From contig NZ_BOOO01000003.1 of the NCBI RefSeq assembly GCF_016863275.1, positions 1-64,000 on the forward strand: 64,000 nt of DNA. Reading direction: 5' to 3'. The stretch comes from Planotetraspora mira. Lineage in GTDB: Bacteria > Actinomycetota > Actinomycetes > Streptosporangiales > Streptosporangiaceae. Positions 1-64,000 of this stretch are shown piece after piece (the stretch's first letter is position 1; each line of letters begins with the position of its first letter). The notes beneath the pieces are model-generated. The model ran no database searches. It saw nothing but the letters and a program-made list of their open reading frames with translations, and had not been told where the DNA came from. Made by a program: the position numbers and the translations under genes.

Positions 1-194
1 ATAATGCATAAGCTCTTGGCACAAAAGCAGTTAATTGTCGGAATTGGTCGAGTCGCCCGTATCGGCGTCCAGGCAGCGGCTCAGCAACGGCCATGCGGGG
101 GCTGCGCGGCGGCCACGCACCGGTCACTCGCGGCTCGGTCGTTGCAGGCATCGACCGCTGCTACGGTTTCGGATGGCGGAGGGAGGCAGCGACG

Positions 195-3100
195 GTGCTG
201 GTGGTCCACGGAACATGGATCGGCGGCAGGCTGGCGCTCTGGGCGGAGGACACATCGGGCGGGACAGCACCCGCCAAGACCCCCAAGCCGTCATCCCTCA
301 ATACGCAGCCACCCGAGACACCGCCCCTCAACGCGCAGTCTCCCACGCCGCCCCTCAAGGCTCAGTCCCCCAAGACAGCGCCACACGCAACACAGGCACG
401 GCAGGCTGAGACCGTCGAACCACCGGCCAGCACCTCACGTACGGCCGCGCGTGCACATCCCTTCGCCGCCGCCGCGGACGGGCTTTTCACCGAGCTGCCG
501 CTCTGGGGTGACGTCACGGCGGCGGTGTGCGCCAAAGCGACCACCGCCGAGCTGACGATGCTGCTGCCGAGCTCCGCCAGGAGCCCGCTCCCCTCCCCCG
601 AGTCCGGCCTGAGCGTCGGCACCCGCCAGCCCAGGATCACCCCGTGGCGCGTGCCCGCGCTGCTGGTCGAGCCGGCCGCCGCGCTCGATCTGCTCGACGC
701 GGTCGACGAGATCGCCCAGCTTCCCGCCGCCGCGTACGAACCGGGCGAGTCGCTCGACGGCGCGCCGATTCCCGGCGCCTCGCTGCGCTACCTCGCGGTG
801 GTCGCCGCGAACGTCCGCGACATGGTCCGCCGCGGCCGGATCCTGCCGCAGCTCGTCACCGAGGGGGACGGCTACGCGGCACGCTGGCGGCCGGTGCTGA
901 CCGGGGCCGACGGGGTGCGCTTCAGGGAACTGGCGGCCGCGATGCCTCCGGTCTGCCGGGCCGCCGGCGACGAGTGGCCCTCCGCCCATGTGCTCGGCGA
1001 GGCCTTCGCCGGGCTCGCCGACTCCGCCGTACGGCAGGCCCTTCCCGAGCGCCTCCTCGGGGGGCATCGCCCGGGGACGCGAAGCCCGCTGGCGGACCGC
1101 TGGATCGTCGCGCTCACCGGCGACGACGCCGCCCTGCCCGGCGTGACCGCACTCCAGGCCGAGCAACTGTCCCGGCCACTCCAGGCGTGGCTGAACCAGG
1201 CCCAGCGGGCGGACGGCCCCTTCCGCGTGTGCTTCCGGCTCACGGAACCGGCAGAGCCCCTGACCGAACCCCCCACAACCGAACCGCCCGCGACAGAACC
1301 GCCCGCGACCGAGGACGGCGGACCCTGGCAGGTCGAGTTCGCCCTCCAGGGCTCGGACGACCCGAGCCTTTACCTGCCCGCCGAGCTCCTATGGGCGGGC
1401 GAGACCGTACCGGGCCTCGTCGGACGCCCCGAGGAGACGCTGCTCGCGGGCCTCGGCAGGGCCGCCCGCCTCTATCCCAAGATCGACGAGGCCCTCGGCG
1501 GAACGCGCCCGTCAGGGGTCCTGCTCGACATGGCGGGCGCCTTCTACTTCCTCCGCCACGCCGCTCCCCTCCTCCAGGCGGCGGGATTCGGTGTCCAGCT
1601 GCCCGCCTGGGCCGGGAAGTCGCGCCTGGGCCTCAAGATGACCACCAGGTCTCAGCGATCCGGGCCAGGGGCGGCCTCGGATCAGGGCTTCGGCCTCCAC
1701 CAGCTCGTGGACTTCCGGGTCGATCTGGCCATCGGCGACGAGACGATCACCGAGGAGCAGCTCGCCGAGCTCGCCCGGCTGAAGGTGCCGCTGGTCCGTG
1801 TGAGAGGGCGCTGGGTCGAGCTCGACGACCGCCAGCTAGGCGCCGCCCTCAGAGCGGTCGAGCGGCGCCGTTCCGGCGAGATGACGGTCGCGGAGGTGAT
1901 CCGGGAGGTCGTCCACGGGGGCGAGGACGACCTGCCCATGGTCGTGGACGCCGACGGCCTGCTCGGCGATCTGCTGTCCGGCGAGGCCGACCGCCGCCTG
2001 ACCCCGGTCGCCACCCCCGCGGACTTCCACGGCAGCCTGCGTCCCTACCAGGAACGCGGCCTGTCCTGGCTCGCCTTCATGTCCGGCGTCGGGCTCGGGG
2101 CGGTCCTCGCCGACGACATGGGGCTCGGCAAGACCGCCCAGACGCTGTCCCTGCTGCTGGAGGAGCGGGCCGGCGGCGCCGAGCCCGAGCCGACGCTGTT
2201 GGTCTGCCCGATGTCCCTGCTGAGCAACTGGCAGAAGGAGGCGGCGAGGTTCGCCCCCTCCCTCGAGGTCTACCTCCACCACGGCTCGTCCCGGTCGCGC
2301 GAGGAGGAGCTAGCCGAGCGGGTCGGCCGGGCCGATCTGGTCCTGACGACGTACGGCACGGCGCTGCGTGACCGGGGGATGCTCGCCGGGCTCACCTGGG
2401 GCAGGATCGTCTGCGACGAGGCCCAGGCCATCAAGAACAGCGCCGCCAGGCAGGCCCAGGCCGTACGGTCCCTGCCCGCAAGGACGCGGCTGGCGCTGAC
2501 CGGAACGCCGGTCGAGAACCACCTGGCGGAGCTCTGGTCGATCATGGAGTTCTGCAACCCGGGCCTGCTCGGGTCGGCCGCGGCGTTCCGGAGCCGCTAC
2601 CAGGAGCCGATCGAACGGCATGGCGACGAGGCCGCGACGGCCGCCCTCCGGCGGGCCACCGGGCCGTTCGTGTTGCGCCGTCTCAAGACCGACAAGACGA
2701 TCATCTCCGACCTGCCGGACAAGCTCGAGATGAAGATCTGGTGCACGCTCACGCCCGAGCAGGCGACCCTCTACCAGGCGGTCGTCGAGGACATGATGGG
2801 CAAGATCACCGGCTCCGAGGGAATCGAGCGCCGGGGGAACGTCCTGGCCACGATGACCAAGCTCAAACAGGTCTGCAACCATCCCGCCCACCTGCTCAAG
2901 GACGGATCCCGGCTGGCCGGCCGTTCGGGAAAGCTCGCCCGGCTGGAGGAGCTGGCCGAGGAGATCGTCGCCGAAGGCGACAAGGCCCTGGTCTTCACCC
3001 AGTACGCCGAGTTCGGCACGCTGCTCCAGCCGTACCTGGCGGCGCATCTGGACCGGCCGGTGCTCTGGCTGCACGGCGGGCTGCCGAAGGGGCGGCGCGA

Positions 3101-3461
3101 CGCGCTCGTCGAGCGGTTCCAGGAGGACGACGAGCCCATGGTCTTCCTGCTGTCGCTCAAGGCGGCGGGCACCGGGCTGAACCTGACCGCGGCCAACCAC
3201 GTCGTCCATGTCGACCGCTGGTGGAACCCCGCCGTGGAGGACCAGGCCACCGACCGGGCGTTCCGCATCGGGCAGACCAAGAACGTCCAGGTCAGGAAGT
3301 TCATCTGCGTGGGAACGCTGGAGGAGCGGATCGACGAGATGATCGAGCGCAAGAAGGCCCTGGCCGAGAGCGTCGTCGGCGCGGGCGAGGACTGGATCGC
3401 GAACCTGTCGACCGAGGAGCTGCGGGAGCTGTTCCGCCTGTCCCCGGAGGCGGTGAGCTGA
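195..3461 (+). CDS. SNF2-family DEAD/DEAH-box helicase (bacterial HepA/RapA-like)
   Basis: Predicted ATP-dependent DNA translocase of about 1088 residues. The SNF2 core shows motif I (DDMGLGKT, near residue 640), a DEAQ box (near 740), TGTPVEN (near 770) and the C-terminal helicase motifs ending in WNPAVEDQATDRAFRIGQ (near 1010-1028). The long N-terminal half fits the SNF2-associated bacterial domain. I chose the GTG at 195, which follows a strong GGAGGGAGG and gives the usual VLVVHG start, over the longer reading from 93. The N-terminal region (residues about 25-75) and residues 357-371 are proline-rich low-complexity insertions. The stop overlaps the next start by one base, so the SWIM protein is co-translated and is a likely partner. 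Role in transcription recycling or DNA repair is inferred only. Confidence 0.93.
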   Translation: MLVVHGTWIGGRLALWAEDTSGGTAPAKTPKPSSLNTQPPETPPLNAQSPTPPLKAQSPKTAPHATQARQAETVEPPASTSRTAARAHPFAAAADGLFTELPLWGDVTAAVCAKATTAELTMLLPSSARSPLPSPESGLSVGTRQPRITPWRVPALLVEPAAALDLLDAVDEIAQLPAAAYEPGESLDGAPIPGASLRYLAVVAANVRDMVRRGRILPQLVTEGDGYAARWRPVLTGADGVRFRELAAAMPPVCRAAGDEWPSAHVLGEAFAGLADSAVRQALPERLLGGHRPGTRSPLADRWIVALTGDDAALPGVTALQAEQLSRPLQAWLNQAQRADGPFRVCFRLTEPAEPLTEPPTTEPPATEPPATEDGGPWQVEFALQGSDDPSLYLPAELLWAGETVPGLVGRPEETLLAGLGRAARLYPKIDEALGGTRPSGVLLDMAGAFYFLRHAAPLLQAAGFGVQLPAWAGKSRLGLKMTTRSQRSGPGAASDQGFGLHQLVDFRVDLAIGDETITEEQLAELARLKVPLVRVRGRWVELDDRQLGAALRAVERRRSGEMTVAEVIREVVHGGEDDLPMVVDADGLLGDLLSGEADRRLTPVATPADFHGSLRPYQERGLSWLAFMSGVGLGAVLADDMGLGKTAQTLSLLLEERAGGAEPEPTLLVCPMSLLSNWQKEAARFAPSLEVYLHHGSSRSREEELAERVGRADLVLTTYGTALRDRGMLAGLTWGRIVCDEAQAIKNSAARQAQAVRSLPARTRLALTGTPVENHLAELWSIMEFCNPGLLGSAAAFRSRYQEPIERHGDEAATAALRRATGPFVLRRLKTDKTIISDLPDKLEMKIWCTLTPEQATLYQAVVEDMMGKITGSEGIERRGNVLATMTKLKQVCNHPAHLLKDGSRLAGRSGKLARLEELAEEIVAEGDKALVFTQYAEFGTLLQPYLAAHLDRPVLWLHGGLPKGRRDALVERFQEDDEPMVFLLSLKAAGTGLNLTAANHVVHVDRWWNPAVEDQATDRAFRIGQTKNVQVRKFICVGTLEERIDEMIERKKALAESVVGAGEDWIANLSTEELRELFRLSPEAVS
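1263..1307 (+). repeat. In-frame 15-bp repeat (TEPPA units)
   Basis: Three 15-base units encode TEPPT, TEPPA and TEPPA inside the helicase gene, between the N-terminal domain and the following conserved segment. The unit length keeps the frame, so copy number could vary without breaking the gene. Confidence 0.75.
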
Positions 3462-4261
3462 TGGATTCGCCCGAGCAGGCACAGTCCGAGCAGCCGCAGG
3501 AGGGCCTGCGAGCCCGGTCCAGGCGCGGGACCATGGGCGAGCGTTGGTGGTCGCGGCGGTTCATCGACATCCTGGAGACCATCTGCGACAAGGGGCGGCT
3601 CAGCCGGGGGCGCTCCTACGCACGGTCCGGCCGGGTGCTCGAACTCGGCATCGCGCCGGGCCACGTCGGAGCGCGCGTGCAGGGGTCGCGGCCCGTGCCG
3701 TACGACGTGGACGTCCGGATCACGGCCTACGGGGACGGCGAGTGGGAGGTCCTGACCGAGGCCCTCGCCTCACGCGCGCTGTACCGGGCCAAACTGCTCG
3801 CCGGGGAGATGCCGCCGGAGATCGAGGACGTGTTCGGCGACTGCGGCATGCCGCTGTTCCCGGACGAGCGGGGCCTGGAGATGGAGTGCTCCTGCCCGGA
3901 CTGGGGCTTCCCCTGCAAGCACCTGTCGGCGGTGCTCTATCTGCTCGCCGAGCGGTTCGACGACGACCCGTTCCTGGTGCTGGCCTGGCGCGGCATGCCG
4001 AAGGAGTCGCTGCTCGACGACCTCAGGGAGGTCACGGACGACGTGCCGTTCGCCGAGCGGCTGAGCGCCTTCTACGAGCCCGGCACCTCGCTGGCCCGGT
4101 TGCGACACCAGCCGTCGCGGGCCTCCGCTCCCGCGGACATCCTGCTCCGCACGCTCGACCCGCCTCCGGTCAAGACGCGGCACATTCCCATCACCGACCT
4201 GCTGCGCCCGGCCTACCGGCGGCTCAGCGATCCACGAAGTCCCGGGGAACCATCACCCTGA
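3461..4261 (+). CDS. SWIM zinc-finger protein paired with the SNF2 helicase
   Basis: A 266-residue protein with a SWIM zinc-binding motif, CxC-x6-CxH (C143, C145, C152, H154; CSCPDWGFPCKH). SWIM domains bind DNA or proteins. The ATG at 3461 shares its A with the stop of the SNF2 gene, so the two are translationally coupled; the pair recurs in actinobacteria and probably acts as one complex on DNA. The C-terminal part is charged and has no motif I recognise. The 3' end overlaps the convergent lipid kinase gene by 38 bases. The target of the pair is unknown. Confidence 0.9.
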   Translation: MDSPEQAQSEQPQEGLRARSRRGTMGERWWSRRFIDILETICDKGRLSRGRSYARSGRVLELGIAPGHVGARVQGSRPVPYDVDVRITAYGDGEWEVLTEALASRALYRAKLLAGEMPPEIEDVFGDCGMPLFPDERGLEMECSCPDWGFPCKHLSAVLYLLAERFDDDPFLVLAWRGMPKESLLDDLREVTDDVPFAERLSAFYEPGTSLARLRHQPSRASAPADILLRTLDPPPVKTRHIPITDLLRPAYRRLSDPRSPGEPSP

Positions 4262-5153
4262 CGCCGTTCGGGATCGTCTTGATCACCAGGGGCGTGCGCA
4301 GCCGCACCTCGCCGTCGATGTCGGCGGCCATCGGCGGATCGGTCTCCACGAGGATCTCGCTGCCGGTGACGAACGGGCCGCCGGCGAGACTGCGCCACCG
4401 GCCGGTGGTGGCCCGCACGAGGGTCTCGCCGATCAGCCGCAGCCGCTTGCCTGACCCGAGCTGGTAGGCGACGAGCGTGCGGTTGTCGATCCCGGCGTCC
4501 CTGGCGATCTGCCAGCCGCCGTGGAAGCGGCCGTTGGCGATGTTGAGCTGGTGGGTGAGCAGTTCGTGCCGCCTGCCGTCCGCGGTGATGTAGGCGCGGA
4601 ACGGCTGGTGCCCGGGGAGGATCCGCATCGCGGTCAGCGGATAGGCGGACCGGCCCATGATGCGCTTGAGCCAGGGCCGGACGGTCCCGGCGACCTCGAC
4701 GGAGACGCCGAAGCTGGCGAGGTTCGCGAACGGCCGGTCGCCGCACAGGCCGAGGTCGATGTCGGCCACCTTGCCCTCGGTCAGGACGCGTACCGCTCCC
4801 GGGAGGTCGAGCGGCAGACCGAGGCTGCGGGCGAAGTTGTTGGTCGTGCCGAGAGGGAGGGCGCCCAGGGCGACGTCCCTGCCGGCCACGTGCCTGATCG
4901 TGCTGCTCAGCGTGCCGTCGCCACCGCCGGCGATCAGCAGGTCGGGATTGCCGGACAGCGCGCGCTCGACGATGTCACGGAGACGGGAGGGGTCCGTGAT
5001 CGGATGCACGCCGGTCAGCTGGAAGTTCGCGGCTTCGATGAGCCGTAAGACCTCGGCGTAGTGGCGCCGGCCTCTTCTGGACCTGGTGTTCACCACCAGT
5101 GCGGCCCGCCGGTGCTCGTGGATGGCCGCCGTGTGGTCCGCCTTGCTCCGCAT
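4224..5153 (-). CDS. Diacylglycerol kinase family lipid kinase
   Basis: A 309-residue protein of the DAGK-catalytic (DgkB/YegS/sphingosine kinase) family, which phosphorylates a lipid hydroxyl group with ATP. Visible motifs are GGGDGT (residues 76-81) for nucleotide binding and GTTNNFA (102-108) with the usual downstream lipid-kinase body. I prefer the ATG at 5153 over the GTG at 5159, because a TACGAT -10 box ends 6 bases before 5153 and there is no Shine-Dalgarno sequence, so the mRNA should be leaderless. Codon 36 is TTA (5046-5048), rare in such genomes and a possible sign of bldA-type tRNA control. The gene converges on the SWIM gene with a 38-base overlap. The lipid substrate cannot be told from sequence. 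Confidence 0.9.
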   Translation of the reverse strand: MRSKADHTAAIHEHRRAALVVNTRSRRGRRHYAEVLRLIEAANFQLTGVHPITDPSRLRDIVERALSGNPDLLIAGGGDGTLSSTIRHVAGRDVALGALPLGTTNNFARSLGLPLDLPGAVRVLTEGKVADIDLGLCGDRPFANLASFGVSVEVAGTVRPWLKRIMGRSAYPLTAMRILPGHQPFRAYITADGRRHELLTHQLNIANGRFHGGWQIARDAGIDNRTLVAYQLGSGKRLRLIGETLVRATTGRWRSLAGGPFVTGSEILVETDPPMAADIDGEVRLRTPLVIKTIPNGVRVMVPRDFVDR

Positions 5154-5165
5154 GATCACATCGTA
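5153..5165 (-). promoter_or_regulatory. Leaderless -10 promoter element of the lipid kinase
   Basis: TACGAT (5160-5165, minus strand) followed by six bases and ATG at 5153. No Shine-Dalgarno sequence is present. The geometry matches leaderless actinobacterial transcripts. Confidence 0.5.
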
Positions 5166-5193
5166 GGCAGATTCGGAGGGTGCCGCACAGGGA

Positions 5194-5225
5194 GCGTGCC
5201 CGGCGGCGAGGGCCGCCGGGCACGC
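5194..5225 (-). terminator. GC-rich hairpin terminator after the M6 protease
   Basis: A perfect 14-bp stem (5194-5207 pairs with 5212-5225) with a GAGG loop. It lies 45 bases after the protease stop and before the lipid kinase promoter. There is no U tract, as is common for actinobacterial hairpin terminators. Confidence 0.7.
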
Positions 5226-5252
5226 GTGACGCTGGTGCTTCTGTTCTCGGAC

Positions 5253-5280
5253 CTGTTACTTCTTCGCTGTTACTTCTTCG
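5253..5280 (-). repeat. 14-bp tandem duplication spanning the protease stop codon
   Basis: Two perfect, adjacent copies of a 14-base sequence (5253-5266 and 5267-5280). The first copy met by the ribosome contains the TAA stop of the M6 protease; the second lies just after it and repeats the same TAA. Confidence 0.8.
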
Positions 5281-8017
5281 GCGGCGTGACCTGGACGATC
5301 GCACCGAGGTCGGCGGGCAGCGGGCTGACCAGCTTGATCTGGACGCCGAGCTGCTTGCCCTCGTCACCGGGGTTTCCGGAGCCGAGGATGCTGCCGATGT
5401 CCGCGCCGTAGTAGTCCGTCGCCGGAGACCCGTCGGGGTTGACGACCCGGGTGGTGTACGGCTGGTTGTCCTTGGACGGCACGACCGTGGAGGCGTCGCG
5501 CATCCGGTAGAACAGCGAGCCGTCCCGCACCTCGATGCCGGGGTACCAGCCCTTGGCGTCGGTGAACGTCTTCACCGCGGGCAGCTTGCCGTACGAGGTG
5601 CAGTACTGCGTGAACGGCGCGCCCTCGATGCACTCCTTGAACGGGTAGGTCCCGTCGAAGTTGAACGCCGCGTTGGAGGACTGCGGCCGCGAGGGCAGGT
5701 TCTTCAGCGCGGACGTGTCGATCGTGGCCGCCGCGCCGGTACGGCGGAGCGGCTCGAAGTGCGAGTCCACGAGGAGCAGCTCACCCTTCGGTCCCACCGA
5801 CGGCAGGTCGAAGGAGGAGTCCACCACGTTGTTGTTCGCACGGGACGCGTCGCGGTACCAGACCAGCAGGCCGGGCGCGTTGTACTTGATCTTCTCGACC
5901 TTCCAGGCGCCGTCGCGCTGGTAGGTGGTGTCGTAGGCGTACGACAGGCCCTTGTCGAAGCCGTCGAGGTTCCGCCACTCCGCCAGGTAGTACTGGGCGG
6001 ATTCGAGCTGGCCGGAGTGGATCACGAACCCGGCGCCCGTGGAGTCGGTGAAGGTGCCCGTGGTGGCGGTCCACCCGTTGGCACCGCCCTCGACGTCGTC
6101 GCTCCACACCGTCGCCGCGCCGTTGGTGAGCGAGAAGTCGTCGTTGAACCAGCCGCGCTCCTCGGCCGCCGCGTCCGTGGCGTAGCGCAGGCGGACCTGC
6201 ACGGTCTTGCCGGCGTACGGGGCGAGGTCGGCGTAGAGCTGGGTCCAGCCGCCGCTCTCACCGGTGATGCCGTACTTCTTGCCGCCGTAGTCGACCAGGC
6301 GGTGGTTCGGGTCGGTGTAGTCGTCGCCGGTGGAGGCGAGGGTGCCGTCCTGGTGGTAGACCTTCTGCTCCGTCCAGGTCGTGCCGCCGTCGGCGGAGAC
6401 CTCGAAGAAGCCGTAGTCCCAGTCCTGCTCGATGCCGTAGTCGGTCCACCAGCGGAACTTCTCGTCGGTGCCGGCGGGCACGCTCAGCGTGCGGGTCAGG
6501 CGGGTGTCCGCCCAGCTCTGGTCACTGTTGGACCACCACAGGTTCGACCCGCTGTGCGGGGTGGACATGACGACGTGCTTGTCCGGGAGGTTGATCCGCA
6601 GACCGTCCTCTGTGCCCTTCGGCGTCCGGGAGGTCTGGCCGACCACCTGGAGGCTCGTCTTGTCACCCGGGTTGATGATCTTCGGGTTGGCCCAGCCGAG
6701 CACCCACTTGTCCCAGATGCCCATGTGCGTCGGCAGCGACTGGAAGATCGGCCCGGAGTGCGAGCCGCTGGACATGAGGTCCCAGAAGTCGATGTCGGAG
6801 TCGCCCGTGCCCGAGGTGTCGTAGAGGTCGGGCAGGCCCAGGTCGTGGCCGTACTCGTGGGCGAACACGCCGACGCCCGCGTCCTCCGGCTGGAGGATGT
6901 AGTTGGAGATCTTCACGCTCGTGCCGGGCACGGTGTAGCCGCCGGTCACGTCGCTGGAGTGCGCCCAGAGGGAGAACGTGCCCTCGGCGCCGCCGCCGCC
7001 GGACTTGTCCTCACCGGCGTGGATGAGCACCAGGTGGTCGATCACGCCGTCGGGCTCGTCGAAGTTGCCGTCACCGTCGGCGTCGGAGACGTCTTCCTTG
7101 TCGTAGTCCGCCCAGTTGAACGACGGGTTCTGCGCGGCCAGCGCGTTCACCGCGTCGATGGGGAGCTGGGCGGCTCCGCGCGGGTTGTCGGGGTGGCCGG
7201 CCATGTCCTGCGGGAAGGTGCCGCACTGGCCCGCGCCGTACCAGGCCTCGGAGTGCGGGACCTTGATCCAGCCGACCGCCTGGCCGGTGACCGTGTAGGC
7301 GCCCTTCGACAGCTCCTCGTACATGTTCTTCATCGTGGAGCCGGCGATGTCGATGCCCTTCTTGCCGTCCCTGGGGTCGGTCAAGTCGGGGCGGACCCGC
7401 TTGGTGATCCCCTTGGACGTGTAGAGCATGTCGTTGTAGTGGGCCGTGTTGAAGTCGGAGACCCACATCGAGTTGTTGTCCTTGCCGCCGCCGGCCGCGG
7501 TGGCAGGGTTCTCGATCTTGTTGTGCAACGGCCCGTTGAGCTTGGTGCCCGCGGGCTCGGTCACACAGTCGTTGACGTCGTCGATCGTCTTCGGATGCGA
7601 CCATCCGGAGAAGTCGTCGTTCGCCTTGTCGTTGAACTCGACGAGCAGCGTGAGGAGTTCGGCCTTCTTGGTCGTCTTCGCCTTCTTGTAGATGAAGTCG
7701 AAGGGGTTCTTCCCGGTCCGCAGCGCCTGCTTCTCGTGCTTGGCCAGCACGCGCGCGGCCACCGGGTTGCCCATGGCGAACTTGTGGTCGATCTCCGTCG
7801 CCGTCTGGCCGGTCCGCTTGGCGGTCTTGGACGGCACCCTCTCGTCGATCGTGGTGACGTCGCCCTGTACGCGCGGAGGCGCGTAGTTGATGTAGTGATC
7901 CTTGGCCGACGGCTGGTACGAGGCGGTGGACTGGGCCGCTCCGGTGGTGGCAAGGCCCGCGGCCGCAAGCCCCAGCGCAGGAACGATGGCGGCTAAGCGC
8001 CGAAATCTCTTGGACAA
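5270..8017 (-). CDS. Secreted M6-family metalloprotease (immune inhibitor A type)
   Basis: A zinc endopeptidase of about 915 residues, exported and likely extracellular. The N-terminus has a signal peptide: basic KRFRR, a hydrophobic AAIVPALGLAAAGLATTG stretch and an AxA-like end. The zinc motif HEYGHDLGLPD sits near residue 385, followed by WDLMSSG, both typical of M6 immune inhibitor A proteases; a putative calcium-binding DADGDGNFDEPDG stretch precedes it. The C-terminal half fits the MAM-like and beta-sandwich modules of this family. The start is TTG at 8017 (or 8020), 6 (or 3) bases after GAAAGGG; the upstream ATG at 8125 would bury the signal peptide. A TTA codon (7994-7996) lies in the signal sequence. 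A TTGACA promoter lies upstream. Confidence 0.92.
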   Translation of the reverse strand: MSKRFRRLAAIVPALGLAAAGLATTGAAQSTASYQPSAKDHYINYAPPRVQGDVTTIDERVPSKTAKRTGQTATEIDHKFAMGNPVAARVLAKHEKQALRTGKNPFDFIYKKAKTTKKAELLTLLVEFNDKANDDFSGWSHPKTIDDVNDCVTEPAGTKLNGPLHNKIENPATAAGGGKDNNSMWVSDFNTAHYNDMLYTSKGITKRVRPDLTDPRDGKKGIDIAGSTMKNMYEELSKGAYTVTGQAVGWIKVPHSEAWYGAGQCGTFPQDMAGHPDNPRGAAQLPIDAVNALAAQNPSFNWADYDKEDVSDADGDGNFDEPDGVIDHLVLIHAGEDKSGGGGAEGTFSLWAHSSDVTGGYTVPGTSVKISNYILQPEDAGVGVFAHEYGHDLGLPDLYDTSGTGDSDIDFWDLMSSGSHSGPIFQSLPTHMGIWDKWVLGWANPKIINPGDKTSLQVVGQTSRTPKGTEDGLRINLPDKHVVMSTPHSGSNLWWSNSDQSWADTRLTRTLSVPAGTDEKFRWWTDYGIEQDWDYGFFEVSADGGTTWTEQKVYHQDGTLASTGDDYTDPNHRLVDYGGKKYGITGESGGWTQLYADLAPYAGKTVQVRLRYATDAAAEERGWFNDDFSLTNGAATVWSDDVEGGANGWTATTGTFTDSTGAGFVIHSGQLESAQYYLAEWRNLDGFDKGLSYAYDTTYQRDGAWKVEKIKYNAPGLLVWYRDASRANNNVVDSSFDLPSVGPKGELLLVDSHFEPLRRTGAAATIDTSALKNLPSRPQSSNAAFNFDGTYPFKECIEGAPFTQYCTSYGKLPAVKTFTDAKGWYPGIEVRDGSLFYRMRDASTVVPSKDNQPYTTRVVNPDGSPATDYYGADIGSILGSGNPGDEGKQLGVQIKLVSPLPADLGAIVQVTPPKK

Positions 8018-8107
8018 CAAGATCCCTTTCCCGCCCGGGGTTCTCCGGACGCCGTTCAGGGCACGCCGGATAGGCGCACTGGACGGACCATAAAGAGAAG
8101 GTAAATA

Positions 8108-8138
8108 AGGGTAAAGAGCCTTCACCGAAGGTTGTCAA
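8108..8138 (-). promoter_or_regulatory. Putative promoter of the M6 protease
   Basis: Minus strand: a perfect -35 TTGACA (8133-8138) and TACCCT (8108-8113) as -10, spaced 19 bases. A small inverted repeat (CCTTC/GAAGG) sits in the spacer and could be an operator. This predicts a leader of about 80 bases with a Shine-Dalgarno sequence. The wide spacing lowers confidence. Confidence 0.4.
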
Positions 8139-8188
8139 ACCGTGATCTTTCGCGAAATGCGCGTTACCGCCGTTTTGCGGACCGGCCG

Positions 8189-8201
8189 TACAGTCCAGAT
8201 G
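8189..8201 (+). promoter_or_regulatory. Leaderless -10 element of the FAD-linked oxidase
   Basis: TACAGT (8189-8194) followed by six bases and the GTG start at 8201; no Shine-Dalgarno sequence. It supports the downstream start over the longer reading from 8132. Confidence 0.5.
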
Positions 8202-9553
8202 TGAAGGACCTCAACGCCACGCCCGTAACCGGCCTCGTCGCCGCGCTGCCTGAGGGACGGGTGCTGACCGACCCGGACGTCACCGAGTCGTACGCGAGGG
8301 ACCGGACGTTCGCCCCACCGGGAAAGGCGCTCGGCGTCGTCCTCGCGCAGACGCGTGACGACGTGGTCGCCACGCTGCGCTGGGCGAGTGAGCACCGCGT
8401 GCCCGTGGTGCCGCGCGGGGCGGGAAGCGGCCTCGCCGGCGGGGCGACCGCCGTCGACGGATGCCTCGTCCTGTCGCTGGCCAGGATGACGGAGATCCGC
8501 GAACTGTCCCCGGCGGACGAGATCGCGGTCGTCGAACCCGGTGTGATCACCGCCGACCTCGATCGGGCCGCCCGGGAGCACGGGCTGATGTACGCGCCCG
8601 ACCCGTCTTCGTACGAGATCTCCACGATCGGCGGCAACCTGGCCACGAACGCGGGCGGCCTGCGCTGTGTGAAGTACGGCGTGACCCGCGACTCGACGCT
8701 GGGACTGGAGGTCGTCCTCGCGGACGGCAGAGTGCTCGACACCGGGCGGCGGACGGTGAAGGGCGTGACCGGATACGACCTGACGGGCCTGTTCGTCGGC
8801 TCGGAGGGCACGCTCGGCGTGATCACCGCGGCCACCCTGCGACTGCGGCGTCTCCCCCTCCAGGTCGCCACCGTCGCCGCCGAGTTCACCTCGTTGCGGG
8901 ACGCCGCCTCCGCCGTCTCGGCGATCATCGCGGCCGGGTGCCGGCCCTCGATGCTGGAACTGATGGACAGGACCACCCTGGAGGCCATCGACGCCTGGAA
9001 GAACATCGGCCTGGAGCCCACGACGCGGGCCATGCTCATCGCCCAGGCCGAGGGCTCGCCGGACGAGATGGCCGCCCTGTGCGATTCCGCCTCGTTCGTC
9101 GCGGAGGCGTCGACGCCCGAGGAGGCGGCGGAACTGGTCGGCCTCCGGCGGCTCGCCTACGAGGCCAAGGAGCGCCTCGGGCAGTGCCTCGTCGAGGACG
9201 TGTGCGTGCCCCGCTCGCGACTCCCCGAGATGATCTCCACGGTGGAGGACGCCGCGAAGAGGCACGGCGTGACCATCGCGACGGTGGCGCACGCCGGGGA
9301 CGGCAACCTGCACCCCGTGTTCATCTTCGACCGAGGCCTGGCGGAGCCCCCGCCGGAGGTCTGGACGGCGGCCGACGAGATCTTCCGTGCGGCTCTCGAC
9401 CTGGGCGGGACGCTGACGGGCGAGCACGGCGTGGGCCTGATCAAGCGCCGATGGCTCGGTCTGGAGATCGGGCCCGTCGCCGCCGAACTCCACCTGGGGA
9501 TCAAGCAGGTGTTCGACCCGCTCAACATCCTCAATCCGGGAAAGGCCATCTGA
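8201..9553 (+). CDS. FAD-linked oxidase, GlcD / D-lactate dehydrogenase type
   Basis: A 450-residue flavoenzyme with an N-terminal PCMH-type FAD-binding domain (VPRGAGSGLAGG near residue 70; TIGGNLATNAGG near 150) and a C-terminal FAD-oxidase domain (HAGDGNLHPVF, then GTLTGEHGVG near the end). The family oxidises 2-hydroxy acids such as glycolate or D-lactate, passing electrons to quinone or other acceptors. The substrate here is not determined. GTG at 8201 is chosen because the -10 box lies six bases upstream and the protein then begins with VKDLNA. The gene ends 30 bases before the TetR gene of the carboxylase operon, which has its own promoter, so linkage to that pathway is only possible. 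Confidence 0.88.
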   Translation: MKDLNATPVTGLVAALPEGRVLTDPDVTESYARDRTFAPPGKALGVVLAQTRDDVVATLRWASEHRVPVVPRGAGSGLAGGATAVDGCLVLSLARMTEIRELSPADEIAVVEPGVITADLDRAAREHGLMYAPDPSSYEISTIGGNLATNAGGLRCVKYGVTRDSTLGLEVVLADGRVLDTGRRTVKGVTGYDLTGLFVGSEGTLGVITAATLRLRRLPLQVATVAAEFTSLRDAASAVSAIIAAGCRPSMLELMDRTTLEAIDAWKNIGLEPTTRAMLIAQAEGSPDEMAALCDSASFVAEASTPEEAAELVGLRRLAYEAKERLGQCLVEDVCVPRSRLPEMISTVEDAAKRHGVTIATVAHAGDGNLHPVFIFDRGLAEPPPEVWTAADEIFRAALDLGGTLTGEHGVGLIKRRWLGLEIGPVAAELHLGIKQVFDPLNILNPGKAI

Positions 9554-9570
9554 ATCGGTCCAATCCCGGG

Positions 9571-9584
9571 TAAGGTACCTGACG
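9571..9584 (+). promoter_or_regulatory. Leaderless -10 element of the TetR-carboxylase operon
   Basis: TAAGGT (9571-9576), a strong actinobacterial -10 form, then seven bases and the GTG start at 9584. No Shine-Dalgarno sequence. Confidence 0.55.
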
Positions 9585-10210
9585 TGATCGTCAAGTCCGA
9601 GCCGCCGATCACCGGGCGGGGCCGCCGTACGCGCACGGCCCTGGTCCGGGCGGGACGTGAGGCGTTCGAGGAGCATCCGTACGACAACGTGCGGGTGGAC
9701 GACGTGTGCACGCGGGCGGGCGTCTCGCACGGCACCTTCTACACCTACTTCGGTTCGAAGGAAGCCCTGTTCCGCGAGGTCGCGGAGGCGGTCGTCGGCG
9801 AGATGTTCGCGGCGAGCGTCGTCGGCCCGGCCGTCCCCGACGATCCGTACGCCAGGGTCGAGGCCGCCAACCGGCTCTATCTGCGGGCGTGGGCGGGCAA
9901 CTCGCGCCTGATGCGCATGCTGGAGCAGGCCGCGATGGCCGACGAGAGCTTCCGCGACCTGCTGCTGGAACTGCGCGAGATGTTCGTGCGGCGCGGCGCG
10001 GAGGGCCTGCGGCGCCTCCAGGAGGAGGGGCTGGCCGACCCCGCGCTCGACCCGCGGCTGACGGCCGTCATGCTGGGCGGGATGGTCGAGCACTTCGCCC
10101 ACGTGTGGCTGGATCTCGGGGAATCGTGTGACGAGAAGACGGCGGTGGACATGTTGACGACGTTGTGGACCAGAGCGATCCGACTCGAGGAGGGGCAGGT
10201 CCCCCGATGA
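9584..10210 (+). CDS. TetR-family regulator leading the acyl-CoA carboxylase operon
   Basis: A 208-residue regulator. The N-terminal helix-turn-helix is clear (VRVDDVCTRAGVSHGTFYTYFGSKEALF, roughly residues 37-64), and the rest is a helical ligand-binding domain. It starts with a leaderless GTG. Its stop overlaps the ATG of the carboxyltransferase gene by four bases (ATGA), so it is the first gene of the operon and may autoregulate. By analogy with AtuR and other TetR regulators of acyl-CoA pathways, the inducer could be an acyl-CoA; this is inference. Confidence 0.9.
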   Translation: MIVKSEPPITGRGRRTRTALVRAGREAFEEHPYDNVRVDDVCTRAGVSHGTFYTYFGSKEALFREVAEAVVGEMFAASVVGPAVPDDPYARVEAANRLYLRAWAGNSRLMRMLEQAAMADESFRDLLLELREMFVRRGAEGLRRLQEEGLADPALDPRLTAVMLGGMVEHFAHVWLDLGESCDEKTAVDMLTTLWTRAIRLEEGQVPR

Positions 10211-11802
10211 CCGTCGTCAGCAGCCGGCTGGACCCCTCCGGCCCCGAGTACGGCTCCCGCCGCGAGGCCATGCTGGCCAAGCTCGCCGACCTGGACGCCG
10301 AGCACGCCAAGGCGGTGGCCGGCGGCGGGCCGAAGTACGTCGAGCGCCACAGGGGGCGGGGCAAGCTGCTCGCGCGTGAGCGGATCGAGTTGCTCGTCGA
10401 CCCCGACTCCCCGTTCCTGGAGTTGTCCCCCCTCGCTGCCTGGGGCACCGACTTCCCCGTGGGCGCGAGCGTGGTGACCGGGATCGGCGTCATCGAGGGC
10501 GTCGAGTGCGTGATCACCGCCAACGACCCGACCGTCCGGGGCGGCTCGTCCAATCCGTGGACCCTCCGCAAGACCCTGCGGGCCGCGGACATCGCGCTGC
10601 AGAACCGCATGCCGTTCGTCAACCTGGTGGAGTCGGGGGGAGCCGACCTTCCGACGCAGAAGGAGATCTTCATCCCCGGCGGCCGGATATTTCGTGATCT
10701 GACCAGGCTGTCGGCGGCCGGGATCCCCACCATCGCGCTGGTCTTCGGCAACTCCACGGCCGGCGGGGCGTACGTCCCCGGCATGAGCGACTACGTCGTC
10801 ATGGTCAGGGAGCAGGCCAAGGTCTTCCTGGGCGGGCCGCCCCTGGTGAAGATGGCGACCGGCGAGGAGTCCGACGACGAGTCGCTCGGCGGCGCGGAGA
10901 TGCACGCGCGGACCTCAGGCCTGGCCGACTATCTCGCGGCCGACGAGCACGACGCCCTCCGCCTGGGCCGCCGGATCGTCAGGCGGCTCGACTGGCACAA
11001 AGCCGGACGGCCCCCCGGCCCCGCGACGGAGCCCCTCCTCGACGAGGACGAGTTGCTGGGGATCGTCCCTGAGGATCTGAAGATCCCCTTCGACCCGCGC
11101 GAGGTCATCGCCCGGGTGGTGGACGGCAGCGACTTCGACGAGTTCAAGCCGCTCTACGGCGCGAGCCTGGTGACCGGGTGGGCGTCGGTGCACGGGCACC
11201 CGGTCGGGATCCTCGCCAACGCGCGCGGGGTCCTGTTCGGCGAGGAGGCCGAGAAGGCGGCGCAGTTCATCCAGCTCGCGAACCAGTCGCGCACCCCTCT
11301 GGTGTTCCTGCAGAACACGACGGGCTACATGGTCGGCAAGGACTACGAGCAGGGCGGCATCATCAAGCAGGGCGCGATGATGATCAACGCTGTGTCCAAC
11401 TCGACCGTGCCGCACATCACGATCGTCATGGGGGCCTCCTACGGCGCGGGCAACTACGGGATGTGCGGGCGGGCCTACGATCCCCGGTTCCTGTTCTCGT
11501 GGCCGAGCGCCAAGTCGGCCGTCATGGGCCCGGCGCAGCTGGCCGGCGTCCTGTCGATCGTGGGCCGGGCCGCCGCGGAGGCGCGCGGCCAGGCCTACGA
11601 CGAGGAGGCCGACGTGGCGATGCGGCAGATGGTGGAGGCGCAGATCGAGGCCGAGTCGTTGCCGTTCTTCCTGTCCGGCAGGCTCTACGACGACGGCGTG
11701 ATCGACCCCCGGGACACCAGGACCGTGCTCGGGATATGCCTGTCCGCGGTCGGCAACGCGCCCGCCGCCGAACCCGCCGGCTACGGCGTCTTCCGGATGT
11801 GA
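10207..11802 (+). CDS. Acyl-CoA carboxylase, carboxyltransferase (beta) subunit, MCC/GCC type
   Basis: A 531-residue carboxyltransferase subunit. It moves CO2 from carboxybiotin to a branched acyl-CoA such as 3-methylcrotonyl-CoA or geranyl-CoA. The two crotonase-like halves are visible: GGAYVPGMSDYVVMV in the first and QNTTGYMVGKDYEQGGI with MGASYGAGNYGMCGRAYDP in the second, the oxyanion-type glycine motifs of this family. It overlaps the TetR gene by four bases and is 13 bases from the biotin carboxylase start, so alpha and beta subunits are encoded together. A second, distinct pair lies at 32.5-36.0 kb. Sequence alone does not separate methylcrotonyl- from geranyl-CoA specificity. Confidence 0.92.
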   Translation: MTVVSSRLDPSGPEYGSRREAMLAKLADLDAEHAKAVAGGGPKYVERHRGRGKLLARERIELLVDPDSPFLELSPLAAWGTDFPVGASVVTGIGVIEGVECVITANDPTVRGGSSNPWTLRKTLRAADIALQNRMPFVNLVESGGADLPTQKEIFIPGGRIFRDLTRLSAAGIPTIALVFGNSTAGGAYVPGMSDYVVMVREQAKVFLGGPPLVKMATGEESDDESLGGAEMHARTSGLADYLAADEHDALRLGRRIVRRLDWHKAGRPPGPATEPLLDEDELLGIVPEDLKIPFDPREVIARVVDGSDFDEFKPLYGASLVTGWASVHGHPVGILANARGVLFGEEAEKAAQFIQLANQSRTPLVFLQNTTGYMVGKDYEQGGIIKQGAMMINAVSNSTVPHITIVMGASYGAGNYGMCGRAYDPRFLFSWPSAKSAVMGPAQLAGVLSIVGRAAAEARGQAYDEEADVAMRQMVEAQIEAESLPFFLSGRLYDDGVIDPRDTRTVLGICLSAVGNAPAAEPAGYGVFRM

Positions 11803-11815
11803 AGGGGTGGTGGGG

Positions 11816-14001
<2,186 letters not shown>

Positions 14002-14002
<1 letters not shown>

Positions 14003-14805
14003 TGGAGCCAGTGACGGATCCAGTGTCAGAGCCGGCGACGGAGCCGCTCGTCCGCCGCGAGGAGGCGGGCGGCGTGGCCACGATCACGCTCGACTCGCCG
14101 CGCAACCGCAACGCCCTGTCGTCCCGGCTTCTCCAGGAGTTGGACGACGCGCTGACGTGGGCGATCGCCGATCCGGACGTGCGCGTCACGGTGCTGACGG
14201 GTGCCGGGCCCGTGTTCTGCTCCGGCGCCGACCTGAAGGAGCAGCGCGGCGCCGCGCCGGTCACGACGTCCTTCCCCGAGATCATGAGCCTGATCTGGGA
14301 GAGCCCCAAGCCGGTCGTCTGCCGGCTGAACGGCACCGCGCGCGCGGGCGGCCTCGGGCTCGTGGCCGCGTGCGACTTCGCCATCGCGCCGGACACGGCG
14401 TCGTTCGCGTTCAGCGAGGTGCGACTGGGCGTGGTCCCGGCGATGATCTCGGTGACCACTCTGCGCAGGCTCGATCCGCGGGCCGCGGCGGAGTACTTCC
14501 TGACGGGCGAGGTCTTCACCGCCGCCCGCGCGGCCGAGATCGGCCTGCTGACGCGTGCCGTGCCGGAGGAGGATCTCGACGCCACGGTGGCGCACTACGC
14601 GGACATGTTGCTGCGCGGCGCCCCGGAGGCCCTGGCCATCACCAAGCGGCTCGTCCGGGAGGTGCCGGGGATGCCCGTCGACGAGGGGTTCCGCCGGATG
14701 GCCGAGCTGTCGGCCCGGCGTTTCACCTCAGAGGAGGGCCAGGAGGGCATCCGCGCGTTCATGGAGAAGCGGCCCGCCTCCTGGGTGCCGGACGGCAGGG
14801 GCTGA
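14002..14805 (+). CDS. Enoyl-CoA hydratase/isomerase family protein
   Basis: A 267-residue crotonase. The oxyanion-hole segments are FCSGADLKEQ (near residue 75) and TARAGGLGLVAACDFAIAP (near 113-131), followed by FSEVRLGVVPAMIS. In carboxylase operons this enzyme hydrates the carboxylated product, such as 3-methylglutaconyl-CoA (LiuC) or isohexenyl-glutaconyl-CoA (AtuE). The ATG at 14002 shares a base with the previous stop. The first 15 residues (EPVTDPVSEPATEP) continue the same low-complexity style as the tail of the upstream carboxylase, so the repeat-rich DNA spans the gene junction. The liu-type operon at 30-36 kb lacks a hydratase, so this enzyme might serve both. Confidence 0.9.
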
Positions 14806-14823
14806 GCCGGAGATGAGCCGGAT

Positions 14824-16572
14824 ATGACTCTGCGCATCGCCAACTGCAGCGGCTTCTACGGCGACCGCCTCTCGGCCGCGCGGGAGATGGTCGAGGGCGG
14901 CCCGATCGACGTCCTCACCGGCGACTGGCTGGCCGAGCTGACCATGATGATCCTCGCGGGCAACCGGCTCAAGGGGCGTCCCGGCTACGCCCGCACCTTC
15001 CTCACCCAGATGGAGCAGGTCCTCGGCACCTGCCTCGACCGGGGCATCAAGGTCGTCTCGAACGCGGGCGGTCTCGATCCGCGGGCCTGCGCCGAGGCCG
15101 TGTCCGAGCTCGCCGGGCGTCTGGGCCTGCGGGCGTCGGTCGCCCACGTCACCGGCGACGACCTCATGCCCCTCGGCGGGCCGGTCGTCGACGCCGACAC
15201 CGGCGAGACCCTCGCGGCCGCGCCGATCACCGCGAACGCCTACCTCGGCGGCCGGCCCATCGCCGTGGCGCTGGAGCACGGCGCCGACGTCGTGGTGACC
15301 GGGCGCGTCACCGACGCCGCCCTGGTGACGGGCCCCGGGATGTGGTGGTACGGCTGGCAGCCCGGCGACCTCGACGCGCTGGCGGGATCGGTGGTCGCGG
15401 GACACATCATCGAATGCGGCTGCCAGGCGACCGGCGGCAACTACGCGTTCTTCGGCGAGGTGCCCGACCTGGCGCACTGCGGGTTCCCGATCGCAGAGCT
15501 GCGGGCCGACGGGTCAAGCGTGATCACCAAGCATCCCGGCACGGGCGGCCTGGTGTCGGTGGGCACCGTCACGGCCCAGTTGCTCTACGAGATCGGCTCG
15601 CCGCGGTATCTCGGGCCGGACGCGACGGCGAGGTTCGACACGATCCGGCTGGAGCAGGAGGGCCCCGACCGTGTGCTCGTCTCCGGCGTGCGCGGGGAGG
15701 CTCCGCCTGCCACGCTGAAGGTCGCGGTCAACCACCTCGGCGGCTACCGCAACACGATGACGCTCGTGCTCACCGGGCTCGGCATCGAGGACAAGGCGCG
15801 CGTCGCGCAGGAGGCCGTCTGGGCGCGCGTGCCCAGGGAGTCCTTCGACGAGGTCCACGTCGAGCTGACCCCGATGTTCCCGCCGGCCGGCGGCGCGGGC
15901 ACCGCCCTGCTCCGCATCACGGTGATGGACGCCGACAAGGGGAAGGCGGGCCGGGCGTTCTCCTCTGCCGTGGTGGAGACCGGGCTGGCGGGGTATCCGG
16001 GTTTCTACGGCCTCACTCCCCCGGGCGACGCCTCGCCCTACGGCGTCTACACGCCGTCGTCCGTCGCCGCGGACGCCGTGCGGGCCGTGGTGACCGTGGA
16101 CGGCACGCGGATCGAGGTCCCCCACGTGGCCGTGCCCGGGGACCAGGCGCCTCAGAACGAGCACGAGAGGCAAGACGAGCCGGGTCAGCCGGGTCGGGAC
16201 GGCGGGGACGAGCCCTCCGGTGGCCAGGTGCGGCCGCTCGGGACGGTGGCCGGGGCCCGCTCCGGCGACAAGGGCGGCAACGCCAACCTCGGCGTCTGGG
16301 TCCGTACGGCCGAGCAGTACGCGTGGCTGAGCTCCTTCCTCACCGTCGACAGGCTCAGGGAGCTGTTGCCGGAGACCGGCGACCTGCCGATCGAGCGGTT
16401 CGCGCTGCCCAACCTGCTCGCGCTCAACTTCGTCGTGCGGGGTCTGCTGGGGCGCGGCGTCGCGGCCAGCCCCCTGCTCGACGCCCAGGCGAAGGCACTG
16501 GGGGAACGGCTGAGAGCGGTCGCCGTGCCCATTCCTCCATTTATCGACGCCCCGAAATGCGACATTTCCTGA
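14824..16572 (+). CDS. AtuA-like protein (DUF1446 plus C-terminal ferredoxin-like domain)
   Basis: A 582-residue protein of the acyclic terpene utilisation AtuA family. The DUF1446 part starts MTLRIANCSGFYGDR and carries GDWLAELTM and SNAGGLDPRACAE. A hydrophilic linker at residues about 440-462 leads to a C-terminal domain of about 110 residues beginning near GARSGDKGGNANLG. AtuA is required for citronellol and geraniol catabolism in Pseudomonas, but its reaction is not established. It starts 18 bases after the hydratase with a GGAG ribosome site. With carboxyltransferase, biotin carboxylase and hydratase upstream, the gene set matches AtuC/F/E/A. Confidence 0.9.
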   Translation: MTLRIANCSGFYGDRLSAAREMVEGGPIDVLTGDWLAELTMMILAGNRLKGRPGYARTFLTQMEQVLGTCLDRGIKVVSNAGGLDPRACAEAVSELAGRLGLRASVAHVTGDDLMPLGGPVVDADTGETLAAAPITANAYLGGRPIAVALEHGADVVVTGRVTDAALVTGPGMWWYGWQPGDLDALAGSVVAGHIIECGCQATGGNYAFFGEVPDLAHCGFPIAELRADGSSVITKHPGTGGLVSVGTVTAQLLYEIGSPRYLGPDATARFDTIRLEQEGPDRVLVSGVRGEAPPATLKVAVNHLGGYRNTMTLVLTGLGIEDKARVAQEAVWARVPRESFDEVHVELTPMFPPAGGAGTALLRITVMDADKGKAGRAFSSAVVETGLAGYPGFYGLTPPGDASPYGVYTPSSVAADAVRAVVTVDGTRIEVPHVAVPGDQAPQNEHERQDEPGQPGRDGGDEPSGGQVRPLGTVAGARSGDKGGNANLGVWVRTAEQYAWLSSFLTVDRLRELLPETGDLPIERFALPNLLALNFVVRGLLGRGVAASPLLDAQAKALGERLRAVAVPIPPFIDAPKCDIS

Positions 16573-16654
16573 AATACAGGAGCAGAGGTAACGGGGCTCG
16601 TCCTACCATTGCGCGCAATTGCTCTTCTTGGCGCTCAAATGCGGGGGTACTGCC

Positions 16655-16861
16655 ATGCGACTGCGGTTTCTCGGTTCCACCTCGGAGTCCGGGGCGTGTC
16701 CCTCGCTGTACGAGACCGACCGCGGCACGGTCGTCGTCCAGGGTCTCGAGCTGGTCGACCACGACGCCCGGGCCGACCTGCTCCACGTGCTCGACGGGGA
16801 GACGGCCGTCGAGGTCCCGCGCGAGCTCCTGGTCGAGATCGCCAGGCGCGTGCTCGGCTGA
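16655..16861 (+). CDS. Small acidic protein (68 aa) next to an XRE regulator
   Basis: A 68-residue protein starting MRLRFLGSTSESG, with a hydrophobic centre (GTVVVQGLEL) and an ETAVEVPRELL segment. I recognise it as a small hypothetical protein type often encoded beside XRE/DUF5753 regulators, but no function is known. The ATG at 16655 follows GGGGG; the upstream in-frame ATG at 16619 lacks a site. A TACCAT at 16604-16609 could be its -10. The stop sits in a run of 12-bp repeats. A shared 14-base sequence follows both this stop and the stop of the XRE gene. Confidence 0.75.
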   Translation: MRLRFLGSTSESGACPSLYETDRGTVVVQGLELVDHDARADLLHVLDGETAVEVPRELLVEIARRVLG

Positions 16862-16918
16862 TCGCGGCACTGATCACGGCACTGATCATCGTGCTGATCA
16901 TCGTGCTGATCACGAATA
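16859..16918 (+). repeat. 12-bp tandem repeat upstream of the XRE gene
   Basis: Five consecutive 12-base units beginning TGATC (16859, 16871, 16883, 16895, 16907); units 3 and 4 are identical and the last is degenerate. The run starts at the stop of the small gene and leads into the palindrome before the XRE promoter. Each unit contains or approaches TGATCA. Confidence 0.8.
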
Positions 16919-16931
16919 GGGACTTCCCTAT
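16916..16931. promoter_or_regulatory. Palindromic operator candidate for the XRE gene
   Basis: ATAGGGACTTCCCTAT: perfect 7-bp arms with a CT centre. It lies 23 bases before a TACCTT -10 box (16955-16960), close to where a -35 would be, and 56 bases before the GTG at 16987. The position suits autoregulation by the XRE protein. Confidence 0.5.
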
Positions 16932-16986
16932 GGCTTGATCCTTCAGGCCGGGGCTACCTTTGAGCGCACCACGGCCGGAGGTAGGA

Positions 16987-17922
16987 GTGAGCGGTTTCCA
17001 GCAGGCCCGCGTCGACCTGGGGGTCCATCTGCGGCAATTGCGCGAGGCCGCCCACCTGTCGGGAAAGGACCTGGCCGAGCGGCTGGGATGGCAGCCGTCC
17101 AAGGTCTCCCGCATCGAGAACGCCCGGCAGACCGCCACGGAGGACGACGTGGTCGTCTGGGCGCAGGCCGTACAGGCCGGGCCCGAGACGTTCGACGGCC
17201 TGATCGAGCAGGCGGTCGGGCTGCAGGCCCACCAGGACACGTGGCGGCAGCGGCACAAGAGCGGGCTGGCCGCGCTCCAGGAGGACGTCAAGGATCTGGA
17301 GTCCCGCACCCGGCTGCTGCGAGTGTTCGAACCCGGCCTGGTGATCGGGCTCCTGCAGACCGCCGAGTACGCCAGGCACATCTTCAGCAAGGTCCGCCGC
17401 CTCTACGACACGACCGACGACATCGACGCCGCGATCCGGGTCAGGATGCAGCGGCAGGAGATCCTCTACGACCCGGGCCGCCGGTTCCGCTTCGTCATGC
17501 CGGAGTCGGCGCTGCGCTACCGTCTGGCGCCGCTCGAGGTGATGCGCGGCCAACTCGACCGGCTGCTCGCGGTCACGACCCTCCCGAACGTCGAGTTCGG
17601 GATCATCCCGTTCGAGGCGCCGTTGCCGGCGGCGCTCGTCAACTCGTTCTACATCTACAACGACTCCACGGTGGGAGTGCCGACGAGGACCAAGGACCTG
17701 TTGTTGCGCGACCCCGACGACGTGGCGTTCTACGCCCAGGCGTTCGAGGAGCTCTGCGAGGTGGCGTCGTTCCACGAGGCCGCCAGGGCCGTCATCGTCG
17801 GCGTCATCGACGAGGGCCTGGGCCGGCACCGCGAGCACGCCCGGGACCACGCCCTGGACCACAGCCGGGACCACGGCCGGGACCACGGCCGGGAGCGGAT
17901 ACGGGAACAATCACCGGGCTGA
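16987..17922 (+). CDS. XRE helix-turn-helix regulator with DUF5753 (Scr1-type) domain
   Basis: A 311-residue regulator. The N-terminal lambda-repressor-like HTH is LREAAHLSGKDLAERLGWQPSKVSRIENARQ in outline (residues about 17-48). The C-terminal DUF5753 domain shows LVIGLLQTAEYAR, then VEFGIIPFEAPLP. Such regulators in Streptomyces (for example WhiJ-like proteins) work with small partner proteins in development. The GTG at 16987 follows GGAGGT by four bases; a TTG at 16960 would overlap the -10 box. The C-terminal tail has four 12-base units encoding RDHA, LDHS, RDHG, RDHG, an unusual His/Asp/Arg-rich end. Small genes flank it on both sides and could be its partners. Confidence 0.9.
   Translation: MSGFQQARVDLGVHLRQLREAAHLSGKDLAERLGWQPSKVSRIENARQTATEDDVVVWAQAVQAGPETFDGLIEQAVGLQAHQDTWRQRHKSGLAALQEDVKDLESRTRLLRVFEPGLVIGLLQTAEYARHIFSKVRRLYDTTDDIDAAIRVRMQRQEILYDPGRRFRFVMPESALRYRLAPLEVMRGQLDRLLAVTTLPNVEFGIIPFEAPLPAALVNSFYIYNDSTVGVPTRTKDLLLRDPDDVAFYAQAFEELCEVASFHEAARAVIVGVIDEGLGRHREHARDHALDHSRDHGRDHGRERIREQSPG
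17842..17889 (+). repeat. 12-bp repeat encoding the RDHG tail of the XRE protein
   Basis: Four adjacent 12-base units (17842, 17854, 17866, 17878); the last two are identical. The encoded tail is rich in histidine and could bind metal, which is speculative. Confidence 0.75.
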
Positions 17923-17992
17923 TCGCGGCAATTGCTTGATGGCCGCTCCCGGAGCGTGCAATCCTGTCCCTCTGAACGGGAGGTGACGGGCG

Positions 17993-18250
17993 ATGGTCGA
18001 CACGGTTACCGGCATCCAGGAGTTCGCCGCCGCCGCTCGCCGGCACATCGACCTGTCGGTCCGGGTGATGGCCGGCACGCCTCCCCGGGTCGAGGTCCGC
18101 AACCGCTTCAGCGAGACGCTGCACGAGACGGTGACCTGCTCCGACGAGGGCGCCTTCGTCACCTCGTGGGCTTACCGGCTGGGGACGGTGGACGACGTGC
18201 CGGACGCCGCCGCCCGGCTGGCCTATCTCATGGCCGCCCTGCCCGCCTAG
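17993..18250 (+). CDS. Small protein of unknown function (85 aa) after the XRE gene
   Basis: An 85-residue protein, MVDTVTGIQEFAAAARRHID at the N-terminus, preceded by GGGAGGTGAC at a good distance. It has no domain I can name. It lies 70 bases after the XRE stop, separated by a GCAATTGC palindrome (17928-17935). Together with the 68-residue protein upstream it makes a small protein-XRE-small protein locus; such neighbours of DUF5753 regulators often act as accessory factors, which is inference here. Confidence 0.75.
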   Translation: MVDTVTGIQEFAAAARRHIDLSVRVMAGTPPRVEVRNRFSETLHETVTCSDEGAFVTSWAYRLGTVDDVPDAAARLAYLMAALPA

Positions 18251-18252
18251 CC

Positions 18253-20172
18253 TCACCCGAGCCGGTAGAGCGTGCCGCCGGCAGCCCCGCCGTACTCCTG
18301 GGGATCAACCGGGGTTCCGCTCCCCGTGACCCAGTCGGTGAGGTCGGCGCTCATGCCGGCCCCCCGGTCCCTTCCCGTGAGCCTCGGGCTGAGCCTGTCG
18401 CCGACCAGGACGTATTTGAGCAGGCCCGCGGAGGCGTACTCCTTCAGCTTGTCGAGGGTCATCGCGGGATCGCGGCCGTTGAAGCCTCCCATCGCGAGGA
18501 CGGGCCTCCCCGTGGACAGGATGATCGACGAGGCGTTGCGCGCCTGGCCGACCGCCAGCAGCCAGGTGGCGTCGCCCTGGTTGCGCTCCAGATAGTCGAC
18601 CATCTCGTCGGCGACGCTTCCGTTCCGCCTCGTCCAGGGGGTCAGCGCGCGCGACAGGACGCCCTCCTGCCGCATGGCGCCCGGCCAGAACGCCCGGCGG
18701 TTCGCCGGGCCGGCGGTCGGATCGCCACCGCGCACCGAGACGGTCAGCGGAGTCAGGGCGTAGGAGGCCGGCCCGGCGAGACAGGCGAACAGTCCGGCGA
18801 GCGAGGTCGCCACGAGGAGCCGCCGCCTGCCGGGCCGTATGAGCAGGATCCGCCGTGCCACCATGACCAGGCCCACCACGGCGACCGCCGTCGCGGCCGC
18901 GACGGCCCAGGCCAGCCACGGCACGAAGTCGGGCGTACGGCGGAGCACCACGAACGACCAGCCGCCGGTGAGGGCCACCCCTGCGGGCAGCACCCACCTC
19001 CAGGCGGGCGACTCACGCAGGGCCCGCCAGAGCAGGACGGCCCCGATGCCGGTCAGCGCCGAGACCGCCGGAGCCATCGCGGTCGTGTAGTAGGGGTGGA
19101 AGGTGCCGTGGGAGAAGCTGAAGACGACGAAGTGGACCACGAGCCAGCCGCCCCACAGGACCAGCGCCGCCTGGACGGGCGAGCGGCGGTAGGCCAGCAG
19201 GAGCCCCGCCACGAGGGCGAGAGTCGCGAACGGCAGCAGCCAGGAGATCTGCCCGGCCATGGACTCGTTGAAGAGCCGCCCGGCGCCGGACGTCCCGCCG
19301 AACCCGCCCCATCCGCCCGCGGAGACGTCCGGTGCGCCGGGGAACCTGCCGGTCTCGCCGCCGCGGCCCACGATCCGGCCGATGCCGTTGTAGCCGATGA
19401 CGAGGTCCCAGACGCTGTTGTCCGTGCTGCCCCCGATGTAGGGCCGGGAGGAGGCGGGCCACAGGTCGACCAGGACCATCCACCAGACGCTGGAGACCAC
19501 CAGGACGGCCCCGGCCGCGAGCAGGTGCCGTACCCGCCGGGCCAGGCCGCCCGGGGCCACGCACAGGTACGCGAGGCAGAGGGCGGGCACCGCGAGGTAG
19601 GCCTGCAACATCTTGGCGTTGAACGCCAGTCCCGCGAAGGCGGCCGCCAGCAGGAGGGGCCGCAGGCGGCCCGTCCGGACCGCCTCCAGGCAGAACCACG
19701 CCGCCGTGACGAGCAGCAGCACGAGGATCGTGTCGGGGTTGTTGTCCCGCGTGATGGCCACGGTGATCGGCGTCAGCGTCATCACCAGAGCCGCGATCAG
19801 CGCCGCCACGCGGGCCTGGGCCCCGGTGAGAGAGCGCAGCACCGCCGAGTGGACCAGGGCGACCGAGGCGACCCCGGCGACGGCCTGCGGCAGGAGCATG
19901 CTCCACGGGCCGAAGCCGAAGATCCGCGCGGAAAGGCCCATCACCCACAGGGCGAGCGGCGGCTTGTCGACGGTGATGAACGACCCGGCGTCGAGCGCGC
20001 CGAAGAAGAACGCCTTCCAGCTCCGGGTCCCGGAGTAGACCGCCGCGGCGTAGTACTCGTTGGCGTAGCCGTTGCGGCCCAGCGCCCAGGTGTAGAGCAC
20101 CGCCGCGAGGGCGAGGACACCCCACAGGGCCGGCCGCGCCCAGCGTGTCGTCCCGGTGGTACCGGTGATCAT
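18253..20172 (-). CDS. ArnT-like / YkcB-type membrane glycosyltransferase
   Basis: A 639-residue polytopic membrane protein of the GT39/GT83-like (ArnT, PMT) family, which transfers sugars from polyprenyl-phosphate donors. The N-terminus has NGYANEYYAAAVYSG, then the short loop FITVDKPPLALWVMG typical of the ArnT-like domain, and roughly ten hydrophobic segments. The C-terminal soluble domain (from about residue 475, FWPGAMRQEGVLSR onward) fits the YkcA/B-like extracytoplasmic domain, with IILSTGRPVLAMGGFNGRDP. The ATG at 20172 follows GGGAGGAG; an upstream start at 20214 is less likely. It converges on the small XRE-linked gene with a two-base gap. Acceptor unknown; probably cell-envelope glycosylation. 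Confidence 0.9.
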   Translation of the reverse strand: MITGTTGTTRWARPALWGVLALAAVLYTWALGRNGYANEYYAAAVYSGTRSWKAFFFGALDAGSFITVDKPPLALWVMGLSARIFGFGPWSMLLPQAVAGVASVALVHSAVLRSLTGAQARVAALIAALVMTLTPITVAITRDNNPDTILVLLLVTAAWFCLEAVRTGRLRPLLLAAAFAGLAFNAKMLQAYLAVPALCLAYLCVAPGGLARRVRHLLAAGAVLVVSSVWWMVLVDLWPASSRPYIGGSTDNSVWDLVIGYNGIGRIVGRGGETGRFPGAPDVSAGGWGGFGGTSGAGRLFNESMAGQISWLLPFATLALVAGLLLAYRRSPVQAALVLWGGWLVVHFVVFSFSHGTFHPYYTTAMAPAVSALTGIGAVLLWRALRESPAWRWVLPAGVALTGGWSFVVLRRTPDFVPWLAWAVAAATAVAVVGLVMVARRILLIRPGRRRLLVATSLAGLFACLAGPASYALTPLTVSVRGGDPTAGPANRRAFWPGAMRQEGVLSRALTPWTRRNGSVADEMVDYLERNQGDATWLLAVGQARNASSIILSTGRPVLAMGGFNGRDPAMTLDKLKEYASAGLLKYVLVGDRLSPRLTGRDRGAGMSADLTDWVTGSGTPVDPQEYGGAAGGTLYRLG

Positions 20173-20314
20173 CGCGTTCTCCTCCCGATGGGCCTGCGGG
20201 TGGCCCAGCGGCAAGTGTCACGACGACCGGCCCGCCGCGGCGGGAGGCGACGCCGTCAGCAGGAAGAGTCCTTACGGCGATATGGGGTGAGATTCAGTCG
20301 AGAACAGGCGGCAA

Positions 20315-21871
20315 TCAGGCGAGAACGGCCATTGCCGCGTTGTGCCCGGGGATTCCGCTGACGCCGCCGCCCCTGCGGGCTCCGGCGGCGCACAGCAGGA
20401 CGCGCGGATGCGGGGTCTCGACGCCCCAGGGCCCCTCGTCGGCCGACTCGGCGAACGGCCAGGACAGGTCACGGTGGAAGATGTGGCCTCCGGGGAGCCC
20501 GGCGTCCCGCTCCAGGTCGGCGGGTGTCTTCGCCTCCAGGCACGGCTCGCCGGAAGGGGCGCGGAGCAGGCAGTCCTCGATCGGCTCCGCGAGCACGGAG
20601 TCGACGGAGGCGATGGTCCGGCGCAACGCCTCGTGCCGCGCCTGCGGATCCTGGAAGAGCCGGGCGGGCATGTGCAGCCCGAACAGCGTCATCGTCTGCG
20701 CGCCCGACTCCCTCAGCGACTCCCCCAGGATCGACGGATCGGTGAGCGAGTGGCAGTAGACCTCGACGGGCGGCAGGTCGGGGATCCGGCCCGCGGCCGC
20801 CTGCGCGTAGGCGGCGGCGAGCTGGTCACGGCTCTCGTTGATGTGGAAGGTGCCGCTGAAGGCCTCCGCCGGGCCGACGGCGGGGTCCTTCAGGCGGGGC
20901 AGCCGGGACAGCACCATGTTGACCTTGAGCTGGGCGCCCTCCGGCGTCTGGACGTCCTCTCCGAGGAGCCGGGCGAGCACGGCGGGCGGCAGGGCGGCCA
21001 GCACGCGGTCGCCCGTGACCACATGCTCGGACCCGTCGGCACCTTCGGCTCCGTCGGCACCGTCGGCTCTGTCGGTGAAGGTGACCTCGCCGGTGTCCGG
21101 GTCGATCGCCAGCACCTCGGCGCCGGTGCGGATCTCCGCGCCCCGGCGGGCGGCGATCTCGGCGAGCGAGGTGGTGACCGCGCCCATCCCGCCGACGGGG
21201 ACGTTCCAGTCGCCGGTCCCGTCCCCGATGACGTGGTAGAGGAAGCACCGGTTGGCCAGCAGGTCGGCGTCGGGGTCGGCGAAGGTGCCGATGAGGGCGT
21301 CGGTGAGGACCACCCCGCGGACGGTGTCGTCGGCGAACCGCTCGTCGACGACCGCGCCGATCGGGCGCTCGAACAGGTCACGCCAGGCCTCGTCGTCGCC
21401 GACGACGCCGCGCAGCGCCGTACGGTCCCGGAGCGGCTCCAGGAGGGTCGGGGCGACGCGCCCGGCCACGTGGGCCGTCATCCGGTAGAAGCGCCGCCAG
21501 GCCTCGAGGTCTCCGGTTCCGCCCGTGACCGCGGCGAAGGAGGCGGCCGTGCGGCCGGCGTCGCCGTTGTCGACGAGGAGCCCGGTGTCGCCGACCGGGG
21601 TGTAGGAGGCGAAGCGCCGGTGGCGCAGCTCCACCCCGAGCCCGAGATCCTTGACGATCTTCGTCGGCAGCAGGCTGACCAGGTAGGAGTAGCGCGACAA
21701 CCGCGCGTCGACGCCGGGGAAGGCCCGCGCGGAGACGGCGAGGCCGCCGACGTGCCCGAGCCGTTCGAGGACGAGCACCCGCCGGCCGGCCCCGGCCAGG
21801 TAGGCGGCGGCGACCAGGCCGTTGTGCCCGGCGCCGGCGATGACGACGTCGTAGCGCGAGCTAGGCGACAT
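20315..21871 (-). CDS. Phytoene desaturase-like FAD oxidoreductase (PYROXD2 type)
   Basis: A 518-residue flavoprotein with an N-terminal Rossmann dinucleotide motif (VVIAGAGHNGLVAAAYL) and FAD-amine-oxidase layout; the C-terminal end has the expected RGGGVSGIPGHNAA motif. Members of this branch are not true carotenoid enzymes; substrates are mostly unknown. The ATG at 21871 lies seven bases after a TATTGT -10 box with no Shine-Dalgarno sequence, so the transcript is likely leaderless and divergent from psuG. Residues about 260-280 contain an ADGADGAEGADG low-complexity insertion encoded by short repeats around 21030-21075. Confidence 0.88.
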   Translation of the reverse strand: MSPSSRYDVVIAGAGHNGLVAAAYLAGAGRRVLVLERLGHVGGLAVSARAFPGVDARLSRYSYLVSLLPTKIVKDLGLGVELRHRRFASYTPVGDTGLLVDNGDAGRTAASFAAVTGGTGDLEAWRRFYRMTAHVAGRVAPTLLEPLRDRTALRGVVGDDEAWRDLFERPIGAVVDERFADDTVRGVVLTDALIGTFADPDADLLANRCFLYHVIGDGTGDWNVPVGGMGAVTTSLAEIAARRGAEIRTGAEVLAIDPDTGEVTFTDRADGADGAEGADGSEHVVTGDRVLAALPPAVLARLLGEDVQTPEGAQLKVNMVLSRLPRLKDPAVGPAEAFSGTFHINESRDQLAAAYAQAAAGRIPDLPPVEVYCHSLTDPSILGESLRESGAQTMTLFGLHMPARLFQDPQARHEALRRTIASVDSVLAEPIEDCLLRAPSGEPCLEAKTPADLERDAGLPGGHIFHRDLSWPFAESADEGPWGVETPHPRVLLCAAGARRGGGVSGIPGHNAAMAVLA

Positions 21872-21884
21872 GGCGGGCACAATA
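21871..21884 (-). promoter_or_regulatory. Leaderless -10 element of the FAD oxidoreductase
   Basis: TATTGT (21879-21884, minus strand), then seven bases and ATG at 21871. Confidence 0.5.
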
Positions 21885-21926
21885 TCCCGAAGCGGACATA
21901 TTCCGCCAACCCCACACAGGAGAGTC

Positions 21927-22832
21927 ATGCGCATAACCGATGAGGTCGCCGAGGCCATCGCCGAGGGCAGGCCTGTCGTGGCCCTGGAGTCCACCATCAT
22001 CTCCCACGGGCTGCCCCAGCCCCGGAACCTGCGGGTCGCCGTCGAACTCGAGGAGACCGTCCGCGAGGCGGGAGCCGTACCGGCCACGATCGCGGTCCTC
22101 GACGGCGTCCCGCGGATCGGCCTCGACAAGGAGGGCCTGGAGCGGATCGCGACCGAGCCCGGCCTGCGCAAGCTCGGTTTCCGCGACCTCGCGCCCGCCG
22201 CCGCGCTGCGGCTCAGCGGTGCGACCACGGTGTCGGGGACGTCGTTCCTGGCGGCGCGCGCGGGCATCCGGGTCTTCGCCACCGGAGGTCTCGGCGGCGT
22301 CCACCGGGGCTGGACCACCGTCCAGGACGAGTCGGCCGACCTCGACACGCTGAGCCGTACACGGATCACGGTCGTCTGCGCCGGCGTGAAGTCGATCCTC
22401 GACGTGCCCGCCACGCTGCAGCGGCTGGAGACCCGGCAGGTCACCGTCGTCGGTTACCAGACCGAGGAGTTCCCCGGCTTCTACCTGCACACCTCGGGCG
22501 AGCCGGTCGACTGGCGGATCGAGACGCCGTCGGACGCCGCCGGGATCATGCGGGCGCAGGACGCCCTCGGCGGCCCGGAGACGGCGCTGATCGTCGCCAA
22601 CCCGGTGCCCGTCGCCGACCAGCTCGACCCGGCTCTGCACGACCGCGTGCTCGCCGAGGCGCTGGCCGCGGCCGACACCCAGGGGGTCACCGGGCAGGCC
22701 ATCACGCCGTTCCTGCTGGAGTACCTCGTGAACGGCACGGGCGGGGCGTCGCTGGAGGCCAACCTGGCCGCCGTGCGCGGCAACGCCGGCCTCGCGGGGC
22801 GGATCGCGGCCGCCTTCAGCCGGGAGGGCTAG
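21927..22832 (+). CDS. psuG: Pseudouridine-5'-phosphate glycosidase
   Basis: A 301-residue enzyme that splits pseudouridine 5'-phosphate into uracil and ribose 5-phosphate. Family motifs are clear: VVALESTIISHGLPQPRN near the N-terminus, GGLGGVHRG (near residue 115-123), VCAGVKSILD and GYQTEEFPGFY. The ATG at 21927 follows AGGAGA. The stop TAG overlaps the GTG of the downstream PfkB kinase by one base, giving a two-gene pseudouridine salvage unit. The length is normal for the family. Confidence 0.95.
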   Translation: MRITDEVAEAIAEGRPVVALESTIISHGLPQPRNLRVAVELEETVREAGAVPATIAVLDGVPRIGLDKEGLERIATEPGLRKLGFRDLAPAAALRLSGATTVSGTSFLAARAGIRVFATGGLGGVHRGWTTVQDESADLDTLSRTRITVVCAGVKSILDVPATLQRLETRQVTVVGYQTEEFPGFYLHTSGEPVDWRIETPSDAAGIMRAQDALGGPETALIVANPVPVADQLDPALHDRVLAEALAAADTQGVTGQAITPFLLEYLVNGTGGASLEANLAAVRGNAGLAGRIAAAFSREG

Positions 22833-23770
22833 TGGGCGGCCTGCTCGTGATCGGCGACGTCGTCACCGATGTCGTGGCGCTGCACGAGCGGCCGCTCGCC
22901 ACCGGCACGGACACAGCCGCCGACATCGTGCTGCGCCCGGGCGGCTCGGGGGCGAACACCGCCTCCTGGGCCGCCCGCCTCGGGGCGGACACCCGCTTCC
23001 TGGGACGGGCCGGCTACGACACCGGCGACTGGCACATCGCCGAACTGGTCAAGGCGGGGGTCCACCCGCACGTGCGGGTGGACCCCGACCGGCCGACCGC
23101 GATCGTGATCGCGATGGTCGACGCGACCGGTGAGCGGTCGATGCTCACCAACCGGGGCGCGGGCGGCCACATCTCCGTGGCCGACTGGGCGACCACGTTG
23201 CTCGACGGCGTACGGCACCTGCACGTCTCGGCGTACACGCTGTTCGCCGAACCCGGCCTGGAGCTCGCGCGGCTCGCGATGCGCGAGGCCGCGGAGCGCG
23301 GTGTCACCGTGAGCGTGGATCCGGCGTCGACGGGTCCTCTGCGCGCCTTCGGCGTCGAGCGCTTCCTCAGCGAGACCTCACCCGCGGGGATCGTCATCCC
23401 CAACCTGGAGGAGGCACTCGTGCTCTCCGGAGCGTCCGTCCCGGAGGCCGCGGCGGAGATCCTCAGCGGCCGGTACGGCACGGCGGTCGTGAAGCTGGGC
23501 TCCGGAGGCGCGCTTCTCGGGGTGGGCGGCCAGGTGGTCGGCAGGGCGCCCGCGGCCGCCGCCGATCTCGTGGACTCGACCGGAGCGGGAGACGCCTTCG
23601 CGGCCGGATTCCTGGCCGCGATGCTCGCCGGAATCCCTCCGGCCGAGGCTCTGAAAAAAGGTTGTGAGGCGGGTGCGGCGGCGGTCTCCGAGGTGGGAGG
23701 CCGACCAGGCGCTGGGAACTTTACCCGATTGACACCAATTGCTCGCTTCCAGCGTAAGCTGCCTCAGTAG
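22832..23770 (+). CDS. psuK: PfkB-family sugar/nucleoside kinase, likely pseudouridine kinase
   Basis: A 312-residue PfkB (ribokinase-fold) kinase. The N-terminal LLVIGDVVTDV and GGSGANTASWAARLG, and the C-terminal signature DSTGAGDAFAAGF with the catalytic aspartate, are intact. Coupled to psuG by a one-base overlap, it most probably phosphorylates pseudouridine before cleavage by PsuG. The symbol is assigned from context; other PfkB substrates cannot be excluded. Confidence 0.85.
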   Translation: MGGLLVIGDVVTDVVALHERPLATGTDTAADIVLRPGGSGANTASWAARLGADTRFLGRAGYDTGDWHIAELVKAGVHPHVRVDPDRPTAIVIAMVDATGERSMLTNRGAGGHISVADWATTLLDGVRHLHVSAYTLFAEPGLELARLAMREAAERGVTVSVDPASTGPLRAFGVERFLSETSPAGIVIPNLEEALVLSGASVPEAAAEILSGRYGTAVVKLGSGGALLGVGGQVVGRAPAAAADLVDSTGAGDAFAAGFLAAMLAGIPPAEALKKGCEAGAAAVSEVGGRPGAGNFTRLTPIARFQRKLPQ

Positions 23771-23807
23771 CAACACGCGTCACTCTCGGGAGGGTGCGGT
23801 CTAACAG

Positions 23808-25685
23808 ATGGACGCCGAGTCAACGATCTGCCTGAGCGATATGGTTCCTGCTTTGCGCTGGAGCCGTCCTCAGCAGGTGGCCGAAATTCTGGCCGATCCT
23901 CGCCTGCCTGGCGGCTGGTGGGCCTCCGTCGCGTTGAAGCGCGCTCTGGAGGCGACCGGTGTTGACTGGCTGTGCGAGCGGCTCGCCCGGCTGGCCGTGA
24001 GCCGCTGGGATCATCTGACCCTCACCGATCTGCTTCCGGCTCTCCAGGTCCACCCGGTGGACCTGGCCCTGCCGGGCTGGCCGGAGCCGGTTCAGGCCGC
24101 CGTCAAGGGCGCGGGCGGCTGGTTCCGCCTGCGCAGGCTGACCCCGCACGACCTCCAGTCGGCGTCGGCGCCCGCGGCGCCGGAGGCCGTGCTGGCGACG
24201 CTCTTCCGTGAGATCTTCAGCCATCCGCTGATCCACCCGGCGCCGGAGGCGGCGGTGCAGGCGGCCGTCCAGTCCCCGGTGCAGGCCCCGGTTCAGGCGT
24301 CCGTGCAGCCGCCTTTGCAGCAGCGGCGGCCGGAAACCAACGGATCCCTGGTGCCGGGCCCGCGCGCTCCGCTGGCCCCGGTCCAGCAGGCACCGGTTCA
24401 GCAGACTCCGATTCAGCAGGCACCCGTTCAGCAGGCACCGGTCCAGCAGCAACTCGCTCCGCAGGCGCCGGTTCAGCAGGCACCGCTTCAGCAGGCGCCG
24501 AGCCAGCAAGCGGTCCAGCAGCCACCGGCCCAGGCGCCCTCCGCCCCGGCGCAGCCGGCCGCCGCTCCGCCCGCGCCGGTCGAGGCGCCCCCCACGGCGG
24601 CGCTGTTGAGCCCGCCGCCCCTGCCCCCGTCGCTGGCGAGCGAGCACCCGATGGTGGGAGTCGTCGACGGACTGTTCCGCGAGTGGGACCCGCTGGCGCG
24701 GGCCGTCGCGGTCCAGCGGCTGTTCGCGGCCGAGCCCGTCAGCCTCCGCACGCTCGCGCACGAGCTGAACGTCGACCGCGACACGTTGTCGCAGGCCCAG
24801 CGCGCCGCCGAGGAGCGGGTGCTGCACTGGCTGCGCTCCCCCGACTCGACGGCGCTGACCGGCCACCTGTTCGGGCTGACCGAGTGGCTGGGCGCGGCCG
24901 CCACCCAGGATCAGCTGATCGCCGCCGACCCCTCCCACCCGATCGAGGTGCCCGCTCTGGGCACGCCGCTCTGGCGGGTCCTGGTCACGCTCATGCCCGA
25001 CCGCCGTCTCCAGGACGGATGGCTGGTGGTGGGCGACCTCGCCGGCCTGCGTGACAAGTCGCGGCAGATCCTGGCGGGCAGCCCCCCGGACGCCGACGTC
25101 GTCCAGGTGCTGGGCCAGCTCGGCATCCGGGCTCATTCGGCCAGGGCGTGGCTGGACTCGATTCCCCCGGCCTCCGACCCGCGTGCGTTCGCACCGCCCG
25201 CGCCGATGGAGAAGCCTCAGCCGCTGCCCCGCCGTACACCGGGCGCGAACGGCCACCAGCTTCAGCGTGGCGGGGTTCCCATCCCGTCGCAGGCGAACAA
25301 CGGACCGGACGCGGCCACCGCTCTGGCTGCGCTCAACGCGCTGACGGCCCAGCCTCCGCGGCCCCATCTCGTCCCCGGGCCGCGCGCCACCCCGAGCCCC
25401 GCCTCGGACCCGCGCCGCTGGCAGCGCATCGACGTGACGAGCGGCCATCTCCGGGGCGAGCCGGTGGCCGTTCCCGAGGGGTACGCCACCCAGCTGGGAA
25501 TGCGGCCGGGCACCCTGCTGTCGGTCACCGGCCCCGGGGACAACGCCGTCGTCCTGGTCTGGCGGGACAGGCAGCCGATGTTCGACTCGCTCCAGCCGGT
25601 GCTGATGCGGCTCAACGCGCGGCCGGGCGACGCGGTCTACGTCACCGTGGACGGCTATCGCCTGGACGCCCAGCTCACTTCGTGA
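23808..25685 (+). CDS. Putative regulator with sigma-region-4-like HTH and PVQQA repeat linker
   Basis: A 625-residue protein I cannot assign to a named family. An N-terminal helical domain (residues 1 to about 145) is followed by a Pro/Gln/Ala-rich linker (about 146-270) containing PVQQA repeats. A central domain (about 280-430) has a segment, SLRTLAHELNVDRDTLSQAQ (from about 310), that looks like a helix-turn-helix of the sigma-70 region 4 kind, then a mostly helical part. Another low-complexity linker leads to a compact C-terminal domain of about 80 residues (YATQLGMRPGTLLSVTG onward). No membrane segment or signal peptide is seen. The ATG at 23808 follows GGGAGGGTG. A DNA-binding role is inferred. 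It overlaps the convergent GNAT gene by 11 bases. Confidence 0.75.
   Translation: MDAESTICLSDMVPALRWSRPQQVAEILADPRLPGGWWASVALKRALEATGVDWLCERLARLAVSRWDHLTLTDLLPALQVHPVDLALPGWPEPVQAAVKGAGGWFRLRRLTPHDLQSASAPAAPEAVLATLFREIFSHPLIHPAPEAAVQAAVQSPVQAPVQASVQPPLQQRRPETNGSLVPGPRAPLAPVQQAPVQQTPIQQAPVQQAPVQQQLAPQAPVQQAPLQQAPSQQAVQQPPAQAPSAPAQPAAAPPAPVEAPPTAALLSPPPLPPSLASEHPMVGVVDGLFREWDPLARAVAVQRLFAAEPVSLRTLAHELNVDRDTLSQAQRAAEERVLHWLRSPDSTALTGHLFGLTEWLGAAATQDQLIAADPSHPIEVPALGTPLWRVLVTLMPDRRLQDGWLVVGDLAGLRDKSRQILAGSPPDADVVQVLGQLGIRAHSARAWLDSIPPASDPRAFAPPAPMEKPQPLPRRTPGANGHQLQRGGVPIPSQANNGPDAATALAALNALTAQPPRPHLVPGPRATPSPASDPRRWQRIDVTSGHLRGEPVAVPEGYATQLGMRPGTLLSVTGPGDNAVVLVWRDRQPMFDSLQPVLMRLNARPGDAVYVTVDGYRLDAQLTS
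24378..24512 (+). repeat. 15-bp in-frame repeat encoding PVQQA units
   Basis: A run of 15-base units encoding PVQQA and variants (PIQQA, PLQQA, PSQQA): four complete units from 24378, a shortened fifth at 24438, an interruption, then three more from 24468. The unit preserves frame and probably makes a flexible linker. Confidence 0.8.
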
Positions 25686-26118
25686 CCGTGAGCATCTTCC
25701 GGTAGTAGGTCGCCGACACCTCGAACCCGAGCGCGCCGTAGAACTCCGCGGCGCGCCGGGTCGCGAGGGCGACGTATCCGGCGTCGCGGGAGCGGGCCCA
25801 GGTCTCGAACTCCTCCAGCAGCATGCGGCCGATGCCGTGCCGCCGGTAGGCGCTCTCGAGCATCGCCTCCTCGACCCAGGCGACCCTTCCGTTGGCGAAG
25901 AGCGTCAGATGGGTGAACCCCAGCAGGTAGCCCCGTACTGTCCCTTCGACGGTGGCCACGAGCAGCAGGGCGTCCTCGTTCTCCAGCAGTTGCGGGAAGG
26001 CGTCGTCGAACGCCTGCCGCTCCGGCCGGAAGGTCAGCGCGAACTCACGGGCCAGCGCGAATATCTGGTCGGCATCGGTCTTCTCGGCCTGCCGAAGCTT
26101 GAGATCACCAGATGTCAT
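25675..26118 (-). CDS. GNAT-family N-acetyltransferase
   Basis: A 147-residue GNAT enzyme that would move an acetyl group from acetyl-CoA to an amine. The acetyl-CoA binding motif appears as ESAYRRHGIGRMLLEEFE (near residue 90-107), followed by ATRRAAEFYGALGF, the typical motif B. The ATG at 26118 lies seven bases after TAGAGT with no ribosome site, so the transcript is probably leaderless. It overlaps the convergent gene by 11 bases. The substrate is unknown. Confidence 0.9.
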   Translation of the reverse strand: MTSGDLKLRQAEKTDADQIFALAREFALTFRPERQAFDDAFPQLLENEDALLLVATVEGTVRGYLLGFTHLTLFANGRVAWVEEAMLESAYRRHGIGRMLLEEFETWARSRDAGYVALATRRAAEFYGALGFEVSATYYRKMLTVTK

Positions 26119-26131
26119 GAAAAGGACTCTA
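26118..26131 (-). promoter_or_regulatory. Leaderless -10 element of the GNAT gene
   Basis: TAGAGT (26126-26131, minus strand), seven bases, then ATG at 26118. Confidence 0.5.
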
Positions 26132-26175
26132 AGCCACGGGCGGAAATGTCGGCACCGCCTGGCAGCCTGTCGGCT

Positions 26176-27246
26176 GTGGCCGAACCATTGAAGGAAATGA
26201 TCAACCTCGAGTCCGTGCGCCGGCTCGCCGACGGGGTGGCCGCGGCGTGGGCGCCGTTCCGGGGCGACGACTTCGTGTCCGCCGCCACGACCGGTCTCGG
26301 CGGACTGGAGCTGAAGGACCGCGTCCGGCACGTCGCGCAGGCACTGGACGGCGCCCTTCCGCTGCCGTTTCCCGAGGCGGCCGCCGCGCTCCGGGAGGCG
26401 GCGGCACGCGTCCGGCTGGACATGTGGAGCGGCTGGCCGGCCACCGACTACGTCGGCACGCGCGGGCTCGACCACCTGGACGAGGCGATGGCCACGCTGG
26501 CGGCCCTCACCCCGTACGCCACCGGCGAGTTCGCGGTCCGGCCCTTCCTCGACCGCCACCGGGACGACGCCCTGAAGATCATGTACGGCTGGGCCGGGTC
26601 GGCGGACGAGCACCTGCGGCGACTCGCCTCAGAGGGGTCACGCCCCCGGCTGCCGTGGGGTTCACGCGTCCGCTGGCTGATGTCGCCGGGGCCCACCCTG
26701 CCCATCCTCGACCTGCTCCGCGACGACCCGAGCGAATACGTCCGGCGCTCGGTGGCCAACCACGTCAACGATCTCGCGAAGGATCACCCCGAGGTGGCGA
26801 TCGACCTGCTGGGCCGATGGCGGACCGAGGGGGGCTCCCATGTCGAGCGGGTCGTCCGTCATGCCATGCGCGGCCTGATCCGCTCCGGGCATCCGGAGGC
26901 GCTGTCGCTGATGGGCGCCGTCCCCGGCAGCGGGGCGGTCGAGTCGCTGGCCCTCGACGGCACCGAGGTGGCGGTGGGCGAGCGACTGCCGTTCACGGTC
27001 ACGGTCCGCGCCGACTCCCCGGGCCCCGTGGTGCTCAAGTACGCCGTGCGTCGTGACGGTTCGCGGAGGATCTTCCACCTCGGCGAGCGCGTCGCCACCG
27101 CTTCGGGGCAGCGCTTCACGGTGACCAAATCCCATTCGTTCCGGCCGGTCACGACCAGGACCGAGCCTCCCGGTCCCCGCGTGCTCGAGATCGTCGTCAA
27201 CGGCGAGGTCCGGGCAAGCGCCGCCTTCACCCTCGTCGAGGGCTAG
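26176..27246 (+). CDS. AlkD-like DNA alkylation repair / HEAT-repeat protein
   Basis: A 356-residue all-helical protein starting VAEPLKEMINLESVRRLADG. The central part has the HEAT-like helices of AlkD DNA glycosylases, including YVRRSVANHVNDLAKDHPE, a recurrent motif of this family. AlkD proteins remove bulky alkylated bases such as N7- or N3-alkylpurines. The last 110 residues look like an added beta-rich domain (EVAVGERLPFTVTVRAD onward), which exists in some actinobacterial homologues. I take the GTG at 26176, although the ATG at 26197 is possible. It is divergent from the GNAT gene with 57 bases between them. Confidence 0.8.
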   Translation: MAEPLKEMINLESVRRLADGVAAAWAPFRGDDFVSAATTGLGGLELKDRVRHVAQALDGALPLPFPEAAAALREAAARVRLDMWSGWPATDYVGTRGLDHLDEAMATLAALTPYATGEFAVRPFLDRHRDDALKIMYGWAGSADEHLRRLASEGSRPRLPWGSRVRWLMSPGPTLPILDLLRDDPSEYVRRSVANHVNDLAKDHPEVAIDLLGRWRTEGGSHVERVVRHAMRGLIRSGHPEALSLMGAVPGSGAVESLALDGTEVAVGERLPFTVTVRADSPGPVVLKYAVRRDGSRRIFHLGERVATASGQRFTVTKSHSFRPVTTRTEPPGPRVLEIVVNGEVRASAAFTLVEG

Positions 27247-27253
27247 CGGGCGT

Positions 27254-27826
27254 CTAGTCGAAGTCGGTGCAGGTCGCGTACCAGTCGCCCGTCAGGTGGT
27301 CGGCGGTGGAGACCGGGAGGTCCTGCACCCGGCCACCCGGCGTGTAGGCGAATCCGCACTGCTCAAGCATTCCGCCGACACCGTCCACGTCGAAGATCAC
27401 AGCGCCCCCGGACCGCTGGACATCACTGATGGAGAACACTCCGACGAACCGGCCCACGAAAATGTGATCCTCGCCGGCCGGAAGCGACTCGGCGTATTCG
27501 ACCAGCGCCGGTTCGGAGACGAGGAACGCGACGCGCGTCGGCACTCCGATGATTACGAGAACGGCGGTCAGAACGCCGATGATGGGCGGCCACGCGTGCA
27601 ATTTGGCGGCCCGGGTGGCGGATCCGACGAGAAGAATCAGCCACCACACACCCGCGAACAGCCATGCCCCGAGAGCGGCAAGGGTGCCGAGAAAATGACC
27701 GCCCGGAGGGGCGGAGGCGACCAATGTCAGCGCCGCCGCGAATGCAGCCGGGGTGGTGAACCACAGCCACCTCGATCGCCCGGATCTCGTGTCCTGCCGG
27801 GTATCAGGCACCTCGTCGAGCGTCAC
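27254..27826 (-). CDS. Small membrane protein of unknown function
   Basis: A 190-residue protein with three hydrophobic segments in its first half (TTPAAFAAALTLVA; LGAWLFAGVWWLILLVG; IIGVLTAVLVIIGV) and a C-terminal soluble part with two cysteines (CGF and CTDFD at the end). No family is recognised. The GTG start at 27826 lies six bases after a TAAGGT -10 box, so the transcript is likely leaderless. It converges on the AlkD-like gene with a seven-base gap. Confidence 0.75.
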   Translation of the reverse strand: MTLDEVPDTRQDTRSGRSRWLWFTTPAAFAAALTLVASAPPGGHFLGTLAALGAWLFAGVWWLILLVGSATRAAKLHAWPPIIGVLTAVLVIIGVPTRVAFLVSEPALVEYAESLPAGEDHIFVGRFVGVFSISDVQRSGGAVIFDVDGVGGMLEQCGFAYTPGGRVQDLPVSTADHLTGDWYATCTDFD

Positions 27827-27838
27827 GGGCCGACCTTA
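27826..27838 (-). promoter_or_regulatory. Leaderless -10 element of the membrane protein gene
   Basis: TAAGGT (27833-27838, minus strand), six bases, then GTG at 27826. Confidence 0.5.
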
Positions 27839-27860
27839 GATCATCCGGAAACCCCACGAG

Positions 27861-27872
27861 GACGAATTCGTC
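27861..27872. promoter_or_regulatory. 12-bp perfect palindrome between divergent genes
   Basis: GACGAATTCGTC lies in the 110-base divergent gap between the membrane protein and the alpha/beta hydrolase, 23 bases upstream of the minus-strand -10. It is a plausible operator but nothing names its binder. Confidence 0.3.
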
Positions 27873-27936
27873 TAGCAGGCAAACAACGCATTCCCTGAAA
27901 CACTCGTCCTGCGGGATGACACCGAAGGAGGCCGGG

Positions 27937-28752
27937 ATGCGAATCGACCTTGACGGCATCGGCATCAATGTGGCCGACACGGGGCAGGGCGCGCCGGTCC
28001 TGCTTCTGCACGGCTGGCCTGACACCCATGACCTGTGGCGAAACCAGGTGGCCGCCCTCACGGCGGCCGGATACCGGACGATCGCCCCGGACCTGCGCGG
28101 GCTGGGCGACTCCGATAAGCCCGGCACCGTCGAGGAGTACCGGGTGATGCGGCTGGTCGGCGACCAGGCGGCGCTGCTGGACCGTCTTCAGGTGCCGAAG
28201 GTTCACCTCATCGCCCATGACTGGGGGGCGGCGATCGCGTGGGCCATGGCCGCGCTGATGCCCGAGCGCGTCGCCAGCCTCACCTGCATGTCGGTCGGCC
28301 ATCCCACGGCGTTCGCGGCGGCCGGTCTGGTCCAGCGGCAGAAGTCCTGGTACATGCTGCTGTTCCAGTTCCCCGGGATCGCCGAGCGCTGGCTCTCCCA
28401 GGACGATTTCCGCAACTTCCGCGAGTGGGCGCACCACCCCGACCACGAGGCGGTGGTGGCCCGGCTGCGCGTTCCCGAGGCGTTGAGTGCGAGCCTCGGC
28501 CTGTACCGCGCGAACGTTCCCCCGGAATCGCTGGTCTCCCCTCCCCCCCAACTGCCGCCGATCCAGGCGCCCACCATGGGCGTGTGGAGCACCGGCGACT
28601 TCGCGCTGGCCGAGGCCGGCATGACCGGCTCAGCCGCCTTCGTGGCCGGCCCGTGGCGCTACGAGCGGGTCGAAGGAGCCGGGCACTGGCTGCAACTGGA
28701 GGCACCCGACCAGGTCAACCGCCTCCTGCTCGACTTCCTGAACGGAGCATGA
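27937..28752 (+). CDS. Alpha/beta hydrolase, epoxide hydrolase/haloalkane dehalogenase type
   Basis: A 271-residue hydrolase. HGWPDTHDLW forms the oxyanion region and DWGAAIAWAMA (near residue 97) holds an aspartate nucleophile rather than serine, which fits epoxide hydrolases and dehalogenases. The final catalytic histidine is in GAGHWLQLE. The ATG at 27937 follows GAAGGAGG; the ATG at 27916 is upstream of that site. The stop overlaps the start of the following broken gene (ATGA), so they were one transcript. The substrate is unknown. Confidence 0.88.
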   Translation: MRIDLDGIGINVADTGQGAPVLLLHGWPDTHDLWRNQVAALTAAGYRTIAPDLRGLGDSDKPGTVEEYRVMRLVGDQAALLDRLQVPKVHLIAHDWGAAIAWAMAALMPERVASLTCMSVGHPTAFAAAGLVQRQKSWYMLLFQFPGIAERWLSQDDFRNFREWAHHPDHEAVVARLRVPEALSASLGLYRANVPPESLVSPPPQLPPIQAPTMGVWSTGDFALAEAGMTGSAAFVAGPWRYERVEGAGHWLQLEAPDQVNRLLLDFLNGA

Positions 28753-29247
28753 TCGGCGTGGGGAACAGCTTCACCGCGTACGGTTCGTCGTCTGAGCCGG
28801 AGGAGCTGTCCCTGTCCAACGGCGGCACCGACGTCTTCCTCGACGTGCTCACCCTGGCGGGCTGCATCCTCGCCGAGACGCCCTGGCAGCAGAACCTCGT
28901 GCTGCATTTCGCCGACGGGCATTCGCCACAGCCGGGGATTCTTCGGATTCGACCTCGGCGAAGTTCCATGGACCGCCGACTGGGCGGCGGAGAAGGCGTT
29001 CTTCCTCGCGATGATCGACATGGCGAGCGGACGCCACGGCTGGGATCGGCTCCGCTACGACCCTCCATACGTCGCCGGATCCCTCGGCACCTATCGGGCG
29101 ATGCTGACCGGGTTCACGCCCGTGCCGGTCGAGAGGCCGAGCTGGGGCGACTGGCGGAAAGCTCCGCCACCGGATCTGCTGACGCTCTGCCCCAGGCACC
29201 TCATCTGCCAGGGGGAGTTCGGATGCCGTCTGTGTGACGACGCCTAG
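28749..29247 (+). pseudogene. Frameshifted hypothetical gene after the hydrolase
   Basis: The frame from ATG 28749 reads MIGVGNSFTAYGSSSEPEEL... to FADGH at about 28920, then turns to arginine-rich nonsense. A different frame takes over at once with SRGFFGFDLGEVPWTADWAA and runs to the stop at 29247, ending [11 protein letters not shown]. Removing one T at 28922-28923 would join the halves as ...FADGHRHSRGFFGF... and give a continuous protein of about 165 residues. I recognise it only as a hypothetical-protein type. Either the gene is broken, the sequence has an error there, or the frame shifts during translation. The start overlaps the hydrolase stop by three bases. Confidence 0.65.
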
Positions 29248-29250
29248 AGC

Positions 29251-29300
29251 GTGTAAACCAAACCTTGACGCGCTCGACGTAAAGGCTACGTTTACACGTA
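29251..29300 (+). promoter_or_regulatory. Promoter with flanking inverted repeat, HTH-DUF3887 gene
   Basis: TTGACG (29265-29270), 16 bases, TACGTT (29287-29292), then seven bases to ATG 29300: a full promoter for a leaderless transcript. Perfect 8-bp arms GTGTAAAC (29251-29258) and GTTTACAC (29290-29297) bracket it; the right arm covers the end of the -10 and the start point. This arrangement suits repression, possibly by the encoded HTH protein. Confidence 0.6.
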
Positions 29301-29911
29301 TGGACGAGCGGCTCGGTGAACTCGCCGAACAGGTGGCGCGAAGCGCCCGGCATCTGGCCGAGGTGGCGAAGCAAGAGGCGGGGGCACCCGGCGAGCTGGC
29401 CACCGTCCGGCTGGCGCAGCAACTGGACGCGCTGTCGGGTGTGACGTTGCGGGTCTGCGTGGAGCGGGCCCGGGCAGCGGGTCACACCTGGCAGGAGCTC
29501 GGCGATCTCCTCGGAGTCAGCCGGCAGGCCGCTTTTCAGCGTTTCGGCAAACCCATCGACCCCCGAACGGGAGCACCCATGAGCAACACGGCACAGACCG
29601 ACGCGGCCGGCCGCGCCACCGCCCTGCTCGCCGACTGGACCGAAGGCCGGTACGAGCAGGTCGTCGCGGACTTCGACGCGACGATGAGCGCGGCCCTGTC
29701 CGCCACGGAGTTGGCGGCCGCCTGGGCACAGGTCGTCGGCACTGTCGGGACCCTGGAACGGACCGACGAGCCGCTGGTCCGCGCCCAGGGCGACCTGACC
29801 GTGGTGGACATCCCACTGGAGTTCGAGGCCGGTGAGATGAAGGCCCGTTTCACCTTCAACGCGGACCGGACCGTCGGCGGCCTGTTCATCCTCAATCTCG
29901 ACGTCCCCTGA
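29300..29911 (+). CDS. HTH protein with C-terminal DUF3887 domain
   Basis: A 203-residue protein. The N-terminal half has a helix-turn-helix-like segment, [19 protein letters not shown] (residues about 62-80), ending RFGKP. The C-terminal half (about 110-203) fits DUF3887 ([15 protein letters not shown]... GTLERTDEP), an NTF2-like fold. The combination suggests a small-molecule-responsive regulator, which is inference. The ATG at 29300 has no ribosome site and lies seven bases after the -10. The stop is followed by a weak GCCGGC hairpin at 29926-29941. Confidence 0.8.
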
Positions 29912-29925
29912 TTTACCTCGTTAGC

Positions 29926-29941
29926 GCCGGCATGGGCCGGC
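29926..29941 (+). terminator. Weak hairpin after the HTH-DUF3887 gene
   Basis: GCCGGC arms with an ATGG loop, 15 bases after the stop. The stem is only six pairs and there is no U run. Confidence 0.3.
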
Positions 29942-30058
29942 CGTGAAACCGCGAGCCGCTCCGTGGCGTACATACAACGCCGTCGTGATCAGGGGCTGAT
30001 CGTGCGCCGGGTAAACATGAGAGAGGGTCCATATTCCGACCATGGAAGGGCCGTGGTC

Positions 30059-30499
30059 ATGTCAGCTCCCTGGAACGTCAAGCGTCGGCTCACCGAAGCG
30101 ATCAACGCGCACGACGTGCACCGAATAGCCGAGCTCTTCACCCCGGACGGCGTCCTCGTCTCGCCGGCAGGCGTGGCGGAGGGGCGTGAGCAGATCGCCT
30201 GGATCTATGAGCAGCTGTTCAAAGGCTTCCCGGACTGTCGTCTGACCCCGTGGTACGAGGTCTACGACTGCGATGCGCCCCTGATGGCGGAATGGACGGT
30301 CACCGGCACCCACACGGGTCCCTTCCTTCTCCCCGACGGGAGCGAAATCGAACCAACGGGCCGCCGCATCACCATCCGCGGCTCATGCGCGTCCTTCGTC
30401 GAGAACGACAAGATCACCACGCACCGGGAGTACTTCGATCAGCTGGAGCTGTACACCCAGCTCGGCTTGTGCCTGACGGAGCCCAGCACGGTCTCCTAG
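30059..30499 (+). CDS. SnoaL-like / NTF2-fold protein
   Basis: A 146-residue protein of the SnoaL/NTF2-like polyketide-cyclase fold, with ALFTPDG-like ELFTPDGVLVSP, EGREQIAWIYEQLFKGFPDCR and a C-terminal KITTHREYFDQLELYTQLGL. Such proteins act as isomerases, cyclases or binding proteins; the role here is unknown. The ATG at 30059 follows GGAAGGG (30044-30050) by eight bases; longer readings from 29963 or 30017 lack sites. It overlaps the convergent acyl-CoA dehydrogenase by four bases. Confidence 0.82.
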   Translation: MSAPWNVKRRLTEAINAHDVHRIAELFTPDGVLVSPAGVAEGREQIAWIYEQLFKGFPDCRLTPWYEVYDCDAPLMAEWTVTGTHTGPFLLPDGSEIEPTGRRITIRGSCASFVENDKITTHREYFDQLELYTQLGLCLTEPSTVS

Positions 30500-31641
30500 G
30501 CGCCCAGGCCGAGTTCGCGGGCGATGAGCATGCGCTGGACCTCGCTGGTGCCTTCGCCGATCTCGAGGATCTTGGCGTCACGGTAGAAGCGCCCGACAGG
30601 GAACTCGTTCATGAAGCCGTAGCCGCCGAAGATCTGGGTGGCGTCCCGCGCGTTGTCCATCGCCGCGTTCGACGAGACGAGCTTGGCGATCGCGGCCTCC
30701 TTCTTGAACGGCAGGCCGGCCAGCATGCGCTCGGCCGCGTGGTAGTAGGCGAGCCTGGCCGTGTGGACTCGGGCCTCCATGTCGGCGATCTTGAACTGGA
30801 TGGCCTGGTAGCGGCCGATCGCGTTGCCGAAGGCCGTGCGTTCCCCGACGTACCTGACCGATTCGTCCACGCAGCCCTGTGCGAGGCCTACGGAGAGGGC
30901 GGCGATGGCGACGCGCCCCTCGTCCAGGGTCTGCAGGAACTGGGCGTAACCCCGGCCGCGCTCGCCGAGCAGGTTCTCCTCGGGCACCCGGCAGCCCGAG
31001 AAGGACAGCTCACGGGTGTCGGAGGCCGACCAGCCGACCTTGGAGTACTTCTTGGACACCGTGAAGCCCGGCGTGCCGGAGGGCACGAGGATGGTCGAGA
31101 TCTCCGGCTTGGCACCGTTCTTGCCGGTGATCGCGGCCACGGCCACCACTCCGGTGATGTCCGTCCCCGAGTTGGTGATGAAAGCCTTGGTCCCGTCGAT
31201 CACCCATTCGCCCCCGTCGAGCACGGCGGTGGTCCGCATGCCTCCGGGGACGTCCGATCCGCCGCCGGGCTCGGTCAGGCCGAAGGCCCCGAGCATCTCC
31301 CCCGAGGCCAGTTTGGGGAGCCAGTGTTCCTTCTGCTCGGCCGTACCGAACCGGAGAATCGGCATCGCGCCGAGCGAGACCGCCGCCTCCAGCGTGATCG
31401 CCACGGAGGAGTCGACCCTGGCCAGCTCCTCGAGCGCCAGGCAGAGGGCGAAGTAGTCGCCGCCCATGCCGCCGTACTCCTCGGGGACGGGCAGGCCGAA
31501 CAGCCCCATCGCTCCCATTTTGCGGACGATGTCGTAGGGGAACTCGCACCGCTCGTAGTAGTCCCCGATGACGGGGGCGACCACCTCTCGGGCGAAGGCC
31601 TCGACCGTCTTGCGCAGCTCGATGTACTCGTCGCCCAGCAT
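30496..31641 (-). CDS. Acyl-CoA dehydrogenase, isovaleryl-CoA dehydrogenase type
   Basis: A 381-residue FAD enzyme that makes an alpha-beta double bond in an acyl-CoA. GAFGLTEPGGGSD and the C-terminal QIFGGYGFMNEFPVGRFYRDAKILEIGEGTSE-type end are typical, with the catalytic-base glutamate region expected near IGEGTSEVQ. It is the last gene of the liu-type operon; its ATG directly abuts the HMG-CoA lyase stop. In leucine breakdown it would convert isovaleryl-CoA to 3-methylcrotonyl-CoA. Isobutyryl-CoA or another branched substrate is possible. Confidence 0.9.
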   Translation of the reverse strand: MLGDEYIELRKTVEAFAREVVAPVIGDYYERCEFPYDIVRKMGAMGLFGLPVPEEYGGMGGDYFALCLALEELARVDSSVAITLEAAVSLGAMPILRFGTAEQKEHWLPKLASGEMLGAFGLTEPGGGSDVPGGMRTTAVLDGGEWVIDGTKAFITNSGTDITGVVAVAAITGKNGAKPEISTILVPSGTPGFTVSKKYSKVGWSASDTRELSFSGCRVPEENLLGERGRGYAQFLQTLDEGRVAIAALSVGLAQGCVDESVRYVGERTAFGNAIGRYQAIQFKIADMEARVHTARLAYYHAAERMLAGLPFKKEAAIAKLVSSNAAMDNARDATQIFGGYGFMNEFPVGRFYRDAKILEIGEGTSEVQRMLIARELGLGA

Positions 31642-32535
31642 CTAGATCTCCTTCGCGAGCGCCTGGACGACCCGGGACGGGCTCGGACGGCCGAGCTTCC
31701 CGGCGAGCCACAGGCTGGTGGCGGTCAATGAACGGAGGTCGACCCCGGTCTCGATGCCGAGACCGTCGAGCATCCAGACCAGGTCCTCGGTCGCGAGGTT
31801 GCCGGTGGCGCTCTTGGCGTACGGGCAGCCGCCGATGCCGCCCGTCGAGGCGTCCACCGTGGTCACCCCCATGCGCAGCGCGGTGAGCGTGTTGGCCAGT
31901 GCCTGGCCGTAGGTGTCGTGGAAGTGGACCGCCAGCCGTTCGGCGCCGACGCCCTCGGCCCGGAACGCCTCCAGCAGCGCGGTGACGTGGGCGGGGGTGC
32001 CGACGCCGATCGTGTCGCCGAGCGACAGCTCATAACAGCCGAGATCGAGCAGTCTCCGCCCCACCCGCACCACCTGGGCGGGCGCGACCGGGCCCTCCCA
32101 CGGGTCGGCGAAACACATGGAGACGTACGCCCTGACGCGCAGGCCGTGTTCCAGCGCCCGCGCCACCACCGGCTCGAACATCTCGAACTGGGAGTCCAGC
32201 GACCTGTTGAGGTTGCGCCGCGCGAAGGTCTCCGTCGCGCTGCCGAAGATCGCGATCTCGGTGACCCCGTGCTCCAGCGCCCGGTCCAGGCCCCGTTCGT
32301 TGGGCACCAGCACCGGGTAGCGCACGCCGGGGACGCGGGGCAGCCCGTCCAGGAGTTCGGCCGCGTCGGCCAGCTGGGGAACCCACTTGGGGTGGACGAA
32401 GCTGGTGGCCTCGATCGTGGTCAGGCCGGCGTCGGCCAGCCGGCCGATGAACTCCCGCTTCACCTCGACCGGTACGACGACGTCCTCGTTCTGGAGGCCG
32501 TCCCTGGGCCCGACCTCGTAGATCGTCACTCGCAT
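31642..32535 (-). CDS. Hydroxymethylglutaryl-CoA lyase
   Basis: A 297-residue TIM-barrel lyase that splits HMG-CoA into acetoacetate and acetyl-CoA. The family start [12 protein letters not shown], the metal-binding HFHDTYGQ and the glycine-rich [15 protein letters not shown] loop with its cysteine are all present. It overlaps the biotin carboxylase gene by 10 bases and abuts the acyl-CoA dehydrogenase gene. It is the last step of leucine catabolism and also the expected end of the Atu pathway. Confidence 0.95.
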
Positions 32536-34448
32536 GCCGTCACCCGCGCAAGCACGGCGTCGAGCTCGACGGTCTGCCCCGGCCGGGCGCGCAGCTCGGC
32601 GAGCACTCCGTCGAGGGGCGCGGTCACGGTGTGTTCCATCTTCATCGCCTCCACGATGAGCAGCGCCTGGCCCGCGATCACCCGGTCGCCTTCGGCCGCC
32701 TTCACCACCAGCACGGTTCCGGGCATGGGACTGCGGACGACGCCGTCCGCGGCGTGGGCGCCACCGGGCCGGTCCCCCGGGTCGCCGGGCTCGTGCCGGG
32801 CGAACGGCCAGGCCTGGCCGTCCCTTCCGAGCCAGACGGTGTCGCGGTCGTCGGCGGTCACGTAGCGCCGGGTGGTGCCGGCCACAGTCACGGCCGCCTC
32901 CCCGGTCCCCAGCTCGATCCTGGCGCGGCCAAGTGAACGACCATTAACTTCGATCTCCGCGTCGTCCGCCGGCCCGCGCACCCTCGCGTACCGGTGGTCG
33001 GTCCAGGCGCGCTCCCCCAGCCGCCAGCCGTCCGCCACGTCCCAGGGATCGCCCGTGGCGTCGCCGGCGGTGCGCGAGTGGAAGACGAGCGCGGCCGCCG
33101 CCAGGACCTCGTCGGGCACCGGACCTCCGGCGAGGTCGCCGAGGTGCCGCTCGACGAGGCCCGTGTCCAGGCGTCCGGCCACCACGTCGGGATGGGTCAG
33201 CAGCGCTCGCAGGAAGGCGATGTTGGTGGTCACGCCGAGGATCGCGGTCGAGGCCAGGGCCCGGTCCAGCGTCCTCAGCGCGTCCTGCCTGCCGGGGGCC
33301 CACGCCACGACCTTGGACAACATCGGGTCGTAGTCGCTGCCCACGACCATCCCCTCGGCCAGCCCGGAGTCGACCCTGACTTCCGTGGGCTCGCGCAGGG
33401 CGAGCACGCGGCCTCCCGTGGGCAGGAAGTCGCGCGAGGGGTCCTCGGCGTAGACCCGCGCCTCGACGGCATGACCCTCCAGGCGGACGCCGTCCTGGCC
33501 GAACGGCAACGGCTCCCCCGCGGCGATCCTGAGCTGGAGTTCGACGAGGTCGAGGCCGGTCACCATCTCGGTCACCGGATGCTCTACCTGCAGCCGGGTG
33601 TTCATCTCCATGAAGAAGAACTCCAACGGCCCGGGCCGCCCGGGGACGATGAACTCCACCGTGCCCGCTCCGACGTACCCGACCGACCTGGCGGCTTCGA
33701 CCGCCGCGGCGCCCATCCGCTCCCGCGTCTCGGCGTCGAGCAGCGGGGACGGCGCCTCCTCGATGATCTTCTGGTGGCGCCGCTGCAGGCTGCACTCGCG
33801 CTCGCCCAGATGGACGGCGTTGCCGTGGGCGTCGGCCATGACCTGGATCTCGATGTGCCGGGGGGTCTCGACGTACCGCTCGACGAGCAGCGTGCCGTCC
33901 CCGAACGCGGCGATCGCCGTACGCCGGGCGGATTCGACCGCGTCCGGGAGCTCGGCCGCGGTCCTGACCAGCAGCATGCCCTTGCCTCCGCCGCCCGCGG
34001 AAGGCTTGATCAGCGCGGGGAAGCGGTCCCACTCGAGGAGATCGTCGTCCGGCTCGGCGGCGCCCGGCACCACCGGCACACCGGCCCGCGAGACGGTCGC
34101 CTTGGCCTTGATCTTGTCGCCCATGGCCTCGATGGCGGCGGGCGGCGGGCCGACGAACACCAGGCCCGCCTCCGCGCACCGCCGCGCGAAGTCCGCGTTC
34201 TCGGCGAGGAACCCGTAACCGGGATGCACCGCCTGCGCCCCCGTCGCGAGGGCCGCCTCGATGATCCCGTCCGCGTCGAGGTAGCCCCGCGGGAGCCGTA
34301 CGGCGAGGTCGGCCGCCCGGACGTGGGGGGCGTCGCGGTCGGCGTCGCCGTACACGGCTACGGAGCGGACGGCCATGGCCCGCAACGTCCGGATGATCCG
34401 GACGGCGATCTCGCCACGATTGGCGATCAGCACGCTGTCGAACATCAT
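32526..34448 (-). CDS. 3-methylcrotonyl-CoA carboxylase alpha-type subunit
   Basis: A 640-residue biotin carboxylase/BCCP protein: [17 protein letters not shown] at the N-terminus, ATP-grasp with [25 protein letters not shown], and a C-terminal biotinyl domain with EAMKMEH. In contrast to the alpha subunit at 11.8-14.0 kb, it ends shortly after the biotinyl domain and has no low-complexity tail. ATG at 34448 (or the next one at 34445) is four bases after the carboxyltransferase stop. The operon context points to 3-methylcrotonyl-CoA as substrate. Confidence 0.94.
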
Positions 34449-34452
34449 GCGC

Positions 34453-36027
34453 TCACATCCGGAAGACGCCGTAGCCGACGGGGTCGAGCGGCGCGTTGGC
34501 GGCGGCGCCGAGTGCCAGGCCGAGGACGGTCCGGGTGTCCGCGGGGTCGATCACGCCGTCGTCCCAGATCCTGGCCGTCGAGTAGTAGGGGTTGCCCTGG
34601 TGTTCGTACTGGGCGCGGATCTCGTCCGCGTCGGCGCTCCCCACCGTGGACAGGACGGTGGCCGCCTGCTCGCCGCCCATGACGGAGATCCGGGCGTTCG
34701 GCCACATCCACAGGAACCTCGGCGAGTACGCCCGCCCCGCCATCGCGTAGTTGCCCGCGCCGAACGAGCCGCCGATGATCACGGTGAACTTCGGGACCCG
34801 CGCGCAGGCCACGGCGGTGACCATCTTCGCGCCGTGCTTGGCGATCCCCCCGGCCTCGTACGCCTTGCCGACCATGAACCCGCTGATGTTCTGCAGGAAG
34901 ACCAGGGGGATGCTGCGCCGGTCGCACAACTCGATGAAGTGCGCGCCCTTCAGCGCGGACTCGCTGAACAGGATGCCGTTGTTGGCGACGATCCCCACCG
35001 GGTGGCCGTGGATCCGGGCGAAGCCGGTGACCAGGGTGGGACCGTACTCGGCCTTGAACTCCAGGAAGCGACTGCCGTCGACGACGCGGGCGATGACGTC
35101 CCGCACGTCGTAGGGCGTCCGGGTGTCCTGCGGGACGATCCCGTACAGCTCACGCGGATCGTGGGCCGGCGGCTCCCCGGGGGCGACCTCCCACGGCGGG
35201 GCCGAACGCGGCCCGAGCGTGGCGACGATGTCCCTGACGATCTTCAAGGCGTGGGGGTCGTCCTCGGCGAGGTGGTCGGTGACTCCGCTGACGCGCGCGT
35301 GGACCTCGCCGCCGCCCAGTTCCTCGGCCGTGACGGTCTCGCCCGTGGCGGCCTTCACCAGCGGCGGGCCGCCCAGGAAGATCGTGCCCTGGCCGCGGAC
35401 GATCACGGCCTCGTCGCTCATCGCGGGCACGTAGGCGCCGCCCGCCGTGCACGACCCGAGGACCGCGGCGATCTGCGGGATGCCCCGCGCCGACATCGTG
35501 GCCTGGTTGTAGAAGATCCGCCCGAAATGCTCCCGATCGGGGAAGACCTCGTCCTGCCTGGGGAGGAACGCCCCGCCCGAGTCCACGAGGTAGACGCAGG
35601 GCAGGTTGTTGTGCAGGGCCACCTCCTGGGCGCGGAGGTGCTTCTTGACGGTGACGGGGTAGTACGTCCCGCCCTTGACGGTGGCGTCGTTGGCCACGAC
35701 CACGCACTCGCGGCCGGAGATCCGCCCGATTCCCGTGATGATCCCCGCGGCGGGCGCCTGGTCGTCGTAGAGACCGGTGGCGGCGAGCGGGGACAACTCC
35801 AGGAACCGCGCACCCGGGTCGAGCAGCGTGTCCACCCGGTCCCTCGGCAGCAACTTGCCCCGCTGGACATGCCGCTCGCGGGATCGCTCGGGACCGCCCA
35901 GGGCGGCCGCCGCCAGCCGGTCGCGCAGGTCGGCGACGAGGCCCTCGTTCGCCTCCGCGTTCCGCTTGTACGGCTCGGCGCCCGGGTCGCACGTGCTCTC
36001 CAGCACCGGCCAGGCACTCATGCTCAT
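34453..36027 (-). CDS. 3-methylcrotonyl-CoA carboxylase beta-type subunit
   Basis: A 524-residue carboxyltransferase with [36 protein letters not shown] and [21 protein letters not shown], the two-domain crotonase-like pattern. It is first in the operon carboxyltransferase, biotin carboxylase, HMG-CoA lyase, acyl-CoA dehydrogenase: the leucine degradation set. The ATG at 36027 lies six bases after TAACAT, without a Shine-Dalgarno sequence. It is divergent from a TetR gene, with the operator candidate between them. Confidence 0.94.
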
Positions 36028-36076
36028 GCTCGGATGTTAGTCATCATTAACTGGCTTCGTCTACCATGGGGTGTCG
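36027..36076. promoter_or_regulatory. Divergent promoters and TetR operator candidate
   Basis: The 48-base gap holds TAACAT (36034-36039, minus strand), six bases from ATG 36027, and TACCAT (36062-36067, plus strand), eight bases from GTG 36076. Between them, GTTAGTCATCATTAAC (36036-36051) matches its own reverse complement at 12 of 16 positions, a size usual for TetR operators, and overlaps one -10. Confidence 0.5.
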
Positions 36077-36654
36077 TGACCACCGCACGAATCCCTACCC
36101 GCAATCGGCGCGCCGAGATCCTCGGCGCGGCGGCCGCCCTGTTCGCGGCGCGGGGCTTCCACGGGGTGTCCATCGAGGACATCGGCTCAGCCGTGGGGAT
36201 CTCCGGGCCGGCGCTCTACCGCCATTTCAGCGGCAAGGACGCGCTGCTCCGGGAGATGTTGCTCGACATCAGCGAGCGGCTGCACGAACAGGGCGCCCGG
36301 CTCGCGACCGCGCCCCCGACGGCGGAGGCCGCGCTCGACGCGCTGCTGGGCGGCCACATCGAGTTCGCGCTCGGCAATCCCGAGCTCATCCGGGTCCACG
36401 AGCGGGAGCTCGACAACGTGCCGGAACCGGCCCGCCGCGCGATCCGGCGGCTCCAGCGGCTCTACGTCGAGGAGTGGGTGACGGTCCTCAGCGAGCTGCA
36501 CCCCTCCTGCGAGCCCGCGCGCCTGCGCGCCGCCACCCACGCGGTCTTCGGCCTGCTCAACTCGACACCCCGGAGCGCCGGCGAGCTCCCGCCCGAGGCG
36601 ATGGCCTCCGTCCTGCACGAGATGGCGCGCGCCGCCTTCGCCGCCCTGCCCTGA
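36076..36654 (+). CDS. TetR-family regulator of the leucine-type operon
   Basis: A 192-residue TetR protein. The HTH is FHGVSIEDIGSAVGISGPALYRHF in outline (residues about 30-53), with KDALLREML following. Divergent placement from the methylcrotonyl-CoA carboxylase operon implies it represses that operon and itself. GTG at 36076 is chosen because the TACCAT box ends eight bases upstream. It converges on the E1 gene with a 5-bp hairpin between. Confidence 0.9.
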   Translation: MTTARIPTRNRRAEILGAAAALFAARGFHGVSIEDIGSAVGISGPALYRHFSGKDALLREMLLDISERLHEQGARLATAPPTAEAALDALLGGHIEFALGNPELIRVHERELDNVPEPARRAIRRLQRLYVEEWVTVLSELHPSCEPARLRAATHAVFGLLNSTPRSAGELPPEAMASVLHEMARAAFAALP

Positions 36655-36656
36655 AA

Positions 36657-36669
36657 GCCCTGAAAGGGC
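36657..36669. terminator. Small hairpin between convergent genes
   Basis: GCCCT and AGGGC arms with a GAA loop between the TetR and E1 stops. A five-pair stem is weak but could serve both directions. Confidence 0.35.
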
Positions 36670-36670
36670 G

Positions 36671-38884
36671 TCAGGCGAGCATTTTGCGCGCCGCGTCCTC
36701 GATGTCGGACTCCGAGAGCAGCACGGTGCCGGACGCGTCGCCCAACGGGACGAAGCTGTCGCGCGACGTCACCCGGGCGATCTTCCCGGTGAAGCCGTTG
36801 TCGATGAGCGCGGCGATCACGCTCTCGGAGACGCCGCCGCTGCGCCGGGTCTCGTCGGCGATCAGGACCTTGCCGGTGAGCTCCGCCGAGTGCATCAGAT
36901 CCTCGATGGGCAGGGGGGACAGCCAGCGCAGATCGAGGACCCGGCAGCCCTTCTCCTCCGCCGTGAGCTTCACGGCCGCCCGCAGACTCATCCGCACGCC
37001 GTTGCCGAACGTGACGATCGTGAGGTCGCGGCCGTCGCCGTACGAGCGCGCACGGCCGATCGGCACATGGGTCTCGGTCCACCTGGCGGGCGGCGCGTAC
37101 GACGCGAGCCATCCACCGTCGCCCTCGTCGAAGAGGTCGCGGGTGTGGTAGAGCGCGATCGGCTCCAGGAAGACGCAGACGCTCCCATCGGTGCGGGCGG
37201 AGGCGAGGCAGGTGCGCAGCATGGCCGCCGCGTCGTCCGGCCGGGCCGGCGACGCGATGACGACACCGGGGATGTCGCGCAGAGCGGCGATCGAGTTGTC
37301 GTTGTGGAAGTGCCCGCCGAAGCCCTTCTGATAGGCATAGGCGGCCACGCGGAGCACCATGGGGTTGCGGAACGCCCCCTGCGAGAAGAACTGCAGCGTG
37401 GCGGCCTCTCCCCGGATCTGGTCGAGCGCGTTGTGCAGGTAGGCCAGATATTGGACCTCGGGCACGGGCAGCAGGCCGGACAGCCCTGAGCCGAGCGCGA
37501 GGCCGAGGATCGCCTGCTCGTCCAGCAGCGTGTCGAAGACCCGCTCGGAGCCGAACTTCCGCAGCAGGCCGCGGGTCACGCCGTACACGCCGCCCTTTCT
37601 GGCGACGTCCTCGCCGAACACCATGACGCCCGGGTCCAACGCCATCATGTCCGCGAGGGTCCTGTTGACGGACTGCGCGAGCGTGAGCTTGCCCTCCAGC
37701 TCGGGGAGCGTGCCGAACGTCCGGTCCCGTACCTCGGTGAGCGCCGCCCTGGCGATCTCGGCGGCGACGGCCTCGGGGTCGCGTGGGGCGAGCGGGGCCA
37801 TCACCTCCTCCGCTGTGGTGAGGCGGGGCCGGCGGGTGCACTCCATCGCCAGCTTGATGATGTGCTCGCGTTCGGCCTCGTAGCGGGACAACAATTCGTC
37901 GGGCTCGGCGAGGCCGCCCTCGACGAGCAGCCGGGCCGTGGCCACCAGGGGGTCGCGCTCCAGGTCGAGGGCGATCTCCTTGCGGGTGCGGTAGCCGATC
38001 TCCACGTCGGAGCCCGCGTGGCCCATCAGCCGGACTGTCCGCATGCGCAGGAAGGCGGGCGAACGGGTCGACCGCACATACTCGGCCGCCTCGCGAGCCT
38101 TGTCGTAGACGTCCGCCAGGTCGCAGCCGTCCGCGTCGAAGTACTCGAGCAGGGGGTGGTGGGCCTGCTCGATCCAGCCAGGGGGCGTCTTCACGCTGAT
38201 GCCGAGGCCGTTGTCCTCACAGACGAACAAAACGGGAAGCTGGAGCCCCCGGAACCGGCTGTAGGCCGCGGTGTTGAACCCGCTCAGCGCGGAGGCGTGG
38301 TTGGCGGAGGCGTCACCGAAGCTGCAGACGGCGACGGCGTCCTGCGGCCACCCCGACGAGACGCCGAGGGTCCTGGCGCGCTCGATGGCGAAGCCGACGC
38401 CGACCGCGCGCGGGAGGTGGCTGGCGATCGTGGACGTCTGCGGGATCACCGCGAGGTCGTGGTGGCCGAACACCTTGTGCCGGCCGCCCGCGATCGGTTC
38501 CTCCACCGACGCGGCGAGGCCGAGGAGGACGTCGCGCAGTCCCTCCTCGGCCAGCCGCCCGGCCTGAGCGGATCGGGTCAGGTAGAACGCGCCCGACCGG
38601 TAGTGCAGGAGCGCGGGGTCGGACACGCGGAGGGCCGCGGCCACGGCCGCGTTGCCCTCGTGCCCTGCCGACCCGATCGTGTAGAAACCCTCACCGCGCT
38701 CGCGCAGCACCCGCGCGGCGATGTCGAGGAGCCGGCTTGCCAGCTGCACCTCGAAAAGCTCGCGGCACCGCATGCCTGTAAGGGTCGTTCCCGGTCGCAC
38801 CGGCAGGCTCGGATCCCTGGGGGATCCCGGCGTCAGAGCACCGACGGCCTCGGCGAAATGAGTCTCCACAGCGTCCCGCACCAC
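36671..38884 (-). CDS. Fused alpha/beta 2-oxoacid dehydrogenase E1 component
   Basis: A 737-residue thiamine diphosphate enzyme in which E1 alpha and E1 beta are joined. The alpha half has GSAGHEGNAAVAAAL and the ThDP-binding SFGDASANHASALSGFN (near residues 200-216); the beta half, from about residue 390, has MVFGEDVARKGGVYGVT and the C-terminal transketolase domain. The fused form resembles branched-chain 2-oxoacid dehydrogenase E1. No E2 or E3 gene lies nearby. GTG at 38884 lies seven bases after CATAAT, so the transcript may be leaderless. Adjacent to a leucine operon, it may feed it, but the actual substrate is unproven. Confidence 0.88.
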   Translation of the reverse strand: MVRDAVETHFAEAVGALTPGSPRDPSLPVRPGTTLTGMRCRELFEVQLASRLLDIAARVLRERGEGFYTIGSAGHEGNAAVAAALRVSDPALLHYRSGAFYLTRSAQAGRLAEEGLRDVLLGLAASVEEPIAGGRHKVFGHHDLAVIPQTSTIASHLPRAVGVGFAIERARTLGVSSGWPQDAVAVCSFGDASANHASALSGFNTAAYSRFRGLQLPVLFVCEDNGLGISVKTPPGWIEQAHHPLLEYFDADGCDLADVYDKAREAAEYVRSTRSPAFLRMRTVRLMGHAGSDVEIGYRTRKEIALDLERDPLVATARLLVEGGLAEPDELLSRYEAEREHIIKLAMECTRRPRLTTAEEVMAPLAPRDPEAVAAEIARAALTEVRDRTFGTLPELEGKLTLAQSVNRTLADMMALDPGVMVFGEDVARKGGVYGVTRGLLRKFGSERVFDTLLDEQAILGLALGSGLSGLLPVPEVQYLAYLHNALDQIRGEAATLQFFSQGAFRNPMVLRVAAYAYQKGFGGHFHNDNSIAALRDIPGVVIASPARPDDAAAMLRTCLASARTDGSVCVFLEPIALYHTRDLFDEGDGGWLASYAPPARWTETHVPIGRARSYGDGRDLTIVTFGNGVRMSLRAAVKLTAEEKGCRVLDLRWLSPLPIEDLMHSAELTGKVLIADETRRSGGVSESVIAALIDNGFTGKIARVTSRDSFVPLGDASGTVLLSESDIEDAARKMLA

Positions 38885-38897
38885 AAGCCCGATTATG
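38884..38897 (-). promoter_or_regulatory. Leaderless -10 element of the E1 gene
   Basis: CATAAT (38892-38897, minus strand; one mismatch to TATAAT), seven bases, then GTG at 38884. Confidence 0.45.
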
Positions 38898-38949
38898 TCG
38901 CAGGATGCACGCTCCGTCCCGCACAGTGATGACTCCGTTCAGATCTCCT

Positions 38950-39804
38950 TCACTCCGCGCGCCTGAACTGGGTGATCGCCACGCCGAGCAGGGCGGCGCC
39001 GATGGCGGCGACCAGGCCGATCTCCACGATGACGGGCAGCCGCCAGCCGAACCAGGTCACTCCGGGGTTGAGCATCGCGTTGACCTGTGCGGGCACGTCC
39101 AGCCGGCCGAACACCGCCTGCCGCATCGGGTCGACGGCGTAGGTCAGCGGGTTCACCGTGGTCAGGACGTGCAGCCACGAGGGCAGGTTGGCCAGGGGGA
39201 ACATGGCGCCCGACAGGAACATCATCGGCATGATGGCCATCTGCATGACCCCGAAGAACGACTGCATGTTGCGCATCCGGGCGGCGAGGAGCACGCCGAA
39301 GGCCGTGATCGAGAAGGCCGCGAGGAACATCTCCCCCAGCAGCGTGACGAGCAGGATCGGCGAGTACGGCACGCCGACGAGACCGGCGAGGGCGAGGATG
39401 ATGACGCCCTGCGCGGTGGCGACGACGGCGCCGCCCAGGCACTTGCCGACCACGATCGCGCCCCGGCTCACGGGTGCGACGAGCATCTCGCGCAGGAAGC
39501 CGAACTCGCGGTCCCAGACGATCGAGCCGGCGGAGAACATCGCCGTCATGATCACGGTCATCGAGATCATGCCCGGATACATGAACGTGCGGTAGTCGAT
39601 GCCCGGGATCACCCCGCGCACCAGCGTGCCCAGCCCGGTTCCCATGACGAACAGCCACAGGATCGGCTGGATCAGCATTGTGATCATGCGGGTGCGGTCG
39701 TTCGCGAACCGCAGCAGTTCCCGGTGGAGCACCACCTTGATCGCACGGGCGTCGTGCGAGCCGGTCCTCGGGGGGACGCGCACCCCGACCACTTCGGCAG
39801 TCAT
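38950..39804 (-). CDS. ABC-2 type exporter permease (DrrB-like)
   Basis: A 284-residue membrane protein of the ABC-2 family with about six hydrophobic segments (MLIQPILWLFVMGTGLG; MISMTVIMTAMFSAG; AQGVIILALAGLVG and others) and the central signature FLREMLVAPVSRGAIVVGK. Such permeases export drugs or lipids with a DrrA-like ATPase. The ATG at 39804 follows GAAGGTG and lies five bases after the ATPase stop. It is the last gene of the PadR-ATPase-permease operon. Confidence 0.9.
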   Translation of the reverse strand: MTAEVVGVRVPPRTGSHDARAIKVVLHRELLRFANDRTRMITMLIQPILWLFVMGTGLGTLVRGVIPGIDYRTFMYPGMISMTVIMTAMFSAGSIVWDREFGFLREMLVAPVSRGAIVVGKCLGGAVVATAQGVIILALAGLVGVPYSPILLVTLLGEMFLAAFSITAFGVLLAARMRNMQSFFGVMQMAIMPMMFLSGAMFPLANLPSWLHVLTTVNPLTYAVDPMRQAVFGRLDVPAQVNAMLNPGVTWFGWRLPVIVEIGLVAAIGAALLGVAITQFRRAE

Positions 39805-39809
39805 CGATT

Positions 39810-40781
39810 TCACCTTCCTCGGGCCATCGCACGCATCCACGCGTTGCCGTCGCCTGACTCGGCGTCGCGGATGGTGGAGCCGGTGTAGGACATGAAGACG
39901 TCGTCGAGCGACGGGCGGGATACGCTGACCGACCGGATCGGCAGCCCGAGATCGGCGAACAGCAGCGGCACGAACGACTCGCCGGACGCCACGGCGAAGG
40001 TCACCTGGCCCTCGTGGACGGCGGCGTCGATGTCGAAGCGGTCCTTGAGCAGCGCGATCGTCTTGTCGTCGTCACCCGTCTGGAGCTGGACCCGGTCCTT
40101 GCCGATGCTCGCCTTGAGCGCCTCCGGAGAGTCGATCACCACGATCTCGCCGTGGTCGATGATCGCGATCCGGTCGCAGAACTCGGCTTCCTCCATGTAG
40201 TGCGTCGTCATGAAGATCGTGATGTCCTCAGTCAGGCGCAATTTGTTGATATATCCCCAGATGGCGGACCGGGTCTGCGGGTCGAGCCCCACGGTGGGCT
40301 CGTCGAGGAACAGCACACGAGGCGAGTGCAGCAGGCCGCGGGCGATCTCCAGCCGGCGCTTCATGCCGCCGGAGAAGGTCATGACCTTGCTGTCCTTGCG
40401 GTCCCACAGGGCGACCATCTCCATGACCTGCCTGAGCCGGTCGTCGAGCGCCGACCTGGGCACGCCGTACAGCTCCGCGTGGAAGCGCAGGTTCTGCTCC
40501 GCGGTGAGGTATCCGTCCAGCGTCGGGTCCTGGAAGACCAGCCCGATGTTCTGGCGGACCTGGTCGCGCTGGGACACCACGTCGTGCCCGGCCACCGTCG
40601 CGGTGCCGCCCGTGGGGTTGATCAGCGTGCAGAGCATGCTGATCGTCGTCGTCTTGCCCGCGCCGTTCGGCCCGAGGAAGCCGAACACCTCGCCGGGGGC
40701 GACCTCGAAGTCGACCCCCTTCACCGCCTCGACCTTTCCGTAGGTCTTCTTCAGGCCTTTCACGGCCACCGCGGCATCCAT
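39810..40781 (-). CDS. ABC exporter ATP-binding protein (DrrA-like)
   Basis: A 323-residue ATPase with Walker A GPNGAGKTTT (near residue 38-47), the Q-loop FQDPTLDG, signature FSGGMKRRLEIARGL, Walker B VLFLDEPTVGLDPQ and the switch histidine TTHYMEEAE. The C-terminal 90 residues fit the extension of daunorubicin-type exporters, with SRPSLDDVFMSYTG. The ATG at 40781 shares a base with the PadR stop. The substrate is not apparent. Confidence 0.93.
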   Translation of the reverse strand: MDAAVAVKGLKKTYGKVEAVKGVDFEVAPGEVFGFLGPNGAGKTTTISMLCTLINPTGGTATVAGHDVVSQRDQVRQNIGLVFQDPTLDGYLTAEQNLRFHAELYGVPRSALDDRLRQVMEMVALWDRKDSKVMTFSGGMKRRLEIARGLLHSPRVLFLDEPTVGLDPQTRSAIWGYINKLRLTEDITIFMTTHYMEEAEFCDRIAIIDHGEIVVIDSPEALKASIGKDRVQLQTGDDDKTIALLKDRFDIDAAVHEGQVTFAVASGESFVPLLFADLGLPIRSVSVSRPSLDDVFMSYTGSTIRDAESGDGNAWMRAMARGR

Positions 40782-41329
40782 CACTCGCCCTCCGAAAGGA
40801 TCCTGAACATCGCCTGACGGGTGCTCTTGAGAAGCTTCTTCGTCTCGGCGACCTGCCGGTCGTCCGCCACGTGCGTGAGGTGCACGAACGCCTCGCCGAG
40901 ATGGCCCCACAACAGGCGCAGCTCGTGCCGGTCCTCGGGGAGGCTGCGCGCCACGTCGGCCCACGGCTCGGCGCCCTCGTCCGCGTTTTCGCGGCCCTTG
41001 TCCGTCAGCCGATAGGTGCGGCTGCCGCCTGACTCCTCGCCCCGGACGAGGCCCTCGTCCTCCAGTTGCTGGAGCGCGGGGTAGACCGAACCGGGGCTCG
41101 GCCGCCATACGCCGCCGCTGCGCCGGGAGATCTCCTCGATCATCTGGTAGCCGTTGCGCGGCTCCTCGGTGAGGAGCCTGAGCAGGGCGATCCTGACGTC
41201 GCCGCGCCGTACCCGTGGTGCGAAATGCGGCGGCACAGGGGGCGCGGGGGGCATCGGGGGAAGCGGGGGAAGCCCGTGGTGGGGCGGTGGCGGGGCGCCC
41301 ATCCAGTGCGGGTGCTCGTCTTCGTACAT
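40781..41329 (-). CDS. PadR-family regulator of the ABC exporter
   Basis: A 182-residue PadR protein. After a proline- and histidine-rich N-terminal stretch (PPPPHHGLPPLPPMPPAPP) comes the winged helix: LLRLLTEEPRNGYQMIEEI, GVWRPSPGSVYPALQQLEDEGLV and a SRTYRLTDKG wing. The C-terminus is helical for dimerisation. It is the first gene of the exporter operon, following GGAGAAGGAG, and sits behind a 39-bp inverted-repeat operator. PadR proteins often sense the drug exported by the linked pump. Confidence 0.92.
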   Translation of the reverse strand: MYEDEHPHWMGAPPPPHHGLPPLPPMPPAPPVPPHFAPRVRRGDVRIALLRLLTEEPRNGYQMIEEISRRSGGVWRPSPGSVYPALQQLEDEGLVRGEESGGSRTYRLTDKGRENADEGAEPWADVARSLPEDRHELRLLWGHLGEAFVHLTHVADDRQVAETKKLLKSTRQAMFRILSEGE

Positions 41330-41340
41330 CTCCTTCTCCT

Positions 41341-41388
41341 CAACTATCGAGATAGCGTAAAGATATATCTAGATAGTTGACAGAGCAA
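41341..41388 (-). promoter_or_regulatory. PadR operon promoter and operator
   Basis: Outer arms CAACTATC (41341-41348) and GATAGTTG (41372-41379) are perfect inverted repeats; inside are the palindrome TATCTAGATA and further TATC units. A promoter overlaps: TTGCTC (41383-41388), 17 bases, TATCTT on the minus strand. PadR binding here would block transcription of its own operon. Confidence 0.65.
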
Positions 41389-41409
41389 GGCACTTTTTAC
41401 TGTGCCTTG
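41386..41409 (-). terminator. Hairpin terminator after corA
   Basis: Perfect 8-bp stem CAAGGCAC/GTGCCTTG with an 8-base AT-rich loop, just after the corA stop at 41415. Its far arm overlaps the -35 of the PadR promoter. Confidence 0.6.
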
Positions 41410-41414
41410 GGAGA

Positions 41415-42506
41415 TCAGAGCCAGTCGCGGCGTTTGAAGACGAAGTAGAGGGTCAGGCAGACCACGCCCATGAGCACGACGGCGAACGGGTAGCCGACGG
41501 CCCAGTGCAGCTCGGGCATGTGGTCGAAGTTCATGCCGTAGATGGTGCCGACCAGCGTCGGCGCGAACAGGATGGCCGCCCACGCCGAGATCTTCTTCAC
41601 CTCGTCGCCCTGGGCGATGCTGGCGGCGGTGAGCTTGGTCATCTCCTCGTTCTGGGCCTGGCTGACCAGCGTCGAATTGACGATCAGGATGTCCTGGAGC
41701 ATCTGCCGGAACACCGCCACCCGCTCGGTCACGGTGATGGCGTGGTCGGACACGTCACGGAGGTAGCTCTGCAGTTCCTCGTCCACGCCGTACTTGGGCG
41801 AGGCGGCGATGAAGCCGTCGAGCATGCCCACCAGGGGGCTGGTCGCGCGCTGGAACTCGATGACCTCGCGCGACAGCGCGTAGATGCGCCGCGGCGCGGC
41901 CGGGTCCCCGCCGAAGACCTGGACCTCGATCTCGTCGATGTCGTTCTGCAGTCCGGCGACCACGGGCGCGTACCCGTCCACCACCGCGTCGAGGATCGCG
42001 TACAGCACGGCCTGCGGACCCTGGCGCAGGAGGTCGGGGTTCGACTCCATCCGGCGGCGCACCCTCGACAGGTCGGGCGCCTCGCTGTGCCGTACGGTCA
42101 GGACGAAGTCGGGGCCGATGAAGACGTGCAGCTCACCGAACTCGACCTTCTCCTCCTGGTCGAGGTAGCGCGCCGCCCTGAGCACCACGAAGAGGGTCTC
42201 TCCGTAGCGGTCGGCCTTGGGCCGCTGGTGGGCGACGATCGCGTCCTCGATCGCCAACTCGTGCAGGCCGAATTCCTCGGAGGCCTTCACCAGCTCCGAG
42301 TCCTCCGGCCGGTAGAGGCCGATCCACGCCATCGCGCCGGGTCTGGACCGCAGCGACGTGATCGCGGCGGCCAGCGACGGGGGCGAGTCCACCCGTCTGC
42401 CGCCGACGTAGATCGCGTTGTCGACCACGCTCTCCCGGGTCGCCTCCTGCTCGCCCGACCGGGGGTCCATCGAATGCTCGGGGGAATTTTCCACCTTCAT
42501 TCGCAT
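41415..42506 (-). CDS. corA: CorA-family magnesium/cobalt channel
   Basis: A 363-residue CorA protein: a large cytoplasmic domain, then two C-terminal membrane helices. The selectivity motif YGMNFDHMP lies before the last helix (FAVVLMGVVCLTLYFVF), and the protein ends in the basic FKRRDWL tail. Function: pentameric Mg2+ uptake channel in the inner membrane. ATG at 42506 is my choice; 42500 is also possible, and longer in-frame extension upstream has no site. Three 9-bp units lie immediately upstream. Confidence 0.92.
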   Translation of the reverse strand: MRMKVENSPEHSMDPRSGEQEATRESVVDNAIYVGGRRVDSPPSLAAAITSLRSRPGAMAWIGLYRPEDSELVKASEEFGLHELAIEDAIVAHQRPKADRYGETLFVVLRAARYLDQEEKVEFGELHVFIGPDFVLTVRHSEAPDLSRVRRRMESNPDLLRQGPQAVLYAILDAVVDGYAPVVAGLQNDIDEIEVQVFGGDPAAPRRIYALSREVIEFQRATSPLVGMLDGFIAASPKYGVDEELQSYLRDVSDHAITVTERVAVFRQMLQDILIVNSTLVSQAQNEEMTKLTAASIAQGDEVKKISAWAAILFAPTLVGTIYGMNFDHMPELHWAVGYPFAVVLMGVVCLTLYFVFKRRDWL

Positions 42507-42510
42507 CAAG

Positions 42511-42537
42511 CCACGTAATCCACGTATTCCACGCTCA
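42511..42537. repeat. Iterated 9-bp units upstream of corA
   Basis: CCACGTAAT, CCACGTATT and CCACGCTCA in direct succession, right before the corA start and in the gap to the divergent protease gene. Could be iterons for a regulator. Confidence 0.4.
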
Positions 42538-42567
42538 GCCACACATAGACGGTAGAGCCTCGAACCC

Positions 42568-43326
42568 ATGAAGTGCCCGGAGGCCGTACGATTCCCCGCG
42601 GAGGTGGCCCACCTGAACGCCCTCTGGAACGAGCTGACCGCGACACAGGTCGCGCCCCCGCTCTGGCTGATCGTCCTGTCCGGCTGCGTCGCGCTCGCGG
42701 TCATCGCCTACCGGCCGTCGTGGCACGTCTCCCGCGGGCTGATCACGATCGCGCACGAGGGAGGCCACGCGCTGGTGGCCGTGGTGACCCGGCGGAAGCT
42801 GCAGGGCATACGGCTGCATTCGGACACCTCGGGCGTGACGCTCACGCGGGGCAACCCGAGAGGTCTGGGGATGGTGGCGACCGCGGCCGCGGGATACGTC
42901 GCCCCTTCGCTGCTCGGGTTCGGGGCCGCCTGGCTCGTCGCGGACGGCTACATCACGTTGCTCCTGTGGGCGGTGCTCCTGCTGCTCGCCTGCATGCTGT
43001 TCAAGATCAGGAACCTCTACGGCGCGGCGGCGTTGCTCGCCGTGGGCGGGGCCGTGTTCACTCTGTCGTGGTTCGCGCCCCCGACCGCCCAGGCCGTGTC
43101 CGCGTACGGAGCGGTCTGGTTCCTGCTGCTGGGCGGCATGCGCCCGATCCTCGAACTGCAGAGCAAACGGCGCAGGGGGCGGGCGCCCGACTCCGACGCC
43201 GACCAGCTCGCCCGGCTCACGCGGATTCCCGGCACCTTCTGGGTGTTGTTGTTCCTGCTCGTCTCCGCGGTCTCTCTCGTGACCGGCACCTATCTCCTCG
43301 CGGTCCGGTGGATCCCCGTCGCCTGA
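42568..43326 (+). CDS. M50B-like membrane metalloprotease
   Basis: A 252-residue membrane protein with a zinc motif HEGGH (near residue 65) inside the helix ITIAHEGGHALVAVV, followed by several hydrophobic segments and a GNPRGLGMVATAAAGYVAPSL stretch where the M50 family places its second conserved motif. It resembles the M50B/site-2-protease-like group. The role is unknown. The start at ATG 42568 has no clear ribosome site. It converges on sbcC with a nine-base gap. Confidence 0.82.
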   Translation: MKCPEAVRFPAEVAHLNALWNELTATQVAPPLWLIVLSGCVALAVIAYRPSWHVSRGLITIAHEGGHALVAVVTRRKLQGIRLHSDTSGVTLTRGNPRGLGMVATAAAGYVAPSLLGFGAAWLVADGYITLLLWAVLLLLACMLFKIRNLYGAAALLAVGGAVFTLSWFAPPTAQAVSAYGAVWFLLLGGMRPILELQSKRRRGRAPDSDADQLARLTRIPGTFWVLLFLLVSAVSLVTGTYLLAVRWIPVA

Positions 43327-43335
43327 CCGCGTCCC

Positions 43336-46300
43336 TCACGCGAGCGTCGAGCCTGCCCTGCCCTTGACCACCCGCAGCTGAACGGGCACGCGGACGCGCA
43401 ACTCAGCGACGTGGCTGACGATGCCGACCGCCCGGCCGCCTTCGCGAAGGCCGTCGAGGATGTCGAGCACGTCGTCGAGCGTCTCCTCGTCGAGCGTGCC
43501 GAAGCCCTCGTCCACGAACAGGGTGCCGATCTCCGCGCCGCCCGCCTCGGCCGTCACGACGTCGGCCAGCCCCAGCGCGAGGGCGAGGGAGGTGATGAAG
43601 CTCTCCCCTCCGGACAGCGTGGCCGGGTCTCTGTCGACGCCGGTCCACGCGTCGAGGACGCGCAGGCCGAGCCCGCCGCCCGACCGGCCCCGGTCGCCCG
43701 CGGCCCGGCGGAGGTCGTGCTGGAGCAGGTAGCGCCCTGACGACATGTGCTCGAGCCGCTCGTTGGCGGCCTCGACCACCTGCCTGAGCCGCTCGCCGAG
43801 CACGAACGCCGACAGGCGCATGTGCCACTGGTTGTCGGCGGACGTCCCGCCCGCGAGCTCGGCGAGCCGGCGGGCGAGCCGGTGCCGCTCGGCGGCCGGG
43901 CGGTAGCGGGCGAGGGCCTCGCGCAGCTCTCCCGCGAGGGCCGTGAGCCGGGACGCCGTCTCCCCGGCGAGATCCCTGGCCGAGGTGCGGGCGGCGTGCT
44001 CCCGGTCGGCCCGGTCGTGCTCGCTCTCCAGGGTCGCGAGGTCCGGTGCGGGTTCGGCCGCCGCCGCGACGAGCTCGGGATCGGCGAGCAGCCGGCCGAC
44101 GGCCACCTGCTCGCCGTCGAGGAACCTGAGGCGTTCGGCCATCGCCTCCAGATCGGCCGGCGCGCGCACCGCCGCCCCGGCGTGCTCGAGCCCGGCGAAC
44201 CCCGCGTCGGTCGCGGCGTCGGTGGCCCGCTCGAGCGCCGCCCGGCGTTCGAGGTCCGCCGTGGCGGCGGCGCGGGTCGCCTCACTGGCGTCCCTGAGGA
44301 GTGCGGCCTCGTCGACGAGCCGGTCGAGCCGGGTCATGAGCGACGCGTCGCCACCCCGCGCGGCGTCCACCAGCGCGGCGAGCCTGCCTTCGTCGGCGGT
44401 CAGCTGCTCGTCACGCGCCCGGGTGTCCGCCGCCTCGATCGCGATCTCCTGGGCCTGGACCGTCAGGTCGTCCAGCTCGGCGGCCAGCCGGGCGGACCTG
44501 TCCGCCAGCTCGGGCTCCCGGGCCGCGACCTGCTCGGCGCGGCGCAGGCTCCGCTCCGCCTCGTCGAGGTCGCCGGCGTCACCGGGGAGGCGTTCCTTCT
44601 CCTCCAGCAGAGCGGTGAGCCCTGTCGTGGTCTCGGCGACACGGCGGCCGGCCAGGGCCACCTGGTCGCGGATCTCGGCGGCGAGGCGCGAGGACCACTC
44701 GGCGCACCTCTCCTCCGCCGCCTCGCGGGCCCGGCGGGCGAACTCGAAGGCGTCCTGGGCCGCCTGCTCGTCGTCGCCGCTCAACGCCCGGCCGGCGGCC
44801 TCAGCCGGCGCAGGGTGGTCGGCCGACCCGCACACCACGCACGGCTCCCCCGCGACGAGGGAGGCCGCCAGCTCGGCGGCCATGCCCTCGATCCGGGCAC
44901 GGCGCACCTCCTGCAGCCGGTCGCGGGCGGTCTGCGCCCCGTCCACCGCGGCGCGCCTGGCCTGCTCGGCCGCGTCGAGCTCGCGGGCCAGCCGCGCGGC
45001 GGTCTCCAGCGCCGGAACCCCGGCCGCCGCCGCCCCCAGCCGGTGGTCCTGGGAGGCGGCGAGGATCCGCTTCTCGCTGTCCGCGAGAGCCGCGAGCTCG
45101 GCCTCCAGCACGCCGATCCGCCGTGTCACCTCGGCCGCACGCGCCGCGGTGTCCCTCGCGGCCGCCAGGCCCGGGACGCCCGCCGCGGCCAGGCGCGCCT
45201 CATCGAGGAGCATGCCGGCCTCGCGCCGGCCCTCGGGCAATGCGGCGAGCCGGACGGCGAGGGCCGCCTCACGCTCCCCGAGAGCCGTGAGCCTGCGTCT
45301 GCCGGCGTCGAGGTCGGCGCGCACCTGCCGCAGGCGGGTCTCCTCGGGAAGGAGTTGCCGCACCCGGGCGACCTCGTCGAGGCGCTCCCGCTCCATGGCC
45401 GCCAGACGCTCCTCGCCGGGCGGCTCCTGCCCCGGCAGCGCCCGGCTCGTGGCGTCGGCGGCCATCCGCCGGGCCTTGGCCGCGGCCTCGGCCCGCTGCT
45501 CCGCCAGGCGGATCAGAGGCAGCACCCGCGCGGCCCTGGCCGCGTCGTCGAGGATCGCCTGGATGTCCGCCCGTTCCTCGGCGGCGCCGTCCAGTGCCTC
45601 ACGCCGGGCGAGCGCGTCCGCGTGCCTGCGCCGGCGGTCGGCCAGCGCCCGGCCGCCGGCGAGCAGGTCCCGAGCGGAGCGCAGGCGGGCCTCGCTCACC
45701 GCCCACAGTCCTGCGGCATGTTCGAAGGCGGCGGCGGCGAGGGCGACCACCGCCTCAGGCTCGTCCTCCGGCACGGGGAGCTCCGCGCCCGCCGCCCCGC
45801 GCATGCGGTCCACGACGGACTCGGCCCGCTGCCGGAGCTCCTGCTGATCGCGCCCGGTCCGCGTGCGGTGGTCGGCCAGCCACGCCTCGACGTCGGTGAA
45901 GATCTTGACGGAGAACAGCTTCTCGAGGAGCCTGCGGCGGTCGTCGCCGTCCGCCTGCAGGAACCGGGCGAAGTCGCCCTGCGGCAACATGGCGACCTGC
46001 CAGAACTGCTCGGCGTTCATCCCGAGCAACTCGCCGATCAGGTGACCGGCCTCGTCGGCGCGGGTGCTCCGCCCGATCCACGTGCCGGTGAACTCCTCCA
46101 CGAGGACCTTGGCCTTCTCCTCGACCAGGCCCTCTCCCTTCAGCTTGGGCCGCATCCAGGCGGGCGACCGGGTGACGCGCAGGCGCCGCCCCCGGATCGT
46201 CACCTCCAGCGTGACGACGGGCCCCCGCCCGGGCGGTGCGTGGTCGCAACGCAGGCTGCGGGCGCTGTCCCGCCGGCCGGGGACCCGTCCGTACAGCGCG

Positions 46301-46449
46301 TAGCACACCGCGTCGAGCACGGTCGTCTTGCCCGCGCCCGTCGCCCCGTGGATCAGGAAGAGCCCCGCCTCCCCGAGGGCGTCGAAGTCGACCTCCTCGA
46401 CCCCCGGGAAGGACCCGAACGCCTCCAGCACCAACCGGTGCAATCTCAC
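43336..46449 (-). CDS. sbcC: Exonuclease SbcCD, ATPase subunit SbcC
   Basis: A 1037-residue SMC/Rad50-like ATPase. Walker A is HGATGAGKTTVLDAV (near residue 34-48), two long coiled coils flank a zinc hook PCVVCGSADHP (near 535), and the C-terminal head has LSGGESF and LFVDEGFGTLD. With SbcD it cleaves hairpins and DNA ends during repair. ATG 46449 overlaps the sbcD stop by four bases. Confidence 0.96.
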   Translation of the reverse strand: MRLHRLVLEAFGSFPGVEEVDFDALGEAGLFLIHGATGAGKTTVLDAVCYALYGRVPGRRDSARSLRCDHAPPGRGPVVTLEVTIRGRRLRVTRSPAWMRPKLKGEGLVEEKAKVLVEEFTGTWIGRSTRADEAGHLIGELLGMNAEQFWQVAMLPQGDFARFLQADGDDRRRLLEKLFSVKIFTDVEAWLADHRTRTGRDQQELRQRAESVVDRMRGAAGAELPVPEDEPEAVVALAAAAFEHAAGLWAVSEARLRSARDLLAGGRALADRRRRHADALARREALDGAAEERADIQAILDDAARAARVLPLIRLAEQRAEAAAKARRMAADATSRALPGQEPPGEERLAAMERERLDEVARVRQLLPEETRLRQVRADLDAGRRRLTALGEREAALAVRLAALPEGRREAGMLLDEARLAAAGVPGLAAARDTAARAAEVTRRIGVLEAELAALADSEKRILAASQDHRLGAAAAGVPALETAARLARELDAAEQARRAAVDGAQTARDRLQEVRRARIEGMAAELAASLVAGEPCVVCGSADHPAPAEAAGRALSGDDEQAAQDAFEFARRAREAAEERCAEWSSRLAAEIRDQVALAGRRVAETTTGLTALLEEKERLPGDAGDLDEAERSLRRAEQVAAREPELADRSARLAAELDDLTVQAQEIAIEAADTRARDEQLTADEGRLAALVDAARGGDASLMTRLDRLVDEAALLRDASEATRAAATADLERRAALERATDAATDAGFAGLEHAGAAVRAPADLEAMAERLRFLDGEQVAVGRLLADPELVAAAAEPAPDLATLESEHDRADREHAARTSARDLAGETASRLTALAGELREALARYRPAAERHRLARRLAELAGGTSADNQWHMRLSAFVLGERLRQVVEAANERLEHMSSGRYLLQHDLRRAAGDRGRSGGGLGLRVLDAWTGVDRDPATLSGGESFITSLALALGLADVVTAEAGGAEIGTLFVDEGFGTLDEETLDDVLDILDGLREGGRAVGIVSHVAELRVRVPVQLRVVKGRAGSTLA

Positions 46450-47564
46450 AGGCTCTCCTTGATCCGGGAGGCCTCGACGGCCTCCCCGAGCAGGCGGATC
46501 TCCTCGTCGTCGGCCGGCTCACCGCGGACCTCGCGGACGAAGTCGGCCGCCACGTCGATCTCGGCGCGCCCCGCGACGTGGACCGGCCGGGCGGGCACGG
46601 CCACCGGGCCGTCGGGCTTGAAGGCGAGCGCCAGCGTGTGCGGGAAGCGGCGCCGCAGGCGCTCCATCGCCTCGCGCGGGCGGACCGGGTCGGTGAGGGT
46701 CACCTGGAGCCAGTGGTCCTCGCGGTCCGCGTGGCGGGCGTCGGTCAGCAGGTCGTCGAGACGGCCGCTCAGCGTGCCGACGGGCCGGGGAACGGGCGCG
46801 GGGACGAAGTCGACGCGGGCGTCCCCCGGCCCGTCGGCGTCGAGATCCACCAGCCAGGACCCCTTGCGCTGCCCCGCCTCGGAGAAGGAGTAGGCGATCG
46901 GCGACCCCGAGTAGCGGGCGGTCTCGCTCATCACCTGACGGCCGTGCAGATGGCCCAGCGCCACGTAATCGGCGCCGGCGAAGGCAGCCAGCGGCACGTG
47001 GGACACGCCGCCGACGCTGATGTCCCGCTCGCTGTCGCTCGCCTCGCCGCCGGTGACGAACGCGTGGGCGAGCACGACCTTGCGCCGGCCGGACCCGTCG
47101 GCGCGGATCCGCTCCATGGCGTGCGTGATCGCGGCCGTGTGGGTGCGCTCGGCCAGCTCCCAGGGGCCCCTGACCAGCTCGGGCTCCAGATAGGGGATGC
47201 CGTAGAAGGCCACGTCGCCGACGACGACCGGATCCCAGGCACGCGCCGGGTCGGTCCGCAGGTGCACCCGCTCCATGAGGCCGGCGCCGAAGCCGAGCCG
47301 TACGGAGGAGTCGTGGTTGCCGCTGATCAGCACCGTGTGCACACCCTCCGCCTTCAGCCGGGCGAGCGCCTCGTCGCACAGGGCCACCGCGTCGACCGGC
47401 GGCAGCGCCCGGTCGTAGACGTCTCCGGAGACCGCCACGACGTCGACCCGCTCGGCCCTGACCGTCTCTACGAGGTGCTCCACGAAGGCGGCCTGGGCGC
47501 TGAGCAGGCTCTCCCGGTGGAACGACCGGCCGAGATGCCAGTCGGAAGTGTGCAGGACACGCAT
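46446..47564 (-). CDS. sbcD: Exonuclease SbcCD, nuclease subunit SbcD
   Basis: A 372-residue calcineurin-like phosphoesterase: TSDWHLGRSFH at the N-terminus, SGDVYDRALPP, GNHDSSVRL, HAFVTGG and GHLHG, which supply the two-metal site. It is the Mn-dependent nuclease of the SbcCD complex. ATG 47564 is chosen; TAGCTT ends eight bases upstream, hinting at a leaderless start. Coupled to sbcC by ATGA. Confidence 0.95.
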   Translation of the reverse strand: MRVLHTSDWHLGRSFHRESLLSAQAAFVEHLVETVRAERVDVVAVSGDVYDRALPPVDAVALCDEALARLKAEGVHTVLISGNHDSSVRLGFGAGLMERVHLRTDPARAWDPVVVGDVAFYGIPYLEPELVRGPWELAERTHTAAITHAMERIRADGSGRRKVVLAHAFVTGGEASDSERDISVGGVSHVPLAAFAGADYVALGHLHGRQVMSETARYSGSPIAYSFSEAGQRKGSWLVDLDADGPGDARVDFVPAPVPRPVGTLSGRLDDLLTDARHADREDHWLQVTLTDPVRPREAMERLRRRFPHTLALAFKPDGPVAVPARPVHVAGRAEIDVAADFVREVRGEPADDEEIRLLGEAVEASRIKESL

Positions 47565-47578
47565 GTCGCAGGAAGCTA
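47564..47578 (-). promoter_or_regulatory. Possible leaderless -10 element of sbcD
   Basis: TAGCTT (47573-47578, minus strand), eight bases, then ATG at 47564. No clear -35. Confidence 0.35.
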
Positions 47579-47690
47579 ACAGGTCCCTCCGACAAATGCG
47601 GCCCCACTGATCCCAAATCGATCCGGGCCATGGAACGAGTAATGACTTAGCCTGGACTCGGTACAGGATGATCCACCGGGGAGCGGCCTC

Positions 47691-49193
47691 ATGAATGTCG
47701 GCCGGAGCACGCTGGGTTTCGCGGCGGGTGTGCTGTTGGTCGTGCTGGCGGCGATCGGCTACATGCTGTCCCCTCCGGCGTTCGATCCCCCACCCCTGGC
47801 CGCCTCTCCGGAGTTCAGGAACCTGCCCGCCCAACCGGCGTCGGAGACACGTCCGGTCGCCACCACGACGCCGATCAGGACCGAGCACGTCAAGGTGGCC
47901 GCCCGGAACGAGACGCTGACGGCCACGATCAGGTCGCCCACGACGCCGGGCAGGCACCCGGCGATGGTGTTCGTCCAGGGCTCGGGATCGGGCAGCGGGT
48001 CGGAGTTCACCACCCAGTCGGAGTGGCTCGCCAAGGCGGGCATCGTGACCCTCTCCTATGACAAGCGCACCGTGGGCTACAACTTCCGGCAGCGTGACTT
48101 CTCCCTGCTCGCGGACGACGCGCTGCGCATGTTGCACACGCTGCTGCAACGGCCCGACGTCGATCCCGCCAAGGCCGGGTTGTGGGGCGTCAGCGAGGGC
48201 GGCTGGGTGGTCCCGATCGCCGCCGCCAGCAGCGACGTGGCCTACGTGGTCCTGGTGTCCTCGCCGAACGTCTCCCCCCTGCGGCAGGTCGCGTGGGCGC
48301 TGAACGAGCAGTTGCAGCGCCTGCACGCGCCCTCCGGCGTGCGTGACCTGCTGACCCGCGCGATGGGCGGCGTGGGCTTCGACTTCCTGCGCCACGACGG
48401 CGTCCCCGCGCTCCAGGGCATGAAGCAGCCGGTCCTCGCGCTGTACGGCACGACCGATCCCTCCATCCCCTTCGTGGAGAGCACGGAGACGCTGACCAGC
48501 GCCCTGCACACGGCCGGGAACCCCGACTACACGATCCGCTTCCTCGCCGGCGCCGACCACGCCATGAGGATGACCGGCGGCCCCTTCGTCCCCGACTACC
48601 TGCCGACCCTGGCCAACTGGATCAGGGACCTCCCCCGTACGGCCAAGCCGTCGGTGCCCATCGCGGGCGCGACTCCCGTGCAGCGGTTCGAGGCGAGCGA
48701 CGTGCCCGCCGCCCCGTGGTACGGCGGCGCCACGATCCTCTGGCTGACCATCTGCCTGGCCGCCGTCGGCTACGTGGCGGCGCCGGTCACCGAGATGGTC
48801 GTCCGGATCCGGGGACGCGACACGCGCCTGCAGGCGCCGGTGGAGCCGGCGGCCGACATCTGGCCCGCCGTGCGACGCCGGCTACGCCGGATGGCCTGGA
48901 CCGGTCTCGGGGGGTTCGCCGCCGTCCTCGCGTTCATCACGCTGATCGTGCTGTTCTCGGTCAACCAGGCGGGCGCGTGGCCCGCCGTACAGGCCGGGTG
49001 GCTGGTCGTGCGACTGCTGGCGGTCGTGATGCTCCTGCAGGAGGTCGCCGCGGCCGCGGCGGTGCTGAGCGGCCTGCGGGACGGCTGGGAGCCGACCCGC
49101 TGGCAGAAGAGCGTCCTGATCGGCGTCCTCGGCGGCACGGGACTGCTGCTGCTGACCGCCGCCTACTACGGGTTGTACGCCTTCCCCTGGTAG
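47691..49193 (+). CDS. Membrane-anchored alpha/beta hydrolase
   Basis: A 500-residue hydrolase with an N-terminal hydrophobic anchor (TLGFAAGVLLVVLAAIGYML). The nucleophile serine is in GLWGVSEGGWVVP (near residue 165), with YGTTDPSIPF and GADHAMRMTG giving the likely Asp and His. The C-terminal 170 residues hold about four more membrane segments, so the enzyme domain lies between an N-terminal anchor and a polytopic end. GGGGAG precedes ATG 47691 by seven bases. A possible ATGACT/CAGGAT promoter lies just upstream. It overlaps the convergent hydrolase by 28 bases. Confidence 0.85.
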   Translation: MNVGRSTLGFAAGVLLVVLAAIGYMLSPPAFDPPPLAASPEFRNLPAQPASETRPVATTTPIRTEHVKVAARNETLTATIRSPTTPGRHPAMVFVQGSGSGSGSEFTTQSEWLAKAGIVTLSYDKRTVGYNFRQRDFSLLADDALRMLHTLLQRPDVDPAKAGLWGVSEGGWVVPIAAASSDVAYVVLVSSPNVSPLRQVAWALNEQLQRLHAPSGVRDLLTRAMGGVGFDFLRHDGVPALQGMKQPVLALYGTTDPSIPFVESTETLTSALHTAGNPDYTIRFLAGADHAMRMTGGPFVPDYLPTLANWIRDLPRTAKPSVPIAGATPVQRFEASDVPAAPWYGGATILWLTICLAAVGYVAAPVTEMVVRIRGRDTRLQAPVEPAADIWPAVRRRLRRMAWTGLGGFAAVLAFITLIVLFSVNQAGAWPAVQAGWLVVRLLAVVMLLQEVAAAAAVLSGLRDGWEPTRWQKSVLIGVLGGTGLLLLTAAYYGLYAFPW

Positions 49194-50116
49194 GCGTAGG
49201 CCGTCCACCTGTCGATCTCCGCGAACACCTGCTTGCGCACCGGCTCCGCCGACAAGACGAGGTCGTGCATGCCGCCGGGCACGCGGACGCAGGTGACGTG
49301 CGGGCCGATCCGGGTGGACCAGCGTGCGATCTGCTCGGTGTCGAGGACGACGTCCGCGCCGTGCGCCCCCGGCACGAAGTCGCGGGCCTTGAGGCTCTGC
49401 TCGGCGGCCAGCACGAGCACCGGCACGTCCACCCGCAGCCCGGCGTGGAGGCGCCGGTGCGCCCGCCTGATCGCCGCCAGCCACACGGCGTGGACGGAGA
49501 AGCCCTCGAGCGGCTTCCACGCGAGGTCGTAGTCCCACTCCCCCTGATGGTCGCGGTGGAGGCTCGTGCCGTACGCGGTGGCCACGCCGAGCGGGAGCAC
49601 CGTCTTCGGGGGCAGCTTGGCCAGGACGCCCCCGAGCGCGTCGGCGGCGCCCCTGACGAGAGCGGGCACGTTGAGGTCGAGGAACGGGCTGTTGAGGACG
49701 AGTGCGTCGACCAGTCCGCGGCCGCGCATCCGGTCGGCCCACAGGACGGCGATCAGGCCGCCGGTCGAGTGCGCCATGATCGTCAGCTCGTCGCAGTCCT
49801 CCCTGACGATGCGGACGGCCTCGTCGATCTCGGGGAAGTAGTCCGTGACGCTGCCGACGAGGCCCCTGGTCTGGTGCGGCAGCAAGGACCGTCCGTATTT
49901 CCGCAGGTCGAGGGCGTAGAAGCCGATCCCCTGGGAGACGAAGTGGTCGGCCACGTGCGTCTGGAAGAAGTAGTCGGTGAACCCGTGGAGGTAGAGGACG
50001 GCCCGGCGGGACCCCGGAACCGGCCGCCGGACGAGCGTCGCGACGACCTCCCCTTCGGCGTCGCGGCCCATGGGCAGGGTGATGGCCTCGTAGTCGGGGC
50101 CGAGGATGTCGTCCAC
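49166..50116 (-). CDS. Alpha/beta hydrolase, monoacylglycerol lipase-like
   Basis: A 316-residue serine hydrolase with LYLHGFTDYFF, the nucleophile elbow MAHSTGGLIA (near residue 110) and GGMHDLVLS near the C-terminus as the histidine. It resembles lysophospholipase/monoacylglycerol lipases. I take GTG 50116: TACGAT ends seven bases before it and TTGTCC lies 16 bases further up. An ATG at 50125 lies inside the -10 and would add three residues. It overlaps the convergent membrane hydrolase by 28 bases. Confidence 0.85.
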   Translation of the reverse strand: MDDILGPDYEAITLPMGRDAEGEVVATLVRRPVPGSRRAVLYLHGFTDYFFQTHVADHFVSQGIGFYALDLRKYGRSLLPHQTRGLVGSVTDYFPEIDEAVRIVREDCDELTIMAHSTGGLIAVLWADRMRGRGLVDALVLNSPFLDLNVPALVRGAADALGGVLAKLPPKTVLPLGVATAYGTSLHRDHQGEWDYDLAWKPLEGFSVHAVWLAAIRRAHRRLHAGLRVDVPVLVLAAEQSLKARDFVPGAHGADVVLDTEQIARWSTRIGPHVTCVRVPGGMHDLVLSAEPVRKQVFAEIDRWTAYAYQGKAYNP

Positions 50117-50151
50117 GGCGCACATCGTAAACGGCGTCGGTTAACGGACAA
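50116..50151 (-). promoter_or_regulatory. Leaderless promoter of the monoacylglycerol lipase-like gene
   Basis: TTGTCC (50146-50151), 16 bases, TACGAT (50124-50129), seven bases, GTG 50116, all on the minus strand. Confidence 0.5.
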
Positions 50152-50265
50152 GAGGTGGTCAAGCGGAAGACCTCGCGGATGGGGCCCGGGCAAACCGTGG
50201 GTCGCGACTCGCTAGGCGTCGTTCGCCCATCGGTACGTCCGGGGACAGACCGCTTCAATGTGAAA

Positions 50266-51651
50266 ATGCGTTCCTGGGGTGTGTCGTCGAGAAAAGCCGC
50301 CGCGCTGATCGGCTGGGTCGCGCTGTCGGCTCTCGTGCCGGGCGCCGCCCACCTCCGCGCCGGCTGGCGGCGCACCGGGTTCGCCCTGCTCGGCGGTTAC
50401 GTGACACTCGCCGCCTGCCTCGCCGTGGTGACGGCGGCCGCCGACGCCGGCACGGCGGGACGGGCGATCGCCTGGCTGATCCCGATCACCGTGGGGGCCC
50501 TGGTCGGCGCCGTCGCCTGGCTCTGCCTCGTGGTGCACTCGTTCGTGGTGCTGCGCCCGGGAACCCTGCCGCAGGGCGCGCAGGTGGTCACCGGCCTGGC
50601 CGCGGGCATGCTGGCCGTCCTGGTCGCCGTGCCGTTCACCGTCGTCGCCGAATACGCGGCGATCTCGGAACGGACCATCGGCGCGGTGTTCACCGAACCG
50701 GGCATCCCCGGTGAACCCGTCAGGCCGGAGGACCCGTGGGCCGGCCGGAGCCGCGTCAACGTGCTCCTGCTCGGCGGAGACGGGGACACCACCCGCGTCG
50801 GGATCAGGACCGACAGCATCAACGTGGTCAGCGTGGACGTCCGTACGGGGAAGACCGTGCTGCTGGGCCTGCCGCGCAACCTCGAGCACGTGCGCTTCCC
50901 GCCGGGCAGCCCCATGGCGGCGCGCTTCCCGACCGGGTTCCTCCTGCCGGAGTCGCGGCCCGGTTGGCGCGAGGACCTGCTGTATTCGGTGTGGCAGTAC
51001 GCCGACGACCATCCCGAACTCTTCGGCGGGCGCACGAACATGGGCGCCCAGGTGCTGAAGGAGACCATCGGTCACATCCTGGGCATCAGGATCGACTGGT
51101 ACGCGATGGTCAACATCTGGGGCTTCGCCAAGATCATCGATGCCCTCGGCGGCCTGGTGCTCAGCGTCGACAGGGACATCACGTACGGCACGTACGGCGA
51201 GGGCACGGTCACCGCGGGGACCCGCCGGCTGAACGGTTCCGACACGCTCTGGTACGCCCGGTCGCGCACCGGGAGCGACGACTACGACCGCATGCACCGT
51301 CAGCGCTGCGTCTTCGGCGCGCTGCTCCAGCAGACGGACCCGGCGGCCGTGCTCAGGCACTTCAGCCAGATGGCCGAGGCCACCGAGGAGATCATCAGCA
51401 CCGACGTGCCTCGGCCCATGCTGGAGCACCTGGTGCCGCTCGCCTGGAAGGTCAAGCAGGCCGGGGTGACGAGCCTGCAGTTCATGCCCCCGCTGATCAG
51501 CACGGTCACCCCCGACTGGGCGCGGATCCGGTCGCTCACCGCCCAGGCCCTCCACGAGTCGGCCGCTCCGACCCCCGCGCCGCACCGGCCCGTGGTCGCC
51601 GCGCCCGCACCCGCGTTCACCGCCATCGGTGAGGGCTGCGGCGCCGTGTGA
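50266..51651 (+). CDS. LytR-CpsA-Psr (LCP) family protein
   Basis: A 461-residue membrane protein. Three to four N-terminal hydrophobic segments (AALIGWVALSALVPGA; FALLGGYVTLAACLAVVTAA; GLAAGMLAVLVAVPFTVVAEYAA) precede an extracytoplasmic LCP domain with NVLLLGGDGDTTRVGIRTDS, LLGLPRNLEHV and WYARSRTGSDDYDRMHRQR, the arginine-rich phosphate-binding pattern. LCP proteins attach teichoic acids or other glycopolymers to the wall. ATG 50266 is chosen; GTG 50260 is equally in frame. The extra membrane segments are more than the single anchor of most LCP proteins. Confidence 0.9.
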   Translation: MRSWGVSSRKAAALIGWVALSALVPGAAHLRAGWRRTGFALLGGYVTLAACLAVVTAAADAGTAGRAIAWLIPITVGALVGAVAWLCLVVHSFVVLRPGTLPQGAQVVTGLAAGMLAVLVAVPFTVVAEYAAISERTIGAVFTEPGIPGEPVRPEDPWAGRSRVNVLLLGGDGDTTRVGIRTDSINVVSVDVRTGKTVLLGLPRNLEHVRFPPGSPMAARFPTGFLLPESRPGWREDLLYSVWQYADDHPELFGGRTNMGAQVLKETIGHILGIRIDWYAMVNIWGFAKIIDALGGLVLSVDRDITYGTYGEGTVTAGTRRLNGSDTLWYARSRTGSDDYDRMHRQRCVFGALLQQTDPAAVLRHFSQMAEATEEIISTDVPRPMLEHLVPLAWKVKQAGVTSLQFMPPLISTVTPDWARIRSLTAQALHESAAPTPAPHRPVVAAPAPAFTAIGEGCGAV

Positions 51652-51666
51652 CGCCCGACCGGCCCC

Positions 51667-52662
51667 TCAGACCCGGAAGGACTCCTTGGACAGGCGGCGG
51701 ACCCTGGCCTCGTCGACGGTGTGGCCGAGGCCCGGCTGGGTGAGGGGGACCGCGACGACGCCGCCGGAGGCGCCGACCGGGGGGACGACGACCTGGGCGC
51801 TCTGCGGCGGCTCGGCCACGGCGCTCGGAAGCGTGCACCCCGGCAGGCTGGCCACGGCCACCGTCGCCGCGCGGGCCAGTCCCACGCCGAGACCGCCCAT
51901 GCAGACGATGTCCCATCCCGCCGCCACCGCCCGGTCGTGCGCGGCGCGCACGGCTCCGAGCGAGCCGAACCGCGACGGGCGCAGCAGCAGCGCGCGACCG
52001 GCGTGCAGGCCGACCGCCTCGTCCAGTTCGGCCACCGAGTGGACCTCCACCGCGACCGGCGCGCTCACCCGGTCCTGCAACTCCGCGCTGGTCAGCAGGT
52101 CGGCGAACGGACGCTCGATGGCGGCCAGGTCGTAGGAGTCCAGCGCCTCGAGCTGGGCGATGTCGGTGTAGGCGCCGCGGCCGTCCACCGCGATGGCCAG
52201 CCCCGGATAGGCGGCCCTGACGGCGCGGACCGGTTCCACGTCCCAGCCGGGGTGGATGTCGATCGTCACGTGGGCGTAGCCCCCGCCGACGTGGCGGTTC
52301 ACCCGGGCGACCATGCTCTCCAGCGAGCGGTCGGCCTGCACCCGCACGGTGGCGATCAGCGACGTACGGGTGCCGCCGAGGGCGTGGAAGACGGGGACTC
52401 CGCTCATCCGTCCCCACAGGTCCCAGCAGGCCATGTCGCCGGCCGCCCCGCCGGGGATCTCCCCGAGCTCGGACGGATGCTCCCAGTCGACGCCGATCAG
52501 CGCGGGCAGGGACTTCTCGAGCGGGGTGTCGGGCGACGGCTGGACGATCTCACCCCAGCCGGCCATGCCTCCGTAGTCGGTGAACTTGACCAGGGCGCTC
52601 TCCGGACGCCTGCCGTACGGCAGGGTCATCCTGAAGATCTCGAGCTCCCGAACGCGCGGCAA
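51667..52662 (-). CDS. Enolase-superfamily (MenC/NAAAR-like) protein lacking catalytic lysines
   Basis: A 331-residue protein with clear similarity to o-succinylbenzoate synthase/N-acylamino acid racemases: PGWDVEPVRAVRAAYPG and GLARAATVAVASLPG. The active site is altered. The KxK pair is TID (T133, D135), the second-side lysine of NIKPGR is LLRPSR (R228) and the LDES ligand is VEVHS (E206); D160 and E183 are kept. This suggests loss or change of the racemase/dehydratase chemistry, based on my own alignment from memory of the family. TTG 52662 follows AAGGGGG by seven bases. The gene is on the same strand as an MFS transporter just upstream. Confidence 0.82.
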   Translation of the reverse strand: MPRVRELEIFRMTLPYGRRPESALVKFTDYGGMAGWGEIVQPSPDTPLEKSLPALIGVDWEHPSELGEIPGGAAGDMACWDLWGRMSGVPVFHALGGTRTSLIATVRVQADRSLESMVARVNRHVGGGYAHVTIDIHPGWDVEPVRAVRAAYPGLAIAVDGRGAYTDIAQLEALDSYDLAAIERPFADLLTSAELQDRVSAPVAVEVHSVAELDEAVGLHAGRALLLRPSRFGSLGAVRAAHDRAVAAGWDIVCMGGLGVGLARAATVAVASLPGCTLPSAVAEPPQSAQVVVPPVGASGGVVAVPLTQPGLGHTVDEARVRRLSKESFRV

Positions 52663-52700
52663 TGGAAATCCCCCTTGTTTCAGATCTCCATGGTGCCCGC

Positions 52701-54050
52701 TCAGCGAGCGTGGTCAAAACGCCCGGCGACGGCGGCGCCCGTCCCCGCCATGACCACGAGCAGGGCGAAACACGCCAGATAGACGGCCGGCGTGCCGCCG
52801 AACCCCGCGAAGATCGCACCTGTGGCGGCCACCGCGACGATCGAGAAAACGGACTCGCCGATGCCGAGGGACGCGGAGTTCCTGCCCTCCTCGCCGGGCG
52901 CGGACAACTCGAGGACGAGGACGGACAGCGTCGGGTAGACCAGGCCGACGCCGAGCCCGGCGAGGACCCATCCCGCGAACGCGGCGAGCACGGGGACACT
53001 GTCGAAGACGGCCAGAGCGGTGACCGCGATCCCGGCCGCGATCAGCGCGGTGCCCACACGGAGGACGGTCGCCCTGCCGAACGATCCGCGCCCCTGGATC
53101 CACGAGCCCAGCGACCAGGCCAGCGCGCCTCCGGTGAGGGCGATGCCCGCCTGCGCCGGGCTGAGCCCCCGCTCGGACATCAGGGTGAGAGGGACGAAGA
53201 CCTCGGTGGCGAAGAACGCGCCGGCCGCGAGCCCGCGCAGGGCCACGACGGCCGGCAGGCCGCGCGCCGCCCGCAACGTCCCCGGGGGCAGCAGCCGGGG
53301 CAGCGCGAGAGCGAGGAGCACCAGGCCCACGATCGCCAGCGACGAGCCGGGCCACGACGTGCCGCTGCCGTACTGGAGGAGGGCCGCCCCCAGGGCGGCC
53401 ACCGCGCCCCACACGAGGGCCGGCACGAAGTCCCGGTTCCCGTCCGTCCCGGCGGCGGGCGGCGCGGTCCCCCGCGGCAGGCCGCGCCACAGGACGAGCG
53501 CCGCCGGAGCGGCGAGCACCGGCACGCCCAGGAACACCCACCGCCAGCTCAGCTGCTCGGCGACGATGCCGGTGATCGCGGGCCCGACCACCGAGGGCAG
53601 CACCCAGGCGGCGGCCAGCAGCGAGAAGACCCGGGGGTGCGCCTGCGCCGGGTACACCTGGGCGACCAGGACGTAGAGCGCGACGTTGAAAAGACCGCCG
53701 CCGAGCCCCTGGATGAACCGGCCCGCGAGGAACACCTCCATCGTGGGGGCCGTCCCGGCGATGAGGAGGCCGCCCATGAAGGCGGCGACCCCGGTCCACA
53801 GAGGCGCACGCGGGCCCTTCGCGTCACTCCAGCGCCCGCCCGCGACCGTCGCGATCACTCCCGCGGCCAGGCCGCCGCTGAAGGCCAGGCCGTACAGGTG
53901 GTAGCCGTCGAGCTCGCGCCCGACGACGGGCATCGCCGTCGCCACGGCCAGGTACTCGAACGCCACCAGCGTGCTCAGCGCGACCATTCCGGCGCTCAGG
54001 GCGCGCAGACGCGGGGAGAAGACGGCGGACTCGGTCGACGTGGCTGACAT
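52701..54050 (-). CDS. MFS transporter
   Basis: A 449-residue protein with about 12-14 membrane segments. The GGRWSDAKGPRAPLW stretch matches the loop 2-3 motif A of drug/H+ antiporters, and FIQGLGGGLFNVALY is also typical. Probable efflux pump; substrate unknown. The ATG at 54050 lies seven bases after TAAGGT and has no Shine-Dalgarno sequence. That -10 starts with the TAA stop of the upstream VWA gene, so transcription of MFS can begin inside the end of the preceding operon. Confidence 0.9.
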   Translation of the reverse strand: MSATSTESAVFSPRLRALSAGMVALSTLVAFEYLAVATAMPVVGRELDGYHLYGLAFSGGLAAGVIATVAGGRWSDAKGPRAPLWTGVAAFMGGLLIAGTAPTMEVFLAGRFIQGLGGGLFNVALYVLVAQVYPAQAHPRVFSLLAAAWVLPSVVGPAITGIVAEQLSWRWVFLGVPVLAAPAALVLWRGLPRGTAPPAAGTDGNRDFVPALVWGAVAALGAALLQYGSGTSWPGSSLAIVGLVLLALALPRLLPPGTLRAARGLPAVVALRGLAAGAFFATEVFVPLTLMSERGLSPAQAGIALTGGALAWSLGSWIQGRGSFGRATVLRVGTALIAAGIAVTALAVFDSVPVLAAFAGWVLAGLGVGLVYPTLSVLVLELSAPGEEGRNSASLGIGESVFSIVAVAATGAIFAGFGGTPAVYLACFALLVVMAGTGAAVAGRFDHAR

Positions 54051-54063
54051 GCCATGGACCTTA
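54050..54063 (-). promoter_or_regulatory. Leaderless -10 overlapping the VWA stop codon
   Basis: TAAGGT (54058-54063, minus strand): its first three bases are the VWA stop codon TAA. Seven bases then separate it from ATG 54050. Confidence 0.55.
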
Positions 54064-55179
54064 CGGGTGGCCGCCGGGGGCGGCCATCGGACGTTGGTCG
54101 TAGGACCGGCGCTCGATCGCCGCGGCCATCAGCTCCGGGAACGCGTCAGGTGTGCAGGCGAAGGCCGGCACCCCCATCTGCGCGAGCGCCGCCGCGTTGT
54201 CGTGGTCGAACTGCGGCGTCCCCTCGTCGGACAGGGCGAGCAGGACGATGACCTGGACGCCGGCGTCGGTCATCGCGGCCACCCGGCGCAGCATCTCCTC
54301 ACGCACGCCGCCCTCATAGAGGTCGCTGATCAGCAGGAAGATGGTGTCCGCCGGCCGGGTGACGAGGCCCTGGCAGTAGGCGATCGCCCGGTTGATGTCG
54401 GTGCCGCCGCCGAGCTGGGTGCCGAAGAGCACCTCGACCGGGTCGTGCAACTGGTCGGTGAGGTCGACGACCGCGGTGTCGAACACCACGAGCGAGGTCC
54501 TGAGCGACCGCATCGAGGCCAGGACGGCGCCGAAGACGCTCGCGTAGACCACGGAGGCGGCCATCGACCCGCTCTGGTCGATGCACAGGACGACCTCCCG
54601 CTGGACGGCCTGCTGCCTGCGGCCGTAGCCCACGAGCCGGGACGGCACCACCGTGTTCCGTTCGGGCAGGTAGTTCTTCAGGTTGGCCTTGATGGTGCGG
54701 TTCCAGTCGATGTCGGCAGCCCGCCTCGGCCGGGAGGTCCTGGCCGAGCGGTCCAGCGCGCCGGTGACGGCGGCGCGGGTCCGCCGCTCCAGCCTGGCCT
54801 CCAGCTCGGCCACCACTTTCCTGACGACCGCCCGGGCGGACTCCCTCGCCTTGTCGGGCATCACCCGGTTGAGCGACAGGAGCGTCCCGACGAGATGCAC
54901 GTCCGGCTCGACGGCCTCCAGCATCTCCGGTTCGAGGAGCAGGCGGGTCAGGTTGAGCCGCTCGATCGCGTCCTTCTGCATGACATGGACGACGGTCGAC
55001 GGGAAGTACTCCCTGATGTCTCCCAGCCATCTCGCCACCCGGGGCGCGGACGCGCCGAGACCCGCTCCCCGCTCGTAGAGCGCCGCGAGCGCGGCGTCCA
55101 TGCCGGCGTCGGCGCCCTGCAGGGCGCCCTCAGCCGCGCCTCCGAGCACCAGCCTCCACCGGCGTGCCCGCTCGTCCAT
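54061..55179 (-). CDS. VWA domain protein of the MoxR operon
   Basis: A 372-residue protein. The C-terminal von Willebrand A domain has a complete MIDAS set: DQSGSM (residues 201-206), a threonine in GGGTDIN, and an aspartate in ISDLYEGG. The N-terminal 190 residues are helical and basic. VWA proteins act with MoxR AAA+ ATPases to insert metals or remodel targets. The ATG shares a base with the stop of the DUF5682 gene. It is the last gene of the five-gene operon. It resembles E. coli YehP in layout, from memory. Confidence 0.9.
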   Translation of the reverse strand: MDERARRWRLVLGGAAEGALQGADAGMDAALAALYERGAGLGASAPRVARWLGDIREYFPSTVVHVMQKDAIERLNLTRLLLEPEMLEAVEPDVHLVGTLLSLNRVMPDKARESARAVVRKVVAELEARLERRTRAAVTGALDRSARTSRPRRAADIDWNRTIKANLKNYLPERNTVVPSRLVGYGRRQQAVQREVVLCIDQSGSMAASVVYASVFGAVLASMRSLRTSLVVFDTAVVDLTDQLHDPVEVLFGTQLGGGTDINRAIAYCQGLVTRPADTIFLLISDLYEGGVREEMLRRVAAMTDAGVQVIVLLALSDEGTPQFDHDNAAALAQMGVPAFACTPDAFPELMAAAIERRSYDQRPMAAPGGHP

Positions 55180-57326
55180 CACGCTCTCCCCAGGATTTCC
55201 AGAACGGTCCGTACGGCTCCCGCGGCCTGCTCGTCGTCGTCGGCGTCGGACACCTCGTTGGCGGGCATGGGGGCGCCGGATCTGACGCGATCGCCGATCA
55301 TGCGGCGCTCGGGCGCCGCGAAGGCCCCGAAGGTACGCCTGAGCAGCGGCAGCACGTCGACGAACGCCTCCGCCGACAGGCCAGTGAGCCAGCCGTCCAC
55401 GATCGCGAGCAGCCTCGGGTCGTGGACCAGCAGCAGGCCGCCGCCCGACAGGAAGCCCTCCATCCACGCGGCGGCCCGCTCGGGCGGGTTGCCGGAGGAC
55501 ATCGCCCGTGCCATGCGGACGGAGACGTCGTCCACGCTCGCGTCGGCGTCGAAGAGGATGCGCACGATCCGGCCCTCGATGATCCCCGGCAGTCCGGTGC
55601 GCCGGGCCAGGTTCGCGAGGGTCGCCGGCCACAGGTCGCTCTCGAGCAGCCCCACCGCGCTGTGGACGCCGTCGATCAGGGCGACCATCTGCCGGGCCGA
55701 GTCGTCGTCGAGCCCGGTCAGCGCGGGTGCCAGGCCGGCGCAGATCCGCGCGAGCAGCGAGTCGGTGATCGCGGCCAGCCCGCCGCTCCCGCGCACGTCG
55801 CCGTAGCGCTGCGCCCGGACGAGCGCGGGAAGTGCCGCCATGAGATGGGACACCTGCCCGTCGAGCGCCGCCTTGTCCTTGATCGCCTGGAGGATGTCCG
55901 GCAGCGGGCCGGCCAGGTCGGCGAACAGGCACCGCTCGACCAGCGAGGTCAGATCGGCCAGGGACGTGCCGTCCGCCGCCGCCAGTTCCCTGGCCCGGGC
56001 GGCCGCCGCGCCGTCGACCGTGATCCCCAAGGGAGCGGCCTCGATGAGGGCGATGTCGAACTCGGGATGCCACTCCAGCGTCCACGACTCCTTGAAGGTG
56101 CCCTTCCCGCGGGTCTCCCGCGTGGTCCCCCACCGCACGCCGATCAGGTTCAGCCGATGCAGCAGGCGGCTGCGCCCGAGGTCGAGCGGCTTGCGCAGGT
56201 CGAGGTCGTGCTCGCGCGGGAGAGCCTCAGGCTTGAGGCGCCACCGCCGCTGCTCCTCCCGCAGGTGGCGTTGAAGCGGGACCATCGGGGTCGAGCCCGG
56301 CACGCCGCCGAGCCGCTCCCCCACGACCATGCGGCGCTGGATGAGCTCCACGGGCAGGTCGTCGCCCTCGCACAACACGGCCCTCGCGGCCTCCGTCACC
56401 TCCGACAACCCCGCGAGAGGCCGGCCCCGGAGCCCGGCCAAGCCCTGCGCGAGCCGTACGGACTCGATCACGTGGGCGGAGGAGACCGGCAGTCCCTCCT
56501 CACGCAGGACCGCCGCGGCGCCGGCCAGCCAGCGCTCCACGGGACGGTCGGAGGCCGAGAACAGGTGGTCGTACCAGCCCGGCGACGCGACGCCCGCGCC
56601 GTACCCGCTGCGCGCGGCGAGCCGCCCGTGCGTCCACGGCACCCAGGTCATGTCGACCTTGACCTTGGGGATGCCCCGTAGCAGCCGCTCGTCCTCCGCC
56701 GCGGAGGGCAGATCGGTCAGCGCGGGGACATGCCACGCGCCGCAGACGACGGCCACGGAGCCGAACCCCTCCTTGAGCGCCCGGCGCAGCGCCCGGCGCA
56801 TGGCGGCCTCGCGCAGCGCCTCGGTGCCGGACGGCTCGTGTCCCTCCCGGATGGCCGCCATCGCCTCGGCGACCGCGTGGAGGGTCCCGCTCTCCCCGCG
56901 ATGCTCGACGACGTCGTCCCACCAGCGTTCGGGATCGTCGTAACCCGCGGCCCGGGCGAGTTCCCCGATCGGATCGAGCCGTACAGCCTCCTCCTCTTCG
57001 GGCAGGGCGAGGCTGTGCGCGGCGGGCAGGTCGCAGAAGCGCACCTCGACGCCCGCCTCGCGCGCGTAGGTGATCGCCTGCCATTCGGGTGAGAACACGG
57101 CGAACGGCCAGAAGGCGGCCCGTCCCTGCGCGTGCGCGAGGAGCGCGACCGGCGGTTCCATGCCGGGATCGCCCGCCAGCGCGACAAGCGGGTCGGCCTC
57201 CGGGGGGCCCTCGATGAGGACGACGTCCGGCTTGAGCCGTTCGAGTTCGGCGCGGACGGCCTTCGCGGAGCCGGGGCCGTGGTGCCGGACGCCCAGGATC
57301 GACGGTGCGGCGACGTCAGCCCGCAT
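55179..57326 (-). CDS. DUF5682 family protein (TIKI/TraB-like N-terminal motifs)
   Basis: A 715-residue protein of DUF5682. The N-terminal domain has GVRHHGPGS (residues 12-20), VLIEGP (E39), LREAAMRRAL (near 171-180) and VCGAWHVPAL (near 195-203). This GxxH-E-RxxxM-GxxH order resembles the TIKI/TraB/ChaN-like hydrolase superfamily; this is my reading and not an established assignment. The rest is mostly helical with a region rich in charged residues. No membrane segment is visible. It overlaps the MoxR gene by 11 bases. E. coli YehM is the comparable protein. Confidence 0.85.
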   Translation of the reverse strand: MRADVAAPSILGVRHHGPGSAKAVRAELERLKPDVVLIEGPPEADPLVALAGDPGMEPPVALLAHAQGRAAFWPFAVFSPEWQAITYAREAGVEVRFCDLPAAHSLALPEEEEAVRLDPIGELARAAGYDDPERWWDDVVEHRGESGTLHAVAEAMAAIREGHEPSGTEALREAAMRRALRRALKEGFGSVAVVCGAWHVPALTDLPSAAEDERLLRGIPKVKVDMTWVPWTHGRLAARSGYGAGVASPGWYDHLFSASDRPVERWLAGAAAVLREEGLPVSSAHVIESVRLAQGLAGLRGRPLAGLSEVTEAARAVLCEGDDLPVELIQRRMVVGERLGGVPGSTPMVPLQRHLREEQRRWRLKPEALPREHDLDLRKPLDLGRSRLLHRLNLIGVRWGTTRETRGKGTFKESWTLEWHPEFDIALIEAAPLGITVDGAAAARARELAAADGTSLADLTSLVERCLFADLAGPLPDILQAIKDKAALDGQVSHLMAALPALVRAQRYGDVRGSGGLAAITDSLLARICAGLAPALTGLDDDSARQMVALIDGVHSAVGLLESDLWPATLANLARRTGLPGIIEGRIVRILFDADASVDDVSVRMARAMSSGNPPERAAAWMEGFLSGGGLLLVHDPRLLAIVDGWLTGLSAEAFVDVLPLLRRTFGAFAAPERRMIGDRVRSGAPMPANEVSDADDDEQAAGAVRTVLEILGRA

Positions 57327-58383
57327 CGCGGCAGGCCCGGTAGAAGTCGCGCCAGTCGTCGCGGTCGCGGACCACGGCCTCGAGGTACTCCTGCCAGATC
57401 ACCCGGTCGGCCACCGGATCCTGGATGACCGCGCCGACGATCCCGCCCGCGATGTCGGCGGGACGCAGCACTCCGTCGCCGAAGTGCGCCGCGAGGGCGA
57501 TCCCGCTGGTCACCACCGAGATCGCCTCGGCCGTGCTCAGTGTGCCGCTCGGCGACTTGACCTTGGTCCGCCCGTCTGACGTCACTCCTGCGCGAAGCTC
57601 GCGGAAGACCGTGACCACGCGGCGGATCTCCTCCATCCCGGCCGGGGTCTCGGGCAGTTCCAGCGAGCGGCCGAGTTGGGCGACCCGCCGGGACACGATC
57701 TCCACCTCCTCCTCGGCGCTCGCGGGGACGGGCAGCACGACGGTGTTGAAGCGCCTGCGCAGCGCGCTCGACAGGTCGTTGACCCCCCGGTCCCGGTCGT
57801 TGGCCGTGGCGATGACGTTGAATCCCTTGGCCGCCTGGACCTCGTCGTTCAGCTCGGGGATGGGCAGCGTCTTCTCGGACAGGACCGTGATCAGCGCGTC
57901 CTGGACGTCGGAGGGCATCCGGGTGAGCTCCTCCACCCGGGCCAGCCGTCCCTCGGCCATCGCCCGCATCACCGGGCTCGGCGTCATCGCCTCGCGGGAG
58001 GGGCCCTCCGACAGGAGACGGGCGTAGTTCCACCCGTAGCGGATCGCCTCCTCGGCCGTGCCCGCCGTCCCCTGCACGAGCAGGGTGGAGTCGCCGCTGA
58101 CGGCGGCGGCCAGATGCTCGGAGAGCCAGGTCTTCGCGGTGCCAGGCACGCCCAGCAGGAGCAGTGCCCGGTCGGTCGCGAGAGTGGCCACCGCGACCTC
58201 GACGATCCGCCGCGGGCCGATGTACTTGGGCGTGATCTGGTCGCCGTCCCCGAGGATGTAGGTGGTCACCGCCCACGGGGAGAGCCGCCAGCCGGGCGGG
58301 CGTGTGCGGTCGTCGCTCTTGGCGAGGATCGCCAGCTCCTCGGCGTACAGGTCTTCCGCGTGGGGACGCAGGACGGTGGTCAC
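57316..58383 (-). CDS. MoxR-type AAA+ ATPase
   Basis: A 355-residue AAA+ ATPase. Walker A is GVPGTAKT (residues 78-85). The Walker B position reads VEEL (150-153), a weak form, and sensor 1 is ATAND (192-196); the arginine finger is in SSALRRRFN. MoxR proteins remodel other proteins together with VWA partners. GTG 58383 overlaps the DUF5691 stop by four bases. It is the counterpart of E. coli YehL by position and type. Confidence 0.92.
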   Translation of the reverse strand: MTTVLRPHAEDLYAEELAILAKSDDRTRPPGWRLSPWAVTTYILGDGDQITPKYIGPRRIVEVAVATLATDRALLLLGVPGTAKTWLSEHLAAAVSGDSTLLVQGTAGTAEEAIRYGWNYARLLSEGPSREAMTPSPVMRAMAEGRLARVEELTRMPSDVQDALITVLSEKTLPIPELNDEVQAAKGFNVIATANDRDRGVNDLSSALRRRFNTVVLPVPASAEEEVEIVSRRVAQLGRSLELPETPAGMEEIRRVVTVFRELRAGVTSDGRTKVKSPSGTLSTAEAISVVTSGIALAAHFGDGVLRPADIAGGIVGAVIQDPVADRVIWQEYLEAVVRDRDDWRDFYRACRDAG

Positions 58384-59747
58384 GAAAGCTCCTTCGACAT
58401 GTCATAACGGAACCGCAGGATGACGGCCAGCTCGGCGATCTCCTGGACGTGGCCGTGCATCGCCGGGTCGAGCCGTTCGCCCGCCAGCCGGATCAGCTCG
58501 CCGGCGTTCCAGGGCTGCGTCCCGGACGTCTCCACGATCTTCTTGAGCACGGCCTTGGCCAGCCGGGGGCCCCAGGGTCGGGCCACACCGCCCAGCATCA
58601 TGATCATCTGTCCGTCGACGGGGTGGCGGACGACCAGTTCGGCGGCTCTCGCGGACTGCTCGTCCGGCGGCAGGACGGCCAGAAGGTCCGTCAGCGGCTC
58701 GACCTCGAACAGGGCGCGAGCCCATCGCGCGTCGTGCTGCAGGATCGCCGCCCGGGTCCAGCCCATCGCGACCTCCCGGGCCCAGTCACCGACCTTCAGC
58801 TGAACGGCCCGTTCCGGAGGCAGCCCCAGATGACCGGCCCAGAAGGCCAGGGGGGTGCGGGCGATCACCTGCTGCAGCCACCAGCCGCGCTGCGCCGTGC
58901 CCGCAGGGGGCCGGGGCCTGACGCCGTCACGCTCCATCGTGCTGTCACACGCCTTCGGCGGATCCGCGCGCAACCCGCCGCCGTCCTTGACGAGGAACCT
59001 GGCGGCCCGCTCGGCCATCCGCCGCGCCAACCGCGACTCGGGCAGGCGGGTGAGCAGGTCGGCGGCGGCCTGGCGCACCTCTCTCCTTCGGTCGTCGAGC
59101 GCCGCCTCCAGAAAGGGCTCGTCGTCCATGCCCAGGTTCTCCGAGAGGAGGAGCACGAAGGCGGCCCGGTCTTCCGGCGTCTCCTTGTCCCAGCCCCGTT
59201 CGAGCAACTCCCGGGCCTGGGCGGGAGCGGCGGCGCGCAGGGCGGCAAGATAGCCTCTCCGGTCGCCGCTGGTGCCGAACTCCCACAGGTCGCCGGACGG
59301 CATGTCCGCCGCCTCGGCCAGAAGGTAGCTCCATGAGGGGTTGAGCTCCGCGAGCCATCGTCCGCGGGCCCCGGTGAGAGCGCCCAGATGCGATCGGATC
59401 GACCGGTCGCGCGCGCCGAGGTCGAGCAACCCGGGAATCAGGTGGGCGGGGACCCGCACGCCGATCGCAGCCGCGGCCTCCAGCCACTCCGGCAGCAGCC
59501 GCGCCTGCTCGCCTCCCAGCATGCGGGCGAGCCGGTCACCGGCGGCACGGGCGGCGAGCGGACGCGTCTCCTCCGCGGCGGGCGCGGGCGGGTGGCCCTC
59601 GCGCGTCCGCCGGCCGGCGCGTGCCCGCACCACCTGCACGGCCGCCTGCTCCAGCACCTCGCCAGGCGATGCGGAACGGCGGTCGGTGCCCACCAGCGCC
59701 GTGGAGACCAGGTCCTCCCATGTCACGTTCACAGCCGGTGTGTTCAC
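58380..59747 (-). CDS. DUF5691 family protein
   Basis: A 455-residue, largely helical protein of DUF5691, starting VNTPAVNVTWEDLVSTALVG. The middle has several HEAT-like helical pairs (ARELLERGWDKETPEDRAAF and REVRQAAADLLTRLPESRL), hinting at a scaffold. The GTG at 59747 overlaps the SWIM gene stop by four bases; a second GTG at 59732 is also possible. Its role in the MoxR-VWA system is unknown. The C-terminal region ends IAELAVILRFRYDMSKELS. Confidence 0.85.
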   Translation of the reverse strand: MNTPAVNVTWEDLVSTALVGTDRRSASPGEVLEQAAVQVVRARAGRRTREGHPPAPAAEETRPLAARAAGDRLARMLGGEQARLLPEWLEAAAAIGVRVPAHLIPGLLDLGARDRSIRSHLGALTGARGRWLAELNPSWSYLLAEAADMPSGDLWEFGTSGDRRGYLAALRAAAPAQARELLERGWDKETPEDRAAFVLLLSENLGMDDEPFLEAALDDRRREVRQAAADLLTRLPESRLARRMAERAARFLVKDGGGLRADPPKACDSTMERDGVRPRPPAGTAQRGWWLQQVIARTPLAFWAGHLGLPPERAVQLKVGDWAREVAMGWTRAAILQHDARWARALFEVEPLTDLLAVLPPDEQSARAAELVVRHPVDGQMIMMLGGVARPWGPRLAKAVLKKIVETSGTQPWNAGELIRLAGERLDPAMHGHVQEIAELAVILRFRYDMSKELS

Positions 59748-61033
59748 AGCCGTACCACCTGGCCTTCCTCGTCCCATACCGTCAGCGGGCGCAACCCGCG
59801 CGGCGTCCATTCGGCGGCGACCGTCACCGGACGCCCGCCGGACACGGCCAGCAGCCGCCACGGCACGCCGCCCGCCGGGTGCAACGGGAGCCCGTTCCCG
59901 CTCTCGTCGACGAGGCTCTCCGTGGAGGGGATCACGTCCCCGAGGACGACGGGCCAGGAATCGGCCCAGGGGTCGCCGGCCAGCACCTCGGCGATCCGGC
60001 CCGGGACCCGGGAGAGCTTCGTCCCGGCCGGAGGTCCAGCGGTCGCGGGGCCGTACCGCTCGGCGACGAGCGCGCGCACCGGGGACGCCCCGGGGTAGTA
60101 GGCCAGGGCTGCGTCGATGGTCGTGCCCGTGACGAGCGACGCGTCCAGTGCCTGGCCGATCGGCGCGAACGACAACACCAGCGCGGCCCGGCCCGTCGCC
60201 CTGCCCTGCAGCCAGACCCGGCGCGCGACCAGCCGGTCCTGCTCCTCGTCTCTGGCGCCGACCACGTCCCAGTCGTCTCTGATCCACGGCGACGCGAGCA
60301 CGTCCTCCCGGATGATCGGGAACCCGACCCGCGACCGGACGGTCTCCGCGAGGCCCGCGGGAAGCCCGGCCGCACGGCGATGCGCGACGGCCAGCAGATG
60401 GATCAGGGCGTACTCCTCCAGCAGGAGACCGGGCCAGTCCTCCTCACGCAGCACGCGGGACAGCCGGGACACGGCGCCGGCCACTCCGGGGGCCTGCGCG
60501 TCCACCAGGCGCCTGCCGAGCTCGTCCCAGTCGGCGAGGCCGGTCTGCCGCGCTCCCGCGATGCCGTGCGCGATCTGGTCGGTCAGCCATCGCTCCAGCT
60601 CCGACAGTCCGGCCGCGACCCTGCTCTCCCGCTGGGCGGAGCCGCTCGATGGCCGGGACCCCTTCGCGGGCTCACGCTCGCGCCTGTCCTGCTGCTCAGC
60701 CCGGCTGCGCCGTTGCTCGAGCCATTCGGTCACCCATCCGGCGGGCGCGCCGCCGTCGGGCACCCCGTCCGACGCCCATAACAGCAGGAGCCCGAGCGCG
60801 TGCTTGCATGGGAACTTCCTGCTCGGGCAACTGCACTTGTAGGCCGGTTCGGAGAGGTCGACGCACGCCCGGTACGGCGTGGCGCCGCTGCCCTTGCATT
60901 CGCCCCAGACCACGTCGGGGAGGGCGCCGCTGCCCGACCACTTCCCCGGCGCGCTCACCCCGGCCGCCGCCTTCTGCGACGCCGCGTCGGGGGCCAGAGA
61001 GAGCACCTGGTCCCGGCTCCACCGTTCGATCAC
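59744..61033 (-). CDS. SWIM zinc-finger protein, first gene of the MoxR operon
   Basis: A 429-residue protein with an N-terminal SWIM motif, C67, C69, C76, H78 (CSCPSRKFPCKH), followed by a charged linker and a long conserved C-terminal half I cannot name. It starts the five-gene operon. GTG 61033 lies seven bases after TAGTGT and has no Shine-Dalgarno sequence, so a leaderless mRNA is expected; an earlier ATG at 61114 would give an unlikely extension. The SWIM domain may bind DNA or another operon protein. It is the counterpart of E. coli YehQ. Confidence 0.9.
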   Translation of the reverse strand: MIERWSRDQVLSLAPDAASQKAAAGVSAPGKWSGSGALPDVVWGECKGSGATPYRACVDLSEPAYKCSCPSRKFPCKHALGLLLLWASDGVPDGGAPAGWVTEWLEQRRSRAEQQDRREREPAKGSRPSSGSAQRESRVAAGLSELERWLTDQIAHGIAGARQTGLADWDELGRRLVDAQAPGVAGAVSRLSRVLREEDWPGLLLEEYALIHLLAVAHRRAAGLPAGLAETVRSRVGFPIIREDVLASPWIRDDWDVVGARDEEQDRLVARRVWLQGRATGRAALVLSFAPIGQALDASLVTGTTIDAALAYYPGASPVRALVAERYGPATAGPPAGTKLSRVPGRIAEVLAGDPWADSWPVVLGDVIPSTESLVDESGNGLPLHPAGGVPWRLLAVSGGRPVTVAAEWTPRGLRPLTVWDEEGQVVRL

Positions 61034-61046
61034 GCGCCGCACACTA
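61033..61046 (-). promoter_or_regulatory. Leaderless -10 of the SWIM-MoxR-VWA operon
   Basis: TAGTGT (61041-61046, minus strand), seven bases, then GTG at 61033. Confidence 0.5.
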
Positions 61047-61077
61047 GCCACACCCGCCGACAAATCCACTCGCCTCC

Positions 61078-61180
61078 TCACCCGGCGGCGATCACTTCGA
61101 TCTCCACCAGCCAAGTGGCACCCGCCGCGCCTGTGGGGTCCAGCCCCATCGTCCCGGAGACGACCTTGCGCTCCTGGACG
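61078..61180 (-). pseudogene. Internally deleted RidA-like remnant
   Basis: After the MBL-Rieske stop, another frame reads KVVSGTMGLDPTG directly joined to AAGATWLVEIEVIAAG and a stop at 61078. The first part resembles the N-terminal strand motif of RidA proteins and the second their C-terminus; about 80 middle residues are missing. No start codon is clear. I infer decay of a RidA gene. Only a database search can confirm it. Confidence 0.4.
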
Positions 61181-61183
61181 CGG

Positions 61184-62743
61184 TCAGTCCATACGGCGCG
61201 TGGGCAGCGGGTCGCAGCGGGCGTTGAGACAGGCCCCGGTCTCCAGGTCGAACGTGAGGTTGTGACCCAGACAGCGCACCTTCCCATCCTCGACGATGGC
61301 TCCGATGGTCAGGTCGGCTCCTGCATGCGGGCAGTAGCGCGCGATCTCATACCTCTGACCGCCGTCCTCCACGACGATGCGCTCGGACGCGTCCCGCCTG
61401 GTTTCGTACGCCTCCACCGCATCGAGTGCCACGGCGTCGGCGAACTTGAGGAAAGTGATCAGATAGCTGTTGTGGACGTCGGGGTCGCGATCGAGCTCTG
61501 CCCGCAGCGAGAGGAAGAGGTCCTCCCAGCCCGCACGCTTGGTCAGTACGGCGTCCAGCCAGCGTCCCGCGACCTTGATCCGGTATTGCACGCGGGCTGA
61601 CAGGTCAGCGTGGACCACGTCGATCCCGTCGGGGGTGATGCGCACGTCCCAGAGTCCTCCGGCGTCGCCGCTGACCTCGAACCGCACGGTCATGTCTATG
61701 CGCGTCAGGAAATATGGACTCAGCATGCCCAGTCTGGCGAAATAGGCGGCGAACCGCTCATACAGGTCGCCCTCCGGCTCCGGGTGGGCGTGCTTGAAGT
61801 GGCGGATCTGTTCCGCGCGCTCCTCCGCGTATCGCGCCAGATAGGCCTCGCGTCCCGTCGAGTAGGAGAACTTGGCCGAGACCGGATCGCGCGTCACGAC
61901 ACAGGTGTCCAGGTCAAGGACGTCGCCCGGCCTGAAGTCTGCCCACCGCTGACGTGGAAGGTGCTCGCTCAGCCATGCGGCCGCCGCCTCGGCGTTGATG
62001 AAGGCTCCGTCCTCAGGCCGCAGCACCCAGTTGTGCTGGAAGAGCTCGGGATCGAGGAAACACGGCGGGCCGGCGAACGGAACTGCGAGCTCCGGGCTCG
62101 TCACGCGCACGAGCCGTTGGACTCCGCGGAGCTTCGCGACGCGTTTCTCCATCGCTATCCGGCGCATCTCGTCCGGAGGATAGGCGTAGCACATCGGGTG
62201 CCAGGACGCACCCGATGCCTGGAGCGCCATCAGATCGATGCGCCCTCCCGCAAGATGCTTGGCTCGCCTCGCCTGTTCTGCGGTGAGCATCGCGTCGTTG
62301 CAGTCGAGCACCGTCCGCCCGCCCAGAGAGAACAGCAGTGCGGCGTCGTGGTATCGCGGTGACGGCTCAGGAATCGCCATCACCCACGAGCCGCTCTCTC
62401 CCAGCGGATGCCTCTTCCACGGCTCCAGCTCAGTGACCGGGTTCGCGCAGACGCGTGACAGCAGATCGCGGAAGATCGGCGCCGGATACCTCGGGATCAG
62501 CACGCGGGTCCGGCGGGGGAGCCGCTCCAGGACCCACGGATCGAGGTGGTCCGCGTGCTCGTGGGAAATCACGAGATAGTCGACGTCGACCAGCCGCGTC
62601 AGGTCGAGGTGATCGTTCCTCGGGTACGGGAACCATGATCCGAGAAAGGCTCCGGACGGGGAGAACCAGGGATCGACGAGAACCCTGAGACCTTCCGCTT
62701 CGAGCGCCATTCCCGCGTGTCCCAGAAAGGTGATGCCAGTCAC
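61184..62743 (-). CDS. MBL-fold hydrolase fused to C-terminal Rieske domain
   Basis: A 519-residue two-domain protein. The N-terminal metallo-beta-lactamase domain has HEHADHLD (H61, H63, D65, H66) and VLDCNDAM. The C-terminal about 60 residues fit a Rieske [2Fe-2S] domain: CPHAGADL (C, H near 471, 473) and CLGHNLTF (C, H near 491, 494). The pairing recalls CMP-N-acetylneuraminate hydroxylase (CMAH), where the Rieske part is N-terminal; here it is C-terminal. Substrate unknown. GTG 62743 follows GAGGAG by seven bases. Middle residues 160-430 match no family I can name. Confidence 0.85.
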   Translation of the reverse strand: MTGITFLGHAGMALEAEGLRVLVDPWFSPSGAFLGSWFPYPRNDHLDLTRLVDVDYLVISHEHADHLDPWVLERLPRRTRVLIPRYPAPIFRDLLSRVCANPVTELEPWKRHPLGESGSWVMAIPEPSPRYHDAALLFSLGGRTVLDCNDAMLTAEQARRAKHLAGGRIDLMALQASGASWHPMCYAYPPDEMRRIAMEKRVAKLRGVQRLVRVTSPELAVPFAGPPCFLDPELFQHNWVLRPEDGAFINAEAAAAWLSEHLPRQRWADFRPGDVLDLDTCVVTRDPVSAKFSYSTGREAYLARYAEERAEQIRHFKHAHPEPEGDLYERFAAYFARLGMLSPYFLTRIDMTVRFEVSGDAGGLWDVRITPDGIDVVHADLSARVQYRIKVAGRWLDAVLTKRAGWEDLFLSLRAELDRDPDVHNSYLITFLKFADAVALDAVEAYETRRDASERIVVEDGGQRYEIARYCPHAGADLTIGAIVEDGKVRCLGHNLTFDLETGACLNARCDPLPTRRMD

Positions 62744-62774
62744 TGCCGCGCTCCTCGGATCCGGCACACTGGCA

Positions 62775-62997
62775 TCACGCCGTCGCCGTCATCTTTCGCA
62801 TCCACTCGCCGGCGACCTCGAGCCCAAGGCTCAGAGGTGTCAGCTCGACACCGGTGAACAGCTCGGCCGGCCGGTGCCCGCAGGCCCGCACCGTGCCCAA
62901 GGTCATCCGCATCGACTCGATCAGGCACGCCGCCACGACGTGCACTCCCGTCCGGCGACACGATGAACCCCGCGCCACCGGTCACCAATACCGGCAC
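62775..62997 (-). pseudogene. Remnant of an NAD-dependent epimerase-like gene
   Basis: From GTG 62997 the frame begins VPVLVTGGAGFIVSPDG, like the Rossmann start of an epimerase/dehydratase, then loses sense. A second frame over the same stretch reads VHVVAACLIESMRMTLGTVR to a stop at 62775, more protein-like. This suggests a gene broken by a frameshift and cut short, but both pieces are small and the call is weak. Confidence 0.3.
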
Positions 62998-63322
62998 GTC
63001 TCCCCCTGCTCACGGCATAGCGTTGCGCCGCATCATCCTTGCCCAAGCACCGCCGTCCACGACTCGATGGCCGCTTCGATTGGCGTACGCTGCCGAAAGT
63101 CAGGACTGTCGTTTGCCGTAGTCCTCGGGCCTGCTTGCGGAGAAATGCACAAAAGGCATCAATTACACAGAATCGATTAATCCAAACAAAAACTCCGACG
63201 TTCCGACTCGGACTTCGAAGATCTTTTTGATACCCGCCATTGCGGCGCCCTTATCCCCGGCAGCGGATCGGCAGGACGTCAGGCAGGCGGATTCCGTCGG
63301 AGCCGCATGACATACTCGCGAC
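62998..63322. other. Gap with no gene; lower-GC tract
   Basis: About 325 bases without a supported gene. The part at about 63130-63240 is clearly richer in A and T than the rest of the window. Short ORFs here have no domain or ribosome site. It may be the scar of a lost or moved segment, next to the remnant on its left. Confidence 0.5.
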
Positions 63323-63323
63323 G
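63311..63323 (+). promoter_or_regulatory. Possible leaderless -10 of the ATPase-regulator gene
   Basis: CATACT (63311-63316), six bases, then GTG at 63323 followed at once by ATG (63326). No Shine-Dalgarno sequence. Confidence 0.35.
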
Positions 63324-64000
63324 TGATGGCGAGAACGGGGCGAACGGCTCTGATCGGGCGCTCCGCGGAACTCGACCAGTTGACCGGTGTGCTCGATGCC
63401 GCCACTGACGGGCTGGCAGGAGTCGCCCTCGTCGGCGGCGACGCGGGGATCGGCAAGACCCGGCTCATCGCCGAGTTGTGCGACCGCGCCCAGCAGCGGG
63501 GTTTCGTCTCGCTCGTCGGTCAGTGCGCCGAGCTCGGCGACGCCTTGCCGTACCTGCCGCTCGCGGACGCCCTCCGCGGGGCCATGGCGGAACCGGACGG
63601 CCCGGCCGGCCGGGCGATCGCGGCCAGACCCGTCCTGGAGCGTCTCCTGCCGGGAGGCGATCCCGGCTCCGCCGACCTGACGACGGGCGCCCTGGCGCAG
63701 CAGCGCCTGTTCGGCTCGGTGCTCGACATGCTCGCCGAGGTCGCCTCGGAGCGTCCCGTGCTCTTCGTGGTCGAGGACCTGCACTGGGCCGACCGCTCCA
63801 CCCGCGACCTGCTCGTCTTCCTCACCCGCATGCTGCAGCGCGAGCGCGTCTGCCTGGTGGGGACCTACCGGAGCGACGACCTGCACCGGCGCCATCCCCT
63901 CCGCCCGGTCCTGGTCCAGCTCCAGCGGCTGCCGCTGGTCACGTCCGTCGAGCTGCGGCCGCTCGGCAACGACGCCATGGCCGAATACCTGGTCGCCCTC
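63323..64000 (+). CDS. Large ATP-binding (LuxR/LAL-type) regulator, 3' truncated by window
   Basis: The first 226 residues of an AAA ATPase-containing regulator. Walker A is VGGDAGIGKTRL (near residue 40-51) and Walker B VLFVVEDLHWADRSTRDLL (near 148-166), both typical of the N-terminal ATPase of LAL proteins, which usually end in a LuxR HTH beyond the window. Start is GTG 63323 or ATG 63326. The reading frame stays open to the window edge. Confidence 0.85.
   Translation, partial: MMARTGRTALIGRSAELDQLTGVLDAATDGLAGVALVGGDAGIGKTRLIAELCDRAQQRGFVSLVGQCAELGDALPYLPLADALRGAMAEPDGPAGRAIAARPVLERLLPGGDPGSADLTTGALAQQRLFGSVLDMLAEVASERPVLFVVEDLHWADRSTRDLLVFLTRMLQRERVCLVGTYRSDDLHRRHPLRPVLVQLQRLPLVTSVELRPLGNDAMAEYLVAL

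Follow-up and report, generated by a model that had tools for sequence, protein, structure and literature searches.

Five adjacent genes of Planotetraspora mira appear to encode a single machine of the YehL kind, powered by ATP and equipped with an enzyme of its own, the DUF5682 protein, a reading to which we assign a probability of roughly 0.57. The genes lie in the window, by which we mean the whole stretch of 64,000 nt that was analysed (assembly GCF_016863275.1, contig NZ_BOOO01000003.1, positions 1-64,000, forward strand). In the proposed machine a MoxR ring would be the motor and a MIDAS-bearing VWA protein the adapter of that ring, and together they would act on DUF5682, a protein that would combine an N-terminal hydrolase domain of the TIKI/TraB/EreA/ChaN kind with a helical-repeat platform in its C-terminal half; ATP turnover would open, load or activate the active site of DUF5682, or feed substrate to it. 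A SWIM zinc finger protein and a HEAT-like DUF5691 protein would make up a second sub-assembly, whose probable task is to choose the substrate or the place of action. We infer the physical complex, its catalysis and its direction of action. The sequence-only reading had considered a remodelling machine with stress or defence functions plausible; a multi-protein MoxR/VWA machine is now supported by co-occurrence, kept gene order, fusions and complete motifs, and the operon is more likely to serve a conserved housekeeping or stress task in the cytosol than to be a phage-defence island. The earlier statement that the operon has no neighbouring metal cofactor enzyme needs to be changed: an enzyme fold with an invariant set of His, Glu, Asp and Arg residues is probably present in DUF5682 itself, and for this reason the client of the MoxR-VWA pair may sit inside the operon as DUF5682.

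The operon runs on the minus strand from 61033 to 54061 in the order SWIM, DUF5691, MoxR, DUF5682, VWA, and, as described before, its neighbouring genes overlap, by 4, 4, 11 and 4 nt (the last by 1 nt if the VWA gene uses its alternative ATG start at 55179). The family identities proposed from the letters hold in a Pfam search of the five products, in which every named family scores above its curated cut-off. All coordinates that follow are on the minus strand. The SWIM zinc-finger protein (429 aa, 59744-61033, GTG start) matches PF04434 with 26 bits, the DUF5691 protein (455 aa, 58380-59747, GTG start) matches PF18944 with 449.5 bits, the MoxR/YehL-like AAA+ ATPase (355 aa, 57316-58383, GTG start) matches PF07728 (AAA_5) with 131.1 bits, the DUF5682 protein (715 aa, 55179-57326, ATG start) matches PF18934 with 865.9 bits, and the VWA_CoxE protein (373 aa, 54061-55182, GTG start) matches PF05762 with 193.6 bits. 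Nothing in NCBIfam exceeds its cut-off (MadB reaches 43.7 bits, with 475 needed), and no Rfam family matches at its gathering score within 53800-61400.

Functional motifs are almost perfectly kept in alignments of 114 MoxR, 108 VWA and 75 SWIM rows, the window gene being counted among the rows of each. The SWIM CxC...CxH motif (60835-60800) is present in 75/75 rows. Within MoxR, G78 and K84 of Walker A (58152-58129) and the sensor-1 residue N195 are found in 114/114 rows and the two RRF arginines in 113/114 and 114/114, and Walker B (57933-57928) reads Glu-Glu rather than Asp-Glu in all 114, E. coli YehL among them; the closest solved chains by sequence are Midasin and NorQ. The MIDAS of the VWA protein, correctly noted earlier as complete (DxSxS at 54579-54565, T at 54402-54400, D at 54324-54322), keeps D202, S204 and S206 in 108/108 rows and T261 and D287 in 107/108. 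DUF5691 is predicted by AF2 (pLDDT 90.9) to be a HEAT-like helical solenoid, with a fold list led by HEAT/ARM proteins; deoxyhypusine hydroxylase is matched at Z 10.0 over 125 residues at 3.7 A, although such Z values are common among helical repeats.

A leaderless promoter at 61033, as had been claimed, is plausible and goes no further than that. The conserved block directly upstream of the SWIM gene (61034-61063) contains TTGTCG (61063-61058) and the TANNNT box TAGTGT (61046-61041), which ends 7 nt before the GTG start. The comparison covers 10 rows, the window and 9 of 18 relatives, the other nine being mis-anchored or without the anchor word and removed after their sequences had been inspected; the box keeps the 7-nt spacing in 8 of these 10 rows, whereas L047 has it at 6 nt and L045 lacks it. 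Pairwise identity in the same 10 rows is 51% over the 32 nt before the SWIM start versus 28% over the 43 nt above, and a sigma-70 promoter scan gave no match. Among the removed relatives, L058 and L064 show by eye an apparent TANNNT box 6 nt before a start codon.

Gene order in other genomes had been named as the test that could refute the operon, and the operon has largely passed it. We examined 80 named loci, the best 80 of 582 confirmed DUF5682 matches, a set picked by DUF5682 and skewed to close actinobacterial relatives. All five genes are adjacent in 66/66 of those loci with full flanks, 43 colinear and 23 with SWIM-DUF5691 divergent from MoxR-DUF5682-VWA; the 14 loci outside this count have less than 5.5 kb before or less than 2.2 kb after DUF5682. 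Three of these 14 (L050, L054, L096) nevertheless keep all five genes, and seven (L043, L046, L076, L077, L087, L089, L103) are without some of them where the contig ends. Joint travel is thus upheld in the main, with exceptions: the set is dispersed in two cyanobacterial MAGs (L088 and L115, where the search elsewhere in the MAG covered the VWA gene alone), and gaps remain unexplained in L070, which has no SWIM gene and only a partial DUF5691 gene although 10 kb upstream is present, and in L085, which has no VWA gene despite 1.7 kb downstream and whose DUF5691 gene is split over three overlapping frames, perhaps through poor sequence.

Co-occurrence points the same way. In two samples of 197 actinobacterial genomes, taken to be identical genomes, the 16 genomes above the DUF5691 cut-off all fall among the 18 with DUF5682, and in 16/16 the two genes share a contig (Fisher p 1e-21). 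Among the loci listed, SWIM and DUF5691 share a single open frame in nine, Hymenobacter among them, and DUF5682 and VWA do so in six; these are stop-to-stop frames in which internal start codons are possible, and they suggest that the members of each pair are in contact. Between any two of the five proteins the distance matrices correlate with r of 0.86-0.95, values inflated by shared ancestry. Since this set of five genes recurs in other phyla, their association is far beyond chance, and they form a real and widespread bacterial gene set.

The case for an enzyme inside the operon is built on DUF5682. Its AF2 model (pLDDT 88.7, pTM 0.83) has an N-terminal alpha/beta domain (approximately 57326-56607), with a parallel beta-sheet core and flanking helices, and C-terminal helical repeats (approximately 56024-55269). 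Nine residues (H15, E39, E81, D99, E141, R160, R172, E173 and H199) are invariant in 119/119 rows, among which the window gene (L001) and one other gene (L016/L025) each appear twice and row pairs diverge to about 20% identity; His16, beside His15, is kept in 117/119. In the model His15 (codon 57282-57284) follows strand 9-13, Glu39 (57210-57212) follows strand 35-38, and His199 of the GAWH motif (56730-56732) stands just past strand 191-196, so that His, Glu and His are invariant after equivalent strands, with V13 in place of the Glu before the first His. The 2His/2Glu set of the TIKI superfamily is located near core strands 1, 2 and 4 (PMC6254334).

Fold comparison of the model leads to the same superfamily. 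In the VIA list the first three places go to entries of Tetrahymena complex IV (Z 9.9-10.1, 180-183 residues, 4.3-4.6 A) that span model residues 1-211, and the matched chains, DQ of 8BQS/8B6H and E of 7W5Z, are probably the TraB-family subunit that the supercomplex paper (PMC10060162) includes in complex IV. HopBA1, a TIKI superfamily protein according to PMC6254334, ranks tenth over model residues 1-206 (146 residues, 4.2 A) at Z 7.5, a level at which, by the tool's own scale, the shared arrangement may be a common one. EreA, ChaN and Bcr135 are absent from the PDB fold list, and absence from that list proves nothing. Foldseek matched nothing in the PDB and no viral protein at E <= 0.001; first among the viral folds, with prob 1.00 and E 0.015, comes a protein of the TraB family.

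Sequence profiles alone leave the TIKI link unproven. Profile searches of the PDB with DUF5682 gave nothing meaningful, and Pfam holds no further family above cut-off. Aligned by hhalign to the erythromycin-esterase alignment, the N-terminal domain gives P 0.01 (probability 4%, 36 columns) and the whole protein P 0.07; the register is right around RExxM...H but the alignment is short, and global hhalign is uninformative (the DUF5691 control gives P 0.25). TraB (PF01963) was tried as a sequence bridge, with a match in 1/60 actinobacterial genomes and in 0/11 further genomes or records; no plasmid relative of that protein was found, and it was left unused because the GT of its first strand is not followed by a His. 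A search for ChaN (PF04187) gave 0/41. The predicted fold matches and the nine invariant residues nonetheless make it probable that the N-terminal domain of DUF5682 is a hydrolase of the TIKI/TraB/EreA kind and that MoxR-VWA serves it.

The likeness to E. coli yehL, yehM, yehP and yehQ that had been pointed out earlier is right for all four genes: they lie in one run as MoxR, DUF5682 (330.8 bits), VWA_CoxE and SWIM genes, and as in the window the first three are adjacent. Unlike the window operon, the E. coli run has no DUF5691 (the profile found no match in this control), has the DUF4132 protein YehI upstream and places SWIM last. This adjacency, together with a Walker A, sensor 1, arginine finger and MIDAS that are all intact, supports a place for the window operon in the YehL type, after a subfamily of MoxR ATPases that is named, with no function given, in the part of PMC3893208 available. 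At least 80% of yehLMPQ is present in 5162/5426 E. coli genomes, and mean omega over 10 pairs of five strains is 0.04 for yehL, 0.14 for yehM and 0.06 for yehP; these three genes are under purifying selection. The MG1655 annotation of yehQ is 156-159 nt shorter than that in five other records.

How far DUF5682 can be called a catalyst bears on the strongest competing explanation, in which the protein is TIKI/ChaN-like but binds a ligand (haem, metal or nucleotide) or acts as a scaffold while a separate client is remodelled. Its missing first Glu (V13) and large helical half would suit this, and the fold family has non-catalytic members such as PMT, which lacks the 2His/2Glu motif (PMC6254334); the invariance of nine charged or His residues across such divergent rows exceeds what a scaffold needs, and we regard this explanation as unlikely. 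A classic MoxR/VWA pair that equips an enzyme from another part of the genome with its metal or cofactor, with the other three proteins as accessories, seems to us improbable. The window VWA does belong to the CoxE family, NorQ is among the closest solved relatives of the MoxR protein, and several MoxR proteins serve metalloenzymes (PMC3893208); against this, none of the six genes flanking the operon in the window, on which recurrence was scored, recurs in more than 8 of the 80 named loci (best 80 of 582), and in nearly every one of these loci with flank DUF5682 stays with MoxR and VWA.

We also find it improbable that the operon works against phages or in another kind of conflict, as a relative of the ternary MoxR-vWA systems in Kaur et al. 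2020, and the defence function suggested earlier is weakened. In Hymenobacter and Iodobacter some plasmid copies of the five-gene set do have restriction or nuclease genes nearby. No known anti-phage system of PADLOC-DB 2.0.0 was recognised in the operon, however, the MoxR core alone giving weak matches, about 30 residues long, to two IetA models (E 0.0027 and 0.019), and the bpMoxR profile reaches 25.4 bits against the window proteins, below its cut-off of 27. By Pfam there is neither one of the four known ternary third components nor a variable effector fused to the VWA protein. The distribution of yehLMPQ given above and the presence of DUF5682 of any class, rather than of the five-gene set, in 148/150 genomes of a Streptomyces-like genus make DUF5682 near-core in both groups, which disfavours a typical defence island, as does the low omega of yehL, yehM and yehP. 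A viral origin was considered and dropped: the 27 stretches picked out by one pattern-based IMG/VR scan include no confirmed relative. A single unverified 14-kb contig labelled as phage carries MoxR-DUF5682-VWA.

The reading of the operon as a YehL-kind machine with DUF5682 as its enzyme may be taken further, tentatively and with rather low confidence, to an undescribed class of ATP-gated hydrolases in which a MoxR ring and MIDAS adapter would drive DUF5682 as a TIKI-fold peptidase with exchangeable recognition modules, either SWIM and DUF5691 or DUF4132/WGR, the latter alone or joined by SWIM. In E. coli and Streptomyces-like bacteria this would be a core machine for protein processing, next to Clp, Lon and FtsH. 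A search of 5.39 million open papers, a scope outside which most subscription papers fall, shows no mention of DUF5682 or DUF5691. The yehLMPQ cousin was already known; what is new here is the predicted TIKI/TraB-like fold of DUF5682 and its invariant residues. With an enzyme-like predicted fold and nine candidate active-site residues for DUF5682, the operon becomes directly testable in laboratory strains, and if DUF5682 is an enzyme, the known range of clients served by MoxR/VWA pairs would widen.

Known systems combine a MoxR ATPase with a MIDAS-bearing VWA partner in NorQ-NorD, CbbQ-CbbO, CoxD-CoxE and RavA-ViaA, and the operon shares this pairing. Those systems serve a metalloenzyme or respiratory complex (PMC3893208 for part of them), whereas the constant partner in the operon is DUF5682. 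The ternary conflict systems of Kaur et al. 2020 likewise join MoxR and VWA to a further component, but Pfam finds no VMAP, iSTAND, FtsH or beta-propeller component in the operon. With the TIKI/TraB/ChaN/erythromycin-esterase fold (HopBA1, Bcr135, ChaN, TraB) DUF5682 has in common a predicted alpha/beta core and His-Glu-His after core strands; it differs in having no significant sequence match to these proteins and no first Glu, and in its long helical C-terminal half and its place in a MoxR-VWA operon.

The five minus-strand genes between 61033 and 54061 overlap by 4, 4, 11 and 4 nt, and all five proteins score above the Pfam cut-off (SWIM, DUF5691, AAA_5 of the MoxR type, DUF5682 and VWA_CoxE), so that the overlapping operon proposed by the sequence-only reading stands in its coordinates, overlaps and domains. 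The window's genome carries a single DUF5682 copy. Among 80 named loci, the best 80 of 582 confirmed DUF5682 matches in GTDB genomes and thus chosen by DUF5682, SWIM recurs in 75, DUF5691 in 73, MoxR in 77 and VWA in 75; because the window's flanking genes recur in only 0 to 8 of the same loci (upstream MBL-fold gene 0, MFS 6, enolase-like 8, three others 3 to 6), against 73 to 77 for set members, they lie outside the five-gene set. The upstream neighbour (61184-62767), the one found at none of the 80 loci, looks by eye like a protein of the metallo-beta-lactamase fold that ends in a Rieske-like part.

The sequence-only reading had made its case depend on the five genes travelling together in related genomes, and all five are present in each of the 66 named loci with enough flank (66/66, among the best 80 of 582), 43 of them colinear as in the window and 23 with SWIM-DUF5691 divergent from MoxR-DUF5682-VWA, an order that occurs in Streptomyces and Streptantibioticus. 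The 14 loci left out comprise three that hold all five genes, seven that lack some genes at contig ends, two (L070 and L085) with a gap that has no explanation, and two real exceptions (L088 and L115), cyanobacterial MAGs in which the VWA gene is on another contig than DUF5682. In a sample of 197 actinobacterial genomes, 18 have DUF5682 above the cut-off and 16 have DUF5691; each of the 16 belongs to the 18 and carries both genes on one contig (Fisher p 1e-21); three more DUF5691 matches, below the cut-off, occur in genomes without DUF5682. The five genes are likewise together on plasmids in Rhizobium and, accompanied by a small extra gene, in Deinococcus. In Methylosinus the first four are annotated in order; on plasmid pOB3b3 of M. 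trichosporium OB3b (L032:9154-10379) no VWA gene is annotated, and this copy looks broken because VWA matches after DUF5682 are split over three frames.

Upstream of the GTG at 61033, the proximal 32 nt show 51% pairwise identity versus 28% in the 43 nt above (ten rows, 9 of 18 relatives having been dropped), and a TANNNT box lies 7 nt before the start in eight of the ten rows, while one row has it at 6 nt and one lacks it; this fits a leaderless transcript and a candidate promoter. A TTGTCG/TGTCG-like block (61063-61058), kept in most compared relatives, lies 17 nt above the TAGTGT box, counted from start to start; this is less than the spacing of a standard -35 element, and the block may therefore be an operator or part of a non-standard promoter.

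The comparison with E. coli yehL, yehM, yehP and yehQ is borne out: in K-12 these encode MoxR, DUF5682 (330.8 bits), VWA_CoxE and SWIM proteins respectively. K-12 differs from the window in having the DUF4132 protein YehI upstream of the run, and DUF4132 is likewise a direct neighbour of MoxR, DUF5682 and VWA in Agrobacterium, Iodobacter and one actinobacterial contig, as well as in a Streptomyces-like second copy with an added WGR domain. We call the window's type, with SWIM and DUF5691, class A and the DUF4132 sets class B; a third type (L146) places VWA ahead of MoxR, and the core common to all types is MoxR, DUF5682 and VWA. By the coordinates in the records, the yehQ gene is annotated at 1845 nt in MG1655 (L029:14101-15945) versus 2001-2004 nt in five other E. 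coli records (L151-L155), so that K-12 may have a shortened copy. A 637-aa frame (L033:3950-5863) stands in the place of DUF5691, with SWIM on one side and MoxR on the other, in Fusobacterium vincentii. MoxR-DUF5682-VWA is also present on an unverified 14-kb contig from human faeces labelled bacteriophage (L035, MT835988.1), which may be a bacterial fragment.

Counting DUF5682 of any class above the cut-off, the protein is present in 5/5 genomes of the window's genus, 101/120 of its family and 148/150 of a genus, represented by sampled genome G023, that we infer to be Streptomyces-like; the system is far from universal, since the phylum sample has it in only 18/197. Of 5426 E. coli genomes, 5162 have 80% or more of the yehLMPQ stretch in one place, and in the five strains checked the yehL, yehM and yehP frames are intact, with mean omega of 0.04, 0.14 and 0.06. 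Within these groups the system seems to be stably retained and under purifying selection. Neither DUF5682 nor DUF5691 occurs in any paper of the open-access literature searched. The yeh genes surface incidentally in three papers: yehM is mutated in copper-evolved E. coli (PMC12409786), yehQ is one of the constructs for butanol tolerance (PMC6442406), and a transcriptome list includes yehM (PMC12114223). PMC10910872 and PMC12839542 mention iSTAND-MoxR-vWA systems as well as vWA-MoxR-VMAP sets in the vicinity of CRISPR loci. In the available text of Kaur et al. 2020 (PMC7159879), SWIM, yeh, TraB and DUF4132 do not occur.

A single open frame spans SWIM and DUF5691 at nine loci (Hymenobacter, three Actinoplanes, Phytohabitans, Symbioplanes and three Nocardia), and DUF5682 and VWA at six actinobacterial loci outside the five-gene class; the fused frames thus suggest two sub-assemblies, one of SWIM and DUF5691, the other of DUF5682, VWA and MoxR. 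Directly upstream of MoxR and one fused DUF5682-VWA frame lies a 1629-aa frame (L147:12758-17644) for which Pfam gives no match at E 0.01. DUF5691 is predicted to be a HEAT-like solenoid (pLDDT 90.9; best Z 10.0, a value usual among helical repeats). The SWIM ligands and the VWA MIDAS are complete, MoxR has intact Walker A and sensor 1 motifs, and the solved proteins closest to it in sequence are Midasin and NorQ. Its Walker B (57933-57928) ends Glu-Glu rather than Asp-Glu in 114/114 rows, including E. coli YehL; such an ending is unusual among AAA+ ATPases and is possibly a hallmark of the YehL type. Beside the observed gene set, motifs, co-occurrence, fused frames and predicted folds, we infer, as the best reading and with moderate confidence, a physical complex in which MoxR and VWA would serve as motor and adapter, SWIM-DUF5691 as a recognition arm, and DUF5682 as a putative enzyme that MoxR-VWA would open, load or feed.

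The AlphaFold2 model of DUF5682 (35 sequences; mean pLDDT 88.7, pTM 0.83) has an alpha/beta domain to about residue 240 followed mostly by helices. Foldseek alone found no PDB match at E <= 0.001. The top three VIA-align rows are Tetrahymena complex IV entries (Z 9.9-10.1, 180-183 residues at 4.3-4.6 A, model 1-211); the supercomplex paper (PMC10060162) counts a protein of the TraB family as one of the compact complex IV subunits, and the matched chain DQ is probably that subunit. HopBA1 ranks tenth (Z 7.5, 146 residues, 4.2 A), a Z level that may reflect only a common arrangement, and most remaining rows match the helical part. The top viral-library match is a TraB-family protein (prob 1.00, but E 0.015 and TM-score 0.40 on target). 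According to PMC6254334, the TIKI superfamily includes HopBA1, ChaN, Bcr135 and PMT, with a 2His/2Glu active site, absent from PMT, close to strands 4, 5 and 7, which in the core sheet are strands one, two and four.

Across an alignment of 119 rows (the window and one other gene entered twice), the most distant about 20% identical to the window, H15, E39, E81, D99, W136, E141, R160, R172, E173, M176 and H199 are invariant, and H16 differs in two rows. An hhalign comparison with seven erythromycin-esterase relatives, of which the window's own genome supplied two, pairs RExxM...H of DUF5682 with RDxxM...H in the right order, with P only 0.01, so that sequence alone is no proof of a TIKI/Ere link. 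The Glu that shortly precedes the first His of TIKI/Ere enzymes is Val in DUF5682. In the predicted model H15, E39 and H199 come after strands 9-13, 35-38 and 191-196; in TIKI/Ere enzymes a catalytic His, a Glu and a second His follow strands in the same way.
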